Shown here piece after piece: positions 1 to 64,000 of a DNA stretch of 64,000 nt (position 1 is the stretch's first letter; each line of letters begins with the position of its first letter). The stretch is from Pontibacter sp. FD36. GTDB lineage: Bacteria; Bacteroidota; Bacteroidia; Cytophagales; Hymenobacteraceae. The notes beneath the pieces were generated by a model. That model saw nothing but the letters and a program-made list of their open reading frames with translations. It did not search any database and was not told the DNA's origin. A program made the position numbers and the translations under genes. The DNA lies in contig NZ_JADPMP010000012.1 of the NCBI RefSeq assembly GCF_015686655.1, forward strand, positions 1 through 64,000, written 5' to 3'.

Positions 1-25
1 TAACTTCTTCCAACTTAAAACCCAT
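1..25 (-). CDS. First codons of a further cassette gene, cut by window edge
   Basis: An ATG at 25-23 on the minus strand opens a frame that stays open to the window edge (eight codons). It lies 18 bases inside the crossover box of the site at 43-97, the same spacing that the two complete cassette genes show to their own boxes (13 and 14 bases). The call rests on this spacing alone; the product cannot be recognised. Confidence 0.4.
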
Positions 26-42
26 AACGCGTCGCACGGTCA

Positions 43-97
43 GTGCAACCACGGCTTCATTGTGGGCACTTCGTACCCAACGAAGCCTTAGTTGTAC
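43..97 (-). other. attC-like recombination site, downstream end of first complete cassette
   Basis: On the plus strand the outer boxes are GTGCAAC (43-49) and GTTGTAC (91-97), complementary at six of seven positions. Inside, GGCTTC (53-58) pairs with GAAGCC (82-87), and a further TGTGGG/CCCAAC pairing extends the stem. The site starts 12 bases after the stop codon of the gene at 109-783. The box at 91-97 is the complement of the box that opens the same cassette at 797-803, as expected for one mobile cassette. Both boxes depart from strict RYYYAAC/GTTRRRY at one base. Confidence 0.7.
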
Positions 98-108
98 CTT
101 GTTTTTTT

Positions 109-783
109 CTAAATCATTGACCCTACAAGCCTTTGCTTCAGTCCATCTTTGGTAAAAACCCATACGGCCTGATAAGCACCTGCCCCATCGCTGTTCCATT
201 GGTACACGATGTATGAATCACCATTTTTATAGACCTTGAAGGTGTTCGTGCATTCGTAGATGTCGCTGTAGAGAGGCGTGTTTATTTCAACCTTTTTCCC
301 TTCAACTACGGCGTTGACTCCTTTTACTTGTGTTCTTGGGAAGTTTCCGTCCGTTCCCCATACAGGTCTGCCTGCAATTGTTTTTACCCATTTCCCTTCA
401 TGCTTTTCAACAATTCGGTTATCGAGCTTAAAAGGCTCCAGAAGATATTCAAATTTAAAATCCGTTCCTTGGTAGGGCTGTAGCTTGTCTAGGGGTTGAA
501 GCCTTGATTTGTGTATGAATCCTTCGATGTAGTCGGGCTGCGTAGAACTGAAGGAGAAAGCATTAATAGGTATAAAGACAGGGACCCATTCGTCCGTATC
601 ATGTCCTTCTTCATAGTCATACCAGAAGGCTTCGTTGCTATATAGTTTGTGGATGATTTGCGACTGTCCGTTCGGCTTCTCCCTGACATTGGTGTACCCG
701 TCCTTATCTTGAATGATAGCTACCTGCGCTGTTGCCACAACAGTAATAAGAAACATTGCTATCAGTAATGTCAGGTTTTTCAT
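109..783 (-). CDS. Secreted protein with bacterial SH3-like domain (cassette gene)
   Basis: The 224-residue protein begins with a clear signal peptide ending near ATAQ (residue 19). Residues about 24-45 read DGYTNVREKPNGQSQIIHKL, the typical opening of an SH3b (SH3_3) domain, with the N-V-R-x-x-P core; such domains usually bind cell-wall or extracellular ligands. The rest, with many aromatic residues and a C-terminal W-x-F-T-K-D-G element, is not recognised. It is the cargo of one cassette: the crossover box ends 14 bases upstream of the ATG and an attC-like hairpin follows the stop. The coding sequence looks richer in A/T than the chromosomal genes to the right, in keeping with acquisition. 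Role unknown; the SH3 call is by motif only. Confidence 0.7.
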   Translation of the reverse strand: MKNLTLLIAMFLITVVATAQVAIIQDKDGYTNVREKPNGQSQIIHKLYSNEAFWYDYEEGHDTDEWVPVFIPINAFSFSSTQPDYIEGFIHKSRLQPLDKLQPYQGTDFKFEYLLEPFKLDNRIVEKHEGKWVKTIAGRPVWGTDGNFPRTQVKGVNAVVEGKKVEINTPLYSDIYECTNTFKVYKNGDSYIVYQWNSDGAGAYQAVWVFTKDGLKQRLVGSMI

Positions 784-796
784 GTTTTTAAATATG

Positions 797-864
797 GTAC
801 AACGTTATTCGTGCATAGTGTGGGCAAGGCGGCGCCGAAGCATAAACTATGAACTTTGTTGGGT
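797..864 (-). other. attC-like recombination site between two cassette genes
   Basis: Plus-strand outer boxes are GTACAAC (797-803) and GTTGGGT (858-864). The inner stem pairs GTT (804-806) with AAC (852-854) and CATAGT (814-819) with ACTATG (846-851), leaving a GC-rich loop. On the minus strand the left box ACCCAAC matches RYYYAAC exactly, while the right box GTTGTAC departs from GTTRRRY at one base. It lies 11 bases after the stop of the gene at 875-1381 and 14 bases before the start of the gene at 109-783. Confidence 0.78.
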
Positions 865-874
865 GAAGGTATTT

Positions 875-1381
875 TTATGCTTTGTATCTATCCAGAGAGT
901 TCCAATACTCACCCATCTGACCTCTTTCTTCCATTGCTTTTCTATCTATTTTTTCTGGAAGCATGTCTGGCTTTGCATTTTCCACAAAGGCTTTCAGATT
1001 TACAAGTGTTTTGAACCTCTTAAACACGAAATCCCATGTAGCGTAGTAGTTAAGCATCCAATTTAACTCTGGTTCGACCGCATTGCTGCCTATCTTCCCG
1101 TCTAAGATGGTAAATACCTTAATTTCTGCTCGTTCATCAATAGTATCAATACCGCTCAAATAATTGGGCTCAGTTAGTGCATACCATTGAATGAAGCGTG
1201 CTCTTTTTAATGCTTCAATTTCCCTTTCAGCCATTTCGGAATATTGCTGATGTATTTGCTTGTATGAGGCAAACACTTCTCCAAGATTCTTAGCATTTTC
1301 TTCCGTCTGCTTTTGGCTGTACAGCTCAGTTACGATACTGCAAAGGTCCTTTTCTCTTTGAGCTAATTGTTCTAAATTCAT
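875..1381 (-). CDS. Hypothetical protein (cassette gene)
   Basis: A 168-residue soluble protein without signal peptide or membrane segment. The start is taken as the ATG at 1381; a longer reading would need a TTG lying inside the attC box, which is unlikely. The N-terminal half (residues about 1-65) is charged and looks helical, with an E-K-D-L...E-L-Y-S-Q-K pattern and the run [19 protein letters not shown]; the C-terminal half has several Trp and Tyr residues. I do not recognise the family. Its place, directly between two attC-like sites with 11-13 base margins, is typical of integron cassette cargo, most of which is of unknown function. Confidence 0.75.
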
Positions 1382-1393
1382 AATGTTACTTGC

Positions 1394-1455
1394 ACCCAAC
1401 TAGCAGATAGCAGGAGTAGGTACTCCCACTATCTGCACTATGTGTGGAGTTGGAT
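1394..1455 (-). other. attC-like recombination site, best match of the three
   Basis: Plus-strand outer boxes ACCCAAC (1394-1400) and GTTGGAT (1449-1455) fit RYYYAAC and GTTRRRY exactly. The inner stem is strong: GCAGATAG (1403-1410) pairs with CTATCTGC (1429-1436), and GGAGTA (1413-1418) with TACTCC (1421-1426). It begins 15 bases after the mgsA stop and ends 13 bases before the next start codon. The cassette boundary that should match its ATCCAAC box (a GTTGGAT upstream of mgsA) is not visible. Confidence 0.82.
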
Positions 1456-1469
1456 GTGTGGATTTATAC

Positions 1470-1838
1470 CTAGTCCTTTCTTTCCAACACGATCAAATCA
1501 GCTGATGCCTTATTCAAAGCAATAGGAATGTTGTTGAGTACCGCCGTGCGGATCAGTGTTTGGATGTCGTGCTCGTGGCCGTGTGGGGTTTCTACGTCGA
1601 TGAAGAAAATCACCTTTTGGATCTGACCCTGAAGTAGACGGGCGGCTAGCAGAATATCACCGCCACTTGGGCCGTGGCCGAAGGGTTCAATGTTCATGTC
1701 AAGCAGCTCATTGATCAGCTTGGAAGTGTTAGTCGTCCCAATCAGCTTGTATTGGCGCAGGGCCTGCTGGTTCTCTTTTACCCAGTTGAGTAGTTCCGTC
1801 TTCTTGTTGTTGTGGGCAATCAGTGCAATGGTTGTCAT
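1470..1838 (-). CDS. mgsA: Methylglyoxal synthase
   Basis: Converts dihydroxyacetone phosphate to methylglyoxal and phosphate, a cytosolic bypass that relieves sugar-phosphate stress. The 122-residue protein is shorter than the 152-residue E. coli enzyme but keeps the family order: ALIAHNNKK at the N-terminus (His9), GTTNTS near residue 35, GPSGGD with Asp61 as the expected catalytic base, and the FFID...PHGHEHD block (Asp81, His86-90, Asp91), followed by NNIPIALNKASAD. The residue after the first His is Asn where E. coli has Asp. The gene stops 15 bases before an attC-like site, so it could be the anchor or first member of the cassette cluster, although no matching upstream crossover box is seen. 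The proximity to a starch-degrading locus may be chance. Confidence 0.88.
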   Translation of the reverse strand: MTTIALIAHNNKKTELLNWVKENQQALRQYKLIGTTNTSKLINELLDMNIEPFGHGPSGGDILLAARLLQGQIQKVIFFIDVETPHGHEHDIQTLIRTAVLNNIPIALNKASADLIVLERKD

Positions 1839-2011
1839 AAGGTATGATGTATAGCTAGTGTCAGTAAGGCCTCAGTGCTGTTGCTGTTGAGTTAGTGAAG
1901 ATAAGCTTTTCACCTTTATAATCTAAATTCTAAACTGAAAGATCATGTCTCTCGTCAAAAGAGCGAGACATCCTACAGCGTCTGATTCAGAAGGAAAGAG
2001 AAAAACTACCC

Positions 2012-2818
2012 ATGAAAGTAGATAAAAAGTACAGAAAGATTGCGCAGTGGCTGGCCCGTTACGGTTGTGTATCCATCGGTCTCGTGTATGTACTGCTGGG
2101 GGGCATGGCGATACTCTCGCTGTTTGGCAGGTCTGAGGACGATGCCGATGAAGAGCGTGCACTGGGTTATCTGCTTGAGTACACCTTGGGAGAAGTACTG
2201 GTCTGGGTAGTGCTGATAGGTATGGTCGGTTATATCGCCTGGCGGGTATTCGAAGCTTTAACGGATCCCTACGAGTTTGGGAAAGACCTGAAAGGTATAG
2301 GCAAAAGGGTAGGGGTTGCTCTGAGCGGCGTAGGCTATGGGCTTATTGCCTTCTCAGCATACGAAGTGCTGACCGGAGGCGGCGGAAACAGTGAAGAGGA
2401 GCAGCAACTGATGATCGCCAAAATACTGGCCTGGGATGCAGGTCCATGGCTGGTTGGCGCGGCTGGGGTGGTCACTATGTTGACTGGCCTGGTGCAGTTC
2501 CAATACGTCATACAGGGAGCCTATAACAAGCGCCTGGATCTGGGCGAACTAGAGCAGTTTAAAAAGCGCATTATTCACGCGCTGGCATGGGCAGGATATT
2601 TTGCACGTGGCATCATCCTGCTCGTGCTTGGTTACTTTCTGCTGCGCGGCGCTATCAAGCAAGACGAAAACGCGGTCGGAGATACCGATTCAGCTTTCGA
2701 TTTTATAGGTGGAGGCACAGTGGGTGACACAGCCTTTTTCCTGGTGGCGCTGGGTACGATCTGCTATGGTTTTTTTATGTTTATCTTCAGTGTGTTTTAC
2801 AAGTTTAGGAGAGACTGA
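2012..2818 (+). CDS. DUF1206 integral membrane protein
   Basis: A 268-residue protein with about six membrane segments arranged as three repeats of two. Each repeat opens with the R/K-x-G-Y/C-x-(A/S)-x-G-(I/L)-x-Y/L pattern typical of DUF1206: WLARYGCVSIGLVYVLLG near residue 13, KRVGVALSGVGYGLIAFSAY near 97, and WAGYFARGIILLVLGYFLL near 195. The family has no established function. The gene is preceded by a 173-base spacer and reads toward the threonine-synthase-like gene with only 8 bases between the two stops. The ATG at 2012 gives a short charged N-terminus before the first membrane helix. Confidence 0.82.
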   Translation: MKVDKKYRKIAQWLARYGCVSIGLVYVLLGGMAILSLFGRSEDDADEERALGYLLEYTLGEVLVWVVLIGMVGYIAWRVFEALTDPYEFGKDLKGIGKRVGVALSGVGYGLIAFSAYEVLTGGGGNSEEEQQLMIAKILAWDAGPWLVGAAGVVTMLTGLVQFQYVIQGAYNKRLDLGELEQFKKRIIHALAWAGYFARGIILLVLGYFLLRGAIKQDENAVGDTDSAFDFIGGGTVGDTAFFLVALGTICYGFFMFIFSVFYKFRRD

Positions 2819-2826
2819 TGGCAAGT

Positions 2827-4032
2827 TTAGTCCTCCGCAAACACACCAGAAAGGTTCTCCATGTACTTCTGCCCGGAACCGGTGTTGAGCAGGAGAATCT
2901 TTTCATCGGGCGAGATACAACCCGTGTCGACCAGCTTGCGTGTGGCCATCCAAACGGCTGCCCCCTCGGGCGCTACAAAAAGCCCTTCGTGGGCGCCCAG
3001 TTCTTTCAGCCCTGATATCATTTCCTGCTCGCTGATGCTGATGGCTGTACCGCCGGATTCCTGCAGTGTCTGCAGCATCAGTTGCTCACCCAGTGGACGA
3101 GGCACGGCAAGTCCGTTGGCGATAGTTGGTTTGCCCATGTAGTTTTGCGCATTGGCTTGTCTGCCGTAAAAAGTCTCTACCAGCGGACGGCAGTTCTCGG
3201 CCTGTACTGCCACCATGCGCGGCAGTTTTATATCCTCCGGCAGCCAGCCAATTTTTTTCATTTCCCTAAACGCTTTCCAGATTCCGATCAGTCCGGTGCC
3301 ACCGCCGGCAGGGTATAGGATCACGTCAGGCAGTTCCCAGTTCCCCTGTTCGGCAATCTCGTAACCCATCGTTTTTTTTCCTTCGATGCGGTAAGGCTCT
3401 TTCAGGGTCGACACGTCTAATAATTCACTTTTGCTGTTAAGCTCCTTCACTCTGGCGGCGCAGTCGTTGATCAGGCCATCCACCAGCACCACCTCAGCGC
3501 CATACCAGTAACATTCGTCCCGGAAAGCCTTTGGCGTATGGCGCGGCATCACCACCGTAGCACGCATTCCTGCTTTGGCACAGTAGGCAGCCATGGCAAC
3601 GCCGGCATTGCCAGCTGTAGGTATAATGCAGCCTTCCACACCATGCTCTTTTGCTTTGGAGATCGCCATACTGAGTCCACGAGCTTTAAAAGAGCCGGTC
3701 GGGTTCTGGCCTTCCTCTTTCAGCTGCAGGGAGCGGAGCTCGTACTTTTTAGCGAGGTTGCTTAGCGCCAAGATCGGGGTATAGCCTTCACCGAGGCTCA
3801 CGATGTTTTCTTCGTGCAGCACGGGTAGCATTTCGAGGTAGCGCCACATGGTGCCTTCCCGCTTTTGCAGTACCTCTTTGCTTAGTGACTCGACAAGATT
3901 ATACCCAGCCAGCAAAGGTAGCTGGCAGCAAGTCGAAACTGTCTGTTTTTCGAAAGGAGAATATTGTTTGCCACAGCCTGAGCAGGATAATGTGCTGAGG
4001 TGGCTTACTAAGGATTGAAGCGTCGTTTCCAT
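2827..4032 (-). CDS. thrC: Threonine-synthase-like PLP enzyme
   Basis: A fold-type II PLP enzyme. Threonine synthase converts O-phosphohomoserine to threonine. An N-terminal Cys-rich element (CSGCGKQY...CC) resembles the zinc-ribbon-like start of this branch. The PLP lysine lies in NPTGSFKARG, the phosphate loop in PAGGGTGLIG, and NTGSGQKY closes the C-terminus. The ATG at 4032 is chosen; a frame extension to 4071 needs a TTG and adds residues that do not look like the family. It ends 8 bases from the convergent DUF1206 gene and lies 62 bases downstream of a LysR-type regulator on the same strand, so they may be cotranscribed. A related lyase such as cysteate synthase or a diaminopropionate-forming enzyme is possible. 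Confidence 0.8.
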   Translation of the reverse strand: METTLQSLVSHLSTLSCSGCGKQYSPFEKQTVSTCCQLPLLAGYNLVESLSKEVLQKREGTMWRYLEMLPVLHEENIVSLGEGYTPILALSNLAKKYELRSLQLKEEGQNPTGSFKARGLSMAISKAKEHGVEGCIIPTAGNAGVAMAAYCAKAGMRATVVMPRHTPKAFRDECYWYGAEVVLVDGLINDCAARVKELNSKSELLDVSTLKEPYRIEGKKTMGYEIAEQGNWELPDVILYPAGGGTGLIGIWKAFREMKKIGWLPEDIKLPRMVAVQAENCRPLVETFYGRQANAQNYMGKPTIANGLAVPRPLGEQLMLQTLQESGGTAISISEQEMISGLKELGAHEGLFVAPEGAAVWMATRKLVDTGCISPDEKILLLNTGSGQKYMENLSGVFAED

Positions 4033-4094
4033 ATTAGTATTTACGGCAATTAACACTCCTGATATGACCAAACAAAATAGCTTTAAGGAATAGG

Positions 4095-5000
4095 CTATTC
4101 CATTTTGGAATAATATCGCTTCGTAAACTGAATGAAATTTTTGTAAGGGAAATTGTTCTCGGTGCCTTTGCGCTGTATGAAATTGAAGCTCCGTTTTATG
4201 GTAAGTCCGTTGATTGGCACCTGCACCAGCTCGCCAGACTGCAGTTCTTTTATTACCGCCTGCCGGGGCAGGAAAGACAGGCAGGTATCCACCCGCACAA
4301 AGTTCTTTAGCGCTTCAGTTCCACCGAGTCGTATTTTAATGGGCAGCTCATTTAACTTCACCTGCTTCCGCTCCAGTGCCAGTTCCAGCACGGCCAGTGT
4401 GCCTGAACCCCGTTCCCGCAGCGCCAGCGGAATTTCATACAGGTCCCGGATCTCCAGTTGCTGTTTTTTGAGCGGATTGCGGGAAGAACAGACGGCTATC
4501 ACTTCATCGGTCAGGAAAGGCGTATAAGTCACGTTGCTCACCTTGTTGATGCCCTCCACTATGCCCAGGTCTATTTCGTGGTCGAGCAGGGCTTTGAGGA
4601 TATTCTCGCTGTTCCGGTTTTTCAGGTCGAGCTGCACATTGGGATTTTGCTGCAGGTAGGCCGAGAGCACCGGCGGAAGGATGTAGAGCGAGATAGTAGT
4701 ACTCGCCCCCAGTACCATGTTAACCTGCGGAGAAAAGTTCTCACTCAGTTGCTTGAAATTCTGGTAAAGCTCGTGTTGCAGCTGTTTGGCAGACAGTAGT
4801 TTTTCATAAAGCAGCTTGCCGGCAGGGGTAAGCACAACGCTGTTACCGAGTCGCTCGAAAAGGCCTGTCTTGTAGAACTCTTCCAGCGCTTTGATGTGCT
4901 TGCTAATAGCTGACTGACTGATAAAAAGGGTCTGGCTGGCTTTGGTGAAACTCAGCAGCCGCGCCACTTCCATAAAAATCTCGTGTCGGTGAGAGAGCAT
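4095..5000 (-). CDS. LysR-family transcriptional regulator
   Basis: A 301-residue regulator. Residues about 1-60 form the winged helix-turn-helix, with FTKASQTLFISQSAISKHIKALE as recognition region; the rest is the two-lobed effector domain typical of the family, with TISLYILPPVLSAYLQQNPNV and the DLGIVEG strand. The ATG at 5000 gives the usual LysR N-terminus; an in-frame TTG at 5039 would add 13 residues unlike the family. LysR proteins usually act on a neighbouring gene, and the threonine-synthase-like gene 62 bases downstream is the natural candidate, but the effector is not predictable. A TATACCTG word sits at 5003-5010 directly upstream of the start. Confidence 0.88.
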   Translation of the reverse strand: MLSHRHEIFMEVARLLSFTKASQTLFISQSAISKHIKALEEFYKTGLFERLGNSVVLTPAGKLLYEKLLSAKQLQHELYQNFKQLSENFSPQVNMVLGASTTISLYILPPVLSAYLQQNPNVQLDLKNRNSENILKALLDHEIDLGIVEGINKVSNVTYTPFLTDEVIAVCSSRNPLKKQQLEIRDLYEIPLALRERGSGTLAVLELALERKQVKLNELPIKIRLGGTEALKNFVRVDTCLSFLPRQAVIKELQSGELVQVPINGLTIKRSFNFIQRKGTENNFPYKNFIQFTKRYYSKME

Positions 5001-5040
5001 GTTATACCTGTTTGTGTAAGTATAACGAAATCGTAACAAA

Positions 5041-5078
5041 AAAAGAGCTCCTGCCCGGATTTTGGCAGGAGCTCTTTT
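5041..5078 (-). terminator. Intrinsic terminator of the glucan-utilisation operon
   Basis: A 15-bp perfect stem (5041-5055 with 5064-5078) and an 8-base loop, followed on the minus strand by a long T run. It lies 19 bases after the stop of the six-hairpin glycosidase and before the LysR start, so it ends the leftward operon. Confidence 0.9.
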
Positions 5079-5096
5079 CTGAATTTGATGGACCTG

Positions 5097-7829
5097 TTAC
5101 TGCACTCGGATCATACGCATGTGGTCGATCATGGCCTGGTTGATCTCGCCGTTCATGTTCTCGTTTTGTGGCTCAAAAGTAAGGGTGAGCTGGTTGGTGC
5201 CTTTCTCGAGCTGCACCCATACCTTGTTGGTATAGCCCCAGTCGCTCCACTCGCCAATGCCCCGCTGCGGCAGCACGATAGTGCCGGCCATTTCCTTGTC
5301 TTTGCGCAGCGTACGGATAGCCGCTTTGTTGTCGGTGTTGATCGGTCCGTTGCCGTTGGCATAGCGGAAGTCAATAGCGTACAAGCCTGCCTGTGGCGCG
5401 TTTACTTTGAAATTGATGGTTGTGTTTGTCTTTTTGCTCACTTCCACGAAACCTCTGCCGCTAAAACCTTTGTAGGGTTGCTTCGCTGGCGTAGTCGCTG
5501 CCTCAGCTTCGTATACCTGCTCCAGCGCGGCAGGATATACCGACACCGGCTCACTGGCAAAAGAGCCGTAGCCCGCAGCGTCCGTCGCGATCACCTGATA
5601 CTCGGCATAGTCCTCTGGCTGTACCGCTATACCTGTCTCAGTGGTTTGCTGCAGCGGCTTGCCGTTTTTAAGCACGGTGTAGTTCACCGCGCCTTCTACA
5701 GACTGCCAGCTATACCTGCCGTTGGCAAACGTAGCTGTGGGCGAGACAGGCGTTACGTGGTGGGCTACTTTGTTCTGTGTTCCTTTTTCTGATGAGGCAT
5801 CACCCAGCACGATCTTTACGGTATGGGGGCCTGTGAGCGACGCAGGTATAGCAGCGCCTTCCAGTGGCTGTCCGTCCATTGTGATGCTGCGGATGCTGTT
5901 ACCGAAGCCCTCCATCTGGATATCAAGCACGGCATTTCTATACCTGAAATTGGTCAGGCTGCGATTGCCTTTATAACTCTCCGGTACGAATGGTTTGAAC
6001 ACTAGCTGATCTGCCTGAAAATCCATACCGAAAAGCAGTTTGTAGGTCATGCCCAGGTAGCCGGCCACGCTCCACAATTGGCGGTCGGAGTTAACCTGCG
6101 TGCCTGCGTAGTCACCGTTGCTGGCCACGAAGTTTTCCTTGTTGGTGAGGAACAGCGCAGCAGGTCGGTAGATGGCGTTGAGGCTCTCCTCAGTGGCGGT
6201 TTCGTTACCAGCCTTAGCGGCGGCCAGTGTCCAGTAGGCCTGCACAAAAGGCCAGATGCCGTTGTTGTGGTAAGGCGGAATGTTCGGGATCTGCGGGAAA
6301 ATGCTTGGTACGCCGAAGTCATAAACCGGGGTGTTGGCCACAACTCTTTTTGCTCTGTCGGCATCTGCTATACCAAACAACACTGTGAGTGCCTCACCCA
6401 ATGCCTCGGCTCTTGGTGACAGCGACAGGTAGTTGCGACCATACAGGTACTGTCCGTAATAGCCTTTGTCTTCCTGCCACAGCTGCTGGTTTATACCTTG
6501 CTTAATGCTGTCAGCTACGTATCTATACCTGTCGGACGCCTGTTTGTCGTTTAGCATCATCGCCATCTGGCTTAGCAGCACATTAGCCTGATAGTGCACA
6601 GCGTTCGTGCCCAGGTTTCGCGAGGTATAAATATCAGCAGGTTGCATCCATTTCGGGTAGGTCTGATCACGCCAATCGAGGAAAGAGGACTCGCCCCGCA
6701 TCAGGTTTGTCTTCTGGTCGAAGGCGTTGAGCAGATCATCTTCCATCGAGTTGCGGATGATCTCGTAGGATTCGCGCAGCCAGTTCTGGTCGCCGGTTAC
6801 GGTGTAGATCTCCCAGGCGGCAGTGGCCCACACAATGCGGTCGGTCGAAACCGGGTAGGCCCCGCCTGTGCCGGTATCCTGAATGATGCGCTTGTTCTTC
6901 ACTTTGCGCATCAGGCTTTTGCGGGCTATCTCTGGCTCAATGGCAGCCAAACCCAGTATCAGACTATAGCTGATGTCGCGGGTCCAGACGCCAGCCCATT
7001 CTTTACCGGTACGGAAAGTACCATCCTCCTCGATGTTCTTCACCACTTCCTCCAGCGTCATGTTGTAGAGTGCATCGGTCAGCACGTAGTCGGATTTGTA
7101 CTGCGGATATTTGTCGATCGGCAGGCTCAGTTTCCAGTGGGAAGCCGTGAGTTTTTCTTCGCGGTGGGCATTCATGTTGAGCGTCACTTCATAGATGCCA
7201 TCGCCGTCCGGGTCTTCCAGTTCCATCCCTTCGCGACTCGCCAGATTATCGAAATCCCAGGTGAGGGGTGAGGAGTTGCCGGCAATATAAACGCCTTTGA
7301 AATCGTCTTTGTATACCTTGCTGCCATTGTAGGCGGTGTAAAATCCCTGCTTCTCAAAGGCATTCAGCACGTCGCGCATATCCACCCGCACGGTAAGCGG
7401 TGTGTTCGGTGGCAGAAATGCCTTGGCTGGTGCCGGCTCAGTAGCCTTCAGCTGCTGCCCGAATTTAATAACAGGTGTTTCGCAACTTCCTCCTTCCTCG
7501 GCGAGGCATACGAACTGGTGGTCCATGCCAGACGGCATTTCGTTGTCTTTGCTGTTGATGCTGAACTTGAAGAGCACCTCTGGGGACTGGAATTCATTGG
7601 CCGGGCTTTGGTAGCTGGAGGTGATCTCGGTAGGGGATAGTGCCTGTGCTACGTAGTCACCTTGTACGACGCGGTCAGGGTAAATGCTATAGGCTTGGGA
7701 TTGCCAGATTGCCTGTTCTGTGCTGACTGTTTCGGTGGTTGTACCGGTGTCTGGTTGCGGCGTTTTGCAGGCAGTTGCAGTTAGTACTGCTGCTAAGCTT
7801 GCTGCTTTTATGTAAGTGTATTTGGTCAT
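5097..7829 (-). CDS. Six-hairpin glycoside hydrolase lipoprotein with C-terminal carbohydrate-binding module
   Basis: A 910-residue lipoprotein (lipobox TATAC, Cys21), expected on the cell surface. The central region, about 240-650, has the (alpha/alpha)6 glycosidase style: EWAGVWTRDISYS, GGAYPVSTDRIVWATAAWEIY, ESSFLDWRDQTYP, HNNGIWPFVQAYW and DRQLWSVAGYLGM. Acidic residues in WTRD, DWRD and NSDRQLWS are candidates for catalysis, but I cannot assign the two reliably. Residues about 690-770 look like a fibronectin-type linker, and about 775-910 form a CBM35/CBM6-like beta-sandwich ending in MIDHMRMIRVQ. It lies last in the glucan operon, after a repeat-rich 716-base gap. The context suggests an exo-acting alpha-glucosidase or glucoamylase-like role; GH15, GH63 and GH65-like families are alternatives. 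Confidence 0.75.
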   Translation of the reverse strand: MTKYTYIKAASLAAVLTATACKTPQPDTGTTTETVSTEQAIWQSQAYSIYPDRVVQGDYVAQALSPTEITSSYQSPANEFQSPEVLFKFSINSKDNEMPSGMDHQFVCLAEEGGSCETPVIKFGQQLKATEPAPAKAFLPPNTPLTVRVDMRDVLNAFEKQGFYTAYNGSKVYKDDFKGVYIAGNSSPLTWDFDNLASREGMELEDPDGDGIYEVTLNMNAHREEKLTASHWKLSLPIDKYPQYKSDYVLTDALYNMTLEEVVKNIEEDGTFRTGKEWAGVWTRDISYSLILGLAAIEPEIARKSLMRKVKNKRIIQDTGTGGAYPVSTDRIVWATAAWEIYTVTGDQNWLRESYEIIRNSMEDDLLNAFDQKTNLMRGESSFLDWRDQTYPKWMQPADIYTSRNLGTNAVHYQANVLLSQMAMMLNDKQASDRYRYVADSIKQGINQQLWQEDKGYYGQYLYGRNYLSLSPRAEALGEALTVLFGIADADRAKRVVANTPVYDFGVPSIFPQIPNIPPYHNNGIWPFVQAYWTLAAAKAGNETATEESLNAIYRPAALFLTNKENFVASNGDYAGTQVNSDRQLWSVAGYLGMTYKLLFGMDFQADQLVFKPFVPESYKGNRSLTNFRYRNAVLDIQMEGFGNSIRSITMDGQPLEGAAIPASLTGPHTVKIVLGDASSEKGTQNKVAHHVTPVSPTATFANGRYSWQSVEGAVNYTVLKNGKPLQQTTETGIAVQPEDYAEYQVIATDAAGYGSFASEPVSVYPAALEQVYEAEAATTPAKQPYKGFSGRGFVEVSKKTNTTINFKVNAPQAGLYAIDFRYANGNGPINTDNKAAIRTLRKDKEMAGTIVLPQRGIGEWSDWGYTNKVWVQLEKGTNQLTLTFEPQNENMNGEINQAMIDHMRMIRVQ

Positions 7830-7872
7830 TGGTTAATGTTAATGTGTTTTAGTTTCGCCTGGCCGGCGGGGC

Positions 7873-8495
7873 CTTACTTTTTTCCTTGATGAAAAAATCG
7901 AGGGCCCCTACCCCCAGTAAGCAAAAAAATCAAGACGCTCCAAACTCGCTGAACGCTCGAACAGTGGAGCGTCAAAGGGTGCACCTGGCACCAGTGTTTG
8001 CTGCGTAGGCTGCTGAGAGTTACTCCGCAATGCGTGCCAGCGGTCCGTCTAGACTATAACAGAAGCGACATGGCTTATACTTGTGAACCATTAAGGGCAG
8101 AAGTCCACATTTGAAGGCAGGGCTATTGAGTTCTTCGAAAACTATCCCCTTGAGGGGATTATAGGGGTATAAATTCGGTGCTAAATTGCCATTAGCGGAC
8201 TTATTTACGATTCATCCGCAGCCTCAACACCCCTCTGCGCTCCCCTCAAGGGGAGAATCTACTAGAACTTAACGGCCCTACCTCTTGGGAGGGGCAGGGG
8301 TGGTTTAATTCTGCAGAAACACATTATGCTTCAGCAACCCCATTGTACCTGCAAATTAATAGGTACCTAAAGTCCCCCTTGGAAGGGGGCAGGGGGATGT
8401 AATCATTCCCAAACACTTTTCCTATTTTAGGGGTAGGGGTCCTCGGAAAAAGGACGAGTTAGGAGAGGTCAATCCCCACTTAGAAGGGAGCAGTT
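7873..8495. repeat. Cluster of palindromic GC-rich intergenic repeats
   Basis: The 716-base gap 7830-8545 contains no convincing gene. It holds at least four copies of a short element with a CCCCTT/AAGGGG-type palindrome followed by a second G4 tract: 8145-8170, 8228-8255 (inverted), 8281-8303 and 8371-8396, with degenerate traces near 8425-8441 and 8471-8493. To the left lie two further hairpins: TTTTTTC/GAAAAAA (7878-7884 with 7891-7897), flanked by CTTACT...AGTAAG, and GACGCTCCA/TGGAGCGTC (7934-7942 with 7965-7973). I recall similar elements as dispersed spacer repeats in other Cytophagales, but cannot check this here. They split the last gene from the rest of the operon. Confidence 0.8.
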
Positions 8496-8545
8496 GCATT
8501 ATGCAAATGAATCCTCGCCATTCTTTATCACCTTAAATATTCTTC

Positions 8546-9721
8546 CTACTCCTTCACCCCAAACTTATACACCGTCGTTTCACTGTACTTTTCGCCGGGC
8601 CTGATAATCGTCGAAGGGAAGCTCTCCTGATTCGGGGAATCGGGGTAGTGCTGCGCTTCTAGGCAAAGGCCGGCGTAGCGGTTGTAGGTTGTGTTGTTGT
8701 GACCTGTCAGGGTGCCGTCCAGGTGATAGGCCGTGTAGAACTGAATGCCGGGCTGTGTCGTGTGTACTTCCATGACGCGGCCTGTACTTGGGTCTTCTAC
8801 AGTGGCAGCGTGTACCAGTTTATTGCCTCCATTCCTTACAGCGTAGTTCAGGTCATATCCATAGCCTTGCAGATTCTCGATGCGGTCACCCACTCGCTGC
8901 GGTGTGGTAAAATCGTAAGGCGTTCCTTTCACAGAAGCCAGCTCTCCGGTAGGTATAAGCGTTTCGTCGGTGGCCGTAAACTGATCAGCATTGATCGTGA
9001 CGATGTGGTTGAGAATGTCCTTTTCCTTGCCCGCGCTCAGGTTGAAATAGCTGTGGTTCGTCAGGTTGACTGGCGTGGCTTTGTCGGTGGTGGCTTCGTA
9101 ATCGATCTTGAGGGCGTTGAAGCCTGTCAGAGTATAAGTGACCACTACCGTTAGATTGCCCGGATAGCCTTCTTCTCCGTCTGTGCTCACGTAGGTCAAG
9201 CGTATGGCATTTTGCTTCTGCAATGGCTCTGCCTGCCATACAACTCTGTCGAATCCGGTAATGCCGCCGTGCAGGTGGTTGGGGGCGTTGTTCACAGCCA
9301 GGGTGTACTCTTCGCCATCTAAAGTGAATCTGCCTTTGGCGATGCGGTTGGCGTAGCGGCCCACAATGCCACCGAAATGCGGATCGTTGGGCACATAGCC
9401 ATCTACATTGTCAAACCCAAGCGCTACTTCACCCAGGTTGCCATCTCGATCAGGCGTTTGAATAGACGTCACGATTGCGCCATAATTGGTGATTTTCACG
9501 GTCATGCCACTGTCGTTGGTCAGGGTATAGAGCTGTACTTCCTGCCCATCGGGGGCGGTGCCGAAAGGTTCTGATTTTATTTCCATCATACTTGTCTGTT
9601 CTGTACTGTTGGTTTGCTCTGTCTGACTGTCGTTGCCCGAACAGCCCATCAGACAGGCGGTGCTCAGACTTCCGAAAAGAGTTAGCATCAGAAAGGTACG
9701 GCGGCCGTTATATTTTTGCAT
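8546..9721 (-). CDS. galM: Aldose 1-epimerase lipoprotein
   Basis: Interconverts the alpha and beta anomers of glucose, galactose or maltose released by hydrolases. The 391-residue protein has a signal sequence with Cys at 23 and 27, either of which may be the lipidation site, so it should act in the periplasm or at the membrane. Family residues are in place: NHLHGG (His151), TNHSYFNL (His223, catalytic acid position), YGYDLNYAV (Asp290) and LCLEAQHYPDSPN (Glu355, base). It follows the GH13 amylase with 21 bases between and probably shares its transcript. In a Sus-type locus it speeds uptake of the anomer favoured by the inner-membrane transporter. Confidence 0.92.
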   Translation of the reverse strand: MQKYNGRRTFLMLTLFGSLSTACLMGCSGNDSQTEQTNSTEQTSMMEIKSEPFGTAPDGQEVQLYTLTNDSGMTVKITNYGAIVTSIQTPDRDGNLGEVALGFDNVDGYVPNDPHFGGIVGRYANRIAKGRFTLDGEEYTLAVNNAPNHLHGGITGFDRVVWQAEPLQKQNAIRLTYVSTDGEEGYPGNLTVVVTYTLTGFNALKIDYEATTDKATPVNLTNHSYFNLSAGKEKDILNHIVTINADQFTATDETLIPTGELASVKGTPYDFTTPQRVGDRIENLQGYGYDLNYAVRNGGNKLVHAATVEDPSTGRVMEVHTTQPGIQFYTAYHLDGTLTGHNNTTYNRYAGLCLEAQHYPDSPNQESFPSTIIRPGEKYSETTVYKFGVKE

Positions 9722-9742
9722 ATTCTTTTTGCTGTTCGTCTT

Positions 9743-11317
9743 TTATTTGCTGAGAATGATAGAGCTATAAGCAGGCAGTTGTACTGTGCTGCCATTTAAT
9801 TTCGCAGCATTGTGCTGATGTACCATTTTACTATGCTCCTGCAGACTGGCGGGTAGGGTAACACTCGTGGTTTTATCGGATAGGTTGTGCAGTACGAGCA
9901 GCGACTCATCGGGCATGGTACGGATAAACGCGCTCACGGCCCGGTTGTTCAGGCTCACCGGCTCCAGGTCGCCATGTGTGAGTGCTTTGCTGCTGTTGCG
10001 CAACTGGATGTAGGCTTTGTAGTGGTTCAGGAGCGAGTTTGGATCCTGCGCCTGCTGCGCCATTGGCCTAACGTTCTGCTCAGTGCTGTACTCGGGCGTC
10101 ACCCAGGAAGCGCGGCAATCGTCGTTTGCTTTTGTGTCCCACAGGAACGGCTCCCGTATCTGCTCATCCGGCTTCTTGCCCTGCATCCCGATCTCCTCAC
10201 CATAGTACACATAAGGAGCGCCCGGCAATGTAAATAGCAATGCAGCCGCTACCTTGGCTTTGTTCAGGTCACCGTTCACCTCACTCATAATGCGGTTCTG
10301 ATCGTGGTTGCTCAGGATGGTAGCGTCTACAAAATTCGGATTCACCTGCTGATAGGTGTTGATGATGCGGTCATGGTGGATCGCCAGCGAGTCGCCGTTT
10401 CCTGTTTTCAGGGCGTCAAGTATTTTCCAGCTCATCTCGAAGTTGAAGAGAGCGGGAAGGCCTTTGGTATAAGGAGCCACGACATCAGCCTCGGCCCATA
10501 CCTCACCTACCAGGTATACATCCGGTTTCACTTTCTGCATCTCGGCTCTGAACTCCTCCCAGAAAGCGTGATTATCGGCCGGTCTGTCATCCGGGAAAAT
10601 GTGGCGCGCCGCATCGAGTCGGAAGCCATCCACACCCACTTCCTCCAGCCAGTAGCGACCGATCTTATACACTTCCTGGCGCACCTTCGGATTGTCGAAA
10701 TTGAGGTCAGGCATACCACCCCAGAAGTAACCAAAGTATTTGTAATCGCTGCCTTTCACCTCATGCCACTGGTGCACGTTGTGCGAGTCATCGCCAGTGG
10801 TTTTGCCCTCGCCTTTGGTCTGCGGATCGTCTTTGTGCGCCCATACATAGTAGTCGCGGTAAGGACTGTTCTCGTCCTTGGCAGACTCTACAAACCAGGG
10901 ATGCTGATTGCTCGAGTGGTTCACCACAAAGTCAATTACGACCTTAATGTTGCGCTTGTGCGCCTCCTCCAGAAAGGTTTTGAAATCTTCCATGGTCCCG
11001 TAATCGGGGTGAATGCCAGTATAGTCGGTTACGTCGTATTTGTGGTAGGTAGGCGATGGACTCATCGGCATCAGCCAAATGCCTTCTATACCTAGCTCAG
11101 CCAGATAATCTAGTTTGGAAGTCATGCCTTTGATATCGCCGATGCCGTCGTTGTCCGAGTCGCAGAAGGACTGCACAAAGATTTCGTAGCTCACACCATG
11201 AGGCCATTCATTGGCAGTAGCAACAGGCTGACTATCCGGTTGGTTTGTCGAGCTGCAGCCCGTCGCCAGGTATAGCGCAGGTATAAGCAGCAGGTGATGC
11301 AGGTTTAGTTTTTTCAT
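9743..11317 (-). CDS. GH13 alpha-amylase lipoprotein
   Basis: Hydrolyses internal alpha-1,4 bonds of starch, maltodextrin or glycogen. The 524-residue protein has a lipobox LATGC (Cys21) and the full GH13 set: region I VIDFVVNH (His134), region II GFRLDAARH with the nucleophile Asp235, region III VGEVWAE with the acid/base Glu272, and region IV LSNHDQNR with Asp339. GEEIGMQG and a C-terminal beta domain follow. It resembles the surface amylases (SusG-like) and neopullulanase-type enzymes of Bacteroidota. The gene lies 64 bases after GH31 and 21 before galM in the leftward operon. Exact product size and whether it cleaves pullulan cannot be read from sequence. Confidence 0.93.
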   Translation of the reverse strand: MKKLNLHHLLLIPALYLATGCSSTNQPDSQPVATANEWPHGVSYEIFVQSFCDSDNDGIGDIKGMTSKLDYLAELGIEGIWLMPMSPSPTYHKYDVTDYTGIHPDYGTMEDFKTFLEEAHKRNIKVVIDFVVNHSSNQHPWFVESAKDENSPYRDYYVWAHKDDPQTKGEGKTTGDDSHNVHQWHEVKGSDYKYFGYFWGGMPDLNFDNPKVRQEVYKIGRYWLEEVGVDGFRLDAARHIFPDDRPADNHAFWEEFRAEMQKVKPDVYLVGEVWAEADVVAPYTKGLPALFNFEMSWKILDALKTGNGDSLAIHHDRIINTYQQVNPNFVDATILSNHDQNRIMSEVNGDLNKAKVAAALLFTLPGAPYVYYGEEIGMQGKKPDEQIREPFLWDTKANDDCRASWVTPEYSTEQNVRPMAQQAQDPNSLLNHYKAYIQLRNSSKALTHGDLEPVSLNNRAVSAFIRTMPDESLLVLHNLSDKTTSVTLPASLQEHSKMVHQHNAAKLNGSTVQLPAYSSIILSK

Positions 11318-11381
11318 GGTTGTTTGTTTTGAGGTAGAAAAAGGCCTCCACAGAACCGAGATGCTGAGGAGGCCAAATCAA

Positions 11382-13850
11382 TTAAAAGCCGACTGTAAAT
11401 CTCCCGTTATCATTCCGCACCACCATGCTGCGTACACCATACCCAATTCTTGGATTAGCAGTACCCTGCGGATCGAAGCGGGAAACCGGGTCGATGAACG
11501 AAGCAAAGTCTTCCTGCACCGTGGCACGCTTGCCGTTGAACTGGAATCTGGTCTTCGCATCGAAGCCATGCAGCATCACCTTCACGTGGTTGAACTTGGT
11601 TTTGAAATTTCCTTCCACATCGCCAAAGGTGATAGTCTTGCGGCGCGGATCGTAGGTGATGGTGCGTTTGTAAAAAGCACCTTTCTGGTAGTCGTAGCTC
11701 TCGCCGTCGTCTTCATAGTACACAAAGCTGTTGGCCACATCGCCGCGATACACATGTATGGTCAGGGTGTCGGTCGGGGTTTCGCCCATGTGCTGCACCA
11801 GCGACTGCATCGGGATGATGCTGCTTTCCTTCACATAGATCGGCAGTTTGTTGTACTGCACCCCGATCATCTCCTCTCGGTTGCCCTGCTTCACTTCGCC
11901 TGTCCAGAGGTCGTACCACTTACCGCGCGGGAAGTATACCTTGCCATAGTTCTTCGTGCTCTCAAACGGCATGATCAGGAAGGCTTTCCCGAACTGGTAC
12001 TGCGATTCAAACTCACCGTTGTATACCTGCGGATCATGGGTATAGTCAATGGCCAACGTGCGCATCAGCGGCTGTCCGGACTGCGTAGATTCGTACATGT
12101 TGGAGTAGATGTACGGCATCAGGCGGTAGCGCAGGCTAATGAAGTTACGGGCAATCTCGGTTACCTCTTCGCCAAAAGCCCAGGGTTCGGCAGAGCGGGT
12201 GTTCACGCCGGTGTGGTTACGGAAGTAAGGGGTGAAGGCACCTAACTGAATCCAGCGGGCAAACAGACCAACCGGTGCATTGCCGGTAAAGCCACCAATA
12301 TCCATGGCTGAGAAAGAAACGCCAGTTACACCGAGGCTGTTAAGCAGGCGTATACCTAGCAGCATGTGGCTGTCTTCGGCGCGATTGTCGCCTGTCCAGA
12401 TGGCTGAGTAGCGTTGCGAACCCGAGTAGCCGGCACGTGACAGAATAAACGGACGCTTGTTGGGCATGTGCTGGCGGGCACCTTCGTAGCTGGCGCGGGC
12501 CATTTGCAGGCCGTATACGTTGCGACCTTCTTTGTGTGTGGTGATGTTGCCCTCAAAATTGAAGAGCACATTGTTAGGCATTTTCTGACCCCAGGTGGCG
12601 ATCTCGTTCATGTCGTTCCAGAAACCATCCACATTGGTGTCGGCAAAGAACTTAATCTCCTTTTTCCACCACTCACGGCCTTTTTCGCCCGTGAAATCCG
12701 GGAAGTGCGTCCAGCCTGGCCATACCTCGCCGGCATAGTATTTTCCGTCCGGGTACTTCAGGAATACATCCTCTTTCACGCCACGTTCATAAGCACCGTA
12801 GCCTTCTTCGATCTTAATGCCCGGGTCCACGATCACAGTCGTTCTAAAGCCCATATCCTTGAGCTTTTTGTTCATAGCAGCAGGATCAGGAAAGCGTGAC
12901 TTATCCCAGGTGAAAAGCTTGTAGGCATCCATGTAGTGAATATCCAGTGTGATGCCGTCGGCAGGTATACGCTTCTCGCGCAGGGTCTGGGCGATGCGGA
13001 AAACCTCCGTTTCCGGGTAGTAGGAGTAGCGGTTTTGCTGGTAGCCTAAGCTCCAAAGCGGCGGCAGCTCCATGCGGCCGGTCAGGAAGGTATAGCTACC
13101 AATGATGTCGGCCAATTTGGTGTGGTAAAAGAAGTAATAATCCATCTCGCCACCCTGCGCTCCAAAAGAAGAGAAGCGGTCGTTGCTGGCACCGAAGTTG
13201 AAATCACTCTGGTAACTGTTGTCGAAGAAAATGCCGTAGTTGAGACCGTTGTGAATGCCGATGTAAAAAGGGAAAGTGGTGTACAGCGGGTCCTGATTAG
13301 TGGTGTAAGCGTAGGCATCGGTGTTCCAGTTGGTATAGCCGCTGCCACGTCTGTCAAGGCCGCCGGTTTTCTCACCTAATCCGATGAAGCGCTCACCCTT
13401 CTGCATCTTTTTGTAGGTGGTCACTTCCTCTCCAATCCACGACGTAGTCAGTCCTTCTTCGTCCTGGTTGATCACCTTGCCGTCGCGGGTCAGGAAAGCT
13501 ACCGAGAACGGGTTCTTGGTGATGCGGGCCTGCAGCGAGTCAGTCACGATCGACACTTCTTTATCGTTCTGCGTGATGTTCACTTTGGTTTGCTGCGGCT
13601 GCGTGACCACGGCATAGGAAAAGTCTTTGCCAAGTGGCTGCTTGTCCATGCGCACACGCACCACGGTTGGGGTATAGACCGTCACTTCCACGTGGTTGTT
13701 ACGGTCGGTGGTCAGATTTACTTTCTGACCGGAGATGCTGACATTGTTCACGGAGCCGACTTCTCTGATCGGGCTGTTCTGCGCCTGAGATGGCAGGTAC
13801 AGCACTGAAGTCAGCAGGAGGGAGGCTAGTGCTTTGTAGAAAATCTTCAT
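11382..13850 (-). CDS. GH31 alpha-glucosidase
   Basis: Releases glucose from the non-reducing ends of alpha-glucans and maltooligosaccharides. The ATG at 13850 gives a proper signal peptide (MKIFYKALAS...QAQ) and an 822-residue exported protein; the longer frame needs a TTG. The N-terminal beta-sandwich spans about 25-230, including ERFIGLGEKTGGLDRRG. The catalytic barrel carries the nucleophile in DGFWNDMNE (Asp413) and the acid/base in IWTGDNRAED (Asp488). C-terminal beta domains follow. The closest style is the SusB-neighbour GH31 enzymes of starch loci, though xylosidase and sulfoquinovosidase members share the motif. A hairpin at 13899-13933 separates it from the SusE-like gene and may lower its expression relative to susCDE. 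Confidence 0.92.
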   Translation of the reverse strand: MKIFYKALASLLLTSVLYLPSQAQNSPIREVGSVNNVSISGQKVNLTTDRNNHVEVTVYTPTVVRVRMDKQPLGKDFSYAVVTQPQQTKVNITQNDKEVSIVTDSLQARITKNPFSVAFLTRDGKVINQDEEGLTTSWIGEEVTTYKKMQKGERFIGLGEKTGGLDRRGSGYTNWNTDAYAYTTNQDPLYTTFPFYIGIHNGLNYGIFFDNSYQSDFNFGASNDRFSSFGAQGGEMDYYFFYHTKLADIIGSYTFLTGRMELPPLWSLGYQQNRYSYYPETEVFRIAQTLREKRIPADGITLDIHYMDAYKLFTWDKSRFPDPAAMNKKLKDMGFRTTVIVDPGIKIEEGYGAYERGVKEDVFLKYPDGKYYAGEVWPGWTHFPDFTGEKGREWWKKEIKFFADTNVDGFWNDMNEIATWGQKMPNNVLFNFEGNITTHKEGRNVYGLQMARASYEGARQHMPNKRPFILSRAGYSGSQRYSAIWTGDNRAEDSHMLLGIRLLNSLGVTGVSFSAMDIGGFTGNAPVGLFARWIQLGAFTPYFRNHTGVNTRSAEPWAFGEEVTEIARNFISLRYRLMPYIYSNMYESTQSGQPLMRTLAIDYTHDPQVYNGEFESQYQFGKAFLIMPFESTKNYGKVYFPRGKWYDLWTGEVKQGNREEMIGVQYNKLPIYVKESSIIPMQSLVQHMGETPTDTLTIHVYRGDVANSFVYYEDDGESYDYQKGAFYKRTITYDPRRKTITFGDVEGNFKTKFNHVKVMLHGFDAKTRFQFNGKRATVQEDFASFIDPVSRFDPQGTANPRIGYGVRSMVVRNDNGRFTVGF

Positions 13851-13898
13851 GGAGGGAGATTTTTGCTGAAAGGTTGAAAACAAAAGGTCTGTATATAA

Positions 13899-13933
13899 CA
13901 AACCCGGCCAAGCGGAGTAGCCTGCCGGGTTTG
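13899..13933 (-). terminator. Intercistronic hairpin between SusE-like gene and GH31
   Basis: A 10-bp perfect stem pairs 13899-13908 with 13924-13933. On the minus strand it is followed only by GTTATATAC, so it is a weak terminator or an mRNA-stability hairpin. It could set lower expression of the enzymes than of the binding and transport proteins. Confidence 0.55.
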
Positions 13934-13997
13934 CTTAGTTTAAAGGTGCAGTTCGCAGCAGTATGCTTTGGTTAAGTCTGTGCGCGAGCTTCGCATC

Positions 13998-15038
13998 TTA
14001 AAGCTTGATCAAGGAGTAGGTATAGTTACCCGGATTAGCCAGATTCAAAACTACTTCATACTGTCCGGCCTCTTCCACCTGAATGTTGGCTCCGCCATAC
14101 TCCAGACTGGCGTCGGCATTGTCATCACCAAAGTTGATGTCCCAGGCGTCATTGGCTCTGAACTTGATCTCACCCACTGAGAGGTTAAGCGTGGCTTTCC
14201 ATACCTGCTCGGTAGCATCGTAGGTCATGTTCTGGTCATTATCCCAGCTGCCGGTCGCGTCACCTATTACACCCCATGTTGTACGGATGGCTTCCCAGGT
14301 CATCTGGTTAGTGTTTGCCTTAAGCAAATAATAGCCTGTGCCGTTCACAACTAAATTGTCTCCTTTTTCTGTCAGCGTGCCTTTGTTGCCGCTGCTGGTT
14401 CCTCCAAAGTCATTGTCCCAGTTAGGCTCCGGCGTAAACTTGAAGTTTGTCTCCGTCTCCGGGAAGTTCACAAACCCTTCATACACACCGTTATCATTCA
14501 CAGACGATACCTTTGGTGCCTCGCCTGGGTTCCAGCCCTGATGACTGCCCGGCACCCAAAGCGACACGTACTCGATGATGTCGAGGAACGGGGTTACGTT
14601 GAAAGAAATTACGTTAGAATAAGCCGGTGTTACACTCTCTGCCACAGAAGATCGGACACGTGCCTGTATAGTGCCTTCGTTGTTTGGTGCCAGACCCAGC
14701 TGCGTGGCCAGGGTGTTCAGCTCCGCTACGGTCAAGGTTCTGCTTGTCGTACCTGGTGTTGCTTCTATTTCTCTGGCAGCCTCAAAGTCACCGCCTTCTG
14801 CAATAAACTGCAGGGTATAGGTAACAGCTGCCTGGTAGCCGTAATCAGCGGCTGTCCAGTTCATGGTAATCGCATCTTCCCCCTTTGTTTCTGCTGTCAG
14901 CTCCACGCTGCTTTCAGTGGCAGCAAGGGTAGGGACAGCACCAGGGCGCAGTACCAGCCGCTCTTCGTCTTTCTCGCAAGAGAACAGCACCAGCGACATA
15001 AGGCACAGGGTAAATAATTTATTTATCGCGCTTTTCAT
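13998..15038 (-). CDS. SusE-like glycan-binding lipoprotein
   Basis: A 346-residue surface lipoprotein (lipobox LVLFSC, Cys21) that should bind alpha-glucan at the outer membrane. The ATG at 15038 replaces a TTG start five codons earlier. Residues about 30-155 match the SusE N-terminal domain, with the TMNWTAADYGYQAAVTYTLQF pattern. Two repeated starch-binding modules of the SusE/SusF type follow, with VSLWVPGSHQGWNPGEAP near 165 and WGVIGDATGSWDNDQNM near 260; the conserved Trp residues in both are likely sugar contacts. It is directly downstream of susD. The locus has one such protein rather than the SusE plus SusF pair of Bacteroides thetaiotaomicron. Confidence 0.88.
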   Translation of the reverse strand: MKSAINKLFTLCLMSLVLFSCEKDEERLVLRPGAVPTLAATESSVELTAETKGEDAITMNWTAADYGYQAAVTYTLQFIAEGGDFEAAREIEATPGTTSRTLTVAELNTLATQLGLAPNNEGTIQARVRSSVAESVTPAYSNVISFNVTPFLDIIEYVSLWVPGSHQGWNPGEAPKVSSVNDNGVYEGFVNFPETETNFKFTPEPNWDNDFGGTSSGNKGTLTEKGDNLVVNGTGYYLLKANTNQMTWEAIRTTWGVIGDATGSWDNDQNMTYDATEQVWKATLNLSVGEIKFRANDAWDINFGDDNADASLEYGGANIQVEEAGQYEVVLNLANPGNYTYSLIKL

Positions 15039-15069
15039 ATTTGATGATTTCAAAATGTGATGTATCTAT

Positions 15070-15103
15070 CCGGAAGCTGACCGCAGTAGAGATCAGCTTC
15101 CGG
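15070..15103 (-). other. Intercistronic hairpin between susD and the SusE-like gene
   Basis: A perfect 11-bp stem (15070-15080 with 15093-15103) with a 12-base loop. No T run follows on the minus strand, so it is more likely an mRNA stabiliser or processing site than a terminator. Confidence 0.5.
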
Positions 15104-15113
15104 TCTGTTCAGA

Positions 15114-16739
15114 TTATCGTGTATAGCCCGGGTTTTGTGTCAGGTTCGGGTTGGCGGTCAGGTCCGTGCTTGGGATTGGGTACAGTCTGCGGAATTCCTC
15201 CACGCCTCTGCCCTCCGGAACGGCACCTTTCCATGGCCACACATAAGTAGCAGAAGTGAATCTGTTGAAGCGGATCAGGTCTGTTCTGCGGTGACCTTCC
15301 CATTTCAGTTCACGGGCACGCTCGTTGATAATGAAGTCCAGCGTTAACTGTCCCTGGCTGATTGCACCACCATTGCCTCTCACATTGCCAGCTGCATCGG
15401 TATAAGCACGACGGCGCAGTTGGTTCACGTAGTCCAGCGCATCAGCAGCAGATCCGCCACCGCCACGCAGTACAGCCTCAGCATACATCAGGTATACATC
15501 TGCCAGACGGAACATCGGGAAGTCTGTATCCGGGTGGTTGCCGCTTGGGTCAGAACCTGCCTGGCCAGCTCTGTTCACGTTTTTGAATTTCGTGATCGGG
15601 TAGCCGTCAGTGAAAGTGAAAATGTCAGCGATCTCCAGGTTCTGTCCATCGGTATGGAACATGGCACGCTCATCCGGTGTGGCATTGGTGCTCGGGAAAA
15701 GCTCCACAATATTCTTAGTAGTGCGCAGACCGCCCCAGCCGCCGTTGATACCAAATGCAGCTGCGTTCATGTTGCCGCCCACTGGTGCGTGTACCAGGTA
15801 GGTCATACCGCCCCATGTCGTAGTGCGCAGACCGTCAAACGTGATCGGGAAAATGATCTCACTTGAGGTATTATTATCGGCCAGGAACAGGTGGTTATAC
15901 TCTGCCTCCAATTGGTAACGTCCCGAATCAATCACGCGGCGGGAGTAGGTTACGGCATCGGCATAGCGGCCCTGGCCGGTGTATACCTCTGCATTCAGGT
16001 ATAGCTTTGAAAGCAGCGTCCAGGCAGCGGCTTTGTCGGCTCTGCCGTATTCAAATCCGGGTTCGCCCAGTTCACTTTCTATGGCCAGCAGTTCGCTCTC
16101 CACATAGCTGAACAGATCGGCACGCGTGGTCTGCTCCGGGAAGAAAGAGCCTACGCGGTCCTGCTCTGTCACGAAAGGCACGTTGCCATACAGGTCAAGC
16201 GCATGCCAGTAGCTCAGGGCGCGCAGGAAGCGGGCCTCAGCACGGTAGCGTCTCGCTTCCTCAAGGTTAGCGCCCGTGATGCCACGCTCGCTCAACTGGG
16301 CATCCTGCGTTTCGCGGATGAACTCGTTTGTAAGCGATACCTGGTAGAAGATACGGTTATAAAGCGCACGCAGGAATTCGTTGGCAGGTGTCCAGTCCAT
16401 ATCATGGAGGTCACGCAGGTTGCCGTCGTTCCAGGCGATGATCGCCTCGTCAGTCGACAGTTCCTGTGCCTGCCAGTACTGACGCAGGTAGTTCGAGAAG
16501 CCCTCGTCGATACCGCTGATGTCAGGCCGGCCGGCAGGACCCTGCTGGCCTGTTACAGCATAACCGGCGTACATTTTAGCCAGGATGCTCTTGTAGTTAG
16601 CGAAGTCTCGGTACACGTTGGCCGACACTACATCGTACTTTGGCTCTATGTCCAGACTGTGGTCGCAGGAAGCAGCTGACAGGGAAAGGACGCCTGCCAG
16701 TGCTATGTTTCTTATGTTTCTGAAATTCAGAGTTTTCAT
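15114..16739 (-). CDS. susD: SusD-family starch-binding outer-membrane lipoprotein
   Basis: Forms the lid of the SusC transporter and binds glycan at the cell surface. The 541-residue protein has a lipobox SAASC (Cys25). Family features include EARRYRAEARFLRALSYWHALDLYGNVPFVTE near residue 160, DKAAAWTLLSKLYLNAEVYTG near 235, FPMFRLADVYLMYAEA near 400, and the C-terminal NERARELKWEGHRRTDLIRF followed by YPIPSTDLTANPNLTQNPGY, a hallmark ending. It lies 12 bases after susC and is certainly cotranscribed with it. Confidence 0.97.
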   Translation of the reverse strand: MKTLNFRNIRNIALAGVLSLSAASCDHSLDIEPKYDVVSANVYRDFANYKSILAKMYAGYAVTGQQGPAGRPDISGIDEGFSNYLRQYWQAQELSTDEAIIAWNDGNLRDLHDMDWTPANEFLRALYNRIFYQVSLTNEFIRETQDAQLSERGITGANLEEARRYRAEARFLRALSYWHALDLYGNVPFVTEQDRVGSFFPEQTTRADLFSYVESELLAIESELGEPGFEYGRADKAAAWTLLSKLYLNAEVYTGQGRYADAVTYSRRVIDSGRYQLEAEYNHLFLADNNTSSEIIFPITFDGLRTTTWGGMTYLVHAPVGGNMNAAAFGINGGWGGLRTTKNIVELFPSTNATPDERAMFHTDGQNLEIADIFTFTDGYPITKFKNVNRAGQAGSDPSGNHPDTDFPMFRLADVYLMYAEAVLRGGGGSAADALDYVNQLRRRAYTDAAGNVRGNGGAISQGQLTLDFIINERARELKWEGHRRTDLIRFNRFTSATYVWPWKGAVPEGRGVEEFRRLYPIPSTDLTANPNLTQNPGYTR

Positions 16740-16750
16740 GGTTGGATGAA

Positions 16751-19700
16751 TTAAAGATTAACAGTCAGACCTAAGGTATAAACACGCGGCCTAGGGTAAA
16801 AGTTATTGTCTATACCGCTGGCAATCTCAGGATCAAGACCGTTGTATTTAGTGATCACAAACAGGTTCTGGATGTTGGCATTTACACGCAGATTTGCTTT
16901 CTCGTTGAAGATGCGGCCCACGTTGTAACCCAGGTTGATGTTCTCCATGCGCAGGAACGAGGCATTCTCCATGTAATAGTCAGAGAACAGCTGGTAGTTC
17001 ATGAAGTTGGTCTCCAGTACGTTTGGTGACACGTTGGTCAGGTAGCCCGGGAACATGAAGGAACGGTAAGCGCCGTTGTTCGAATACACGTTGTTATACA
17101 TGTAGTTGCCCACGCTGCCACGCATCACCATGCCGAAGTCAAAGTTACCGTAAGTCAGGTTAGTGTTGAAGCCCAGGAAGAAATCAGGCTCCGGCTTCTT
17201 GTAACGGTAGCGGTCCGCTTCGCTGATCACGCCGTCCTCGTTCAGGTCGGCATACAGACCTTCAATTGGGTTGCCCTGCTCGTCGTATACCTGCTTGTAT
17301 ACATAGAATACATCCGGTGCGTAACCTACCGTTCTGATCTGGATGTTGTTACCCACACCACCGGCAATACCACCTACAGGGTAGCCTTCAAAGTTAGGGT
17401 CTTCGATCATGCTCAGGTTCGTGATCTCACGCTTTTGGTAAGTACCGTTGATGCCGATGGTCCAGTTCAGTTTTTCGTTGTCGATCGCCACATAGTTCAA
17501 AGCAGCTTCCAGACCTCTTGTTTCCAGGTTACCCACGTTGGTGATCAGTTCGTTCACCAGGTTGGTGCCGGCCGGAATCGATACGAGGGCAAGCAGGTCA
17601 CGCGTGTCTTTGAAGAAGTAGTCGAGGCTACCATTCACTCTGTTGTTAGCAAATCCGAAGTCTATACCTGCGTTGTAAGTGGTCGTTTCTTCCCACTTAA
17701 TGTTCGCATCGTAGCCTTCCGGACGAAGCAGGTTGAGGAACTGGTTGCCGAACTGATACTGCGCTGTGTTGTCGCTTATGGTATAGCGTGCCAGGTATGG
17801 GAAGAAAGGACCAATGTCCTGCTGACCGGTCACACCCACGCCTAATCTCAGCTTCAGTTCAGACACAGCCGGAGAGTTTCTCAGGAAAGCCTCTTCGTTG
17901 ATTCTCCAGGCCAGGGCCAGAGCAGGGAAGGTACCCCAACGCACATCATCGCTGAAGCGGGACGTACCGTCACGGCGCACTGTAGCTGTCAGGATATAGC
18001 GGTCGAGGAGCACATAGTTCAGTCGGCCGAAGTAAGATTTAAGACGGTAAATATCATTCACCGGAAGTCCTGGCTCCAGATCGTTGAGCGGTGTGCCTTC
18101 AGCATCTGTTGGGATAAACTGCGGGCTTTCGTTTTCAAACTCCTGGAACGAGTAACCGGCTGTCGCGTCGATGCGGCTGTTGATGCCAGTCAGGTCTTTC
18201 ACATAGTTCAGGTAGAAGTCAACCAGGCTGTTTTTCTTCTCCTGCTCGTACTGCGTTCTTCTACCGTTGTTTGGAGCTTCCGGAGCAAAATCTGCTGGAT
18301 AGAAAGTAGAGCCGTTGCTGTTAGAGCGGTCAAAGCCCAGGTTCAGGTTGGCTCGCAGGTCAGGCAGGAAGTGGAGTTTGTAGTCCAGCTGCACGTTACC
18401 GATGTGGCGTTTTACTTCGCCGCGGTCGTCGCGCTGCTCCAGCATACTTATCGGGTTGCGGGTAGCCAGTGGGTTATAGCGTCCGTTGGCATCCAGCCAT
18501 TGGAAGTAACCGCCAAACTGGTCGCTGCCAGACATGATAGGCTGCGTCGGGTCCATGGCTACGGCTGCTCCAATGGCACCTTCGTCAGCAAATTTGCTCT
18601 GGGTCATGGCGCCCTTGTAGTTCAGGTTCACTGTCAGGTGGTCATCCAAAAAGCGTGGGCTTAAGTTCACGCCGATAGAGCCACGCTCAAAGTTACCGGT
18701 ACGCAGCACACCATCCTGGTTCAGGTAACCCAAGGAAACACGGTAAGGCAGTACGCCTACTGCGCCACTTACGCTTAGGTTATTGTCTGTGGTATAGGCT
18801 GTTTGGTAAATCTGGTCCTGCCAGTCTGTGTTGGCATTGCCAAGCAGTGCGATCTGAGAAGGTGTACCCTGCTCGTTCACTACCCGGCGGAATTCATCAG
18901 CTGACAATACGTCCACCGTTTGGCCCACTTTGGAAAGGGAGTGCTGTGTTGTAAACGTAACACCTAGCTTCTGGCCGGCTGTGCCTTTCTTCGTGGTGAT
19001 GATGATCACACCGTTCGAAGCGCGTGAACCGTAGATGGCCGTAGCCGAGGCATCTTTCAGGATGTTGAAGGTCTCAATATCATTTGGATTGAGGAAGCTA
19101 AGCGGATTAGCTGCTCCTGATACCCCGGAGTTATCAATCGGCACCCCGTCGATCACGATAAGCGGATCGTTGTTTGCATTGAGGGAGCCACCACCACGAA
19201 TACGGATACGGCTACCGGAGCCTGGCGCACCGCCGTTTGGAGTGATCTGCACACCAGCTACTTTACCCTGTATCAATTGCTCAGGTGTCGTGATCTGGCC
19301 CTGCACAAAGTCCTCAGAAGTTACCTGTGTTACAGCACCCGAAATATCGGTTTTACGCTGGGTACCATAACCAACCACGACTACTTCCTGCAGCGCCTGC
19401 GCGTCGGTGCGCATGGTCACATTCACCGTAGACTGATTGTTGATGGCTACTTCCTGTGTGGTATAACCGATGAAGGAAAACACAAGCGAACCACCTGATG
19501 CCGGCACAGGCAGGGTGAACTCGCCGTTTGCGTTGGTAGAAGTGCCGCGGGTGGTACCTTTGAGCACAACGGTTACACCTGGCAGTGTATCGCCGTTTTC
19601 GTCCACTACGCGGCCACTCACAGTTACATCCTGTCGCACTTCAGTGCGGGGCTTGGCTACGACGGTAGTTGCGGTGGCTGCGGCAGGACGTGCTTTCGAG

Positions 19701-20044
19701 ATGATGTACACGCCTTTTACTTTTTTATAAGCCAGGTTATTGCTAGCCAGGGTAGTGCCCAGGAACTCGTCCACGTTCTGTACGCCGTTCTTTTGCTCCG
19801 GCACGATCAGTTGCAGGTCGTCGGCCAGACTTGCCTGGTAAGAGAACTGTATACCGTGCGAATCTTTCAGCTCGCTGAGCAAATCCTTAAGTGACTTGCC
19901 CGTCAGGGCCTGTCCGGCGTTATGGTTCACTGCAAGGTTCGGACCTGGGCCCGGATAACCCTGAGCGGTCCCCGGTACCTGGAAGCAGCACAGCGCTACT
20001 GCCAGACCCAAGGATCGTAGTCTCTTGGTAGATTTATTTGACAT
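16751..20044 (-). CDS. susC: SusC-type TonB-dependent glycan transporter with STN signalling domain
   Basis: The 1097-residue outer-membrane transporter imports oligosaccharides together with SusD. After the signal peptide, residues about 45-110 form an STN domain (ELKDSHGIQFSYQA...), then a carboxypeptidase-regulatory-like beta domain (about 130-215, VSGRVVDENGDTLPGVTVVLKGT). The SusC plug follows, with EVVVVGYGTQRKTDISGAV, IRIRGGGSLNANNDPLIVIDGVP and DASATAIYGSRASNGVIIITTKKG. The remainder is the beta-barrel. The STN domain is the part that talks to FecR-type anti-sigma factors, which fits the FecR gene 15 bases upstream. It is therefore a transducing transporter: glycan binding should trigger the sigma factor that turns on the locus. 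Confidence 0.97.
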   Translation of the reverse strand: MSNKSTKRLRSLGLAVALCCFQVPGTAQGYPGPGPNLAVNHNAGQALTGKSLKDLLSELKDSHGIQFSYQASLADDLQLIVPEQKNGVQNVDEFLGTTLASNNLAYKKVKGVYIISKARPAAATATTVVAKPRTEVRQDVTVSGRVVDENGDTLPGVTVVLKGTTRGTSTNANGEFTLPVPASGGSLVFSFIGYTTQEVAINNQSTVNVTMRTDAQALQEVVVVGYGTQRKTDISGAVTQVTSEDFVQGQITTPEQLIQGKVAGVQITPNGGAPGSGSRIRIRGGGSLNANNDPLIVIDGVPIDNSGVSGAANPLSFLNPNDIETFNILKDASATAIYGSRASNGVIIITTKKGTAGQKLGVTFTTQHSLSKVGQTVDVLSADEFRRVVNEQGTPSQIALLGNANTDWQDQIYQTAYTTDNNLSVSGAVGVLPYRVSLGYLNQDGVLRTGNFERGSIGVNLSPRFLDDHLTVNLNYKGAMTQSKFADEGAIGAAVAMDPTQPIMSGSDQFGGYFQWLDANGRYNPLATRNPISMLEQRDDRGEVKRHIGNVQLDYKLHFLPDLRANLNLGFDRSNSNGSTFYPADFAPEAPNNGRRTQYEQEKKNSLVDFYLNYVKDLTGINSRIDATAGYSFQEFENESPQFIPTDAEGTPLNDLEPGLPVNDIYRLKSYFGRLNYVLLDRYILTATVRRDGTSRFSDDVRWGTFPALALAWRINEEAFLRNSPAVSELKLRLGVGVTGQQDIGPFFPYLARYTISDNTAQYQFGNQFLNLLRPEGYDANIKWEETTTYNAGIDFGFANNRVNGSLDYFFKDTRDLLALVSIPAGTNLVNELITNVGNLETRGLEAALNYVAIDNEKLNWTIGINGTYQKREITNLSMIEDPNFEGYPVGGIAGGVGNNIQIRTVGYAPDVFYVYKQVYDEQGNPIEGLYADLNEDGVISEADRYRYKKPEPDFFLGFNTNLTYGNFDFGMVMRGSVGNYMYNNVYSNNGAYRSFMFPGYLTNVSPNVLETNFMNYQLFSDYYMENASFLRMENINLGYNVGRIFNEKANLRVNANIQNLFVITKYNGLDPEIASGIDNNFYPRPRVYTLGLTVNL

Positions 20045-20059
20045 AGATATGAGGTTAAT

Positions 20060-21094
20060 TTATAGTGAGCTTATGTATATAGTTTTCTCTTTTTGGGTCA
20101 CCTTCAGGTCAAAGGTCTCTGCCAGCGTGTTGACAATGTCTTCCGGGCCTTTTACTTCCAGGAAAGCAGTGACACGCTGCTCTGAGAGGGCCTGGCTGCT
20201 AAACTCCACTCTGTAGCCATACTGTTGCTCCACGAGTGTGCCTACTTCACGCAGGGTATAGTTGTCGAAGTATACCTTGTTATGCTGCCAGGCAGTGTAC
20301 AGTTCCGGATCTACACGCCGATGGCTAAAGCCGTGCGCTGCAGATACTGTTATAAGATCGCCGGGTTGCATCTCCAGCTGTTTTGTTTCGCCATGTAGTG
20401 TGGTGCTCAGGTTCACTTTGCCGCTGGCCAGTACAACGCGGTCTTCCTGATCGCGGTCGTATACGTTAAATTCCGTTCCCAGTACATTTATTTCAGTGCC
20501 TTTGCTGGTTGTTACGATAAACTGCTGTCTGTTAGCCTGCTGTGTTACCGAGAAAAAAGCCTCGCCGCGCATCTGTACGGTTCGGGGTTCATCATCCTTC
20601 CATTTTTCAGGAATAGTTATACTTGAGTTTGCGTTAAGTACTATTACGGATTTGTCAGAAAGTTGGATAATTCGCTTCTCGCCATAGGTGGTGGCGTAAG
20701 TCACCGGTTCGGACCTTTGGAGGGTGAAAAACAGGGTGGTAACGGCCAGCAAAACGACGATAACAGCCGCTGCAGACAGCCAGGTTGCGCGGCTGTGGCC
20801 CCAGAGGGAGAACACGCGCCCGCTGTCATTTCCATTTTCCCGGTCCTGCTGCATGGCTTTCTGCAACTGCTCCCACACCAACGCTGCATCTTCATCACAG
20901 CTGTGGTCAGCGACCTGCTCCTGCGAGAGCAACAGCACCAAACGACGCGCCTCAGCCAGTTCCTGCGCCTTTTCAGGATACTGCTCCGCTACCTGTGTCC
21001 AGTGCAAGGTGCTTTTTTGCGTAGGGTATTTTACCCATTGTATAAAGTCATGGTCAGCTGCCAGTTCAGTTGCAGTAGCTGTTGCGTAGTTCAT
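20060..21094 (-). CDS. FecR-family anti-sigma factor
   Basis: A 344-residue inner-membrane protein. Residues 1-100 are cytoplasmic and should hold the ECF sigma factor; a single membrane span lies at about 103-124 (WLSAAAVIVVLLAVTTLFF). The periplasmic FecR domain follows at about 130-230 (TYGEKRIIQLSDKSVIVLNANSS, EAFFSV, EINVLGTEFNVY), then a C-terminal DUF4974 domain from about 270 (VYFDNYTLREVGTLVEQQYGY). That last domain receives the STN signal from SusC in related systems. It sits between the sigma gene (142 bases away) and susC (15 bases away). Confidence 0.95.
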   Translation of the reverse strand: MNYATATATELAADHDFIQWVKYPTQKSTLHWTQVAEQYPEKAQELAEARRLVLLLSQEQVADHSCDEDAALVWEQLQKAMQQDRENGNDSGRVFSLWGHSRATWLSAAAVIVVLLAVTTLFFTLQRSEPVTYATTYGEKRIIQLSDKSVIVLNANSSITIPEKWKDDEPRTVQMRGEAFFSVTQQANRQQFIVTTSKGTEINVLGTEFNVYDRDQEDRVVLASGKVNLSTTLHGETKQLEMQPGDLITVSAAHGFSHRRVDPELYTAWQHNKVYFDNYTLREVGTLVEQQYGYRVEFSSQALSEQRVTAFLEVKGPEDIVNTLAETFDLKVTQKEKTIYISSL

Positions 21095-21236
21095 GTTAGG
21101 CGTTTATTTGATGCGGTTTCAGCGTTTAGGTGCGCTCTATATACAATAGCCTGCTACTCGTGATATTATCCCTTCCGTGAGCGAAAAAAAATAAAAATAA
21201 ATTCTAAATGTTTGTGAGTAAGAGAGATAGCTTGTC

Positions 21237-21800
21237 TTAAAAGAAAAGTGTGAGGAGCAGGAAGGTGCTGTTCTGCAGCAGTTGCTGCAGGCGGGCTATG
21301 GCTTTATAGGTAGTCTTGTACACGGAGTCCTGCCCAATGTCCATGATAGCTGCAATCTCCTCGTACTTGAGGTTGGCGTAGTACTTCAGAAAGATGACTT
21401 CCCGCTGCCTGGCCGGGAGCTGTGAGAGCAGCTCTGAGATTCGCTCGCGTGTCAGTTCTGCCGTCTGCAGTTGGATCAGGGTCTGCTCGTGGGAGTCCTC
21501 AAGCTCGAAGTGGTAGTTTTCGGGTAGGGGGTCGTGCAGTCTGGCGCGGTTGTTTTTTTTGATGATCTCGTTGCGGATGGATTTGAGGAGGTAATGCTGC
21601 ACATTGGCAGGGTTACCGATAGATTCACGGCTTTTCCAGAGCGAAAAAAACACCTGTTGCAGACAATCGCGTATAAGCTCCTTGTCAGGCGTGATCCGGT
21701 TGCCGTAGCGCAGCATGATGGGAGCAAAATGACGGTACAGCAGCGAAAAGTCGTCTTCGCTTCCTGCTTTAAACCTACTCCAAACTTCCTGCTCGTCCAT
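21237..21800 (-). CDS. ECF-type RNA polymerase sigma factor
   Basis: A 187-residue sigma-70 family factor that should direct transcription of the alpha-glucan locus. The ATG at 21800 is preferred over an upstream TTG. Region 2 (about 15-80) includes LYRHFAPIMLRYGNR and DCLQQVFFSLWKSRE; region 4 (about 115-170) includes LSQLPARQREVIFLKYYANLKYEEIAAIMDIGQDSVYKTTYKA. It is the first gene of the leftward operon, with the FecR partner next. Using an ECF/FecR pair rather than a SusR-type sensor is unusual for a starch locus. A candidate promoter and a 16-bp palindrome lie upstream. Confidence 0.95.
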   Translation of the reverse strand: MDEQEVWSRFKAGSEDDFSLLYRHFAPIMLRYGNRITPDKELIRDCLQQVFFSLWKSRESIGNPANVQHYLLKSIRNEIIKKNNRARLHDPLPENYHFELEDSHEQTLIQLQTAELTRERISELLSQLPARQREVIFLKYYANLKYEEIAAIMDIGQDSVYKTTYKAIARLQQLLQNSTFLLLTLFF

Positions 21801-21886
21801 GCGCGATTGCACCGTTTTTGAAACGGAGTACAACAATTATATTAGAATTTAATCGAAAATCATACCTTTAAGCTCTGAAAAATATA

Positions 21887-21912
21887 CAAACTTATCTAGT
21901 GTTATAACACTA
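21887..21912 (-). promoter_or_regulatory. Candidate promoter with 16-bp palindromic operator upstream of the sigma gene
   Basis: On the minus strand TAAGTTTG (21894-21887) fits the Bacteroidota -7 element TAnnTTTG. Two bases further upstream lies the perfect palindrome TAGTGTTATAACACTA (21897-21912), covering the spacer where a regulator would block or assist polymerase. A clear -33 TTTG is not seen. It lies between the divergently read sigma gene and the T9SS-exported GH13 gene, so one protein could control both. Confidence 0.5.
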
Positions 21913-22016
21913 AAGCCAGGACTAAGGCATATTTTCAGGGAAATGTGAGAACTGTCTCTTGTGTCTCGTGTCTGCTGCTATACTTCTGAATTCCTTTTAT
22001 CTATAATATCCCCTTT

Positions 22017-24836
22017 ATGGCAAACCAATACCTCTACCGCTTTGTGGTGCTTTTTGTTTTCCTGTCCGGTATAGCCTGGCGGGTACAAGCGCAGGCCGTG
22101 CAAACTATACCTGAGTTTCCTAATGGCGACCAGGAGATCACCCTCATATTCGACGTGAAACAGTCCAAAGATGGCCGTGCCACCGGACTGCTGAACAAGA
22201 TGGACGATGTATACCTGTGGTCAGGCGCAGGAACAGTAGGCTCGACGGATGCTTTTCAGTATCAGCCAGCCGGGCAAACGAATTTCAACCAGCCTTTCAA
22301 TCCGGGCAAGATGACCTCACTCGGGAACGACCGCTGGCAGATCAAACTTACGCCCCGAACCTACTTTGGAGTGCCTGCTGGTCAGACCATCGATAAGCTG
22401 GGACTACTGCTTAAAAACGGCAACGGCACTGCTCAGACCGAAGACTTTATCATCCAGATCTATGACGGAAGCCTGCAGATAGCCTTGCGCGAACCTGAGC
22501 AGCGAAACTTCTTCGTCGATGCCAACAGTGCTATACCTGTGCGCGCTGTCATATCGTCGAAAGCCAATGTAACGGTAAAGCTTGACAATATGGTCGTGTA
22601 TAGCGCCAGCGATGCCGACGAAGTGCAAACCAGTATCAGTGCGGGCAATCAGGCCGGTGTGCAGCGCACTGTAACCGTAGAAGCAAAGCTGGGTGACGCC
22701 ACAGCCACAGAAAGCTTTACCTTCCGTGTGAAGCCACAACCAACGGTCGCAGCGCTGCCGGCAGGTATGCGGGATGGGGTGAATTATACCAGCGCGACAA
22801 GCGCCGTGCTGGTGCTCTATGCGCCGTTTAAGAGTTTCGTGTATGCCATAGGAGAGTTTAACAATTGGGAGAGCTCGCCGGAATACCTGATGAAGCGCAC
22901 GCCTGACGGCAACCGCTACTGGATCGAGCTGAATAATTTGCCGGCAGGAGCAGAGGTGGCTTACCAGTACCTGGTGGATGGCACTCTGGCCGTGGCCGAC
23001 CCTTACACTGAAAAAATACTGGACCCGGCTATGGACCAGTACATACCTGCCAGCACTTACCCTAACCTGAAAGCCTATCCCGAGAGAGCGGAAGGAATCG
23101 TATCGATCCTGCAGACAAACCAGCAAAGCTATACCTGGAAAGTAACAGACTTCCAGCGGCCTGACCCGGAGAATCTGGTAATCTATGAACTGCACGTGCG
23201 CGACTTCATTGCAGCCCGCAACTACCAAACCCTGACCGACACCCTGACCTACCTCAAAAGACTCGGCATAAACGCTATTGAGTTGATGCCAGTCATGGAG
23301 TTCTCCGGTAACGATTCCTGGGGCTACAATCCGATCTTCTTTTTTGCGCCTGACAAAGCCTATGGTACCAAAAACGACCTGAAAGCTTTCATTGACAAGG
23401 CGCATGAAATGGGTATTGCTGTGATACTGGACATTGTGCTCAACCAGGCCGATTACGAATACCCCTATGTGAAAATGTACTGGGACGGCAACCAACCTGC
23501 TGCCAACAATCCGTTTTTTAACCAGCGTGCTACGCATCCTTTCAGTGTGTTCTTCGACTTCAACCATGAGAGCGATGCCACCAAAGCCCTGGTGGAGCGT
23601 GTGAACCGTCACTGGATAGAAGAGTATAACATCGACGGTTACCGCTTTGACCTGTCGAAAGGCTTTACGCAGACCAACACTGGCGAGAATGTAAATGCCT
23701 GGAGTACCTATGATGCCAGCCGCGTCGCCACCTGGAAGCGCATTTACAACGAGATCAGGAGCTATGATGAAACGGCTTACGTCATACTGGAGCACTTTGC
23801 CGATAACCAGGAGGAGAAGGAGCTTTCCAATTACGGCATGATGTTCTGGGGCAATCACAACCACGATTACCGCAATATGGCCAAAGGGGTACAAGCCAAC
23901 CCGCAGGGCATCTCCTATAAAAACCGCTCCTGGGAAAACCCATACCTGATCGGGTATATGGAAAGTCATGATGAGGAGCGGATCATGTATGACGTGCTCA
24001 CCAATGGCAACCGAAATGGCAATTATAACACCCGCACCCTGAGCACCGCTCTTGACAGAGCCAAACTGGCGGCTGCTTTCTTTCTACCTATACCTGGACC
24101 GAAGATGATCTGGCAGTTTGGAGAGCTGGGCTATGAGGTGCCAATTGATCAGAACGGACGTACCGGTCAAAAACCGATCCGCTGGGAGTATCAGCAGCAG
24201 CCTGAACGCCAGAAGCTCTACCAGGTATACGCCGAACTGATTAAGCTGAAACTGAATGAACCGGCTTTCAGCACCGACGATTTTGACCTGCAGCTGAATG
24301 GTCACGTAAAGCGCATCTCCCTTTTTCACGAGGACATGCGTGTATTCATAGTCGGTAACTTTGATGTGAAGGTACAGCCGGTCAATGCTAATTTCCCGAT
24401 CGCCGGGGTGTGGTATGACTACTTTACAGGCAGAGAAAATAACATCACAGATCCCGGGCAGGTGATGGAACTGCAGCCTGGCGAATTTCACATTTATACC
24501 ACCAAAAAGCTGGAAACACCGCAGCCAGGCCTGGTGCCGTGGCAGGGACTGGTGCTATCAGCAGAGGAGGAATTGGCTGAAAGAGGCCTAAGCGTATACC
24601 CGAACCCCATGCAGGAAGCCACTGTGCTGCACCTGGAAGGCGACTACCGCGGACCCGTACAAGTGCAGCTAGTGGATATGACCGGTCGCCAATTGCAGCA
24701 GGTTCGTTTCCTAAAGCATCAGCATAGCCACCAGGAGCAGATGAGGCTACAGCGTGTGCCTGCCGGTGTATACTACATGCAGGTAGAGCAAGGCGGTAAA
24801 AAGTCGGTGCACAAACTGCTGAAAGTACAAAACTAA
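22017..24836 (+). CDS. Secreted GH13 alpha-amylase-family enzyme with T9SS sorting domain
   Basis: A 939-residue exported glucan hydrolase. After the signal peptide (ending near residue 26) come two immunoglobulin-like or starch-binding domains to about 240, then a CBM48-like module (about 262-345, VYAIGEFNNWESSPEYLM), and the GH13 barrel from about 385. Catalytic residues are GYRFDLSKG (Asp545, nucleophile), VILEHFAD (Glu592, acid/base) and MESHDEER (Asp652). Region I reads LDIVLNQAD, with Gln where most GH13 enzymes have His. Residues about 858-939 form a type IX secretion C-terminal domain (LSVYPNPMQEATVLHL...PAGVYYMQVEQGGKKSVHKLLKV). It is divergent from the sus operon. Debranching or alpha-amylase action are both possible. 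Confidence 0.9.
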   Translation: MANQYLYRFVVLFVFLSGIAWRVQAQAVQTIPEFPNGDQEITLIFDVKQSKDGRATGLLNKMDDVYLWSGAGTVGSTDAFQYQPAGQTNFNQPFNPGKMTSLGNDRWQIKLTPRTYFGVPAGQTIDKLGLLLKNGNGTAQTEDFIIQIYDGSLQIALREPEQRNFFVDANSAIPVRAVISSKANVTVKLDNMVVYSASDADEVQTSISAGNQAGVQRTVTVEAKLGDATATESFTFRVKPQPTVAALPAGMRDGVNYTSATSAVLVLYAPFKSFVYAIGEFNNWESSPEYLMKRTPDGNRYWIELNNLPAGAEVAYQYLVDGTLAVADPYTEKILDPAMDQYIPASTYPNLKAYPERAEGIVSILQTNQQSYTWKVTDFQRPDPENLVIYELHVRDFIAARNYQTLTDTLTYLKRLGINAIELMPVMEFSGNDSWGYNPIFFFAPDKAYGTKNDLKAFIDKAHEMGIAVILDIVLNQADYEYPYVKMYWDGNQPAANNPFFNQRATHPFSVFFDFNHESDATKALVERVNRHWIEEYNIDGYRFDLSKGFTQTNTGENVNAWSTYDASRVATWKRIYNEIRSYDETAYVILEHFADNQEEKELSNYGMMFWGNHNHDYRNMAKGVQANPQGISYKNRSWENPYLIGYMESHDEERIMYDVLTNGNRNGNYNTRTLSTALDRAKLAAAFFLPIPGPKMIWQFGELGYEVPIDQNGRTGQKPIRWEYQQQPERQKLYQVYAELIKLKLNEPAFSTDDFDLQLNGHVKRISLFHEDMRVFIVGNFDVKVQPVNANFPIAGVWYDYFTGRENNITDPGQVMELQPGEFHIYTTKKLETPQPGLVPWQGLVLSAEEELAERGLSVYPNPMQEATVLHLEGDYRGPVQVQLVDMTGRQLQQVRFLKHQHSHQEQMRLQRVPAGVYYMQVEQGGKKSVHKLLKVQN

Positions 24837-24878
24837 CCCAGGCTGTGTACACCTGACAGCTACAGCTTTGACCAAAAT

Positions 24879-24918
24879 AAAACGCTCTGCTTCATGATGT
24901 GAAGCAGAGCGTTTTTTT
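24879..24918. terminator. Bidirectional intrinsic terminator
   Basis: A stem of about 15 bp (24879-24894 with 24900-24915) with a short loop, T-rich after the hairpin on both strands. It sits between the convergent stops of the GH13 gene and the M48 peptidase and can serve both. Confidence 0.88.
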
Positions 24919-24935
24919 ATACCTGCGTTTTAGGC

Positions 24936-26390
24936 TTATTTTCTTACCACTTTGATCATCGTGCCGGCTGGCACCTGGTCATTTAATTGCATGCCGTTTA
25001 GCACAGCCAACTCATTGTGGCGGGCGTCGGGCATGTTGTTGCTGCGCAAGGCCTGGGCCAGTGTAGTGGCTTTCGACACGGTTACAATGCTGATGCGCTC
25101 CGGCTGTCGGTTCAACTTATCAGGGTCTGACAATTCACGGAAGCTTTGCATACTGCTGCTGAATTGCTGAAAATATGTGTTGAAATTCTGAGCCGTCGTG
25201 ATTCCCATCAGGCTGTAAATATTGCCCCCATACTGTATAAAGTAGGTGAGCGTGCGCAAAGGCTGCTGTTGCTGTTGTTGCTGTTGCTGCGGAGCAGGAT
25301 CGGCTACTACCGCGAGGGCTGGTAGTCCGTTCACAGTTACTTCCTTGCTTTCCACGGGCTGCAAATTATAGTTCTGCAGTGTTTGTTGAGCAGCTTCCGT
25401 TGGGTTGTTGCCAGGAGCAAGGGTAAGTACCATCACGGCGCTTCCGTCCTTAGGGCCCATCTGTACCTGCTGCGGGGAATTCTGGTAGCCCCAGTTGGCT
25501 GGCATGTTGTACTGGAACTTCAGCACAGGATGATAGAATACGTTGTTCTCCACAAAGCCCTGTTTGGGGTCTTCTCCGTAGATAAGCCCGTCAATCATTT
25601 TGAGGTAATTGTTGCGGTTAACCTGGGCATTGGTCAGGTTCTGCTTCTTCTTTTCCTCTGCTGCCAGTTGGTGTACCGTGTTGTAACGGTCGCCCGGGTC
25701 AGGGTGAGAGGAGAGGAAGGATGGCAGCGCTTGTCCGCTTTCTTCCTGCTTGCGCTGCAGTGTGGTGAAGAAGTCGGCCATTTCAGAAGCGTCGTAGCCG
25801 ATCTTAGTCGAGTATTCCACACCCAGTCGGTCTGACTCACGCTCCGCATCACGACCGTACTTGAGCATCAATAGCCCGAGTCCCTGCGAAACCTCCTGGC
25901 CGTATTGCGCTACCGTAGGCGACAGGATCATGCCGAGCAGCAGGCCGCCCTGTGCGAGGATAGACTTACTTTGTTGCTGGGCGGAGTGGCGTGCAGTGAT
26001 ATGCCCGATCTCGTGACCAAGCACCCCCGCAAACTGCGCCTCGTTGTTGAAATGCGCCATGATGCCACGCGTGAAGTACACGTAGCCACCCGGCACAGCA
26101 AAGGCGTTGATTACGGGCGAGTCTACTATTTTGAATTCGTAGTTGAGGTTGCTGCGGTGGGATATTTTGGCCATTTGCTGGCCTTTCTCGCTGATGAAGC
26201 GCTGCAGAGCCGGGTCTTCGTATAGTCCAAACTCTGCTACTATTTGTGGGTCGGCTTCCTTCCCAAGGGCAATCTCCTGACTCTCTGACATGAACATCAC
26301 GTCTTTCTTACCCGTTACCGGGTTGGTCTGGCAGGAGCTGCTTATCAGGAACACGGATGCCAATAATCCGGTTATTATGTTCTTTCTCAT
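24936..26390 (-). CDS. M48-family metalloprotease lipoprotein
   Basis: A 484-residue periplasmic lipoprotein (lipobox ISSSC, Cys20; start at ATG 26390, since the longer frame needs TTG). The zinc motif is HEIGH at residues 126-130 within FAGVLGHEIGHITARH, with the third ligand in RDAERESDRLGVEY. It resembles the BepA/YfgC group, which clears misassembled outer-membrane proteins. After the protease domain comes a C-terminal region of about 200 residues (YNMPANWGYQNSPQQVQMGPKDG...) seen in Bacteroidota M48 proteins, ending in a LysM-like stretch (VSKATTLAQALRSNNM...VPAGTMIKVVRK). A run of nine Gln residues (coding bases about 25263-25290) links the parts and may be length-variable. Confidence 0.93.
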   Translation of the reverse strand: MRKNIITGLLASVFLISSSCQTNPVTGKKDVMFMSESQEIALGKEADPQIVAEFGLYEDPALQRFISEKGQQMAKISHRSNLNYEFKIVDSPVINAFAVPGGYVYFTRGIMAHFNNEAQFAGVLGHEIGHITARHSAQQQSKSILAQGGLLLGMILSPTVAQYGQEVSQGLGLLMLKYGRDAERESDRLGVEYSTKIGYDASEMADFFTTLQRKQEESGQALPSFLSSHPDPGDRYNTVHQLAAEEKKKQNLTNAQVNRNNYLKMIDGLIYGEDPKQGFVENNVFYHPVLKFQYNMPANWGYQNSPQQVQMGPKDGSAVMVLTLAPGNNPTEAAQQTLQNYNLQPVESKEVTVNGLPALAVVADPAPQQQQQQQQQPLRTLTYFIQYGGNIYSLMGITTAQNFNTYFQQFSSSMQSFRELSDPDKLNRQPERISIVTVSKATTLAQALRSNNMPDARHNELAVLNGMQLNDQVPAGTMIKVVRK

Positions 26391-26524
26391 TGTGGTATCT
26401 TTTTTAAGCCTCCCAATATCACCCAAATTCAGGTATATCGCAGAGACTGAATATGTAACAAGCAACGATAATACAATTTTTAAGTTGCAGCACGGGCCTG
26501 TTACGCATTTTTAGGGGTTATTTG

Positions 26525-27166
26525 TTAGGGTGTATAGTCCGGTATGTTTTGGCCCAAAATGATATCTCTTTCAGCTACCAGCAGTTCACCTTCCCGACCA
26601 AGGGTTATGATGCCGTTTCCGCCCCGGTCTTTGCGTGATGCCCGAACTTGCTGTGTGAGCAAAGAGTCGTCTTCAAACAGAAAATCATCCAGGTAGTATT
26701 CGTTTTTGTCTGGTTCTTTTACAGTAATGTGTATATGGGCCGGCTCTGAACGGGAAGGGTAGGTACCGGGTTTGATCGTATAAAACGTATACCTGCCATC
26801 AGTCCCGGTCTGGATCCAGCCGCGCAGGTAGCCGTGTCGCCTGGCCCAGCCTTTCTCGTCGCCTTTGGTTGGGTATATCCCCGTTTCATCAGTATGGTAA
26901 ATGTACAGGATGACATCCTGCGCCGGTGTTTTGCCATCGGGCAGGTAGACGGTACCGGTTACTTTGAGCTTGTCTTGTGCCTGAGGATGAAAGCCCGGGA
27001 GTGTATCAGTTGGAGAAAGCTGCTTGTCACCATACTCGTGTAGTGCCTCACAGCCTTCGCAAGGGCCTCCTACCTGGCGAGCAGGCTGTTGTCGGCCACG
27101 GTCGTCTTGTGCCTGGCAGCTGGTGCTCAGTACAAGTGTTAGCAATATTAGAATCAGCTTTCCCAT
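26525..27166 (-). CDS. Intradiol ring-cleavage dioxygenase-like lipoprotein
   Basis: A 213-residue lipoprotein (lipobox LSTSC, Cys17) of the protocatechuate 3,4-dioxygenase/catechol dioxygenase fold. The four expected iron ligands are present in order: Tyr98 (GIYPTKG), Tyr136 (KPGTYPSR), His144 and His146 (EPAHIHI). The N-terminus carries GPCEGCEALHEYGD, common in secreted members of this group. Cytosolic relatives open aromatic rings in the beta-ketoadipate pathway; exported forms have few assigned substrates, and no aromatic-catabolism genes lie nearby. The gene overlaps nothing and follows an acetyltransferase with 5 bases between them, so the two are probably cotranscribed. Confidence 0.88.
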   Translation of the reverse strand: MGKLILILLTLVLSTSCQAQDDRGRQQPARQVGGPCEGCEALHEYGDKQLSPTDTLPGFHPQAQDKLKVTGTVYLPDGKTPAQDVILYIYHTDETGIYPTKGDEKGWARRHGYLRGWIQTGTDGRYTFYTIKPGTYPSRSEPAHIHITVKEPDKNEYYLDDFLFEDDSLLTQQVRASRKDRGGNGIITLGREGELLVAERDIILGQNIPDYTP

Positions 27167-27171
27167 AGCAT

Positions 27172-27621
27172 CTATACCTTGTTACGCTCCATGTGTAAGA
27201 TTGGATAAGGTTTACCCATACTATCCTGCTCTGTGCGACCAATGATATGAAAACCCATGTGCTGGTAAAATGTGATGGCCTGTATATTCTGTTCATTTAC
27301 ATCTACCTGCTTTGCATTGCACTCTTCCACAGCATACTGCACCAGCATTTTACCAATGCCTTTGCCTCTATAATCCGGATGGAGAAACAGCATCTCGATT
27401 TTACCAGCTGCTATACCTATAAACCCGGTGATGCGGTTTTGAACGTCGCGCGTACAGGCTAGATCTACCGCTTGCAGATACTGGTTCAAGATCAGGGGCC
27501 TAAAATATCTAATATCCTCTTCCTGAAGAAAATGATGCGTCGCCCGCACGGAAGCCTCCCACAGATCAGTTAGCTCCAGATAATCCGATTGGGTAACAGC
27601 AGTGTCAATCTGAGAACGCAT
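27172..27621 (-). CDS. GNAT-family N-acetyltransferase
   Basis: A 149-residue acyl-CoA-dependent acetyltransferase. The acetyl-CoA pocket is MLFLHPDYRGKGIGKMLVQYAVEE (the R/Q-x-x-G-x-G/A signature as RGKGIG), followed by the beta-bulge strand and NIQAITFYQHMGFHIIGR near the C-terminus, as in YjaB/PhnO-like proteins. The start ATG at 27621 is consistent with the family. The substrate is not predictable. It is 5 bases upstream of the intradiol-dioxygenase-like gene on the same strand. Confidence 0.9.
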   Translation of the reverse strand: MRSQIDTAVTQSDYLELTDLWEASVRATHHFLQEEDIRYFRPLILNQYLQAVDLACTRDVQNRITGFIGIAAGKIEMLFLHPDYRGKGIGKMLVQYAVEECNAKQVDVNEQNIQAITFYQHMGFHIIGRTEQDSMGKPYPILHMERNKV

Positions 27622-27775
27622 ACAGCTTAAAGTTCATGTTTTGATGGATGGGCATTATAAGTTATTTAAAATAAATTATTTATGTTAATCTAATATATAA
27701 TGTAAATTTTACGTTTAAGTTATGTGATCTGTAAATTTATATAGGAATCTATACTGCATCTTTAACCTTCTGACT

Positions 27776-28660
27776 ATGAGATTAAACTTGTACATTCTGC
27801 TGCTATTTTGCCTTTTGTTAAGTGCATGCGATAAAGATCCAATTGTTGAAGAAGAACCGTTAGCCACCGATTGTTTGGTACAGCAGGTGATTAGCTATTA
27901 TACTTCAAGACCAAACATCCAGCCACAAAGTCGGATGAAGCATGTCTTTTCTTATGATAACCAAAACAGGATTACGCAGGTAGTACGTACCAGTCTGGAG
28001 AGCAGCACAGCAGATTATGAGGGTATTACGACTTACCATTATAATGACGAAGGAAGAATTGCTGAGGTAAGACTAACCAGTACCTATTCTCCTGGCCATG
28101 AATCGATCTATACTTATGAGTATAATGAACGGGGTCAATTACTTGTGAGGAGACATTTCGATGCGATCGTGAATTGCCCTACCGTTGAACTTGCGAAAGT
28201 AGAATATACCTATGGGGCCGCTAATGAGCCAGACTCATCAGCATTTCACTCGATGAGACCTTGGCAAGGCTCTGACTTATTCCATAATTTATCTTACAAA
28301 TCTACGTATGTCAATGGTTTGATGTCACGTGTAAAGACGTATCCTATTGATCCTGAATTCCAATTTCGGCCTTATGAAGATGATATCAGGTATGATACAA
28401 GGAAGGCGCCTTTCTCAGCATCTCCGGTGCAACTTGCCCTTATGCTGGATTATGCCACTGATGGTTTCGTGTTGAATTTGCCTCAGCTTCATAATGTGAC
28501 GAGCGTAACCAGGTGGAGTGAAAATGGCCAGATAGCTTTTGCATACGATATACAGTACACCTATTCTGACACAGGGTATCCTCTTACAGCACGGCAGAAG
28601 TATTCACAAGGAGACTATGTAGAGTATAACTTTGAATACAGCTATACCTGCTCAAATTAA
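27776..28660 (+). CDS. YD-repeat-like lipoprotein of unknown function
   Basis: A 294-residue surface or periplasmic lipoprotein (lipobox LLSAC, Cys18, followed by DKDP and acidic residues, a pattern often linked to surface export in Bacteroidota). Several degenerate RHS/YD-type units are visible: FSYDNQNRITQVV, YHYNDEGRIAEVRL, YEYNERGQLLVRR and YTYSDTGYPLTARQ. These form strand-turn repeats rather than a full RHS shell; the protein resembles the DUF4595 group. No toxin domain is attached. The gene stands alone after an A/T-rich spacer of 154 bases and has a lower GC look than the sugar-utilisation genes. Confidence 0.72.
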   Translation: MRLNLYILLLFCLLLSACDKDPIVEEEPLATDCLVQQVISYYTSRPNIQPQSRMKHVFSYDNQNRITQVVRTSLESSTADYEGITTYHYNDEGRIAEVRLTSTYSPGHESIYTYEYNERGQLLVRRHFDAIVNCPTVELAKVEYTYGAANEPDSSAFHSMRPWQGSDLFHNLSYKSTYVNGLMSRVKTYPIDPEFQFRPYEDDIRYDTRKAPFSASPVQLALMLDYATDGFVLNLPQLHNVTSVTRWSENGQIAFAYDIQYTYSDTGYPLTARQKYSQGDYVEYNFEYSYTCSN

Positions 28661-28819
28661 GTTTATGGTTGGTAAGGCAGGTATCTGAAGCCGTACTGTA
28701 ACTTTCTCCGGCTGTTCGGCTCATCTTTTCGGGGCTATACCTGGCAGGCACTGAGTGTCTGTACTACTGCTCATCGGTACACCTTGCTAATCAGCCGGGC
28801 AATCGCCAATTTTGTGTTT

Positions 28820-29281
28820 ATGTACACACGCGAACAAGCTTCAAAACTTAGACAGGCATTCTGGACGGCTTTCGGGCAGTATATGGCGCCAGTGCTTTCG
28901 GCAGAGGGCATGCCGACTAACTGGATCAACTATAAGACGGGCTTGAAGAATGTATACTTCCGGATGCAGGCCGACAAAAAGCAAGCCTCTATTTCTATTG
29001 AGATGACGCAGCCAGATCCTGAAATTCAGCAAATGTTCTTTGAGCAGTTTGAGGCCCTGAAAGAATTGCTGCACAGTACGGTAGAAGAGGAGTGGACATG
29101 GGACCTGCACACCGCTGACGAATACGGAAAGGTTGTAAGTCGCATCTACACTGAGTTGAAAGGGGTGAGCGTCTTTAACCAGGATGACTGGCCGGCGCTA
29201 ATCTCTTTTTTCAAGCCGCGCATCATGGCGCTAGATGCATTCTGGAGCGACGCCAAATACAGCTTCGACGAGCTGCGGTAG
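28820..29281 (+). CDS. DUF4268 protein
   Basis: A 153-residue cytosolic protein starting MYTREQASKLRQAFWTAFGQYM, the usual opening of DUF4268 proteins; an in-frame TTG at 28784 would add 12 residues and is not needed. NWINYKTGLKNVYFRMQADKKQASISIEM and the Trp-rich C-terminal half also fit. Related domains occur at the C-terminus of restriction-endonuclease-like proteins and as free-standing genes; the function is not established. It ends 8 bases from the convergent DUF3820 gene. Confidence 0.8.
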   Translation: MYTREQASKLRQAFWTAFGQYMAPVLSAEGMPTNWINYKTGLKNVYFRMQADKKQASISIEMTQPDPEIQQMFFEQFEALKELLHSTVEEEWTWDLHTADEYGKVVSRIYTELKGVSVFNQDDWPALISFFKPRIMALDAFWSDAKYSFDELR

Positions 29282-29288
29282 GTATAGC

Positions 29289-29528
29289 CTATCGCATGCG
29301 GGCCTGCCGTTTCAGGGGCTCGAGTAAGTACTCCAGCCCATTGAGTCTTATTTCGTAGAGGGTGGCCAGCAGCATGCCTAACTTGCCGGGCGGAAAGCCT
29401 TCACGGGCAAACCACTCCAGGTAGGAGACAGGCAAGTAGCATAGCACCGTGTCCTTGTACTTACCGAAAGGCATTTTCATACGGACCAATTCCGTGAGCA
29501 TGGAGGAGTCAGGCTGGTTTACTTCCAT
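29289..29528 (-). CDS. DUF3820 small protein
   Basis: A 79-residue protein matching DUF3820 (the family also called putative quorum-sensing-regulated virulence factor): MPFGKYKDTVLCYLPVSYLEWF, then a REGFPPGKLG loop and LLATLYEIRLNGLEYLLEPL. The role is unknown. Its first 10 bases overlap the 3' end of the propeller lipoprotein gene on the same strand, so the two are probably translationally coupled. Confidence 0.85.
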   Translation of the reverse strand: MEVNQPDSSMLTELVRMKMPFGKYKDTVLCYLPVSYLEWFAREGFPPGKLGMLLATLYEIRLNGLEYLLEPLKRQARMR

Positions 29529-31039
29529 TCCGGCATGGTGGCGTTGTCAAACAACTTCGTTCTGTTTCTGTCTCTTACATCAGTAGTAGGTTCAAGTTCT
29601 ACTGTGTATACATCCTGTCTGCTTAACCCGTCGTTATTTGTGTTTACAAAGATCACTCTGGCCCCATCTGGTGAGAAGCGAGGGTATAGGTCATTTGTGC
29701 CAGCAGGCTTGTGTGCGGATACATCGAGCACAGTACCTGTACCGTCTATGTTCCGGATATAGATGCGGGAGTCTAATTGGCGACCATCTGCCGACTCAAA
29801 GCCCGAGGCGTCTACCGTATACATGATTCGGGTACCATCAATAGAGAAGGATGGACTTTCAACACGGCCTGGCAAATTTCCTACTATCTGCTGCATACCT
29901 GAGCCATTTGCATTCATGATGTAAAGCTCCGAATCGTTGATGTTAGAGCCAATGGTCTGCACCAAAATTCTGTTCCCCTGTGCGGTCCAGTCCACCATAC
30001 GGAAATGGCGGTTGGCAGGGGCTGTGGCAATCAGGGTAAGACCTGAGCCGTCTCTGTTTATGGTATAGAGTTTATCGTAATTGGCGTACAGCAATTTGCC
30101 GCCGTCAGGAGACCAGGTGAAGCCAATGCCCTGGTTGTGGTATCCTACTACCGGCAAGGTGGTTACTTGTCTCTTGGAATTACCTTCCAGAGTCATTACA
30201 AAAATGTGAGGATCGGTGCCTACGTTAGAGGAGTAAGCAATAAGGTCACGTTGTGGGTTCAGCCGAGGCCACCATTCACGTGCAAAACTGGTTGTCAGAC
30301 GGAAGGTGTTATCAGTAGTGCCATCAGATGCATATACATCGTAATTGTTATCGATAACACGCGTAAAGAAGTGACGCATGGTTGGTAGCGACGCAGTGGT
30401 AAAGCTCCAAACATCACTGTTGCTGATGTTACCTTTAGAATCTTTGGAAACAACTTGCCAAAAGTATGTTGTGTTATACTTCAGCTCCGTTACTTGTACG
30501 CTGGTATCCTGAATGGCTTCAGCTACCTTTTTTTTTTGACCGCTCAAAGACTCAAACAGGTATACATCGTAGCTCAGGGTATCATTTCGGTCAAGGTCTC
30601 TGCCTTGCCATCTTAGCGTAAGGGCATTTGGTACATTGGTCGCTTCAGTTGCCGGATCGGGATTTGAGGCAGGGTCTGGGATTGCATTTCCTTCTTTCGT
30701 GCTTTCGAGGATAATGGTAACGCTTGTCTGCTTATCGTGGCGTACAGCTACATTAACAGCCTCTGATTTATAACCCGATTTTTTAGCGGTGATGCTATAG
30801 TCGCCGCTACCAATTCCTTCAATCAAAAATCTGCCCTCTGCATCTGTCACGATGGCCGATGTAGCTGGATTAGTAGAGATGCTGACAGCAACCAGAGAGG
30901 TAGATGTGGTTGCATCTAAAACAACGCCTGCAATAGAGCCTTCACCTTCGGGCTCTACGGTGTCTTCATTACAAGACATGAAGCTAATAAACACTAAGAA
31001 TAGACAAACAAGCCGAAGGGTAGTAGCTGTTTTAAACAT
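29519..31039 (-). CDS. TolB-like beta-propeller lipoprotein with carboxypeptidase-regulatory and Fn3 domains
   Basis: A 506-residue lipoprotein (lipobox FMSC, Cys23). Residues about 32-112 are a carboxypeptidase-regulatory-like beta-sandwich (GSIAGVVLDATTSTSLVAV...LIEGIGSGDYSITAKKSGYKS); about 120-215 resemble a fibronectin type III domain (LTLRWQGRDLDRNDTLSYDVYL...YFWQVVSKDSKGN). The remainder carries PD40/TolB propeller blades such as FTWSPDGGKLLYANYDKLYTINRDGSG and PRFSPDGARVIFVNT. Such proteins bind peptidoglycan-linked or secreted partners; no catalytic site is seen. It lies just downstream of the curli genes on the same strand, but after a 174-base gap, so a link to curli is only a possibility. 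Confidence 0.82.
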   Translation of the reverse strand: MFKTATTLRLVCLFLVFISFMSCNEDTVEPEGEGSIAGVVLDATTSTSLVAVSISTNPATSAIVTDAEGRFLIEGIGSGDYSITAKKSGYKSEAVNVAVRHDKQTSVTIILESTKEGNAIPDPASNPDPATEATNVPNALTLRWQGRDLDRNDTLSYDVYLFESLSGQKKKVAEAIQDTSVQVTELKYNTTYFWQVVSKDSKGNISNSDVWSFTTASLPTMRHFFTRVIDNNYDVYASDGTTDNTFRLTTSFAREWWPRLNPQRDLIAYSSNVGTDPHIFVMTLEGNSKRQVTTLPVVGYHNQGIGFTWSPDGGKLLYANYDKLYTINRDGSGLTLIATAPANRHFRMVDWTAQGNRILVQTIGSNINDSELYIMNANGSGMQQIVGNLPGRVESPSFSIDGTRIMYTVDASGFESADGRQLDSRIYIRNIDGTGTVLDVSAHKPAGTNDLYPRFSPDGARVIFVNTNNDGLSRQDVYTVELEPTTDVRDRNRTKLFDNATMPEWK

Positions 31040-31213
31040 GAGCTAGCAAAGATAAATGGATAAAAAGCAACAGAATTCGAAGAGAGTAGATAATAAGAAA
31101 CATATCACTCAATTCGTGACACAATATAGTATCTCTTGAGCTAAATGTAGGAATAAATTATACTAAATGCTGCTTTTTTTACTTTATTTTTTGATGAGGA
31201 AGGAGGGACAGGC

Positions 31214-31594
31214 TTAGTTACCCTGATACACGATCATATCTTGCGCAACAACTTTGTCTTGGTCGAGTATTTCAAGCACGATGGTATAGGTGTCTTGGGG
31301 TGTTACCGAAAAAGAAGATTTGGAGAGGATAATGGTTTGTCCAGCGGCTGCCTGTACCATACCTGACTGGCTATTCACAGATTTGCCAGCTGTGCCAGCA
31401 CGTTCGCTTTTCATGCGGTAGCTAAAGCTTACATCTGTGTTAGAGTTGTTTGTGAACTGTGAGTTAATAGAAAGCATGTTGCCCTGCTCTTCTGTGACGA
31501 GCTGAGCTTTGTATGGTTGCGAAGCAGGCATAGGGTTTTGAGTCGACTGACCAAAAGAAAGTAAGGCAAATAAAGGGAAGAAGAAAATGGCCAT
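31214..31594 (-). CDS. csgH: CsgH-like curli chaperone
   Basis: A 126-residue exported protein with signal peptide ending near FGQ (residue 16). It has the single beta-sandwich pattern of CsgC/CsgH proteins, which stop curlin from polymerising in the periplasm: YKAQLVTEEQGNMLSINSQF, then SFSYRMKSERAGTAGKSVNSQSG, where the S-Y-R-x-x-x-x-R-x-G-x-x-G spacing is like alpha-proteobacterial CsgH, and a closing TYTIVLEILDQDKVVAQD. It is the last gene of the curlin cluster and follows the CsgB-like gene by 15 bases, so the two share a transcript. The assignment rests on pattern and context rather than on a strong signature. Confidence 0.7.
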   Translation of the reverse strand: MAIFFFPLFALLSFGQSTQNPMPASQPYKAQLVTEEQGNMLSINSQFTNNSNTDVSFSYRMKSERAGTAGKSVNSQSGMVQAAAGQTIILSKSSFSVTPQDTYTIVLEILDQDKVVAQDMIVYQGN

Positions 31595-31609
31595 AGTCTA
31601 CATGTTTAA

Positions 31610-32137
31610 TCAGTTTACACGTCCATTTGTAATGGTTACCTGCATACCTTGACCTTGCTGGGTAACTTCAACGGGCACGGCTGGAGTTATGCCAATCTCA
31701 TTTTTTCTGAGAACGTGCCCATTACCTATCTGGCTGATATTAAATTCCTTGTTATCGGCTCTAACTTGATGCTCAACTAGGTTGTTATCACCTATTTGAT
31801 TCACCAGGAAAAGGTTATTGTTACCTTCCACTAAGCTTTCATACGTGTTATTAACGCCAGTTTGGTTCAGATTAGTCACGTTGCCAGTGCCGACCTGCTG
31901 AATAATGGCAAGGTTGGCATCGCCATTTTGTATGACTACAGCTGCGTTGCCAGCAGTTTGCTGGCTCATTAGCAAAGAGCGCTCTTGGTCCGTTAATCTA
32001 TTATTTTGCAGTAGATAGTCACGAACTTCACCACCAATTTTACCACCGATTACTCTTTCCTCTACTTCTCCAACCTGAGCGAAGGCAGAAAGACTGGCAA
32101 ATAATGCCATTGCGAAAGTTACAAATGCGTGTTTCAT
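31610..32137 (-). CDS. csgB: CsgB-like minor curlin (nucleator)
   Basis: A 175-residue exported protein (signal ending at AFAQ, residue 21). About seven curlin half-repeats occupy residues 60-150, of the form N-x-A-x-(I/V)-x-Q-x-G: NAAVVIQNGDANLAIIQQVG, GNVTNLNQTG and FNISQIGNGH. Repeats are fewer and less regular than in the three long curlins next to it, and the N-terminal 40 residues and C-terminal tail (VEVTQQGQGMQVTITNGRVN) are unlike theirs. That makes it the likeliest surface nucleator that seeds fibre growth, by analogy with CsgB. It precedes the CsgH-like gene with 15 bases between. Confidence 0.78.
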   Translation of the reverse strand: MKHAFVTFAMALFASLSAFAQVGEVEERVIGGKIGGEVRDYLLQNNRLTDQERSLLMSQQTAGNAAVVIQNGDANLAIIQQVGTGNVTNLNQTGVNNTYESLVEGNNNLFLVNQIGDNNLVEHQVRADNKEFNISQIGNGHVLRKNEIGITPAVPVEVTQQGQGMQVTITNGRVN

Positions 32138-32212
32138 AGTCGGTTCCTTTAAGATAGCCTAATGTACTAACGATATATGTTAATTCAAAGTTTAGACTGT
32201 GTAAAATTTATA

Positions 32213-33484
32213 TTAGTTGCTTTGTATGACGGTTGCTTTGTTATAGTTGCCTGTTTGCGTTACCGTACTGATATGGCCAATGCCAGTCTGATATTGAATA
32301 GCTTCGTTGCCTGTGCCGCGCTGCGTTAGTTTGGCAGTAAGATCGGAGCCGCTCAACTGCGACTGTATACCTTCGTTGCCAATGCCATATTGCGTAATAC
32401 TTGCCAGGCTGTTGCCCGCTATACCTTGTTGTGTTTGGATGGCGCTATTCCGTAGCCCTTCCTGATAAATAAGCGCCTGGTTAGGGCCCGTTATTTCTTT
32501 TTGATTTTGACTGGCGATGTTGCCTACTCCTTTTTGCTCAATGGCTGCCGAGTTGGTTGCCGAAATAAATTCCTGCAACTGCACGGCATCGTTGTAAGCG
32601 CCAGCCTGTTGTATGGTTGCTATGTTGTTGCCTGTTATCATGGCTTGTCTCTGGCTTGCTGTGTTAACGCCAACGCCAAAAAGAATACTACTTTGCTGCG
32701 TAATGCTTGCTTCGTTTTGTGCGTATATACCTGATTGTGTTTGTGATGCCACGTTCAGTGTACCATTCTGTGCAATATATCCTTTGTTACTGCCAGTTAC
32801 TTGTATCTGAGTTTGTTCTGCTTTGTTCAGGTACCCCTCTTGCAGGATACTGGCTTCGTTTGTCGTATAAATATTTTCTTGTAGCTGTGCCGCCTTGTTT
32901 GCCGTACCTGTCTGGCTAATGTAGGCTGTGCTGTGTTTGCTTTCGTATTGTTGGGTTTGTGTTGCCGTGTTCAAATAGCCATCCTGATCTATCTTAGTTT
33001 GGTTATGGGCTGCTATACCTGTGCGTCCTTGCTGGGTTTGCGAAGCTGTGTTTAAATTTCCTTTCTGGTTTAACTCAGCTGTGTTGTTTTCAGCGCCTTC
33101 GTTTTGTTTTATGTTGGCAATGTTCGACCATCCCTGCTGCGTGGCTTCCGCAGTATTGCTTTTGCCTACCTGATTTATGTTTGCCACATTAAGCCCACCA
33201 CCTTGTGTAACAGCTGCGCTATTGCTAGTACCATTTTGGTTTACGGTGGCACGATGGCCTACACCCTCCTGTTGTACAGTGCTTGTATTCCCGCCAAGGG
33301 TCGCAATAACATCAGGTGTTTTAGGGTCTTTTTCTGCTGGTTTTCCTTTGCCAGGTGTTTCCACTGGCTTTTTTCCATTGTTGCCATAGCTGTGCTCAGG
33401 CCGCTTTTCTGGGCTCTTGCCTTGACCAAATGACATACCAGCAACAAGCATAAATAGTGAAGCAGTAAACGTAAACTTTTTCAT
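32213..33484 (-). CDS. Long curlin-repeat amyloid subunit (423 aa)
   Basis: Exported CsgA-type fibre subunit, about three times the length of E. coli CsgA (151 residues). The signal peptide ends at SFGQ (21). A Lys/Pro-rich linker (about 22-65, EKRPEHSYGNNGKKP...) precedes some 30 half-repeats. In the centre these alternate in two kinds: N-x-A-x-I-x-Q-x-G and N-x-A-x-Q-x-Q, so the true unit is a pair of about 22-24 residues, as in TAYISQTGTANKAAQLQ and EASILQEGYLNKAEQTQ. Stacked Gln and Asn at these places form the ladders of the curli beta-solenoid. It shares signal peptide and design with the paralogue at 33610-34959 and lies behind that gene's terminator. Confidence 0.9.
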   Translation of the reverse strand: MKKFTFTASLFMLVAGMSFGQGKSPEKRPEHSYGNNGKKPVETPGKGKPAEKDPKTPDVIATLGGNTSTVQQEGVGHRATVNQNGTSNSAAVTQGGGLNVANINQVGKSNTAEATQQGWSNIANIKQNEGAENNTAELNQKGNLNTASQTQQGRTGIAAHNQTKIDQDGYLNTATQTQQYESKHSTAYISQTGTANKAAQLQENIYTTNEASILQEGYLNKAEQTQIQVTGSNKGYIAQNGTLNVASQTQSGIYAQNEASITQQSSILFGVGVNTASQRQAMITGNNIATIQQAGAYNDAVQLQEFISATNSAAIEQKGVGNIASQNQKEITGPNQALIYQEGLRNSAIQTQQGIAGNSLASITQYGIGNEGIQSQLSGSDLTAKLTQRGTGNEAIQYQTGIGHISTVTQTGNYNKATVIQSN

Positions 33485-33534
33485 GATAGGGTGTAATCAG
33501 GGTGTGGAAAGAAGGCGCGTTGTGTAAGGAGGTA

Positions 33535-33581
33535 ATTAAAAAAGAGGTTTCTGCAACGGTAAAACCGCCGCAGAAACCTCT
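33535..33581 (-). terminator. Intrinsic terminator after the 449-residue curlin
   Basis: A 12-bp perfect stem (33543-33554 with 33570-33581), 15-base loop, followed on the minus strand by CTTTTTTAATTA. It lies 28 bases after the curlin stop and separates two long curlin genes, so downstream genes need read-through or their own promoter. Confidence 0.88.
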
Positions 33582-33609
33582 AAAAGTTACTTTGTGAACT
33601 CAAGCATAA

Positions 33610-34959
33610 TTAGTTGCTCTGTGTTACAGTAGCTATGTTAGAGTTACCGTTTTGCATAACAGTAGCTGTGCTATATCCGCCAGATTGAGTAGTAGTTGAC
33701 GTGTTAGAATTTCCAAGCTGCGTTACAGAGCTAGAGTGACCGATGCCAGTCTGCTTTTGAGTTGAGGTGTTTCGGTTACCATCTTGCAACAAAGAAGCTT
33801 CCATATCTGCGCCAAAGCTCTGTGTTTGGATACCTTCGTTGCGGTTGCCTTCTTGGCGGATACTGGCAGTATTTAAACCACTCAATTCAGTCTGCGTTTG
33901 TGTAGCTGAGTTTCTGTCGCCTCTCTGATAGATAGAAGCTTGATTAAAGCCACTTAGACCAGCTTGAAGTTGTGTAGCTTCATTACCATCTCCACGCTGC
34001 TCTATTTCAGCTGAGTTGTCAGCAGAAACCAACGACTGCACTTGGGTTGCTAAGTTAGCAGCACCTCTTTGATAAATGTCAGCAGAGTTAGCGCCTGAAA
34101 TTAAAGACTGTGTTTGAGTAGCTACGTTAGCACCTATCCCTAAAAACCCTGTTCCTTCTTGATCAATTGAAGCAGAGTTGCCAACACTTACACCAGCTTG
34201 TGTTTGGAGTGCAATGTTACCGCTACCTGATTGCTCGATATAAGCTGCGTTAAAGCCACTTACGTTTGTTTGTATCTGAGTTGCAGAGTTTAAGCGGCCG
34301 TCTTGGTATATCTCGGCTTCATTAAAGCCTGAACCAACATCTTGGGTTTGGCTTGCAACGTTGCCTATCAGGCCAGAAGATTGCTCAATGTAAGCTGTGT
34401 TAAAACCGCTCGCATTGCTTTGGCTTTGTGTGGCAACGTTTGAATTACCCTTCTGCTTAACTTCAGCTTCGTTGCTTACAGAAGGACCCATAGAGCCGCC
34501 TTGCTGTGTTTGGGCAGCTTCGTTGTAGTTACCTTTTTGTGTTGCTTTAGCGAAGTTGTTGTAAGAACCGTTTGTCTGGGTAATAACAGACTCGTTTTCT
34601 CTGCCGTCCTGATCAACAACAGCGTCATTCCATGCATTTGCCTGTGTAACGGTAGATTCGTTTTCTCTACCTGTTTGCTTTACATCTGCATCGTTGCTAA
34701 GGCCAGTCTGAACAACAGACGATTCATTTTCTCTGCCATCTTGATTTACAACAGCGCCATGACTTGTACCAGTTTGCGTAACAACAGAAACGTTATCTCT
34801 ATTAGATTGCGTTACTTCAGCTTCGTTAGAAGTACCTGTTTGTGTTACAGTAGCTTTTTGTCTGAGGTCATTCTGTGTTACTTTAGCATTATTACCCTGT
34901 GCAAATGAAGCACCAGCGATTAGCATAAATGCAGAAGCTAAAAAAGTAAATTTTTTCAT
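33610..34959 (-). CDS. Long curlin-repeat amyloid subunit (449 aa)
   Basis: Exported curli subunit with signal peptide MKKFTFLASAFMLIAGASFAQ and almost nothing but repeats after it. I count about 35 half-repeats, equal to some 17 curlin repeats; E. coli CsgA has five. The first ten are of the form (N/R)-E-(A/S)-x-V-x-Q-(T/D)-G, with a recurring GRENES step; from about residue 165 to 395 two types strictly alternate (N-x-A-x-I-x-Q-x-G and N-x-A-T-Q-x-Q); the last few return to x-A-T-V-x-Q. This suggests growth by duplication of a two-unit block. Terminators at both sides make it an independently transcribed or partly read-through unit. Confidence 0.92.
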   Translation of the reverse strand: MKKFTFLASAFMLIAGASFAQGNNAKVTQNDLRQKATVTQTGTSNEAEVTQSNRDNVSVVTQTGTSHGAVVNQDGRENESSVVQTGLSNDADVKQTGRENESTVTQANAWNDAVVDQDGRENESVITQTNGSYNNFAKATQKGNYNEAAQTQQGGSMGPSVSNEAEVKQKGNSNVATQSQSNASGFNTAYIEQSSGLIGNVASQTQDVGSGFNEAEIYQDGRLNSATQIQTNVSGFNAAYIEQSGSGNIALQTQAGVSVGNSASIDQEGTGFLGIGANVATQTQSLISGANSADIYQRGAANLATQVQSLVSADNSAEIEQRGDGNEATQLQAGLSGFNQASIYQRGDRNSATQTQTELSGLNTASIRQEGNRNEGIQTQSFGADMEASLLQDGNRNTSTQKQTGIGHSSSVTQLGNSNTSTTTQSGGYSTATVMQNGNSNIATVTQSN

Positions 34960-35024
34960 GATATAAGGGTTTAGGGTGAAGGTGCTTAATCAAGTATGAA
35001 ACTCAAAAGAATTTACAGTTCATA

Positions 35025-35066
35025 AAATGAAGCCTCCATAGTAAAATTTCTTTCACTATGGAGGCT
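35025..35066 (-). terminator. Intrinsic terminator after the 282-residue curlin
   Basis: A 12-bp stem (35031-35042 with 35055-35066), 12-base loop, followed on the minus strand by TCATTTTATG, a short T-rich tail. It is 21 bases after the stop of the upstream curlin gene. Confidence 0.8.
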
Positions 35067-35086
35067 TTCAAGTGTTTTAACTAAGG

Positions 35087-35935
35087 CTATTTGTTGTTTT
35101 GGTTTACGGTTGCTTGGTTAAATGCTCCCATTTGAGTAACATTTGCTCCGTTACCAACACCATTCTGCTTCATGTAAGCTTCATTTGAGTTACCTACAGA
35201 CTGGCTTATTGAACCTACGTTAGAGTTTCCATCTTGCCAGATAAGTGCAGCGTTATCGCTTGATAACTGAGAAACTGTAGCCGCGTTATCATTACCAATC
35301 TGTCTAACACCTAAATCAGCAGCAGCCCACTTACCGTTACCAACGTTGTTTCTATCACCTTCCTGCGTAACAGTAGCGTTATTACGCATACCATCCTGCT
35401 TCACATAAGCTTCATTAAGATCCCCTACTTGAGAAATCGTAGCAGTGTTTGAACCCATTCTTTGCTCTATAAACGCAGTATTCTGATTCCCGTCTTGAGT
35501 AGTTGTAGCAGAATGATTGCCATATCCAGACTGAATAAGTTTGGAATCGTTTTTATCGCCTAATTGAGTTTGAACACCTGTGTTACCACTGTTATAAACA
35601 GAAGCTTCGGCTTTATTATCATCCCCATTTTGAGTTTGTGTATGATTATTAAAGTTTGACGGTGCCCCATTCTTTGAATTTTGAGGATTGATACTGGCTC
35701 TGTTTCTGTCTCCAGTTTGAGTTTGAGCTGCTAGGTTACCATTGCCTACCTGAATTGTTGTGGCGGCATTTGAGTTACCTACTTGATCAATAGCAGCCGC
35801 ATTCTTGTGTGTTTCTGTTCCACCAGTTTGAGTAACTAATGCTGAGTTTCCTGTACCTGTGCTACCTGTAGTTTGTGCCATTGCACCGCCAGCGATTAAC
35901 ATGAAGGCTGCTGCGAAAAATACATTCTTTTTCAT
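35087..35935 (-). CDS. csgA: Curlin-repeat amyloid subunit (282 aa)
   Basis: Exported CsgA-type subunit; signal peptide MKKNVFFAAAFMLIAGGAMAQ is closely related to those of the two longer curlins. About 20 half-repeats follow, such as NSALVTQTG, NAATTIQVG, NEAYVKQDG, NATVTQEG and NAALIWQDG, interrupted by two repeat-poor stretches (about residues 78-110 and 195-212). It is the first curlin gene after the csgEFG operon and has the clearest promoter of the group. It is probably the most highly expressed subunit, though this is inference. Confidence 0.9.
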   Translation of the reverse strand: MKKNVFFAAAFMLIAGGAMAQTTGSTGTGNSALVTQTGGTETHKNAAAIDQVGNSNAATTIQVGNGNLAAQTQTGDRNRASINPQNSKNGAPSNFNNHTQTQNGDDNKAEASVYNSGNTGVQTQLGDKNDSKLIQSGYGNHSATTTQDGNQNTAFIEQRMGSNTATISQVGDLNEAYVKQDGMRNNATVTQEGDRNNVGNGKWAAADLGVRQIGNDNAATVSQLSSDNAALIWQDGNSNVGSISQSVGNSNEAYMKQNGVGNGANVTQMGAFNQATVNQNNK

Positions 35936-36004
35936 TTTGTTTGGGTTTTGGGTTTTAGATTATTAATTATTTGGGTTTATTTTTTTGTTTATATTTTATG
36001 TTAG

Positions 36005-36034
36005 CAAAGTTATTGATAAGTTTTTAAAAACAAA
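36005..36034 (-). promoter_or_regulatory. Bacteroidota-type promoter for the 282-residue curlin
   Basis: On the minus strand TTTG (36034-36031), an 18-base spacer and TAACTTTG (36012-36005) match the Bacteroidota consensus TTTG-N17-19-TAnnTTTG. Predicted transcription starts near 35997, giving a leader of about 60 bases. A second -7-like box, TAAGTTTG, lies at 36044-36037. The 372-base spacer 35936-36307 is otherwise very A/T-rich and holds no gene. Confidence 0.65.
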
Positions 36035-36244
36035 ATCAAACTTATTTTTTTTTTAAATATTTTGATTTTTGAAATGATAAAGTACTGTTTCAATATTTAG
36101 ATATCATTTGTTGATTAAATTCATATTAGTCTTTTACCAATAATTATTACAAAAGTTACATTAAAAATTAAAAATAAAAATATTATTTTAAATAATATGC
36201 TTTTAACAATTTGATAATATTGGTAAGTGTATAATTTTAGTACA

Positions 36245-36281
36245 AAATAAAAGGGCTCCTTCACCTAGAAGGAGCCCTTTT
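36245..36281 (-). terminator. Intrinsic terminator of the csgE-csgF-csgG operon
   Basis: A 13-bp stem pairs 36249-36261 with 36269-36281 around a 7-base loop, with CCCTTTTATTTTG on the minus strand. It begins 27 bases after the csgG stop. Confidence 0.9.
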
Positions 36282-36307
36282 ATGGCATTTTCACTATGTT
36301 TCGGATC

Positions 36308-37720
36308 CTATTTTTTGTACAAATTAAAATACCAATTAACACCTAGCTTAGCTGTCCAGAAATAATCGTTGAAACGACCTTGCTGCACACCATCAAAGTT
36401 ATCGCTTAAGAAATAGGAGCTGGAAGCATTTACGTCTATACCTAACCGAGGAGTAGCCAGGTATTCCAAGCCAACACTACCTTTTAAATAAGGAAAGAGA
36501 TTGTCGGAGTTAAGGTCCGTTCCGAAATCGCCGATGCGGTTATTTGCCTGGGCCACACCGCCACCTACCTGTACATAGGGTGTGTATTGCAGCTTTGGGA
36601 AAAAGAAGTAGTTGGCGTTTACTTCAGCATAGTTTATACCTGTGCTAAAGTTGCGGGCAGTAGCCAGCGAACCTCTTCCCAGCTTCAGGTCAAAAGCCAA
36701 GCTATTACGGGTGCTATACCTGATGCCTACATCTGCCATCCCTCTGATGGCTGGATTGGAATAGTCGCCATTGTAGCGCATAGCACCAGCTGCTGCGCTT
36801 ATACCTATGCGACCACGCCTGTCAGTCATCAGCTGGCCGTGAATGTCATTGTTCGGTAGGTCTTCTTTCTCTTTAAAGTAGCTCTGTATAACTGGCGATT
36901 CCAAATCCTTCTGATCTTTCAGACTCCATAGGCCCGCTGTTATACCTTCAATGATCATGCTCTGCACTGCCTTGTCTATAGCTTCTTTCACAGCAATTTC
37001 TGAAGGCTCATTGTATGTAAAGCCTGTCTCGGCTTCGAGTAATCGCTTAAACTTCACATAGCGGAACATGCCAAAGTCTATGGATTGGGAAAGAATAGTC
37101 TTGGAGGTATAAACTGTTTTCAGGATCTCACCCGTACTTGTAGAGATCGCTCGGAGGTATACCGTTACCTTGTCTTCGCGGTATTGGCTGGAGCCCCCAG
37201 CTGCAAAGTAGCGCAAACCTGCACCACCTGTTATAACATTGGCGTCATAGGAGATAATACCACCTTCCAATATTATACCTGCAAATAGCAAGCCCGGTAG
37301 TATAGGTTCTGGTCTGCCGGTTATGGCTTCAGCCTCGGCTCGGGTGGAACGCACGATCTTTCGCTCGTTCAGGAGGTTGCCTAAGTTCTCACGCTCAATA
37401 GGGGTAAACCAGCCTGATTCTTCTAATGACTTGAGCAGGATAGTGGTTGTTCCCTGTGTTACGGCTGTAGACCAGTTGGCGCCATTCACCGAAGGTTTGT
37501 ACTGTCCTGTCTGGTCTCTGAATTTGTAGACTGCAGCTACTACCTTTTGCTGAGGAGCGGGTAGGTTTACCAACAGATCCTGGTTGCCCGGAGCAGAAAC
37601 CCCTAGCATGGCTCTGGATGTACCGGTAGGTTGATTGAAATAAGGTGAGCAGGAATTTAGCGCGATGGCTAAGACAAAGCAAAGCGCGTAACAAATCTGC
37701 TGAAAGCTAATTTTAAGCAT
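36308..37720 (-). CDS. csgG: CsgG curli secretion channel with extra C-terminal barrel-like domain
   Basis: CsgG forms the nonameric outer-membrane pore that exports curlins. The lipobox is ALNSC (Cys24). Residues about 45-285 match CsgG: VVAAVYKFRDQTGQYK, STAVTQGTTTILLKSLEESGWFTPIERENLGNLLNERKI, YDANVITGGAGLRYFAAGGSSQYREDKVTVYLRAISTSTGEIL, and TGFTYNEPSEIAVKEAIDKAV. The protein is 470 residues, against 277 in E. coli. The additional 170 or so residues (from about 300, RGRIGISAAAGAMRYNGDYSN...) alternate hydrophobic and polar residues, with aromatic strand ends and a final WYFNLYKK, typical of a small outer-membrane barrel. It follows csgF by 66 bases. Confidence 0.95.
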   Translation of the reverse strand: MLKISFQQICYALCFVLAIALNSCSPYFNQPTGTSRAMLGVSAPGNQDLLVNLPAPQQKVVAAVYKFRDQTGQYKPSVNGANWSTAVTQGTTTILLKSLEESGWFTPIERENLGNLLNERKIVRSTRAEAEAITGRPEPILPGLLFAGIILEGGIISYDANVITGGAGLRYFAAGGSSQYREDKVTVYLRAISTSTGEILKTVYTSKTILSQSIDFGMFRYVKFKRLLEAETGFTYNEPSEIAVKEAIDKAVQSMIIEGITAGLWSLKDQKDLESPVIQSYFKEKEDLPNNDIHGQLMTDRRGRIGISAAAGAMRYNGDYSNPAIRGMADVGIRYSTRNSLAFDLKLGRGSLATARNFSTGINYAEVNANYFFFPKLQYTPYVQVGGGVAQANNRIGDFGTDLNSDNLFPYLKGSVGLEYLATPRLGIDVNASSSYFLSDNFDGVQQGRFNDYFWTAKLGVNWYFNLYKK

Positions 37721-37786
37721 ACAAAGGGTATTATGCGTGAAGATGTAATATTGAGCGTGGGTGAAGAATAAATGTTAAGCCCTTTA

Positions 37787-38218
37787 TTAATAATAAGGTA
37801 CCGTCACAGTTGTCTGGTTGCCATTCGAAATATCCGTAATCACGATGTTGATACCGCTTCTTCCCTCTGTCACTTCAATCTGATAGTTGCCTACCGTATA
37901 CTCGCCCGGAGCTAAAGTGCCTTCGCCAAACTGCGATACCACCAACTGTCTGGAAAGCTGGCTAAGAATCTGGCGATTCAGGCTCTCCTGGAAATCCTGG
38001 AGCGGGTCGCGGTTGAGCATGCTGGATGACGAGGTAGCAGAAGGGTCCTTGAGCTTATCCTGTGCCTGCGCTGAGGACTGTAACCATTGGTAGTTAAAGG
38101 TGTCGCCACCAAAAGCAGGGTTCTTAGGTTGGTATACCATATCCTGTGCCTGCGAGTCGAGGGTGCCAGCCACGAATAGGGCTGACGTGAAGCATACTAG
38201 TAGAAGTAACTTGCGCAT
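37787..38218 (-). CDS. csgF: CsgF curli assembly factor
   Basis: A 143-residue exported protein, close to E. coli CsgF (138). The signal peptide ends near SQAQ (25). The mature N-terminus contains the CsgF signature YQPKNPAFGGDTFNYQWLQSSAQAQ, the part that plugs into CsgG and forms the second pore constriction. The C-terminal half (FGEGTLAPGEYTVGNYQIEVTEGRSGINIVITDISNGNQTTVTVPYY) corresponds to the domain that holds the nucleator CsgB at the surface. It lies 34 bases after csgE in one operon. Confidence 0.96.
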   Translation of the reverse strand: MRKLLLLVCFTSALFVAGTLDSQAQDMVYQPKNPAFGGDTFNYQWLQSSAQAQDKLKDPSATSSSSMLNRDPLQDFQESLNRQILSQLSRQLVVSQFGEGTLAPGEYTVGNYQIEVTEGRSGINIVITDISNGNQTTVTVPYY

Positions 38219-38252
38219 AATAAGTAGGGTTAAAATGGCTATTTAGGGTGTT

Positions 38253-38795
38253 TTAGAATTTTTCTATTGCTCGTTTTCCGTCTGCATCCAACTGCTGCCG
38301 GAGCCGGTCGTTTTCCAGGTACTCAATAGCGACTGCTACGCCATAGCCTGCCAACTCTTCTATAACATCGTAACGCGGCTGTAACTGCTGTTCAAAAATC
38401 AATTCCTCGTTCACCTGAATCTGCACCAAAGCTCCATTGCCTCTGGTGGGGAATTCCTTTATCAGGATCGTGAAGTTCTTGGCAAACAGAGGGGGCTCCC
38501 ACTTGTTATGAAATATTTCGTAAAAGTCGCGTCCCACTTTGGTTATTGTTTCGTCTACGATCAGGCCATCTACTTCCAATTGAGAGGAATGCCGGATGAT
38601 CTGCTCAATGGGTTTTTTCTCTTCTATACGCTCGCCTTTATTTTCAATACCACCGCTACGGAGTGTGTCTTGCGCGGCAGATTTGGGAGCTGTAGATGTT
38701 TTGGGAGGTATCTTACCTTTTTGAGCACAAACATTCACAAAGGGAATGCATATGAACAACACGCAGCATATAAAGAAAAGGTAAGCTGGCTTCAC
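38253..38795 (-). CDS. csgE: CsgE curli secretion adaptor
   Basis: A 180-residue exported protein that caps CsgG on the periplasmic side and selects curlins. After a signal peptide ending near VCAQ (25) is a linker with Lys, Pro and Ser. The CsgE domain starts near residue 72: LEVDGLIVDETITKVGRDFYEIFHNKWEPP, NFTILIKEFPTRGNGALVQIQVNEELIFEQQLQPR, and VAIEYLENDRL, all characteristic. It is longer than the E. coli form (129) because of the linker. It is the first gene of the operon, with a possible -7 box 43 bases upstream. Confidence 0.96.
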   Translation of the reverse strand: MKPAYLFFICCVLFICIPFVNVCAQKGKIPPKTSTAPKSAAQDTLRSGGIENKGERIEEKKPIEQIIRHSSQLEVDGLIVDETITKVGRDFYEIFHNKWEPPLFAKNFTILIKEFPTRGNGALVQIQVNEELIFEQQLQPRYDVIEELAGYGVAVAIEYLENDRLRQQLDADGKRAIEKF

Positions 38796-38837
38796 ATCTA
38801 TTTGTATTAAGTAATCAAAACTTAGGATCCCTTAAGT

Positions 38838-38845
38838 CAAATATA
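38838..38845 (-). promoter_or_regulatory. Possible -7 element for csgEFG
   Basis: TATATTTG on the minus strand (38845-38838) fits TAnnTTTG and would give a leader of about 35 bases before csgE. No TTTG is seen at the expected -33 distance, so support is partial. The spacer 38796-38978 is A/T-rich and holds no gene. Confidence 0.4.
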
Positions 38846-38978
38846 GAAAATATACTTCATAAAAATAATTAAGTTTATAAATAATAGCAGAAGATTATAA
38901 CAGGAACAGGTAAACAATTTTATTGAATAGGACAGATGGAGGTTCAAGTGGGTATATAGTAGCGAAGGGGTAGAAAAA

Positions 38979-39022
38979 ATTGCATAAAAAAGTCTTCGAA
39001 ACGGAAGGCTTTTTTATGCAAT
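38979..39022. terminator. Long bidirectional intrinsic terminator
   Basis: A stem of about 19 bp with one G-T pair (38979-38997 with 39004-39022) and a 6-base loop; A/T tracts at the outside serve as T runs on either strand. It ends the leftward bestrophin remnant. Confidence 0.85.
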
Positions 39023-39081
39023 TATGGCAGGGTGATATTACATTTTGCTGTATTCATAAGTCTCTACTGCTCTGCTGGATG

Positions 39082-39429
39082 TTACATCATTGCTTTATCA
39101 GTGGTGATGGCCTTTAACTTAATGGCCAGGTTACGGGAACTGTTGGTGATACCGCCCCATATCTTGCGGCCTTCCCACCAGCGGTCGTAGGCGGTGTTGG
39201 TGCGGAACACCAGCAAAAGCGAGATCACAAAACCCAGCACGCTATGCATCATGCCTACGTTCCGGAGGTACTGCGTCTCAGAAAGGTTAAGGAAGTTCAA
39301 CTCCAGGTAGGCAACCAGACCGGCATAGACGCCCACACCCAGCATAAGTGGCAGGAGTTTCCTGAAGGTGTCGGCCTTCGAGAAACGGAATATGAAAACG
39401 AACCAGTCTTTGGGGTTGTAGTTGATCAT
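39082..39429 (-). pseudogene. Truncated bestrophin-family channel (N-terminal third)
   Basis: A 115-residue frame matching the start of bacterial bestrophins (UPF0187/YneE), chloride or cation channels of about 280-300 residues: NPKDWFVFIFRFSKADTFRKLLPLML, HSVLGFVISLLLVFRTNTAYDRWWEGRKIWGGITNSSRNLA. Only two membrane segments and the first cytoplasmic helix remain. After the TAA a different frame continues for 13 codons (ending VETYEYSKM) before another stop and the terminator at 38979-39022. This looks like the fused ends of a gene that lost its middle. Alternatively it is a short functional derivative. Confidence 0.7.
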
Positions 39430-39432
39430 AAA

Positions 39433-39480
39433 AAAAGAATCCGCTTAGCCCGTCCCTAAGTGAGCGGGCAGGCTAAGCGG
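39433..39480 (-). promoter_or_regulatory. Terminator-like hairpin directly before the bestrophin start
   Basis: CCGCTTAGCC (39441-39450) pairs perfectly with GGCTAAGCGG (39471-39480), with a further inner stem. On the minus strand ATTCTTTTTTT follows and then the ATG at 39429. It could end transcription coming from the right or act as a leader attenuator; the rest of the 253-base spacer shows no gene. Confidence 0.55.
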
Positions 39481-39682
39481 GGTTCAGCTCGGCTAAAAGT
39501 TGAGCCTAAAGATAAGTACATTTTTTTTTAATGCGCAAGCGTCTGCTCCAAAAATAAATATGGGACTTTATTTATGTGTTTGATTATCAGTTGTATATAC
39601 TAATGTTGGGCTCTCCAAACTGCAGGGGACTAAAAATGAGCCTCTTTCAGCACATTTTAGCCTATACCTTTGTTCTAACTAT

Positions 39683-40447
39683 ATGGAATACTTTGTAAAG
39701 CAGGGCAGTGTGGTGCGTGAGATCTGGGGAAAGGGCGATACCATCCTCTTCATTTTCGCGGGCGCCTCAGCCGAATTTGCACTCAACAAAGCGGTGGACT
39801 GGCTCTACTTCACCGGCCGGCTTCCCGCTGACCCGCTGGGACGCTTGTTCTCAACGGTAGGCTATGCCCGCCAGATCGTGTTCTCCAGTCTTGATGGGGC
39901 CCACAAAGCGATCGATACGATGGCGAAGATACATGCCGGAGTAGAGTCAAAACGCGGGATGTCTATACCTGACTGGGCGTATCGGGATGTGCTGTTTATG
40001 CTGATCGACTATTCCATCCGCTCTTTTGAGTTACTGGAGCGGAAGCTTTCTGATGCCGAGAAAGAAAGTGTGTTTGAAGTGTTCTGGCGGGTAGGTACAC
40101 GCATGGGGCTTCAAGGGCTGCCGGAGACGTACCAGGACTGGCTCCACATGCGGCAGCGCCACTTAGAGGAAAATCTGGCAGCAAGCCACTTTACCACCGA
40201 TCTGTACAAACAGTACCGCAAGCACCTGGGGCCTATCCGGTATAAGCTGTTGCTGGAGGGGCAGAAACTGATCGTGCCGACGATAGTGCGCAAGCAGCTT
40301 GCATTGGGTAAGTGGTCCGTTCTGAAACCAGTGCTTTCTGTCTACAAACTCAGCCGCCGGTTGCGTGCCGACTGGTTGATCAAGTCCCTGATCCTGCCCC
40401 CGGCCTATAAGAGCGAAATAAAGGAACTCGATGTGCACCCAGCCTAA
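39683..40447 (+). CDS. MpaB/DUF2236 oxygenase-like protein
   Basis: A 254-residue protein of the DUF2236 family, which includes the latex-clearing oxygenase Lcp and the fungal MpaB enzyme, both haem b proteins. Family features: VREIWGKGDTILFIFAGASAEFALNKAVDW near the N-terminus, FSTVGYARQIVFSS around residue 60, then an IH motif (MAKIHAGVESKRG) and WAYRDVLFMLIDYSIRSFELLERKLSDAEKE. The Arg and His residues in the middle are candidate haem contacts. No signal peptide. A -7-like box TACCTTTG (39665-39672), overlapping a TATACCT word, lies just upstream. The substrate is unknown. Confidence 0.83.
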   Translation: MEYFVKQGSVVREIWGKGDTILFIFAGASAEFALNKAVDWLYFTGRLPADPLGRLFSTVGYARQIVFSSLDGAHKAIDTMAKIHAGVESKRGMSIPDWAYRDVLFMLIDYSIRSFELLERKLSDAEKESVFEVFWRVGTRMGLQGLPETYQDWLHMRQRHLEENLAASHFTTDLYKQYRKHLGPIRYKLLLEGQKLIVPTIVRKQLALGKWSVLKPVLSVYKLSRRLRADWLIKSLILPPAYKSEIKELDVHPA

Positions 40448-40523
40448 AGGTTTGTTGTTGATTATCTGGTTGCCTTTTTATGTTAAATAAGCATCTTTTT
40501 TAGTCAGCTATACCTGAAGTGGT

Positions 40524-41585
40524 CTATACCTGCTCCAGGTGTTTTTGAATTTCCGCAACAGTTTGCCGGGCGCTTCTGCCCACTCCGATGAGGGTGGCGG
40601 AGGCGAAGCCGGTCCAGTTGCCATAGCCTACCAGCCATAGCCCCGGCTGTTGTGTTGACCTGGTGCCCTCGACTGCTACACTTCCTTTTTCGTCACGCTG
40701 CAACTGCAGGCAGGCGAGGTGGTCCAACGCAAAGCGGTAGCCCGTGCACCAGATCACGGTATCGATCTTCTCTTGTTTACCGTTTGGCCAGATAACTCCC
40801 TGCTCGTAGAAGCGCTCGAAAGGACGCATCGTATGCAATGCTCCCCGATCACGGGCTTTTTTCACCGGCGGCACCATCACAATGTTGCCGACATGAAACT
40901 GCGAGCTGTTCAACTCCCGACCATGCTGCATGGCATAGTAACGCGCCGACGCCTGGTCAAAGAGCACACGCCCGTCCACATCGTCCGGCAGAAAGGTTAC
41001 TTCCTCCAGTGTTACCCAGCCTGTATCCGCCACTTCCGATACCTCAGCCAGAATCTGCGCACCAGAGTTACCGCCGCCTACGATCAGCACCCGCTTTCCG
41101 GAGAATGGCTCCGGTTTTTTGTAGGCAGCCGAGTGTAACTGCTTTCCTTTGAATTTATCAGCGTCTGGGAAGTCAGGTATAAAAGGCTTCCGGAAGGAAC
41201 CGGTGGCACTAATGACGGTGCGGGCAAAGTAAGTCTTCTTCTTCGTTTTAATCTCGTAAATGCCATCCTCAAAACAGACATCCTGTACACGTACAGGCCT
41301 TTCTACCGGTACTTTATACCTGTTTTCGTACTGCGTCAGATAAGCGATCACCTCGTCGCGGGAAGGGTACTCGTCCTTGCTCTCCGGCATCAACCAGCCA
41401 GGCAGGCTGCTGAAGGCAGCCGGGGAGAAGAGGGTGAGAGATTCCCAGTAGTGTCGCCAGGAAGCGCCGGGAGCCTGCTGGTCATCCAGTAAAAGGTAAT
41501 TGAGATTTGCCCGGTTCAGGTAGTAGGCACAGGCCAGCGCACTTTGTCCACCGCCAATCACGATGGTGTCGTAGATTTTTTGCAT
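40524..41585 (-). CDS. ArsO-like FAD/NAD(P)H-dependent monooxygenase
   Basis: A 353-residue two-dinucleotide flavoprotein. FAD binds at the N-terminus (DTIVIGGGQSALACAYYL), NAD(P)H at the middle GxGxxG (VLIVGGGNSGAQI, about residue 170), and a CTGY/ATG element (VISATGSFRKP, VIWCTGYRF) is in place. The stretch APGASWRHYWESLTLFSPAAFSSLPGW is characteristic of the ArsO-type proteins found in arsenic loci, but no arsenic genes lie near. Baeyer-Villiger or other group B monooxygenase activity is the alternative. The gene stop overlaps a TATACCTG word (40525-40532), with another copy 16 bases away. Confidence 0.85.
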   Translation of the reverse strand: MQKIYDTIVIGGGQSALACAYYLNRANLNYLLLDDQQAPGASWRHYWESLTLFSPAAFSSLPGWLMPESKDEYPSRDEVIAYLTQYENRYKVPVERPVRVQDVCFEDGIYEIKTKKKTYFARTVISATGSFRKPFIPDFPDADKFKGKQLHSAAYKKPEPFSGKRVLIVGGGNSGAQILAEVSEVADTGWVTLEEVTFLPDDVDGRVLFDQASARYYAMQHGRELNSSQFHVGNIVMVPPVKKARDRGALHTMRPFERFYEQGVIWPNGKQEKIDTVIWCTGYRFALDHLACLQLQRDEKGSVAVEGTRSTQQPGLWLVGYGNWTGFASATLIGVGRSARQTVAEIQKHLEQV

Positions 41586-41750
41586 GTCAGGTAAGCTGTT
41601 GGTGTGGGAAGATACGATAATTGTGCTTTTTCTGTCATTTCGAGCAGAGCGAGAAATCTGGAGTATTGCTCAGGCTTTAGAAATGATCCAGATCTCTCCT
41701 AACGTCGAGATGACAGACTTAATCGGTTGCTGCAACAGGTATAGCCCCGG

Positions 41751-41782
41751 CAAAAAAAACGCCCCGACCAGAGTCGGGGCGT
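41751..41782 (-). terminator. Intrinsic terminator after the tricorn protease gene
   Basis: A 10-bp GC-rich stem (41759-41768 with 41773-41782) with a 4-base loop, followed on the minus strand by a run of eight T. It begins about 20 bases after the stop. Confidence 0.9.
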
Positions 41783-41802
41783 TTCCTATACCTAAGAGTC
41801 GC

Positions 41803-44800
41803 TTATTTCTGAGCGCTTCCCTGCGTTTCTATATCTTTCAGCAGTTCGCGAACGGCTGCCTCCAGTTGCTGGTCTTTGCCTTTGCTTACCAGTTCGTATT
41901 CGTTCGCCACTTTCACGTCCGGCTCGGTTTGCAGGTTCTCCAGGTACTGTCCCTGCACATCCTTCACGCCTAGTGGCGGCACACCCCAACGCACCGATCC
42001 GTTTTGCAGCATTTCCCAGCCGGCGAAGGTACAGGTGCCCGGTACTGGCATACCAACCAGCTTGCCTAGCTTCAGGTCAGCATAGCTGAAAGCGAAGCAG
42101 TGGCCGTCGCTGTAGTTGGCTTCGTTGGCCAGCGCAATACTCGGCTTGGTCCAGCGGAACGAAGGCTCAATACCCATGGAGCGGGTATCGGTGGTGTAGT
42201 CTAGGAACTTCTTGCCGCTTAGGAACATGGCCAAGTCTGCTACCAGGTCACCACCGCCGTTGTTGCGGGTGTCTACTACCATACCTTTGCGATTGGCGTA
42301 TTTGCCCATTACCTCTTCGTACACGGTGCGGTAGCTTGGGTCGTTCATACCCGGTATGTGCACGTAACCCAGTTGTCCGTTGCTCAGGCGATCAACTTCC
42401 TCGGCGTTACGGCGCACCCAGCGCTTGTAAAGCAGGGCATTTTCTTCGCCTTGCGAGATAGGCTTCACGGTGATATCTCTTCTGTTTTTGCCATTGGCAT
42501 CTGTCACAGTAAGTAGGGTGTTCTTGCCTGCTTTGCGGTTCAGGAATTGTGCCAGATCCTTGTCTGGTGTAATGGTTTCGCCATCGATCTTTTCGATGAT
42601 CATACCTGCCTGCAGGTTCATACCCGCCTTGTTCAGCGGACCACCCACGATCACTTCGTCCAGTTTGATGCCGTTGCCGGTATAGGTCTGGTCGTAGAAG
42701 ATGCCCAATGAGGCTGTAGCGTCGCCGTTCGGATCATTTTTGCTGTAGCTGGCGCCGGAGTGCGATACGTTCAGCTCGCCCAGCAGTTCGCTCAGCATTT
42801 CAGTGAATTCATGGTCGTTGCTGATGTGCGGCAGGTAAGCTTCGTAGTCGGCTTTCAGTTCATCCCATTTGGCACCGTGGTAACCGGCGGTGTAGAAGGT
42901 CTGCTTCGTGCGGCGCCACACGTGCTCGAACATAAAGGCACGCTCTGCGGCGGCATCCAGGTTCATCTCACCGTCGATCTTCACGGTTTCCTGCTTCGTG
43001 CTGTTACTTGGGTCCAGCTTCACGATCTTACCATCCGACTCCAGGAAAATATTCTTCTGCTCCTTGTCCCATACCATGCTGGCGCGGTTGGCATTGAGGG
43101 TCACCAGCATTTTGGTTTCCTTGCTGCGCAGGCTCGTCGACCACAGGTTGTAGCCTTTCTCGAACTTAGCGAGGTAGTAAAGCGTTTCTCCGTCTTTTGA
43201 CACCAACGCGTCCGACAGGTTGGAAGAGTGCAGCGTCAGTTTCGCTTTGCGGTAGTTCAGGCCTTCCCAATCAATCTGCAGCTCTTCTTTTTTGGCAGAC
43301 TCGTCTTTTTTAGCTTTCTTTTTATTTTTCTCCTGCTCTTTTTCCTTCTCCTTTTCTTTGGCGGCTTTTTCTTCCTGTTCCTTCAGCAGGGCATAATCTT
43401 CTTTGCTGAGTCTGAACTTGTCGAAGGCGTCATGTGTGAAGAACATGGCGTATACGTCGGCCTGTGCGCCACCGCTGTTGGCCTGGCTGCGCATGCCGTC
43501 ACGGGTGCTGTTCCAGATCATCATCTTGCCGCCCTGCATCCATTTCGGAGCAAAGTCATTGTAGCCGCTTTCGGTCAGGTTGATTTTCTTGCCTTTGCCG
43601 TCTGCCGAAATAATGCCTACCTCACCATTAGCGAAGCCGGGCTCAGAGTACTCGAACAGTAGCCATTTGCCATCCGGGCTCCAGGTATAGTACTGGTCGT
43701 TGTCGCGCATTGAGAAGAGCTCCTGCGTAGTCAGCAGCGTGCGTACCTGCTTGCTGGCCAGGTTGAGCACTTTCAGGGTCATGCGGTCTTCCAGGAAAGC
43801 CACTTCTTTTCCGTCCGGGGAATAAAGTGGGGAGTAGTTCTCCTTGTCGTTTTCGATCAGTGGCGTTTCCTTTAGCAGGGTAGAGGCATAGAAGTAAGGC
43901 TCCTCCTCGCGTACGATATCCGTCTTGTAGATCTTCCAGCTCTTGCCGCGCTCGCTGGCGTAAAGCAGGGACTTACCGTCAGGGGAGAAGCTTACGCTGC
44001 GCTCCTGCTCCGGCGTGTTGGTGATGCGCTTGGTCACAGAACCCTCCACGGCGCTCACAAACACCTCTCCACGGTAAATGAAGGCAACCTCTTTGCCGTT
44101 AGGTGACACTGCCAGATCACGTATGCCATTGCCCACCGAAAGGATGCTCTCGTTATTACTCTTGGCATCTGTCGCGATACGAACGCTCACTTTCTGTGCC
44201 TGACCGTTCGGTTTGCGGGTATAGAGTTCGCCGTTCTGGCTGAAGGAAAGCGTACCGTCCTTGGCAGCGGTCAGGAAGCGAACCGGATGCTTCTCAAACT
44301 TGGTCACCTGCTCTGGTTTGGCAGGGCCCTTGGCAGCCATACTGTACACGTTGAAGGTACCGTTAGCCTCGCTCAGGAAGTAGATGGTTTTGTCATTATC
44401 CGCAAAAACCGGGTTGCGGTCCTCGCCTTCGTAGGTTGTCAGCTTGGTGTGCTTGCCGGATTTGGTGTCGTAGGACCAGATATCACGTGCTACAGAGGAT
44501 ACGTGGTGTTTGCGCCAGGTATTCTCGCCGCCTTTTCTGTCGTGGTAGAGCATGGTACTGCCATCGCGACTCAGCTTCACGTCCTCGGCTGGCGTGGTAA
44601 GTACCTGCTGCACGCGACCACCCGCAACGGCCACCTGGTACAGCTCCGAATGATAAGCGGTTGGGTACTGGCGGTTGCTGGCTGCGTCGAGGCGGCTGGA
44701 GCCGAAGTATACCGTTTTGTTGTCGTGGCTGAACTCGTAGGGGAATTCGTTTGCTGAGTGGTAGGTAATGCGCTGGGCTGTACCACCAGTGGCCGGCATC

Positions 44801-45081
44801 ACAAAGATGTCGAAATTGCCGTAGCGGTCGCTGGCGAAGGCGATGGACTTGCCATCGTGGCTCCACACTGGCATGTAGTCATGCGCCTCGTGCAGGGTGA
44901 GTGGAACGGCTGTGCCACCCGCTGCCGGGACAGTATAAAGGTCACCTTTGTACGTGAAAACGATGGTTTTGCCATCAGGGGAAATAGCCGGGTAGCGCAT
45001 CCAGGAAGGTGCGTCTTGCGCAGCAACTGAAAGCGCCGATCCGGCGGCCAGCAGTGCTGCTAAAGCATACTTTTTGATCAT
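41803..45081 (-). CDS. Tricorn-type S41 protease, exported
   Basis: A 1092-residue protease that cuts peptides into small products. The ATG at 45081 gives a proper signal peptide (MIKKYALAALLAAGSALSVAAQ); the frame runs 39 codons further to another ATG, which would bury it. Two propellers follow: repeated SPDGK blades (RYPAISPDGKTIVFTYKG, WSHDGKSIAFASDR) to about residue 540. A highly charged Lys/Glu linker lies at about 560-610. Then come the tricorn C1 helical domain with NVSHSG (His), a PDZ domain (GIKLDEVIVGGPLNKAGM) and the S41 core with DTRNNGGGDLVAD and ANYSDGHCFAFS, where the Ser near 991 is the expected nucleophile. Confidence 0.94.
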   Translation of the reverse strand: MIKKYALAALLAAGSALSVAAQDAPSWMRYPAISPDGKTIVFTYKGDLYTVPAAGGTAVPLTLHEAHDYMPVWSHDGKSIAFASDRYGNFDIFVMPATGGTAQRITYHSANEFPYEFSHDNKTVYFGSSRLDAASNRQYPTAYHSELYQVAVAGGRVQQVLTTPAEDVKLSRDGSTMLYHDRKGGENTWRKHHVSSVARDIWSYDTKSGKHTKLTTYEGEDRNPVFADNDKTIYFLSEANGTFNVYSMAAKGPAKPEQVTKFEKHPVRFLTAAKDGTLSFSQNGELYTRKPNGQAQKVSVRIATDAKSNNESILSVGNGIRDLAVSPNGKEVAFIYRGEVFVSAVEGSVTKRITNTPEQERSVSFSPDGKSLLYASERGKSWKIYKTDIVREEEPYFYASTLLKETPLIENDKENYSPLYSPDGKEVAFLEDRMTLKVLNLASKQVRTLLTTQELFSMRDNDQYYTWSPDGKWLLFEYSEPGFANGEVGIISADGKGKKINLTESGYNDFAPKWMQGGKMMIWNSTRDGMRSQANSGGAQADVYAMFFTHDAFDKFRLSKEDYALLKEQEEKAAKEKEKEKEQEKNKKKAKKDESAKKEELQIDWEGLNYRKAKLTLHSSNLSDALVSKDGETLYYLAKFEKGYNLWSTSLRSKETKMLVTLNANRASMVWDKEQKNIFLESDGKIVKLDPSNSTKQETVKIDGEMNLDAAAERAFMFEHVWRRTKQTFYTAGYHGAKWDELKADYEAYLPHISNDHEFTEMLSELLGELNVSHSGASYSKNDPNGDATASLGIFYDQTYTGNGIKLDEVIVGGPLNKAGMNLQAGMIIEKIDGETITPDKDLAQFLNRKAGKNTLLTVTDANGKNRRDITVKPISQGEENALLYKRWVRRNAEEVDRLSNGQLGYVHIPGMNDPSYRTVYEEVMGKYANRKGMVVDTRNNGGGDLVADLAMFLSGKKFLDYTTDTRSMGIEPSFRWTKPSIALANEANYSDGHCFAFSYADLKLGKLVGMPVPGTCTFAGWEMLQNGSVRWGVPPLGVKDVQGQYLENLQTEPDVKVANEYELVSKGKDQQLEAAVRELLKDIETQGSAQK

Positions 45082-45320
45082 AGGGTTCGGATTGAAAGCC
45101 CCTAAGTTAAGGAAGATGTTGGAAAGATGATAAGTTTTTGAGGGGAGCGATGTTATACCTTTAGTTGGGGAAGCGGGATATCGGAACCGGATTATCATCT
45201 CACCTCAGCCCTCAATTTGTGTCAGGACAAATAACGAGGTGCTACCAGCCAAAGCAAACAATGAAACAATAAAGTTTGCCATACCTAAAAGTCCCGGTTA
45301 CCCTAGTAAAATAAATTCCT

Positions 45321-46631
45321 CTAATGTGACTGCATCACGAGCGCCAGCACACTAAATGCGACAATCACCCACAGCGTAGGCGATATGGTTCTGGCGTTTC
45401 CGGTGGCAACTTTGAGTACAGCCCAGCTCAGAAAGCCCCAGATGATACCCTGTGAAATAGAGTAGGTAAAGGGGATCAGCACCATGGCCAGAAAGGCAGG
45501 TATGGCTTCATCCATTTTCAGCCAGTTGATTTTGACAACCGGCCTTACCATAAAGGCACCAACCAAAACCAGGGCAGGAGCAGTCGCGATGGCCGGAATC
45601 ATGGAGAGGAGCGGAGCCAGAAAGAGGAAAGGTAAAAACAACAAACCTCCTACCACCGCAGTCAATCCGGATCGGCCGCCGGCCTCGATTCCTACAGCTG
45701 ACTCTACATAAGCTGTGCCGGGGCTGGAGCCAAGCAAACCTGCAATGGTAGTAGACATGGCATCGGCTGTTAGAGAACGGGCTACATTGCGTGGCTCCCC
45801 GTGCTCATCTGTTAGGTTGGCGGCTTCGGCCAGACCTACAAAGGTGGAAAGGCTATCGAACAAATCAGTGAAGACGAAAGCGAAGATCACTGGAAAAACA
45901 GCAAACTGCAGCGAATTGATCAGATCCAATTGTAGGACCAAACTGAAGTCAGGCGTAGAAAAGAGTCCCTGCCAGCTGATAACCGGATCAGCCTCCATGG
46001 CCCACCAGCGGCCCAGCGGATATGCTGCCAAAGTAGTGAGCACGATGCCAATCAGGATGGCTCCCGTTACGTTGCGCGTGATCAGGATCGCCATCAGAAA
46101 CAAGCCACCCAGAAAAGTAAGGACTGACGGCGAGAGCGGACCCAAACCAACCGTGGTAGCCGGATTGGAAACAATGAAGCCGGCATTGGCAAACCCGATC
46201 AGGGTAATGAACAGTCCTATACCTGCGGCAATGGCATAGCGCAAAGGGCGGGGGATGGCCTTGACAATCAGGGTGCGCACATTGAATATAGAGAGCAGCA
46301 GGAAGATAATACCCGACCAGAAAACAGCTCCCAAAGCCACCTGCCACGTGATGCCCATGCCCATCACAGCAGAAAAAGTGAAGAAAGCGTTCAGCCCCAT
46401 GCCTGGCGCCACAATAATCGGATTTCGGGCATAGATACCCATCATCACGCTGCTGAAGAAAGACACCAAAACCGTCGCCGTCAGTGCCCCCGAAAAAGGC
46501 ATTCCCGCCTGGCTCAGGATCGATGGGTTTACAACGACAATATAAGCAGTGGCCAGAAAAGAGGTCAGGCCGGCGAGTACCTCAGTCCTAACGTTTGTGT
46601 TGTTTTTCTTCAGTTCAAAGTATGACTCCAT
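45321..46631 (-). CDS. NCS2-family purine permease (AzgA-like)
   Basis: A 436-residue inner-membrane transporter with 12-14 membrane segments for adenine, guanine or hypoxanthine uptake. The ATG at 46631 (MESYFELKKNNTNVRTEVLAGLTSFLATAYIVVVNP) is the standard AzgA-type start; the longer frame needs a TTG. Other signatures: APGMGLNAFFTF, FTDLFDSLSTFVGLAEAANL, DAMSTTIAGLLGSSPGTAYVESAVGIEAGGRSGLTAV. No partner genes are beside it. Confidence 0.95.
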   Translation of the reverse strand: MESYFELKKNNTNVRTEVLAGLTSFLATAYIVVVNPSILSQAGMPFSGALTATVLVSFFSSVMMGIYARNPIIVAPGMGLNAFFTFSAVMGMGITWQVALGAVFWSGIIFLLLSIFNVRTLIVKAIPRPLRYAIAAGIGLFITLIGFANAGFIVSNPATTVGLGPLSPSVLTFLGGLFLMAILITRNVTGAILIGIVLTTLAAYPLGRWWAMEADPVISWQGLFSTPDFSLVLQLDLINSLQFAVFPVIFAFVFTDLFDSLSTFVGLAEAANLTDEHGEPRNVARSLTADAMSTTIAGLLGSSPGTAYVESAVGIEAGGRSGLTAVVGGLLFLPFLFLAPLLSMIPAIATAPALVLVGAFMVRPVVKINWLKMDEAIPAFLAMVLIPFTYSISQGIIWGFLSWAVLKVATGNARTISPTLWVIVAFSVLALVMQSH

Positions 46632-46975
46632 GCCTGTGATTAGGGTTGAAGATGGATGGGAGTATAATATTAGGCAATTTATACGGAGATGCCCCAAAAA
46701 CTTATCGATGTTATTTCAGTGATCAGCGCTGTATCACCCTCCCGTGATTTTTTACCTGCCTGTAAGCAACCCTTCGCCTGCTGCACTTCTCTATTGCTTT
46801 AAACATACCTGCTCTGATTGTCCATTTTAAAACACAAGTGTTCATTATCAGACACTTGGATAGAGCATTTATTCAAAAAATATAGCGTAACGGGCTGGAA
46901 TAAAGCCTTTTAGGATGTTGGCATGCAATTAGAATAAACACAATTAAACTATGAAAAATATTTAATCCTGTCCAC
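46632..46975. promoter_or_regulatory. Divergent spacer with an inverted repeat
   Basis: This 344-base spacer separates the purine permease from the divergent TonB-dependent protein. It holds no gene that I can support. CAAGTGT (46845-46851) and ACACTTG (46862-46868), 10 bases apart, form a 7-bp inverted repeat that could bind a dimeric regulator, about 110 bases before the TonB-protein start. No purine riboswitch core was seen. Confidence 0.35.
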
Positions 46976-49444
46976 ATGAAAAATCCTCTATCTCTCCAGT
47001 CCAAACTTAATGGCAAGGTGCTGTTGCTGATGCCATTGTTATGCTTCATTTTCACAGCTGCCTCGGCACAGCAGGCTACCATATCAGGCAAAGTGCTGGA
47101 AACAGCTGACAAGCCGATGGGCTACGCCAACGTGCTCCTGCTCCATGCAACAGACTCCTCTCTCGTTAAAGGGACACTCTCTGACGAAAGCGGTGCTTTC
47201 CTGTTCGAAGGTATAGCCGTTGGCAGGTATAAGGTCGTGGCGAGTATGGTAGGCTTCGGTAAGTCGGAGCCCGTGGAAGCGAATGTAAGCTCTGAAGCAG
47301 AGGCGCTGAAACTGAATCCGATTATGATGAGCCAGTCTGCCACGGCGCTGAAGGAAGTCGTGATCGAAGCACAGAAACCGCTGCTCGAGCAGCACCTCGA
47401 CAAAACGGTGTTGAATGTGGAGAACAGCATTGTTTCAGCTGGTAACACAGCCCTGGAAGTACTGGAGAAGGCACCGGGCGTGGTGATCGACCAGAATGAC
47501 AACATCAGCATGCGCGGGCGCCAGGGTGTGATCGTGATGGTGGACGGAAAGCAGGTGCCAATGTCGGGTGCTGAACTGGCTAACATGCTGCGCGGCATGT
47601 CAGCCAGCAGCGTGGAGAAGATCGAGCTCATCACTAACCCATCGGCGAAATATGATGCGGCCGGCAACTCTGGCATCATCGACATCCGCCTGAAGCGTGA
47701 CAAGAGCCTGGGCACCAACGGAACATTCAACGCGTCCTACGGACAGGGCCGCTTCGCCAAGTCAAACCAGGGAGTGCAACTGAACCATCGCACGAAGAAG
47801 TTCAACCTCTTCGGCAGCTATAATTATGTGTTGCGCAAAGATTTCAATGACCTGGATATCTACCGCCGCTTCCTGGACGAGAACGGCAGCTTTATCGGTG
47901 CTTATGATCAGCAGAACAGGTTTGACTTTACGCTGAACAATCACACCGGCAGAGTAGGAGCTGATTACTTTTTGTCTCCTAAAACAGTGTTGGGCGTAAT
48001 TGCCAGTGGATTCGTGTCGGACTTAGACCGCGGAACAAACAACCGCTCCAGTGTGATCAATGCAGCGGGCGTGCCCGAATCGTCTTTTATCACCACTGCC
48101 GATGTAGAGCATGGACGCCGCAACCAGGCCTATAATTTCAACCTGAAGCACACGATCGACAGTGTAGGTCGTGAGATCACGGCCGATGTGGATTATATCG
48201 CGTACCGCAACACGGATGTGCAGAACTTCATTACCAACTATTATAACCTGAGCAATGAGCAGATCCGCAGCCCCTACCTGCTGTACGGTACCCTGGACGG
48301 TGAGCTGACCATCAAATCAGCACGCGCAGACTACCGCCAGCCACTGGCTGCGATCGGGGGCAATTTTGAGGCTGGTGTGAAGAGTAGTCTCGTGACAGCC
48401 GACAACAACCTGGCCTTTTTTGATCGCAGTAATGGTGGCAATGTGCCGGATACCGACAAGAGTAACCACTTCCTGTATGACGAGAACATCAACGCGGCAT
48501 ACGTCAATGCAAATAAGAAATGGGCGAAGGCTGGTTTGCAGCTGGGGCTCCGTCTCGAAAACACGATTGCCAAGGGCAGACAAGTTGTAGGTGATGATGG
48601 CTTTAAGCGCAACTATACCCAGCTGTTTCCGAGTGCGGCAGTTAACTATAGCCTGAGCAAGAAGCATGACCTGGGGATGTCTGTGAGTCGCCGCATCAAC
48701 CGGCCTTCTTACAACCAGCTCAACCCCTTCAAGAACTTCCTGGACCCAAGCACTTACGCAGCGGGAAATCCTTCCCTGAAGCCGGAGCTTTCCTACTCCT
48801 TCGAACTGACCCATACCTTTGATCAGCGTTTCATCACCAAACTGAGTTACAGCCACACCACCGATGTGATGGTGAACGTGCTCTCGCCAGACCCGAATGC
48901 TGAGAAGCTGGTGGTGCAAACCTTCCGCAACCTGGCTACGCTCGACTACTACGGCCTGACCTTGACTGCGCCTTTCTCGATCGGGAACTGGTTCAACAGT
49001 GTGAATAACGGCACATTCTACTATGGTCACTACAAAGGTTTTTTGGCTGGAACAGACCTGAGCAACGGTCGTCCTACTTTCAACTTCAACTCAAACAACA
49101 CCATCAAACTGCCTAACAACTGGTCAGCCGAATTGGTGGGTGTTTACCGCAGCCGCGAAGTGTATGGCTTCCTGGAAGTAGACCCGATCTGGTTTATGTC
49201 GGCGGGTGTGCAGAAGCAGTTCTGGGACAGAAAGGCCAGCGTGAAACTTAATGTGTCAGACATATTCTTTACCAACAAAGCCAACGGCTATACCGCCCTG
49301 GCCCGCTATGAAGAGAACTTCTACCAGCGCCGCGACACGCAGGTAGCCACCCTGAGCTTTAACTACCGCTTTGGTCAGGCGCAGTCTGGTCCGTCTCGCC
49401 GCCGCACCGGCAGTGCCGAAGAAGAAACGCGCAGAGCAAACTAA
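46976..49444 (+). CDS. TonB-dependent outer-membrane beta-barrel protein
   Basis: An 822-residue exported receptor (signal ending near ASAQ, 31). Residues about 34-120 are a carboxypeptidase-regulatory-like domain (ATISGKVLETADKPMGYANVLLL), then a plug (TALKEVVIEAQKPLLEQHLDKTVLNVENSIVSAG, SMRGRQGVIVMVDGKQVP, NPSAKYDAAGNSGIIDIRLKR) and a barrel of the outer-membrane beta-barrel type 3 kind. This family is common in Bacteroidota and often sits near two-component or stress regulators; the substrate is unknown. The C-terminal tail is Arg-rich (QSGPSRRRTGSAEEETRRAN) rather than ending in an aromatic strand. A strong terminator follows. Confidence 0.92.
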   Translation: MKNPLSLQSKLNGKVLLLMPLLCFIFTAASAQQATISGKVLETADKPMGYANVLLLHATDSSLVKGTLSDESGAFLFEGIAVGRYKVVASMVGFGKSEPVEANVSSEAEALKLNPIMMSQSATALKEVVIEAQKPLLEQHLDKTVLNVENSIVSAGNTALEVLEKAPGVVIDQNDNISMRGRQGVIVMVDGKQVPMSGAELANMLRGMSASSVEKIELITNPSAKYDAAGNSGIIDIRLKRDKSLGTNGTFNASYGQGRFAKSNQGVQLNHRTKKFNLFGSYNYVLRKDFNDLDIYRRFLDENGSFIGAYDQQNRFDFTLNNHTGRVGADYFLSPKTVLGVIASGFVSDLDRGTNNRSSVINAAGVPESSFITTADVEHGRRNQAYNFNLKHTIDSVGREITADVDYIAYRNTDVQNFITNYYNLSNEQIRSPYLLYGTLDGELTIKSARADYRQPLAAIGGNFEAGVKSSLVTADNNLAFFDRSNGGNVPDTDKSNHFLYDENINAAYVNANKKWAKAGLQLGLRLENTIAKGRQVVGDDGFKRNYTQLFPSAAVNYSLSKKHDLGMSVSRRINRPSYNQLNPFKNFLDPSTYAAGNPSLKPELSYSFELTHTFDQRFITKLSYSHTTDVMVNVLSPDPNAEKLVVQTFRNLATLDYYGLTLTAPFSIGNWFNSVNNGTFYYGHYKGFLAGTDLSNGRPTFNFNSNNTIKLPNNWSAELVGVYRSREVYGFLEVDPIWFMSAGVQKQFWDRKASVKLNVSDIFFTNKANGYTALARYEENFYQRRDTQVATLSFNYRFGQAQSGPSRRRTGSAEEETRRAN

Positions 49445-49484
49445 GTAATTGTGAAAGAGTAAAGACTGGTTTTTGTTAATTGTT

Positions 49485-49516
49485 AAACCGCCCGGGCCTT
49501 GTCCGGGCGGTTTTGC
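49485..49516 (+). terminator. Intrinsic terminator after the TonB-dependent protein
   Basis: An 11-bp stem (49485-49495 with 49503-49513), 7-base loop, then TTTTGCTTTA. It is followed at 49528-49546 by two directly repeated TATACCTG words 3 bases apart. Confidence 0.88.
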
Positions 49517-49553
49517 TTTAGGGTGCGTATACCTGGGTTATACCTGTTGCGCC

Positions 49554-50285
49554 ATGTCCCAGACTGCCTTTTTCAAGTTTCACGGCTCTTTGAACGACTT
49601 TTTGCGCCCACGTCAACGCAACACGAGCATCCGCTATACCTATGCTGTGCACCAGACGGTGAAGGATGTGATCGAGGCCATCGGTGTGCCCCATGTAGAG
49701 GTGCGGGAGGTGCTGGTGAATGGAGCGAAAGCAGCATGGACTCAGCGACTTCAGGAGAATGATCAGGTGGAGGTATATCCATTTGAGGGAGGGGAGGAAG
49801 AGCTTCTGGCAGATAAAGGAGAACGACGTTTCGTGCTGGATGTGCACTTGGGCACGCTGGCCCGATCGCTGCGCATGCTGGGCTTCGACACGGTATACCG
49901 GAACGACCTGCACGACACAGAGCTGGTGCAGCTGGCCGATGAATCGCAACGCATTCTGCTCACGCGGGATGTGAACCTGCTCAAGCACAAGGATATACCT
50001 GCAGGCTACTGGCTGCGCTCGCAGCACACAGAGGAGCAGCTAAAAGAGGTAGTCATCAGGTACAAACTGCATGACCAGCTCCGGCCATTTACACGCTGCA
50101 TGGTTTGTAACGGAAACATTGTGGCAGTGGATAAACAGGAAGTGCTGGAACAGCTGCCACCTAAAACGAAGCAGTACTTTGACGAATTTTACCAATGCCA
50201 GCAATGTAAACAAGTATACTGGAAAGGCTCTCACTATGAGCGGATGATGGAGTTGGTCCATAAGATAGAGCGTATGGATGGCTAG
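49554..50285 (+). CDS. Mut7-C RNase-domain protein with ubiquitin-like N-terminus
   Basis: A 243-residue cytosolic protein. Residues about 1-85 are a ThiS/ubiquitin-like fold (TAFFKFHGSLNDFL...VREVLVNGAKAAWTQRLQENDQVEVYP). The Mut7-C PIN-like nuclease domain starts near 95 with FVLDVHLGTLARSLRMLGFDTVYRND, where Asp residues would bind metal, and continues with ILLTRDVNLL. Two CxxC pairs (RCMVCNG and YQCQQCKQVYWKGSHYERM) form a zinc ribbon. The ATG at 49554 is used; the longer frame needs TTG and runs through the terminator. The role in RNA turnover is inferred from the family. Confidence 0.92.
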   Translation: MSQTAFFKFHGSLNDFLRPRQRNTSIRYTYAVHQTVKDVIEAIGVPHVEVREVLVNGAKAAWTQRLQENDQVEVYPFEGGEEELLADKGERRFVLDVHLGTLARSLRMLGFDTVYRNDLHDTELVQLADESQRILLTRDVNLLKHKDIPAGYWLRSQHTEEQLKEVVIRYKLHDQLRPFTRCMVCNGNIVAVDKQEVLEQLPPKTKQYFDEFYQCQQCKQVYWKGSHYERMMELVHKIERMDG

Positions 50286-50380
50286 CCTGCAGGTTTAAAT
50301 TTCGTGTATGCCTTCTTTCCAGGATATGAGCTGGACGCGGAAGAATTTAAAATTAATATGGAAAGGTATTGGCAAAATTT

Positions 50381-50388
50381 TACCTTTG
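50381..50388 (+). promoter_or_regulatory. Possible -7 element before the His-rich small gene
   Basis: TACCTTTG fits TAnnTTTG and would give a leader of about 38 bases to the TTG at 50433. No -33 TTTG at the right distance is seen. Confidence 0.35.
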
Positions 50389-50432
50389 CTTTCCTGACGT
50401 AGACAAACCTACAACTCATAGACTACGAGAAT

Positions 50433-50750
50433 TTGTATAGCTTCCGTACCTATATCGCTTTTGTTTTTCTGATGCTGTTCACGCGCGTGATGGTGCCAGA
50501 CGAGATGGTATTGGCTATGCACTTTCACGATCACACCGAGCATGCGCTTCCTGATGCAGATCAAAAAGTAGATACGAGGCATCAGCACTGCCACGTCGAT
50601 GAGGTATACAACTCAGATTTCTCTTCTCCAGAGTTTTCATTTGAGTTGATCAAATACAGGGCAGAAGTTTGCTATTTGCAGCCTTATAGCTTCGCCTGGA
50701 AGTTTACTTATCCGAACAACACGTACCTGCGGGGGCCACCCATCGCCTAG
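50433..50750 (+). CDS. Small exported His-rich protein, possible metal handling
   Basis: A 105-residue protein read from a TTG; the frame has a stop at 50400 and no ATG before residue 14, so the start is uncertain. The N-terminus is a hydrophobic signal segment (YIAFVFLMLFTRVMVPDEMVLAM). The mature part opens with HFHDHTEH and continues KVDTRHQHCHVDEVYNSDF, so nine His and a Cys fall in about 45 residues, a pattern suited to binding copper, zinc or iron. The C-terminal YLRGPP is, from memory, shared by small Bacteroidota proteins found next to TonB-dependent receptors. It leads the group up to 58369. The metal-binding role is inference. Confidence 0.65.
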   Translation: MYSFRTYIAFVFLMLFTRVMVPDEMVLAMHFHDHTEHALPDADQKVDTRHQHCHVDEVYNSDFSSPEFSFELIKYRAEVCYLQPYSFAWKFTYPNNTYLRGPPIA

Positions 50751-51182
50751 GCGCTTATCTTCAAACTTTAAGGTTCATTTGTTATACGCTGTGCTGCAGG
50801 CATAAAGCTGTGCTCCCATACCTGGGAATAGCAGTTTTCAAATCCTGTGCAACAGCTGCCGTTCTCGCCTTGCCTTTAGTTGAAGGTATAGGTGCGCCGA
50901 TCAAATGCCAGCATTCATTTGGGATAAGCACCTGGTATAATCCACTACTTCCTGGTTTTAGCTGAACAGACCTTCGCACTGCAAATTCATTGTAGTTCGA
51001 TTGGGGTATCTGTTTATACCTGCTTTCGTGAGAGTTGGGCAGCGATGTTTGTTAGCATCTACACTGCCTGGCAGGTATAAGCATACCAGCTGTTTGACTG
51101 TGCCCTTTAGTAGCGGGTCACCTTCCTTTACTCACCCTTCCTGATCAGTCATTCTTTCCAAATAACATTTCATTTAGATCAA
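50751..51182. other. 432-base spacer with three TATACCT words, no gene
   Basis: No convincing gene. AGGTATA at 50884-50890, TATACCTG at 51015-51022 and CAGGTATA at 51072-51079 make this one of the densest places for the window-wide word. A GGGAATAGC...AAATCC...CAGCTGCCG stretch near 50825-50870 faintly recalls a cobalamin riboswitch core, but lacks a recognisable B12 box. Confidence 0.5.
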
Positions 51183-52232
51183 ATGAAGAATTCAGTTTTA
51201 TACCTGTTTATAGTATTCCTATTGTGCACAGCAGTTTCTGTGCAAGCCAAAGTCAAGCCATTTACTTTCGCCGGGCAAGCGATAAAGGCTGGCACAAAGC
51301 ATTCTGTCTTATTGCCTGTCATTAGCGGGAAAGACAGTACCGTTATACCTGTCACTGTTTTTCATGGCGCCAAAAAAGGTCCGGTGCTAGGTATAACCGC
51401 AGGGGTTCACGGACTGGAGTATGCGCCCATCATGGCTGCCCAGCAGTTATCAAAGCACCTCGACCCGGCTAACATGAGCGGCACCGTGATAATGGTGCAC
51501 ATGGCCAATGTACCTGCTTTCCTGGAAAGGTCGCTGATGGTGAACCCCGTGGACGGCAAGAACCTGAACCGCGTTTTTCCGGGCAGACCGGACGGCACCC
51601 TGACGGAACACATCGCGCATATTATTTCCAATGAAGTCATTGCCCGCAGCGACTATTTTATTGATGTGCATGCCGGCGATGCCAATAATGACTTGCGCCC
51701 ATACGCGGGCTACTACAACTACTTCGATATGCCGGAAGTGTCAGAAAAGGCCAGGCAAATGGCAATGGCGCTGGGCTTCGACTTTATCGTGCAGTTTGGC
51801 AATGAACAGAGTCTGACGGAAGAAGCTATTTACTGCTCCCGCGAAGCAACCAAACGCAACATTCCTGCCGTGGATATTGAGTGCGGCCGCATGGGTATAG
51901 TAGAGGAAAAGCCGGTTCTGCAGATACAGGAGGCTTTGCTCAGCCTGATGCGCCACCTGCAGATACTGGAAGGGAAACCTAACACGGTACAGAACCCAGT
52001 TATGGTGGCGCAACGCACTACAGTCAGCAGTCAGCACGAAGGCTTTTTCTACAGCGACCTCACCAGCGGCGACTATGTGAAGAAAGGCATGAAACTCGGT
52101 TACATCACCGATTTATTCGGTAATCACCTTGCCGATGTAACCTGCCCAACGGATGGAGTTATTCTCTACAAAACATTCAACCCGCCCATTAAGAAAGGGG
52201 ACGGCCTGTTCAACATTGGGCATATCAACTAA
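51183..52232 (+). CDS. Secreted AspA/AstE-family zinc deacylase
   Basis: A 349-residue exported protein (signal ending near VQAK, 22) of the succinylglutamate desuccinylase/aspartoacylase family, M14-like zinc enzymes that remove acyl groups from amino acids. Zinc ligands are in place: GVHGLEY (His76, Glu79) and DVHAGD (His163). DGKNLNRVFPG (124-134) is the substrate-carboxylate site, and DIECG (Glu233) the likely catalytic acid. Most relatives are cytosolic, so the signal peptide is notable: it points to work on an extracellular or periplasmic acylated compound. A 77-base gap leads to the FecA-type receptor, which suggests that the two share a substrate such as a modified peptide or metal chelate. 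That link is inference. Confidence 0.85.
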   Translation: MKNSVLYLFIVFLLCTAVSVQAKVKPFTFAGQAIKAGTKHSVLLPVISGKDSTVIPVTVFHGAKKGPVLGITAGVHGLEYAPIMAAQQLSKHLDPANMSGTVIMVHMANVPAFLERSLMVNPVDGKNLNRVFPGRPDGTLTEHIAHIISNEVIARSDYFIDVHAGDANNDLRPYAGYYNYFDMPEVSEKARQMAMALGFDFIVQFGNEQSLTEEAIYCSREATKRNIPAVDIECGRMGIVEEKPVLQIQEALLSLMRHLQILEGKPNTVQNPVMVAQRTTVSSQHEGFFYSDLTSGDYVKKGMKLGYITDLFGNHLADVTCPTDGVILYKTFNPPIKKGDGLFNIGHIN

Positions 52233-52309
52233 TTCTTAGGCAAAAAAAATGTAGCAGCCAACAGCTGAGTTTCAGTTGGCATGGCACCTCACTAGCATCA
52301 AAGACTTTT

Positions 52310-54742
52310 ATGAAAAGACATGTAAGTATATTGTTCCTGTTCCTCTTCCAGTTCGCAGCAGTAGCCCAAAACACAGGTTCCATCAACGGAAATGTAACAG
52401 ATGGAAACGGAAAGGGGATTGAAAGCATCACCATTCTGCTAAAGGAAAGTAACCAGGTGGCTATTACACAGCCCAATGGAAGTTTCGTTCTCAACGATTT
52501 GAGCTTGGGAGAATTTACTGTTATCGCCAGAGGCCTGGGCTACAAAGAAGTAGTTCGGCAGGTGGTATTACAGAAGGAAGCCCCTTATGCTCACATTGAC
52601 TTTCAACTCAAAACTATCTCCAATGCCCTGCAGGAGGTGGAGGTACTGGGTCGCAAAGAAACCACTTACAAAAGTGAGTACAGCTTTATCGGGACCAAAA
52701 CATCCAGCCTGGTCATCGATGTGCCGCAGTCCATTTCTTCAGTTACAAAAGAGTTGATGGACGACCAGCAGGCTTTCACACTCAACGATGTGGTGCAGAA
52801 TGTGGCGGGTGTAAACCAGTACTCAGGTTACGATGACCTGACCGTACGCGGCTTCCGCAATGGCTACGAAAGCGGCTTCCGACTCGTGAATGGCCTGCGC
52901 TCCGGGTATAGCTACGGCAACGGATTTTTTCGGGTACCGCTTGTAACCAACCTGGAGCGGGTGGAGGTGCTCAAAGGCCCGGGTGCGGCTCTGTTTGGCG
53001 ACATCAATCCGGGAGGAACCGTGAACATGGTGACGAAGAAACCGCTGGAAGAAGAGCGCAAAGCTGTGAGTTTCTCTGTCGGGAGTTTCCAGACCATGCG
53101 TACCGCGCTGGACTTTACGGGTCCGCTGAACGAAGACAAAACGTTGCTCTACCGTATGAACATCGGCTTTGAAGATACCAAAACGTTTCGGGACGTGAAC
53201 GACCGCAAATCCCTGATGATTGCGCCTACAGTGACCTTCCGTCCGACTGCCAATACGACCCTGAATGCGGAGGTGGTTTACAGCAACTTCAACGGCTACC
53301 TGGACCGCGGCCTACCTATACAAGGCGGGGACCTGTTTGCGTTGCCTTTCTCTTTTGCCGTCAACCAGCCCAACGACCACTTCAAGGTAACGGATCTGTC
53401 GCTGAACGCCTCGCTCAACCACAAAATAAATGATGGGCTGTCCTTCAACATGGCTTACATGAAGTTTGCTTACTCTGAAGACATTCGGGAGCACCGTACC
53501 CTGAATACCTTTGCTGATGCACCGCAGAACACGGTAATGAACATCCGCTACTTCGAGCGCCTGGCCAAAGAGTATACTGATAACCTCTCAGCTTACTTCT
53601 CACTGACCCGTAACACAGGTAGCATCAACCATAAAATAGTGCTGGGAGCCGATTATGTGAAATTTGATACCGACAGGAACAGCACCATGTTCGAAGCGCG
53701 GCAACAGCTGGTGAATGGCGCGGCCATACCCTTGACTTTCGACCTGAAGAACCCGGTGTACGAAGTGAAGAACTCCAGCAATTACATTCGTCGTCCGCTG
53801 CCGCAGTTCTTTATCGACTACCTCAATAACGTGTTTCATACCACGGGGCTTTACGTGCAGGACCAGGTGGAGCTGACAGACCGTTTGGGGCTGTTGGTAG
53901 GACTACGCTACGAGATGTTCCGTGACAGACGCGACTATGGCGACGGGGAAGAGAACATAGAGCAAAATGTGCTGCTGCCACGAGCCGGCCTTACCTATTC
54001 GCTACACAATAACCTGAACTTCTTTGCCAGTTATAGCCAGGGGTTCCGACCTATTGGTCCGCAGTACATCAAGTATCCGGAGCGCTACGGACGAAGCGAG
54101 CCCTTCCGAAACGAAACTAGTTACCAGGTGGAGACAGGCCTGAAAGGAGAGTTCTTCCAAAAAGCGCTGTTTGCCACGCTCTCACTGTATCAGGTAGAGA
54201 AGCGCAATACATTGGTGAACACCTTTCAGTTGACAGAAGAGGGGAATCCGATTTACAGGCAAAACGGCAAAACACTGTCACAAGGGGCAGAGCTAGAACT
54301 AACGGGTAACATTACACCAAACTTCAACCTGAATGCCAACTATGCCTATAACCACACCGAAGTGCAGGGCGCTGACCTGAGTGCAGAGAACGGCATGATG
54401 GCTCCCAATGCACCAAGACACTCGGCAGGGTTGTGGGCCAAGTATAATTTTGCCAACTCCGCCTTAAGAGGAATTGGTATAGCGGTGGGCGGTAACTACA
54501 TGGATAGCCGACGCATGGAAGTGCAGGTAAACCAGGTAAACACCGGCGAACTGATATGGGACTATTGGCCATCTTATGCTGTAGCCAATGCTGCCCTTTT
54601 CTACAATGTGAACAAGTTCAAGTTCGCACTCAATCTGAATAACCTGCTCAACGAGCGCTACTTTGTCGGCGGCTATGATTACTTCCGTGCCAGCCCAGGA
54701 GCGCCCAGAAATTACATGGCTACAATCGGCTATACCTTTTAA
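52310..54742 (+). CDS. FecA/siderophore-type TonB-dependent receptor
   Basis: An 810-residue outer-membrane receptor (signal ending near AVAQ, 20). A carboxypeptidase-regulatory-like domain spans about 22-105, with no STN domain, so no sigma signalling is expected. The plug is of the TonB-dependent siderophore receptor type: VIDVPQSISSVTKELMDDQQAFTLNDVVQNVAGV, LTVRGFRNGYESGFRLVNGLR, ERVEVLKGPGAALFGDINPGGTVNMVTKKP. The barrel ends in RNYMATIGYTF with the terminal Phe expected for outer-membrane insertion. It should import a metal chelate or similar small compound. The genes on either side (secreted deacylase, ABC system) read the same way. Confidence 0.94.
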   Translation: MKRHVSILFLFLFQFAAVAQNTGSINGNVTDGNGKGIESITILLKESNQVAITQPNGSFVLNDLSLGEFTVIARGLGYKEVVRQVVLQKEAPYAHIDFQLKTISNALQEVEVLGRKETTYKSEYSFIGTKTSSLVIDVPQSISSVTKELMDDQQAFTLNDVVQNVAGVNQYSGYDDLTVRGFRNGYESGFRLVNGLRSGYSYGNGFFRVPLVTNLERVEVLKGPGAALFGDINPGGTVNMVTKKPLEEERKAVSFSVGSFQTMRTALDFTGPLNEDKTLLYRMNIGFEDTKTFRDVNDRKSLMIAPTVTFRPTANTTLNAEVVYSNFNGYLDRGLPIQGGDLFALPFSFAVNQPNDHFKVTDLSLNASLNHKINDGLSFNMAYMKFAYSEDIREHRTLNTFADAPQNTVMNIRYFERLAKEYTDNLSAYFSLTRNTGSINHKIVLGADYVKFDTDRNSTMFEARQQLVNGAAIPLTFDLKNPVYEVKNSSNYIRRPLPQFFIDYLNNVFHTTGLYVQDQVELTDRLGLLVGLRYEMFRDRRDYGDGEENIEQNVLLPRAGLTYSLHNNLNFFASYSQGFRPIGPQYIKYPERYGRSEPFRNETSYQVETGLKGEFFQKALFATLSLYQVEKRNTLVNTFQLTEEGNPIYRQNGKTLSQGAELELTGNITPNFNLNANYAYNHTEVQGADLSAENGMMAPNAPRHSAGLWAKYNFANSALRGIGIAVGGNYMDSRRMEVQVNQVNTGELIWDYWPSYAVANAALFYNVNKFKFALNLNNLLNERYFVGGYDYFRASPGAPRNYMATIGYTF

Positions 54743-54845
54743 TGGATGGGAGAACATTGTCGTCAGAAGCATTATGCATCCCGAGAGTTAAGAAAGATTA
54801 TTGAAGCAACATATCAAAAGACATCAACCATCATCATCTAAGAAT

Positions 54846-55562
54846 ATGGAATACATATTAGAAGCGAAGCAACTCAGGAAAGAGTACCAGGATAAAGTGG
54901 CGCTCAAAGGCCTGGACCTCCAGATAAGTGCCGGCGAAATTTTCTGTCTGTTGGGGCAGAACGGCGCGGGCAAATCTACGACCATCAACCTGTTCTTGGG
55001 CTTTATACAGCCCTCTTCTGGTGCCGCTTACATCAACGGATACGAGGTGGCCAGCAACGTGACGCAGGTAAAAGAATACCTGGCTTATATACCCGAGAAC
55101 GTGATGCTGTACCCTAACCTGACAGGTATGGAGAACCTGGCGCTGTTCAGTAGTCTGGCCGGATTCGACTATTCGAAAGAAGAATTAATGCACTACCTGG
55201 TGCAGGCAGGTTTGCCGGCCGATGCTGTCAGCCGCAGGGTAGGCGGCTACTCCAAGGGGATGCGCCAGAAGGTAGGTATAGCCATTGCGGTAGCCAAGCA
55301 TGCCAAGGTACTCCTGCTCGACGAACCGACTTCCGGCCTCGACCCGAAAGCCAGCAACGAGTTTTCGGAGCTGTTGCTGAATCTCAGCCAACAGGGCACC
55401 GCCATTTTTATGGCGACGCACGATATTTTCCGGTCTAAGGAAGTGGGCACGCGCATCGGCATTATGCGGGAAGGTGAACTCGTGGATGTGCAGCCTGCTG
55501 CCAACCTCAACGCCAACGAACTAGAAAATCTATACCTGAACTACATGCACGTGGCAAGATGA
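54846..55562 (+). CDS. ABC transporter ATP-binding protein
   Basis: A 238-residue ATPase driving the two permeases that follow. Walker A GQNGAGKS (37-44), signature GGYSKGMRQK (133-142), Walker B VLLLDEP (155-161) and the switch His in MATHD are complete. The style is CcmA/NosF-like (ABC-2 exporters and membrane-remodelling systems). The ATG at 54846 is used rather than an upstream TTG. The stop overlaps the next start by 4 bases (ATGA), so translation is coupled. Confidence 0.95.
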   Translation: MEYILEAKQLRKEYQDKVALKGLDLQISAGEIFCLLGQNGAGKSTTINLFLGFIQPSSGAAYINGYEVASNVTQVKEYLAYIPENVMLYPNLTGMENLALFSSLAGFDYSKEELMHYLVQAGLPADAVSRRVGGYSKGMRQKVGIAIAVAKHAKVLLLDEPTSGLDPKASNEFSELLLNLSQQGTAIFMATHDIFRSKEVGTRIGIMREGELVDVQPAANLNANELENLYLNYMHVAR

Positions 55563-56983
55563 TAAAGAGCATAGCAAAGAAAGAATTCATCAGCACCTTG
55601 CGAGACCGCCGCTTTATGGCGCTTAGCATCATTGTGCTGTTACTGTTGTTGGCTGCTACCGTCGTAGGGCTGCACAGTTATAACACGCTGCAAGCTGAGC
55701 GGGATGCAGCGCAACAAACGGTGAACGACCAGTTTGCCAACTCGGAAGACCGTCACCCGCACCGCATGGCGCATTACGGCTCCTACGCCTTCCGTCCCAA
55801 GTCCAGCATCAGCTTCCTGGATTTTGGCATGGACTCCTATACCGGCGCCTCCGTGTTTATGGAGGCACACAAGCAGAACAGCGCCAACTTCAGTCAGGCG
55901 CAGCAATCTTCTTCGTTAATTCGCTTCGGTGAGATGACGGTAGCATTCGTGCTGCAAATGCTTATTCCGTTACTTATCATCTTTTTGTGTTTTGGAGCTT
56001 TTACCCAAGAGAAGGAAACGGGCACGCTGAAGATACTGCTTAGCCAGGGCGTATCGCTTAGGCAGGTGGCCTGGGCCAAGGTAGCTGGTTACAGCAAAGT
56101 GGTAGCGCTCGTGGTGGCACCAGCCATGCTACTCGCCAGTGCGCTTCTGTTCGGTAAAGGCGGGTTTGACTTGAGTGGCGATGTACTGGTGAGGTTGCTG
56201 TTGTTCATAGGCTCTTACCTGGTCTACTTTTTTATCTTTATTGTGCTGTCGGTGGTGGTATCGGCTTTGCACCAACGGTCAAGCACGGCACTGGTTATGC
56301 TATTGGGCATCTGGATTTTATGCTGCGTTATTATACCGAAGGCATCTGCCAACCTGGGCGCAACACTCTACACGACCCCAACCAAAGCACAAATGGATGC
56401 TGATGTGCATGAAGAGGTAGCCAAAGGTATAGACGGCCACGGCAGCGGACAGGACGAGCGTACGGAGGCCCTCAAGCAGGAGTTGTTTAAGAAGTACAAG
56501 GTCTCCTCCATTGAAAAGCTGCCTGTTAATTTCGATGGTATACGCATGGCGGCAGGAGAGGAGCACAGCACGCAGGTCTACCAGGAGCACTTCGACGAGC
56601 TGACCGACATCTTCCGAAAGCAAAACCGAATTTCAGAATATGCCAGTTTTCTGAACCCCTACCTGGCGGTGCGCCACCTGTCTATGGGGATGGCAGGCGC
56701 GGACTTCGATCACTATGTGCACTTCCAAAACGAGGCGGAGCAATACCGTTACAACCTGGCGCAGGGACTCAATAACATACAGACAACCCGACTAAAGTAC
56801 GGCGACAAAGAAACACGTCTGAGCTCAGATACCTGGAAGGAGTTTCAGCCATTTGTGTATGAAACGCCCCAAGCCGGGTGGGCATTAACAAATCACATCG
56901 TGTCTTTTATCGCGCTGTTCATGTGGCTGGCATTGGTCAGCCTGGTGGGTATGCAGCTGATAGACAAAACTAAAATTGCTTAA
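55559..56983 (+). CDS. ABC-2 permease with large extracytoplasmic domain (DUF3526 type), first copy
   Basis: A 474-residue inner-membrane protein. One membrane segment near residues 18-38 (FMALSIIVLLLLLAATVVGL) is followed by a stretch of about 100 residues outside, then a bundle of five or so segments (about 125-280, FVLQMLIPLLIIFLCFGAFTQEKETGTLKILLSQG...), a second long outside domain (about 285-445), and a final segment. The TQEKETGTLKILLSQ element is the coupling site to the ATPase. It overlaps the ATPase gene by 4 bases and precedes a paralogue by 3 bases. Confidence 0.9.
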   Translation: MIKSIAKKEFISTLRDRRFMALSIIVLLLLLAATVVGLHSYNTLQAERDAAQQTVNDQFANSEDRHPHRMAHYGSYAFRPKSSISFLDFGMDSYTGASVFMEAHKQNSANFSQAQQSSSLIRFGEMTVAFVLQMLIPLLIIFLCFGAFTQEKETGTLKILLSQGVSLRQVAWAKVAGYSKVVALVVAPAMLLASALLFGKGGFDLSGDVLVRLLLFIGSYLVYFFIFIVLSVVVSALHQRSSTALVMLLGIWILCCVIIPKASANLGATLYTTPTKAQMDADVHEEVAKGIDGHGSGQDERTEALKQELFKKYKVSSIEKLPVNFDGIRMAAGEEHSTQVYQEHFDELTDIFRKQNRISEYASFLNPYLAVRHLSMGMAGADFDHYVHFQNEAEQYRYNLAQGLNNIQTTRLKYGDKETRLSSDTWKEFQPFVYETPQAGWALTNHIVSFIALFMWLALVSLVGMQLIDKTKIA

Positions 56984-56986
56984 GCG

Positions 56987-58369
56987 ATGAAGAAATTCTG
57001 GATACTGATAAAATTCGAATGGCTCAATTTCAGGGCCGATAAAGGGTTACTTATACTCACTATACTGACCCTTTTTGCAGGCTTGTATGGCATTTACTAC
57101 GGCACCACGGAAATAAACCGGCAGCAGGAAAACATTGCTGCTTTGGATGTGCTGACGGAGCAGAACATTGAAGAGTTGAAAGCTAAGTACCCCAACGGGA
57201 CCGATGCTGGCGATATTGGCTATTACCACACCACCTTCGCCGTCAACCACCCGGACTCCTGGGCCAGTCTGTCGCTGGGGCAGCGCGATGTGAACCCGTA
57301 TTACATCAAACTCCGCCTGCTCAACTTGCAGTCACAGCTCTACGACACCGAGAATATCAACCCCCTCAAAGTCTTGTCAGGCAATTTCGACTTGGCCTTT
57401 GTGCTGGTATACCTGTTTCCGCTGCTTATCATAGGCCTGTGCTTCAATATCCTGTCAGTGGAAAAAGAGCAGGGCACGCTGCCTTTGCTGCTCTCGCAAC
57501 CCATCGGTCTGCCTCTGATTGTCGGTGCCAAGCTGACTTTCCGGATGATGCTGGTTTTGGGGATGGCCTTGTTGCTTTCCGTGGTGGCCATGGTCTGGGG
57601 GCAGGTGTCGCCGGATATGCGGGTGGCATTTTGGCTGAGCGTGGTCGTGCTTTACTGCCTTTTCTGGTTTGGTGTGGCTTTCGTGGTGGCAGCCCTGCAG
57701 AAGAATTCCGCTTTCAATGCCATAACAATGCTGGGAGTTTGGCTGCTGCTGACCATTATTATACCTGCGCTGCTAAACGTGTACATCGCCGTGAAGCAGC
57801 CAATGCCGCAGGCTTTGGAGCTCACCATCAAACAGCGGGAAGTCGTGCACGGCGGCTGGGACAAACCTAAGCGCGAAACCATGGACAAGTTCTTTGCCCT
57901 ATACCCGCAGTGGACCGACACAACGGAAATTCAGGGACGCTTCGCCTGGCGCTGGTACTATGCCTTTCACCATCTGGGCGATGTGGCCGTGGCGGACTTG
58001 GCACTTGACTACCAGGAAGGATTACAGGCGCGCCATCAGCTGGTGGAACAATTGAATGTGTGGTCGGTACCGGTTAACGTGCAGACCATCTTCAATGCCA
58101 TGGCTGGGTCTGATTTACCATCCTACGTGAGCTTCTTACAAAGCGCCACCCAGTACCACGATTCGCTCCGGGAGTTTTACTATCCCTTTCTGTTCAACCA
58201 GGTCAATTTCACAAATGCCGATTATGTGAACGAGCCACGGCACAGCTTTACCAGTTCACCTGATTTTGCGACGGTGCATGCAGGGCTGTATAAGCTCGCG
58301 CTGAGTGTGCTGCTGGTTTTTGCGGTAGGTATGCTGTTGTTTAGAAGGATAAAGGCGAGCGTCAAATAA
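56987..58369 (+). CDS. ABC-2 permease (DUF3526 type), second copy
   Basis: A 460-residue paralogue of the preceding permease with the same plan: a first segment near 20-38 (GLLILTILTLFAGLYGIYYG), an outside stretch with SLSLGQRDVNPYYIKLRLLNLQSQLYDTENINPL, and the bundle with VEKEQGTLPLLLSQPIG as ATPase-coupling site. A second outside domain with FFALYPQWTDTTEIQGRFAWRWYYAFHHLGD follows, then a last segment ending in FRRIKASVK. The two permeases probably form a heterodimer. The motif NPxxxxRxL...D shared by both outside parts may contact the same ligand. A terminator ends the unit. Confidence 0.9.
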   Translation: MKKFWILIKFEWLNFRADKGLLILTILTLFAGLYGIYYGTTEINRQQENIAALDVLTEQNIEELKAKYPNGTDAGDIGYYHTTFAVNHPDSWASLSLGQRDVNPYYIKLRLLNLQSQLYDTENINPLKVLSGNFDLAFVLVYLFPLLIIGLCFNILSVEKEQGTLPLLLSQPIGLPLIVGAKLTFRMMLVLGMALLLSVVAMVWGQVSPDMRVAFWLSVVVLYCLFWFGVAFVVAALQKNSAFNAITMLGVWLLLTIIIPALLNVYIAVKQPMPQALELTIKQREVVHGGWDKPKRETMDKFFALYPQWTDTTEIQGRFAWRWYYAFHHLGDVAVADLALDYQEGLQARHQLVEQLNVWSVPVNVQTIFNAMAGSDLPSYVSFLQSATQYHDSLREFYYPFLFNQVNFTNADYVNEPRHSFTSSPDFATVHAGLYKLALSVLLVFAVGMLLFRRIKASVK

Positions 58370-58406
58370 TCAAAGCTTTTTCATTACGCACTACTAGTTA
58401 AACATG

Positions 58407-58442
58407 AAATCCCCGCTGTTTTGCAGTGGGGATTTGTTTTTA
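58407..58442 (+). terminator. Intrinsic terminator after the ABC permease operon
   Basis: A 12-bp stem with one G-T pair (58407-58418 with 58424-58435) and a 5-base loop, then GTTTTTATG. It lies 37 bases after the last permease stop. Confidence 0.88.
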
Positions 58443-58494
58443 TGGGTTTGGTAGTTTAATTGAATTAGCGGATTTCAAATGCGTTTAGCAGGCT

Positions 58495-58746
58495 CTACCT
58501 TTTTCTGTCAAACCACTTGATCAAGCTCACATACACCACTGCCTGCGGATAAGTGATCAGGAAACCGTACGTGAAACGAGAGGCCCAATCCGCATAAAAG
58601 TTGATGCTGTCCTGGGTGGCGATAAAACTGTTGACCAGGCAAAGTGGCGTAGCGACCAGGGCCACAAATCGCAGCGTAGGTTTTAAGTTCTTTATGAAAA
58701 AGTAATTACTTAATCTGGGCTTCAACAAAGGCAGCAAATTCTTCAT
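58495..58746 (-). CDS. DUF2798-like small membrane protein
   Basis: An 83-residue protein with two membrane segments, LRFVALVATPLCLVNSFIAT and RFTYGFLITYPQAVVYVSLI, spaced as in DUF2798 proteins, and a basic C-terminus (KWFDRKR). The ATG at 58746 gives the normal length; an ATG at 58821 would add 25 polar residues with three Cys, not typical of the family. Function unknown. Confidence 0.7.
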   Translation of the reverse strand: MKNLLPLLKPRLSNYFFIKNLKPTLRFVALVATPLCLVNSFIATQDSINFYADWASRFTYGFLITYPQAVVYVSLIKWFDRKR

Positions 58747-58916
58747 CTCACTCGGTATTATAAATAAGTTACGTACCGCACTTCTAGAGCTGCAGTAGCA
58801 ATTCGTAGTCGGATCAGGCATACCTTATTTTGACTTAAACTAAGGCAATGCAATTTACAAAAAAACAAGTTGATCAGGCACGTTTTGACTGATAATGAAC
58901 ACCTAACGCCCCGAAA

Positions 58917-58948
58917 CAAAAAGCCCCGCTAAGGATAGCAGGGCTCAG
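58917..58948 (-). terminator. Intrinsic terminator after the FabH-like gene
   Basis: A 9-bp stem with one G-T pair (58922-58930 with 58937-58945 on the minus-strand reading AGCCCTGCT...AGCGGGGCT) followed by TTTTTGTTTC. It is about 22 bases after the stop. Confidence 0.82.
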
Positions 58949-58969
58949 ATTTAAGTTCTTATATAGTAG

Positions 58970-60043
58970 CTATACCCTGTAGCAAATTGCATTGATGTTC
59001 ATGCCAGCCCCTACTGAAGCAAACAGAATAATGTCCCCTTTGTTCAGCTGATGCTTCTCGTCCTGACCCCTGCTTACGATGTCGTAAAGCGTGGGCACGG
59101 TGGCTACAGAGCTGTTGCCGAGGTAATGGATGCTCATCGGCATAATGTCCTCCGGGATGTCGCGTTTGTCATAGAGTTTATAAAGCGCCTGGATCATGCC
59201 TTCGTCCATTTTCTCGTTGGCCTGGTGGATGAACACTTTTTTCAGGTCTTTGATGTCAACACCGCACATATCCAGGCATTCCTTCATGGCTTCTGGTACC
59301 AGCTTAATGGCGTACTCGTATACCTTGCGGCCCTTCATTTTGATGTAGCGCACACGCGGATCACCGTCCGGCATGTAGGACTTGTTCATGTTGATATAAT
59401 AGGCCTCCTCCACACTGTGGCTGCGGGCGCAACTGGCGAGTATGCCACTGCCATCTTCGGGCACTTCCTGGTACTCTATTACTGAGGCACCCGCCCCGTC
59501 GCTGAAGATCATGCTATCGCGGTCGTACAGGTCAATCACGCGGGAGAGGGTCTCGGCACCGATCACGAGCGCTTTCTTAGCCATACCTGCCTTAAAAAAC
59601 GCCTCGGCCTGAATCACGCCCTGCACCCAGCCCGGACAGCCAAACAGGATATCGTAGGCCACACAGTCTGGACTCTTGATCTTCAGGTTATGCTTTACAC
59701 GACTAGCCAGCGCAGGCACGGCATCAGACTGAATCGTACCCTCGATCACGTTGCCGAAGTTGTGCGCCACAATGATCATGTCCAGGGTTTCCGGGTCGAT
59801 GCCGCTGTCCCGGATGGCCTCTTCAGCGGCCAGGGTGGCAATATCAGAAGTAGTGAGGTGGGAGGCCACATAGCGGCGCTCTGCTATACCTGTGATCTTC
59901 TGAAATTTCTCGACGACCACATGCGGGCAAACACCGATCGGTACGTTTTGGTCTGTGTAAAAATTGTGAGAGGTAAAATCCTGGTTGGTTTTTACTTCTG
60001 TCGGGATATAACTGCCCGTGCCAGTGATAACGGATCGCCACAT
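58970..60043 (-). CDS. 3-oxoacyl-ACP synthase III-like ketosynthase (FabH superfamily)
   Basis: A 357-residue thiolase-fold enzyme of the KASIII type. The catalytic triad is complete: Cys136 in AYDILFGCPGWVQG, His273 in VFIHQANEKM and Asn310 in HYLGNSSVATVPT, with the C-terminal GDIILFASVGAGMNINAI glycine-rich loop. It resembles the stand-alone second FabH of Cytophagales, which starts branched or special acyl chains rather than bulk fatty acid synthesis; no fatty acid or polyketide genes adjoin it. It is monocistronic, with its own terminator. Confidence 0.9.
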   Translation of the reverse strand: MWRSVITGTGSYIPTEVKTNQDFTSHNFYTDQNVPIGVCPHVVVEKFQKITGIAERRYVASHLTTSDIATLAAEEAIRDSGIDPETLDMIIVAHNFGNVIEGTIQSDAVPALASRVKHNLKIKSPDCVAYDILFGCPGWVQGVIQAEAFFKAGMAKKALVIGAETLSRVIDLYDRDSMIFSDGAGASVIEYQEVPEDGSGILASCARSHSVEEAYYINMNKSYMPDGDPRVRYIKMKGRKVYEYAIKLVPEAMKECLDMCGVDIKDLKKVFIHQANEKMDEGMIQALYKLYDKRDIPEDIMPMSIHYLGNSSVATVPTLYDIVSRGQDEKHQLNKGDIILFASVGAGMNINAICYRV

Positions 60044-60210
60044 ATTGGTAGGTTGAAAGGTGAAGGAATATCATCCGGGTGCAAGACCCTATAGCAACAC
60101 AATATATTGATCCTCACTATATATGACAAGGAAAATTTTACAAAAGTGTTTGAACATTAATTCTCCTGTATACCCTGCCAGGGATAGCGCAATTTATCCG
60201 TTGATTTCTA

Positions 60211-60858
60211 CTACAAATAGCTTTCGATAACCTTTGTTAATTCTTCCATAAACAGGTGCATGTGGTAGCCATCGGCCAGCGCATGGTGCAGGCCAATGCT
60301 GATCGGCAGGTATACTTGGTCGCCGCGCATCTCCAGTTTGCCATAGCCGATTTTCGGTACACCCGGGTCTTCCTGACCTATTGAGAAGGCATGCTCCATA
60401 CCTCTGAAAGTAAACCAGGGCAGGGTAGTCATGTGCAGCAGGTCTATACCTTGGTGGCCGTTGAAAAGCTTTTTGCTCTTTTTTACCTCAGCGATGATGG
60501 TAGCCCCGTTGGCACAGAAATCGGCCAGATTTTCAATGAAAGGAAAATGCGTGAAAGCGATCTGTTTGTCGTCTTTGAGAATGGTAGTGGACAGATCGAG
60601 TCCGCTAAATTTTACCACCTGCCCGTTTTCGATGCGGAGCAGGAAGTTTTCCGTGGCGCGTGCAGCCTGTGTGGTGGCGTGCATATAGGCCAGCGAAATA
60701 GAGAGTCCGTGTTGTTTGCAATAGCGGTGAAGTGGCGTAATGTCCACCTCCGTGTGCACATTGAAAAAAGGCTGGGTGAAGGTGCTGAAAAAGCGGAAAC
60801 TCTCTTCGCGTTCCCATCCCTCAATAGGTATGATTTCTTTGCTGTAGCGGTTTTGCAT
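60211..60858 (-). CDS. CatA-like O-acetyltransferase (chloramphenicol acetyltransferase family)
   Basis: A 215-residue protein, the size of type A chloramphenicol acetyltransferases. The ATG at 60858 (MQNRYSKEIIPIEGWEREESFRFF) fits the family opening; the frame runs much further up but only from a TTG. FFNVHTEVDITPLHRYCKQHGLSISLAYMHATTQA and the active-site LHHALADGYHMHLF (HHxxxDG) are present. VRFRM-like ENFLLRIENGQVVKF is also in place. Chromosomal relatives without known drug resistance are common in Bacteroidota, so the true acceptor may be a housekeeping metabolite; resistance cannot be assumed. Confidence 0.88.
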   Translation of the reverse strand: MQNRYSKEIIPIEGWEREESFRFFSTFTQPFFNVHTEVDITPLHRYCKQHGLSISLAYMHATTQAARATENFLLRIENGQVVKFSGLDLSTTILKDDKQIAFTHFPFIENLADFCANGATIIAEVKKSKKLFNGHQGIDLLHMTTLPWFTFRGMEHAFSIGQEDPGVPKIGYGKLEMRGDQVYLPISIGLHHALADGYHMHLFMEELTKVIESYL

Positions 60859-61029
60859 GTATAAATAGGACAGACTTTGAGTAGCCTGACGTTGATAAAC
60901 GAAAACACAAAGATAGGGGCTTACCTGCATTTCTAATTTTTTCCAGGTGTGAAATGCAAAAAGTATATGCTTTGTTATGAATATTCTTTTATATTTATAG
61001 CATAATACTTCTGATAACCTACTTTGCCT

Positions 61030-61656
61030 ATGAACGAACTTATACAAGCTACCTTTTCCAGTGTCAATATCATACCGACGGCCTTACTGGTCTTTGTCAT
61101 GCTGTATTGGCTTGCCGTCATCTTCGGCTTGCTGGACCTCGATTTCTTTGATATTGAAGTAGAGCCCGACGTGAATGCCGATGATGTGTCAGCCGTCAGC
61201 TGGCTCAACAGTGTACTTGCCTTCTTTAACCTGGGCAAGGTGCCATTCATGGTGTTCCTCACTTTCTTCGCACTGCCGTTCTGGGTAATCTCCATCTTAG
61301 CGAACTACTACTTCAACGACGGCTATAGCTTGTTAGGATGGCTATACCTGATCCCTTCGTTCGTGGCCGCTTTGTTCGTGGCTAAGTTCCTGACCATGCC
61401 TTTCGTGCGAGTGTTCGCCGCTATGGAAAAAGAGCATGAATCAGCGGCAGCTATCATCGGGCAGGTCTGTACGGTGATGTTGCCTGCCAATGGCACCGAC
61501 ATGGGACAGGCCGCTGTGAAAACAACGGGCGCACCGCTCTTGCTGAATGTCAGAACGACTATGGGCTCCGCTGTGCAGAAAGGAGAAACTGCACTCGTGC
61601 TCGAATACAATGCTGAAAACAAATTTTACCTTATAGAACCTTACCAAACCATTTAA
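61030..61656 (+). CDS. YqiJ-like OB-fold membrane protein, flotillin partner
   Basis: A 208-residue inner-membrane protein with three or four membrane segments (about 12-34, 68-92, 100-122) and a C-terminal soluble domain of OB-fold type (IIGQVCTVMLPANGTDMGQAAVKTTGAPLLLNVRTTMGSAVQKGETALVLEY), in the NfeD/YqiJ manner. The ATG at 61030 is used. Such proteins pair with flotillin-like SPFH proteins, and the flotillin gene begins 5 bases after its stop. The pair is thought to organise membrane microdomains. The start region is divergent from the acetyltransferase gene. Confidence 0.88.
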   Translation: MNELIQATFSSVNIIPTALLVFVMLYWLAVIFGLLDLDFFDIEVEPDVNADDVSAVSWLNSVLAFFNLGKVPFMVFLTFFALPFWVISILANYYFNDGYSLLGWLYLIPSFVAALFVAKFLTMPFVRVFAAMEKEHESAAAIIGQVCTVMLPANGTDMGQAAVKTTGAPLLLNVRTTMGSAVQKGETALVLEYNAENKFYLIEPYQTI

Positions 61657-61661
61657 TTCGC

Positions 61662-63797
61662 ATGTTAGAATCTTTATCCCTGTCTATCGTCATTATGCTG
61701 GCGGTATTCGCTATTGGCTTAATAGTCTTTGTTATCAAAATGTACCAGAAAGCCATACAAGGCGAGGCCCTGGTACGTACCGGTCTGGGCGATACGAAAG
61801 TGTCCTTCTCTGGCATTTTTGTGGTGCCTGTTATCCACAAACTGGAAGTGATGGATATCACGCTCAAAACCATCGTCATCTCCAGAACAGCCTCTGAAGG
61901 CCTTATCTGCAAGGATAACATGCGTGCCGATATCAAAGTGAACTTCTTTTTGCGCGTAAACAAAACACCGGAAGACGTGATTCAGGTGGCGCAGTCCATC
62001 GGTTGTAAGCGTGCTTCAGACCACTCCGCCCTCGAGAGCCTTTTCGATGCCAAGTTCTCCGAAGCATTGAAAACGGTAGGTAAGCACTTCGACTTTGTGG
62101 AGCTGTATAACAGCCGCGACGACTTCAAGCGCCAGATCATCCAGACCATTGGCACCGACCTGAACGGGTATGTACTGGATGACTGCGCGATCGACTACCT
62201 GGAGCAAACACCGCTGATGCACCTGAATGAAAATAACATCCTCGACGCAGAGGGTATCAAAAAGATCATCGACCTGACGGCTAAGCAGAAAGTGCAGGCC
62301 AACCTGATCGAGCGCGAGAAGCAGAAGACCATCAAGAAGCAGGACGTAGAAGCACAGGAGACCATCCTGGAGCTCGAAAAGCAATTGGCTGAGAACGAGG
62401 AAAAGCAGAAGCGTGAAATATCGAACATCAAATCGCGTGAGTTTGCCGAGATGGAGAAAGTGCGCCACGAAGAGCGCCTGAAGGCAGAGAAAGCCCGCAT
62501 CGCCACGGACGAGGAAGTGAAGATCGCAGAGCAGAACAAAGATCGCCAGATCCTTGTAGCTGAGCGCAGCAAGCAGCGTACGGATGCTATCGAGACGGAG
62601 CGTGTGGAGCAGGCCCGTTTACTGGAAGAAAACGAAAAACAGCGTATCGTGGCACTGGCGCAGATCGAGAAAGAAAAAGCGATCGAAGAAGAGCGTAAGA
62701 ATATACAGGGCATCATCCGCGAGCGTGTGACCGTGGAGAAAGCCGTAGTGGAGGAAGAAGAGAAGATCAAGGACACCAAGGCATTTGCAGAGGCTGAGCG
62801 TACGAAAGCGGTAGCAATTAAAAATGCCGAGCGTGAAGCAGAAGAGTCATTGGTGAAAGAGATCAAGAGTGCCGAAGCGGCCCGTCAGGCGGCAGAATTC
62901 CGTGCCAAGCAAATGCTGATCGATGCGGAGGCAGAGCAGGTGTCTTCTAACAACCGGGCACAGGCCATCAAAACCATGGCAGAAGCCGAAGCAGCACAGG
63001 CGGCAGCTATCGGACTGTCAGAAGCACAAGTGATGGAGGCCAAAGCCCATGCCCGTCAGAAAGAGGGTGAAGCAGAGGCGCTGGTAATCAAAGCGAAAGC
63101 CAATGCACAGGCCGAAGCCGACGAGAAACTGGGTATGGTAACTGCCAAAGTAACGAAAGAAAAAGGTATAGCCGAGGCCACTGTAGTAGAGAACATGGCA
63201 TCAGCAGAAGAGAAACGCGGACTGGCAGAGGCCCGTGTGATCGGAGAGAAGTTCACAGTAGATGCCAAAGGTATAGAGGAGAAAGCCGAAGCCATGCGCA
63301 AGCTGGATGGCGTGGGCAAAGAGCACGAAGAGTTCAAGCTGCGTCTGGAGAAAGACAAGTCGATTGAACTGGCCCAGATCAACATCCAGAAAGACATTGC
63401 CGCATCGCAGGCTGAGGTAATTTCCGAAGCCCTGAAGTCAGCGAAGATCGACATCGTGGGTGGCGAGACCATGTTCTTCGACCAGATCGTGGGCTCCATC
63501 ACCAAAGGCAAGCAGGTAGACCGCCTGGTAGGCAACAGCGAAGTGCTGAACACAGTGAAGGAAACCTTCTTCCAGCCAAACGGCAACGGCCATATAGACT
63601 TCCGCGAGAACCTGCAGCAGTTTATCAACCAGTTCGGTATGACCTCTGACGACGTGCGCAACCTAAGCGTATCGGCTCTTTTGCTGAAGATGATGCAGAG
63701 TAGCGCAGACGAAAGCACGCTGAATACCCTGAAGCAGCTGACCACAACGGCTACGGCTATGGGGATTGCGGATAAGCCTTATATTTCATTGAACTAA
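61662..63797 (+). CDS. Flotillin/SPFH-family membrane-scaffold protein (YqiK-like)
   Basis: A 711-residue protein with one N-terminal membrane anchor (about 8-28, IVIMLAVFAIGLIVFVIKMY), an SPFH band-7 domain (about 30-200, GEALVRTGLGDTKVSFSGIFVVPVIHKLEVMDITLKTI), and a long Ala/Glu/Lys-rich coiled coil (about 210-590, with EAEAA and KAEA blocks) that drives oligomerisation. A C-terminal domain with GGETMFFDQIVGSITKGKQVD ends the protein, as in YqiK. Longer than the 550-residue E. coli form because of an extended coiled coil. It follows the YqiJ-like gene by 5 bases and is cotranscribed with it. Confidence 0.95.
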   Translation: MLESLSLSIVIMLAVFAIGLIVFVIKMYQKAIQGEALVRTGLGDTKVSFSGIFVVPVIHKLEVMDITLKTIVISRTASEGLICKDNMRADIKVNFFLRVNKTPEDVIQVAQSIGCKRASDHSALESLFDAKFSEALKTVGKHFDFVELYNSRDDFKRQIIQTIGTDLNGYVLDDCAIDYLEQTPLMHLNENNILDAEGIKKIIDLTAKQKVQANLIEREKQKTIKKQDVEAQETILELEKQLAENEEKQKREISNIKSREFAEMEKVRHEERLKAEKARIATDEEVKIAEQNKDRQILVAERSKQRTDAIETERVEQARLLEENEKQRIVALAQIEKEKAIEEERKNIQGIIRERVTVEKAVVEEEEKIKDTKAFAEAERTKAVAIKNAEREAEESLVKEIKSAEAARQAAEFRAKQMLIDAEAEQVSSNNRAQAIKTMAEAEAAQAAAIGLSEAQVMEAKAHARQKEGEAEALVIKAKANAQAEADEKLGMVTAKVTKEKGIAEATVVENMASAEEKRGLAEARVIGEKFTVDAKGIEEKAEAMRKLDGVGKEHEEFKLRLEKDKSIELAQINIQKDIAASQAEVISEALKSAKIDIVGGETMFFDQIVGSITKGKQVDRLVGNSEVLNTVKETFFQPNGNGHIDFRENLQQFINQFGMTSDDVRNLSVSALLLKMMQSSADESTLNTLKQLTTTATAMGIADKPYISLN

Positions 63798-63807
63798 ACC
63801 TTATCTT

Positions 63808-63843
63808 AAACCCCTCTTCTGAAAGCGGAAGAGGGGTTTTTTA
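63808..63843 (+). terminator. Intrinsic terminator after the flotillin gene
   Basis: A 12-bp perfect stem (63808-63819 with 63828-63839), 8-base loop, then TTTTTTAT. It starts 11 bases after the flotillin stop. Confidence 0.92.
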
Positions 63844-63877
63844 TACCAGTGGTGGAGTAAATTATAAAAATTGAAAA

Positions 63878-64000
63878 TTGAAAAAAGCAAAAATCTATAT
63901 TGACGAATTTGGGAATACTCACTTAGACTTGTCAAAAAGTGGGACATTTAGCCATTTCGTTTATGCTTCCGTGATAATCTCAGAGGAGAACGAAGAGAAG
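63878..64000 (+). CDS. DUF3800 protein, N-terminal part (cut by window edge)
   Basis: Forty-one codons are open to the window edge. The translation KKAKIYIDEFGNTHLDL, then SGTFSHFVYASVIISEENEEK, has the DUF3800 opening (Y-I-D-E-F/S-G-N followed by a strand x-Y-A-S-V-I-I), an RNase H-like fold in which the first Asp and Glu are predicted active-site residues. A TGA at 63872-63874 closes the frame upstream, and no ATG precedes the conserved motif, so TTG at 63878 is the only good start. DUF3800 genes are often found in defence or mobile neighbourhoods. Confidence 0.68.
   Translation, partial: MKKAKIYIDEFGNTHLDLSKSGTFSHFVYASVIISEENEEK

Follow-up and report, generated by a model that had tools for sequence, protein, structure and literature searches.

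Does the short run of small genes at the edge of a Pontibacter contig belong to an integron, and if so, which recombinase serves it? The locus occupies the first bases of the window, by which we mean the whole 64,000-nucleotide stretch of Pontibacter sp. FD36 DNA that was analysed (contig C3, positions 1-64000, base 1 being the contig end). The NuoD protein of this genome points to the genus, with 92% identity to NuoD of an uncultured Pontibacter and 89-92% to those of five other genus members, compared with 77% for Adhaeribacter and 40% for the best match in the Rufibacter genome. An initial annotation, made from the letters alone, had described small co-oriented genes separated by three attC-like sites, with no integrase in view, and had proposed integron-type cassettes in a Cytophagales genome. 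That proposal is supported by the comparisons below, with substantial changes to its parts.

Cassettes behind mgsA

The chromosomal flank of the array is an mgsA-like gene (methylglyoxal synthase; 1470-1838), whose ORF scores 125.3 bits against PRK05234 (cut-off 84) and 113.3 bits against TIGR00160, the latter below that family's own cut-off. Read along the minus strand, on which this gene and all features of the array lie, it is followed by an orphan attI-like site (1401-1456) whose crossover would fall at the G/TT starting at 1400, by cassette A (804-1400; ORF 875-1381, an unknown 168-aa protein), by an attC that closes cassette A and includes the R' box opening the next cassette (797-864), and by cassette B (91-803; ORF 109-783). 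The small genes are thus co-oriented, as first described, and each cassette opens with the exact 7-mer complement of the left box of its own terminal site: GTTGGGT (1400-1394) complements the R'' box ACCCAAC (864-858) at 7/7 positions in cassette A, and GTTGTAC (803-797) likewise complements GTACAAC (97-91) in cassette B. The remainder of the cassette B attC is not in the window; directly against its R'' box lies one end of a repeated element of the IS91 family (1-93, minus strand), which runs off the contig.

Of the three sites originally taken for attC, one stands. Rfam returned no attC match, and a covariance model built exclusively from 46 attC sites of other genomes (R1; the false-link row L062:6625-6676 was removed from alignment A2 before A3) recognises the 797-864 site at 54.9 bits (E 1.8e-11) and has no match at either 1401-1456 or 1-95. 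The former is homologous to the attI found 3' of integrase stop codons in relatives; the latter is a single R'' box joined to 93-95 bp that recur identically at four contig ends and, in a relative, terminate an IS91-family element. The cargo assignment keeps little force, as the cassette B ORF, read as an exported SH3-like protein, reaches 22.9 bits against SH3_3 (cut-off 27) and the cassette A ORF has sub-threshold matches and none over cut-off in Pfam.

The locus resembles a CALIN, a cluster of attC lacking an integrase, in that its contig piece has attC and no integrase. It differs in that the assembly of the contig stops at a repeat and the system's integrase is present in the genome on contig C7, with an integrase remnant on contig C38. 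By the usual count of at least two attC with no integrase nearby, the window has one attC and one bare R'' box before it ends at the contig edge.

A repeat at the contig edge

The terminal 93-95 bp are identical at the ends of four contigs of this genome (C34, C7, C12 and C3), each time directly after an R''-like box, and are matched in 14 of 50 genus genomes, FD36 included, in some over the first 50-60 bp only. In one relative (G045, L271:2849-5028) the repeat adjoins a 254-aa tyrosine recombinase and an IS91-type transposase, the latter scoring 118.4 bits against Zn_Tnp_IS91 and 198.8 bits against Y2_Tnp, which places the element of that relative in the IS91 family; no IS91-type transposase was seen beside the repeat in the FD36 genome, where the contigs end at it. 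From the four contig ends and the IS91-type neighbours in the relative it follows that the assembly broke at an IS91-family element. Its position next to the R'' boxes of different cassettes suggests that the element targets attC-type sites, and it appears to insert against their R'' boxes. A group II intron, suspected from the GTGCG start of the repeat, was rejected: Rfam found none in five repeat loci and in L104, and the neighbours are IS91-type.

A Xer-type recombinase elsewhere in the genome

The absence of an integrase holds for the window and not for the genome, where a search located the integrase of the cassette system at the start of contig C7, together with one cassette and the same repeat. 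The enzyme is a 483-aa Xer-type tyrosine recombinase (C7:714-2162, minus strand) rather than an IntI, and a distance of 145 bp separates its stop codon from the first cassette (GTTAGCC...GGCTAAC), which lies on that strand too and is followed by the edge repeat. A second array begins on contig C38 (L104:12077-12300), where an attI and the C-terminal residues of a decayed integrase from this family precede it.

The N-terminal 209 residues of the C7 protein have no Pfam family match. Its core is Xer/XerA-like, the best family being NCBIfam NF040815 (XerA-type) at 209.9 bits against a cut-off of 220, which two Flavobacteriaceae relatives pass; the NCBI name of that family already includes 'integron integrase', which is a name and not a test. 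An AlphaFold2 model of a Rufibacter relative, computed from an alignment of 26 sequences (pLDDT 81, as against 34 for a single-sequence model), predicts two alpha/beta repeats at residues 6-72 and 108-180, followed by the core. In structure searches, which barely probed the N-terminal repeats, both IntI4 and Xer structures match this core, with Z 24.3 and rmsd 15.5 for XerA (PDB 5HXY) and Z 22.0 and rmsd 3.4 over 265 residues for IntI4 of Vibrio cholerae (PDB 2A3V). The repeats span about 200 residues in the Rufibacter (L161) and C7 proteins and are absent from a shorter, array-associated recombinase of genome G057.

Matches to the integrase at E <= 1e-200 occur in 35 of 49 genus genomes, one of which (G036) has a copy that lacks the first 103 residues and contains a stop; six other genomes hold integrase fragments only, and eight have nothing above the level of Xer/IS91-type recombinases. 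The gene is also plasmid-borne: it lies at 26113-27564 of the 73,841-base plasmid pls1 of Pontibacter kalidii (L305), and genus member G020 has it at 26116-27561. On pls1 and on plasmid 1 of Rufibacter tibetensis (L306), the integrase is followed by mostly co-oriented small genes. Both plasmids are typed as mobilizable and have IS110-family transposase genes among these small genes. A phage relative of the integrase is represented by one phage in two records and aligns at 34% over half of the protein.

Arrays and attC sites downstream of the integrase

Chains of cassettes linked by the 7-mer rule were compared with 20 first-order Markov shuffles per locus; the reverse strand, considered as a control, was dropped in favour of shuffles, the rule being nearly symmetric. 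Chains of 15, 19, 16, 14 and 13 were obtained for L071, L073, L075, L078 and L068, against a largest shuffled value of 8, and in several other integrase loci the chain does not exceed the shuffles. In 17 of 29 genus loci, 133-147 bp separate the integrase stop codon from the start of the best chain, which is on the integrase strand; in ten the chain starts elsewhere, and in two the contig is too short. At the junction between cassettes R'' and R' differ, the match being confined to a cassette's own R'' and its own start. Model R1 finds 239 attC in 26 integrase loci, its 46 model-building sites included, with 231 by our count in the integrase orientation and six of the eight exceptions in L069, as well as 15 attC in the Rufibacter locus and two in the Adhaeribacter locus, where 1.2 kb after the integrase was covered.

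At the level of whole genomes, R1 attC occur in all 50 members of the genus, with 14-86 sites each, versus three of 30 others of the order; FD36 itself has 29 sites on 10 of its 38 contigs. One of those three (G057, seven sites) encodes a 285-aa recombinase of the same type with an array, its chain of 9 comparing with shuffles of at most 7. Cross-genome comparison gave 89 matches involving 57 distinct cassettes (reciprocal matches count twice), of which 40 have their start, and 40 their end, no more than 10 bp from the cassette limits; 27 start more than 30 bp before the cassette, where a similar attC lies upstream, 16 start more than 100 bp inside it, and 35 end more than 30 bp short. The array on contig C10 (L103:6822-13654) comprises about ten attC and five toxin-antitoxin-type cassettes, which lie between R1 sites and encode Gp49/HTH, PemK/MazF-type, HigB/HTH, HepT/nucleotidyltransferase (HepT/MNT) and zeta-type products. 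This cargo resembles that of large sedentary integrons.

Short genes with hairpins between them are common in general, and one could suppose that ordinary small genes and intergenic hairpins, without any recombination system, produced the picture by chance. Such a supposition is already contradicted by the long exact 7-mer chains, the R1 match in the window, the 50/50 versus 3/30 distribution of attC and the cross-genome matches that end at cassette limits, and we regard it as scarcely credible.

The attC stem is supported by covariation: 86.4% of its cells are paired, versus 60.7% in shuffles and 23-34% after a slide by 1-3 columns, and 11 of 15 pairs show changes on both sides (183 such cells versus 71.7 shuffled); by one of the five covariation measures, pair types, the count of 25 falls below the shuffled mean of 30.2. 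When 229 sites, chosen by the 7-mer rule alone and possibly including a few false links, were folded in circle form, 194 had a stable top-strand fold, the other 35 being excluded as weak folds; among the 194, the bottom strand gave the more stable fold 187 times. These folds bear on how the sites would be used. An enzyme that is Xer-like and without the IntI insert might be expected to recombine attC and attI as double strands in the classical Xer way, with no folded single strands involved; the covarying long stems with unpaired spacers and the bias towards the bottom strand point instead to a folded single strand, and the junction boxes, which match between a cassette's own R'' and its start and differ across each junction, likewise argue against a double-stranded attC substrate, to which we assign a low probability.

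Similar arrays were sought behind recombinases beyond the family: among 80 named relatives, 47 were tried in the chain test, and 37 of these had DNA of sufficient length downstream of the integrase. The largest shuffled value is surpassed by at least 2 in five of them, namely L161 (Rufibacter, 14 versus 5), L179 (Algibacter, 9 versus 5), L172 (Seonamhaeicola, 7 versus 4, with attC of about 125 bp), L192 (6 versus 4) and L210 (5 versus 3), and the Flavobacteriaceae locus L163 combines a chain of 6 versus 5 with well-formed sites of 122-126 bp. Similar arrays therefore occur in Flavobacteriaceae; most of the 37 related recombinases have no visible array.

An attI-like site behind mgsA is followed by dissimilar cassettes

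Behind the integrase stop codon of relatives there is a conserved stretch with ..A|GTT as its end, where the first cassette starts, and the window site after mgsA matches one of two types of such integrase-adjacent attI. By this homology, the site after mgsA is a predicted orphan attI. An attI-type pattern with at most three mismatches is found in 22 of 50 genus genomes, a control pattern giving zero matches; its two occurrences in FD36 are one by the integrase on C7 and one orphan on contig C12.

The gene mgsA was found in 45 of the 50 genus genomes, and of 30 retrieved loci, 26 were inspected for the sequence that follows it. In 12 loci, those with an mgsA of at least 94% identity, an attI-like site with its GTT lies 50-72 bp after the gene, two of these sites being caught by the attI expression and the remaining ten recognised by alignment. 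R1 detects an attC within 1.5 kb downstream of mgsA in 11 of these 12 loci versus none of the 18 others, one of which (L262) has an R1 match on the opposite side of mgsA; genome G043 may hold a decayed site at this position. The exact 7-mer rule holds in ten of the 12, and a nucleotide comparison of those ten first cassettes finds no similar pair at E 1e-5. Across species, the locus thus has, instead of spacers conserved in distant relatives and model-silent sites, a site shared by 12 genomes, one window attC matched by R1 and first cassettes that are dissimilar in every delimited case.

The integrase lacks the insert of IntI enzymes

An additional domain around patch III is given as a defining mark of IntIs (excerpted text of PMC9668308), intI genes were selected by the additional domain or patch in earlier work (passages of PMC2426708), and the 20-residue I2 domain is described as accommodating the extrahelical bases of attC (passages of PMC4792948). 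Between two aligned stretches, the C7 integrase has 26 residues versus 69 in IntI4. The spacing from a lysine motif to HxLRH is 64 residues in 41 of 41 genus loci, which amount to 37 distinct genes because four loci repeat one gene, versus 106 in all 28 IntIs that have the motif among 30 IntI loci picked by TIGR02249. Among 80 named relatives, 71 have the motif and nine are without it; the spacing is 62-73 in 63 of them, 106 in six, and 121 and 131 in L182 and L196. It is 64-67 in ten recombinases from outside the genus that lie beside a chain or candidate cassette, two of which (L081 and L195) are counted on the basis of a single candidate cassette each.

The C7 integrase scores 207.5 bits against TIGR02249 (IntI; cut-off 265), all eight relatives scanned are also below the cut-off, and no protein of the FD36 genome passes it. 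In a quick tree of 77 rows, computed with no bootstrap, with three of 37 other recombinases and one of 21 IntIs absent and with a Xer outgroup that does not fall on one side of a branch, the 20 IntIs are set apart by one branch (SH-aLRT 100) with no member of the present integrase family among them; support for the fork that includes the Bacteroidia recombinases is 83, and rows associated with arrays do not form one clade.

These results weigh on the idea that the locus is an ordinary CALIN, in which a conventional IntI, working in trans or no longer present, left behind or moved the cassettes and the Xer-type recombinase is a bystander. Genomes that bear attC without the Xer-type integrase do exist, also within the genus (for example G043, G005 and G013), which is a counterpoint to our own reading, and a phylum sample of 395 genomes includes 105 with an IntI over the cut-off. 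Yet FD36 has no IntI over the cut-off, just one of the 108 sample genomes with an IntI match at 1e-50 belongs to its class (G116) and none to its order, and in 17 of 29 loci, as well as in Rufibacter and Adhaeribacter, the gene found at a constant spacing ahead of the first cassette is that of this recombinase and not an IntI. We consider a bystander role for the recombinase unlikely. Less likely still, and in our view very improbable, is that cassette movement is the work of the host XerCD, the linked recombinase having another job: XerCD are described as recombining the folded site of phage CTX (excerpts of PMC4792948), but the XerC- and XerD-like genes of FD36 lie elsewhere (C11 and C2) and it is the member of the integrase family that is linked to arrays.

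Discussion

We consider it likely that the window holds two integron-type cassettes at an orphan attI behind mgsA, as part of a chromosomal integron system whose I2-less Xer/XerA-type integrase is encoded elsewhere in the genome. In the mechanism we propose, the integrase would join the folded bottom strand of attC to double-stranded attI at G/TT; its own attI would lie about 140 bp after its stop codon, and attI copies elsewhere, at mgsA and on contig C12, would be loaded in trans. Cassette anatomy, attC covariation, attI homology, recombinase linkage, the missing insert and the dissimilar cassettes at an orthologous site are sequence-based observations; from them we infer that the Xer-type integrase would be the catalyst, a folded single strand its probable substrate, and the orphan attI putatively served in trans. 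The system is integron-like on the features testable by sequence and reads as an integron variant presumably driven by a recombinase without an I2 domain. We file it as a variant and not as a member of the IntI integrons because its integrase fails the feature that defines the classical enzyme.

Several observations count against this proposal. The I2 domain is held to accommodate extrahelical attC bases (as stated in passages of PMC4792948), which speaks against an I2-less enzyme in this role; many related recombinases are without a visible array, and the array-associated ones do not form one clade; and the best chain starts elsewhere in ten of 29 loci, with one covariation measure, that of pair types, below its shuffled mean.

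The closest known systems are the sedentary chromosomal integrons of the IntI4 type, with which the Pontibacter system shares an attI followed by tandem promoter-poor cassettes, R''/R' boxes in attC, G/TT junctions, co-oriented genes and toxin-antitoxin-type cassettes. It differs in an integrase without the insert (26 versus 69 residues; motif spacing 64 versus 106) and with two N-terminal repeats, encoded co-directionally with the cassettes and with its attI behind the stop codon, and in the orphan attI elsewhere. Classical intI genes are usually divergent. With XerA, XerC and XerD (PDB 5HXY, 4A8E and 1A0P) the enzyme has in common the core fold, the core length and the lack of an I2 insert, its differences being the linkage to attC arrays and the extra N-terminal repeats.

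Integrons as such have been reported from this phylum: Bacteroidota are listed among the phyla with integrons (excerpted text of PMC8618304), and an IntegronFinder 2.0 survey gives In0 and one complete integron, that of Salinibacter ruber M1, for Bacteroidetes. These are attI/attC systems likewise, and the present recombinase goes unmentioned in the excerpted parts of that survey (PMC9024848). A further paper that mentions Pontibacter concerns LexA, judging by its excerpts (PMC8565304). The literature searched holds no account that we recognised of a non-IntI integrase heading attC arrays in Bacteroidia; preprints and most subscription papers were outside its scope, and an earlier description is possible. 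Since IntegronFinder asks for an IntI-specific domain profile, according to passages of PMC9668308, it should therefore miss this Xer-type integrase, and I2-less integrases may explain why integron surveys see little in Bacteroidia.

Beyond the locus itself, we lean, with less assurance, towards a second and overlooked integron lineage, in which I2-less Xer/XerA-type enzymes would recombine folded attC in Hymenobacteraceae, Flavobacteriaceae and other Bacteroidia. Such a lineage could be an independent invention or a living pre-I2 form; it would have another route to strand choice and to avoiding a second strand exchange, perhaps through the N-terminal repeats in Hymenobacteraceae, and its orphan attI would be served in trans. 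The joint origin of I2 and attC has been called a chicken-and-egg paradox that functional intermediates could resolve (in the excerpted text of PMC4792948), and with attC arrays headed by I2-less recombinases the need for I2 would become directly testable. For its part, the putative orphan attI at mgsA, where the cassettes of the ten species in which they are delimited are dissimilar, would document naturally occurring cassette exchange away from the home array.
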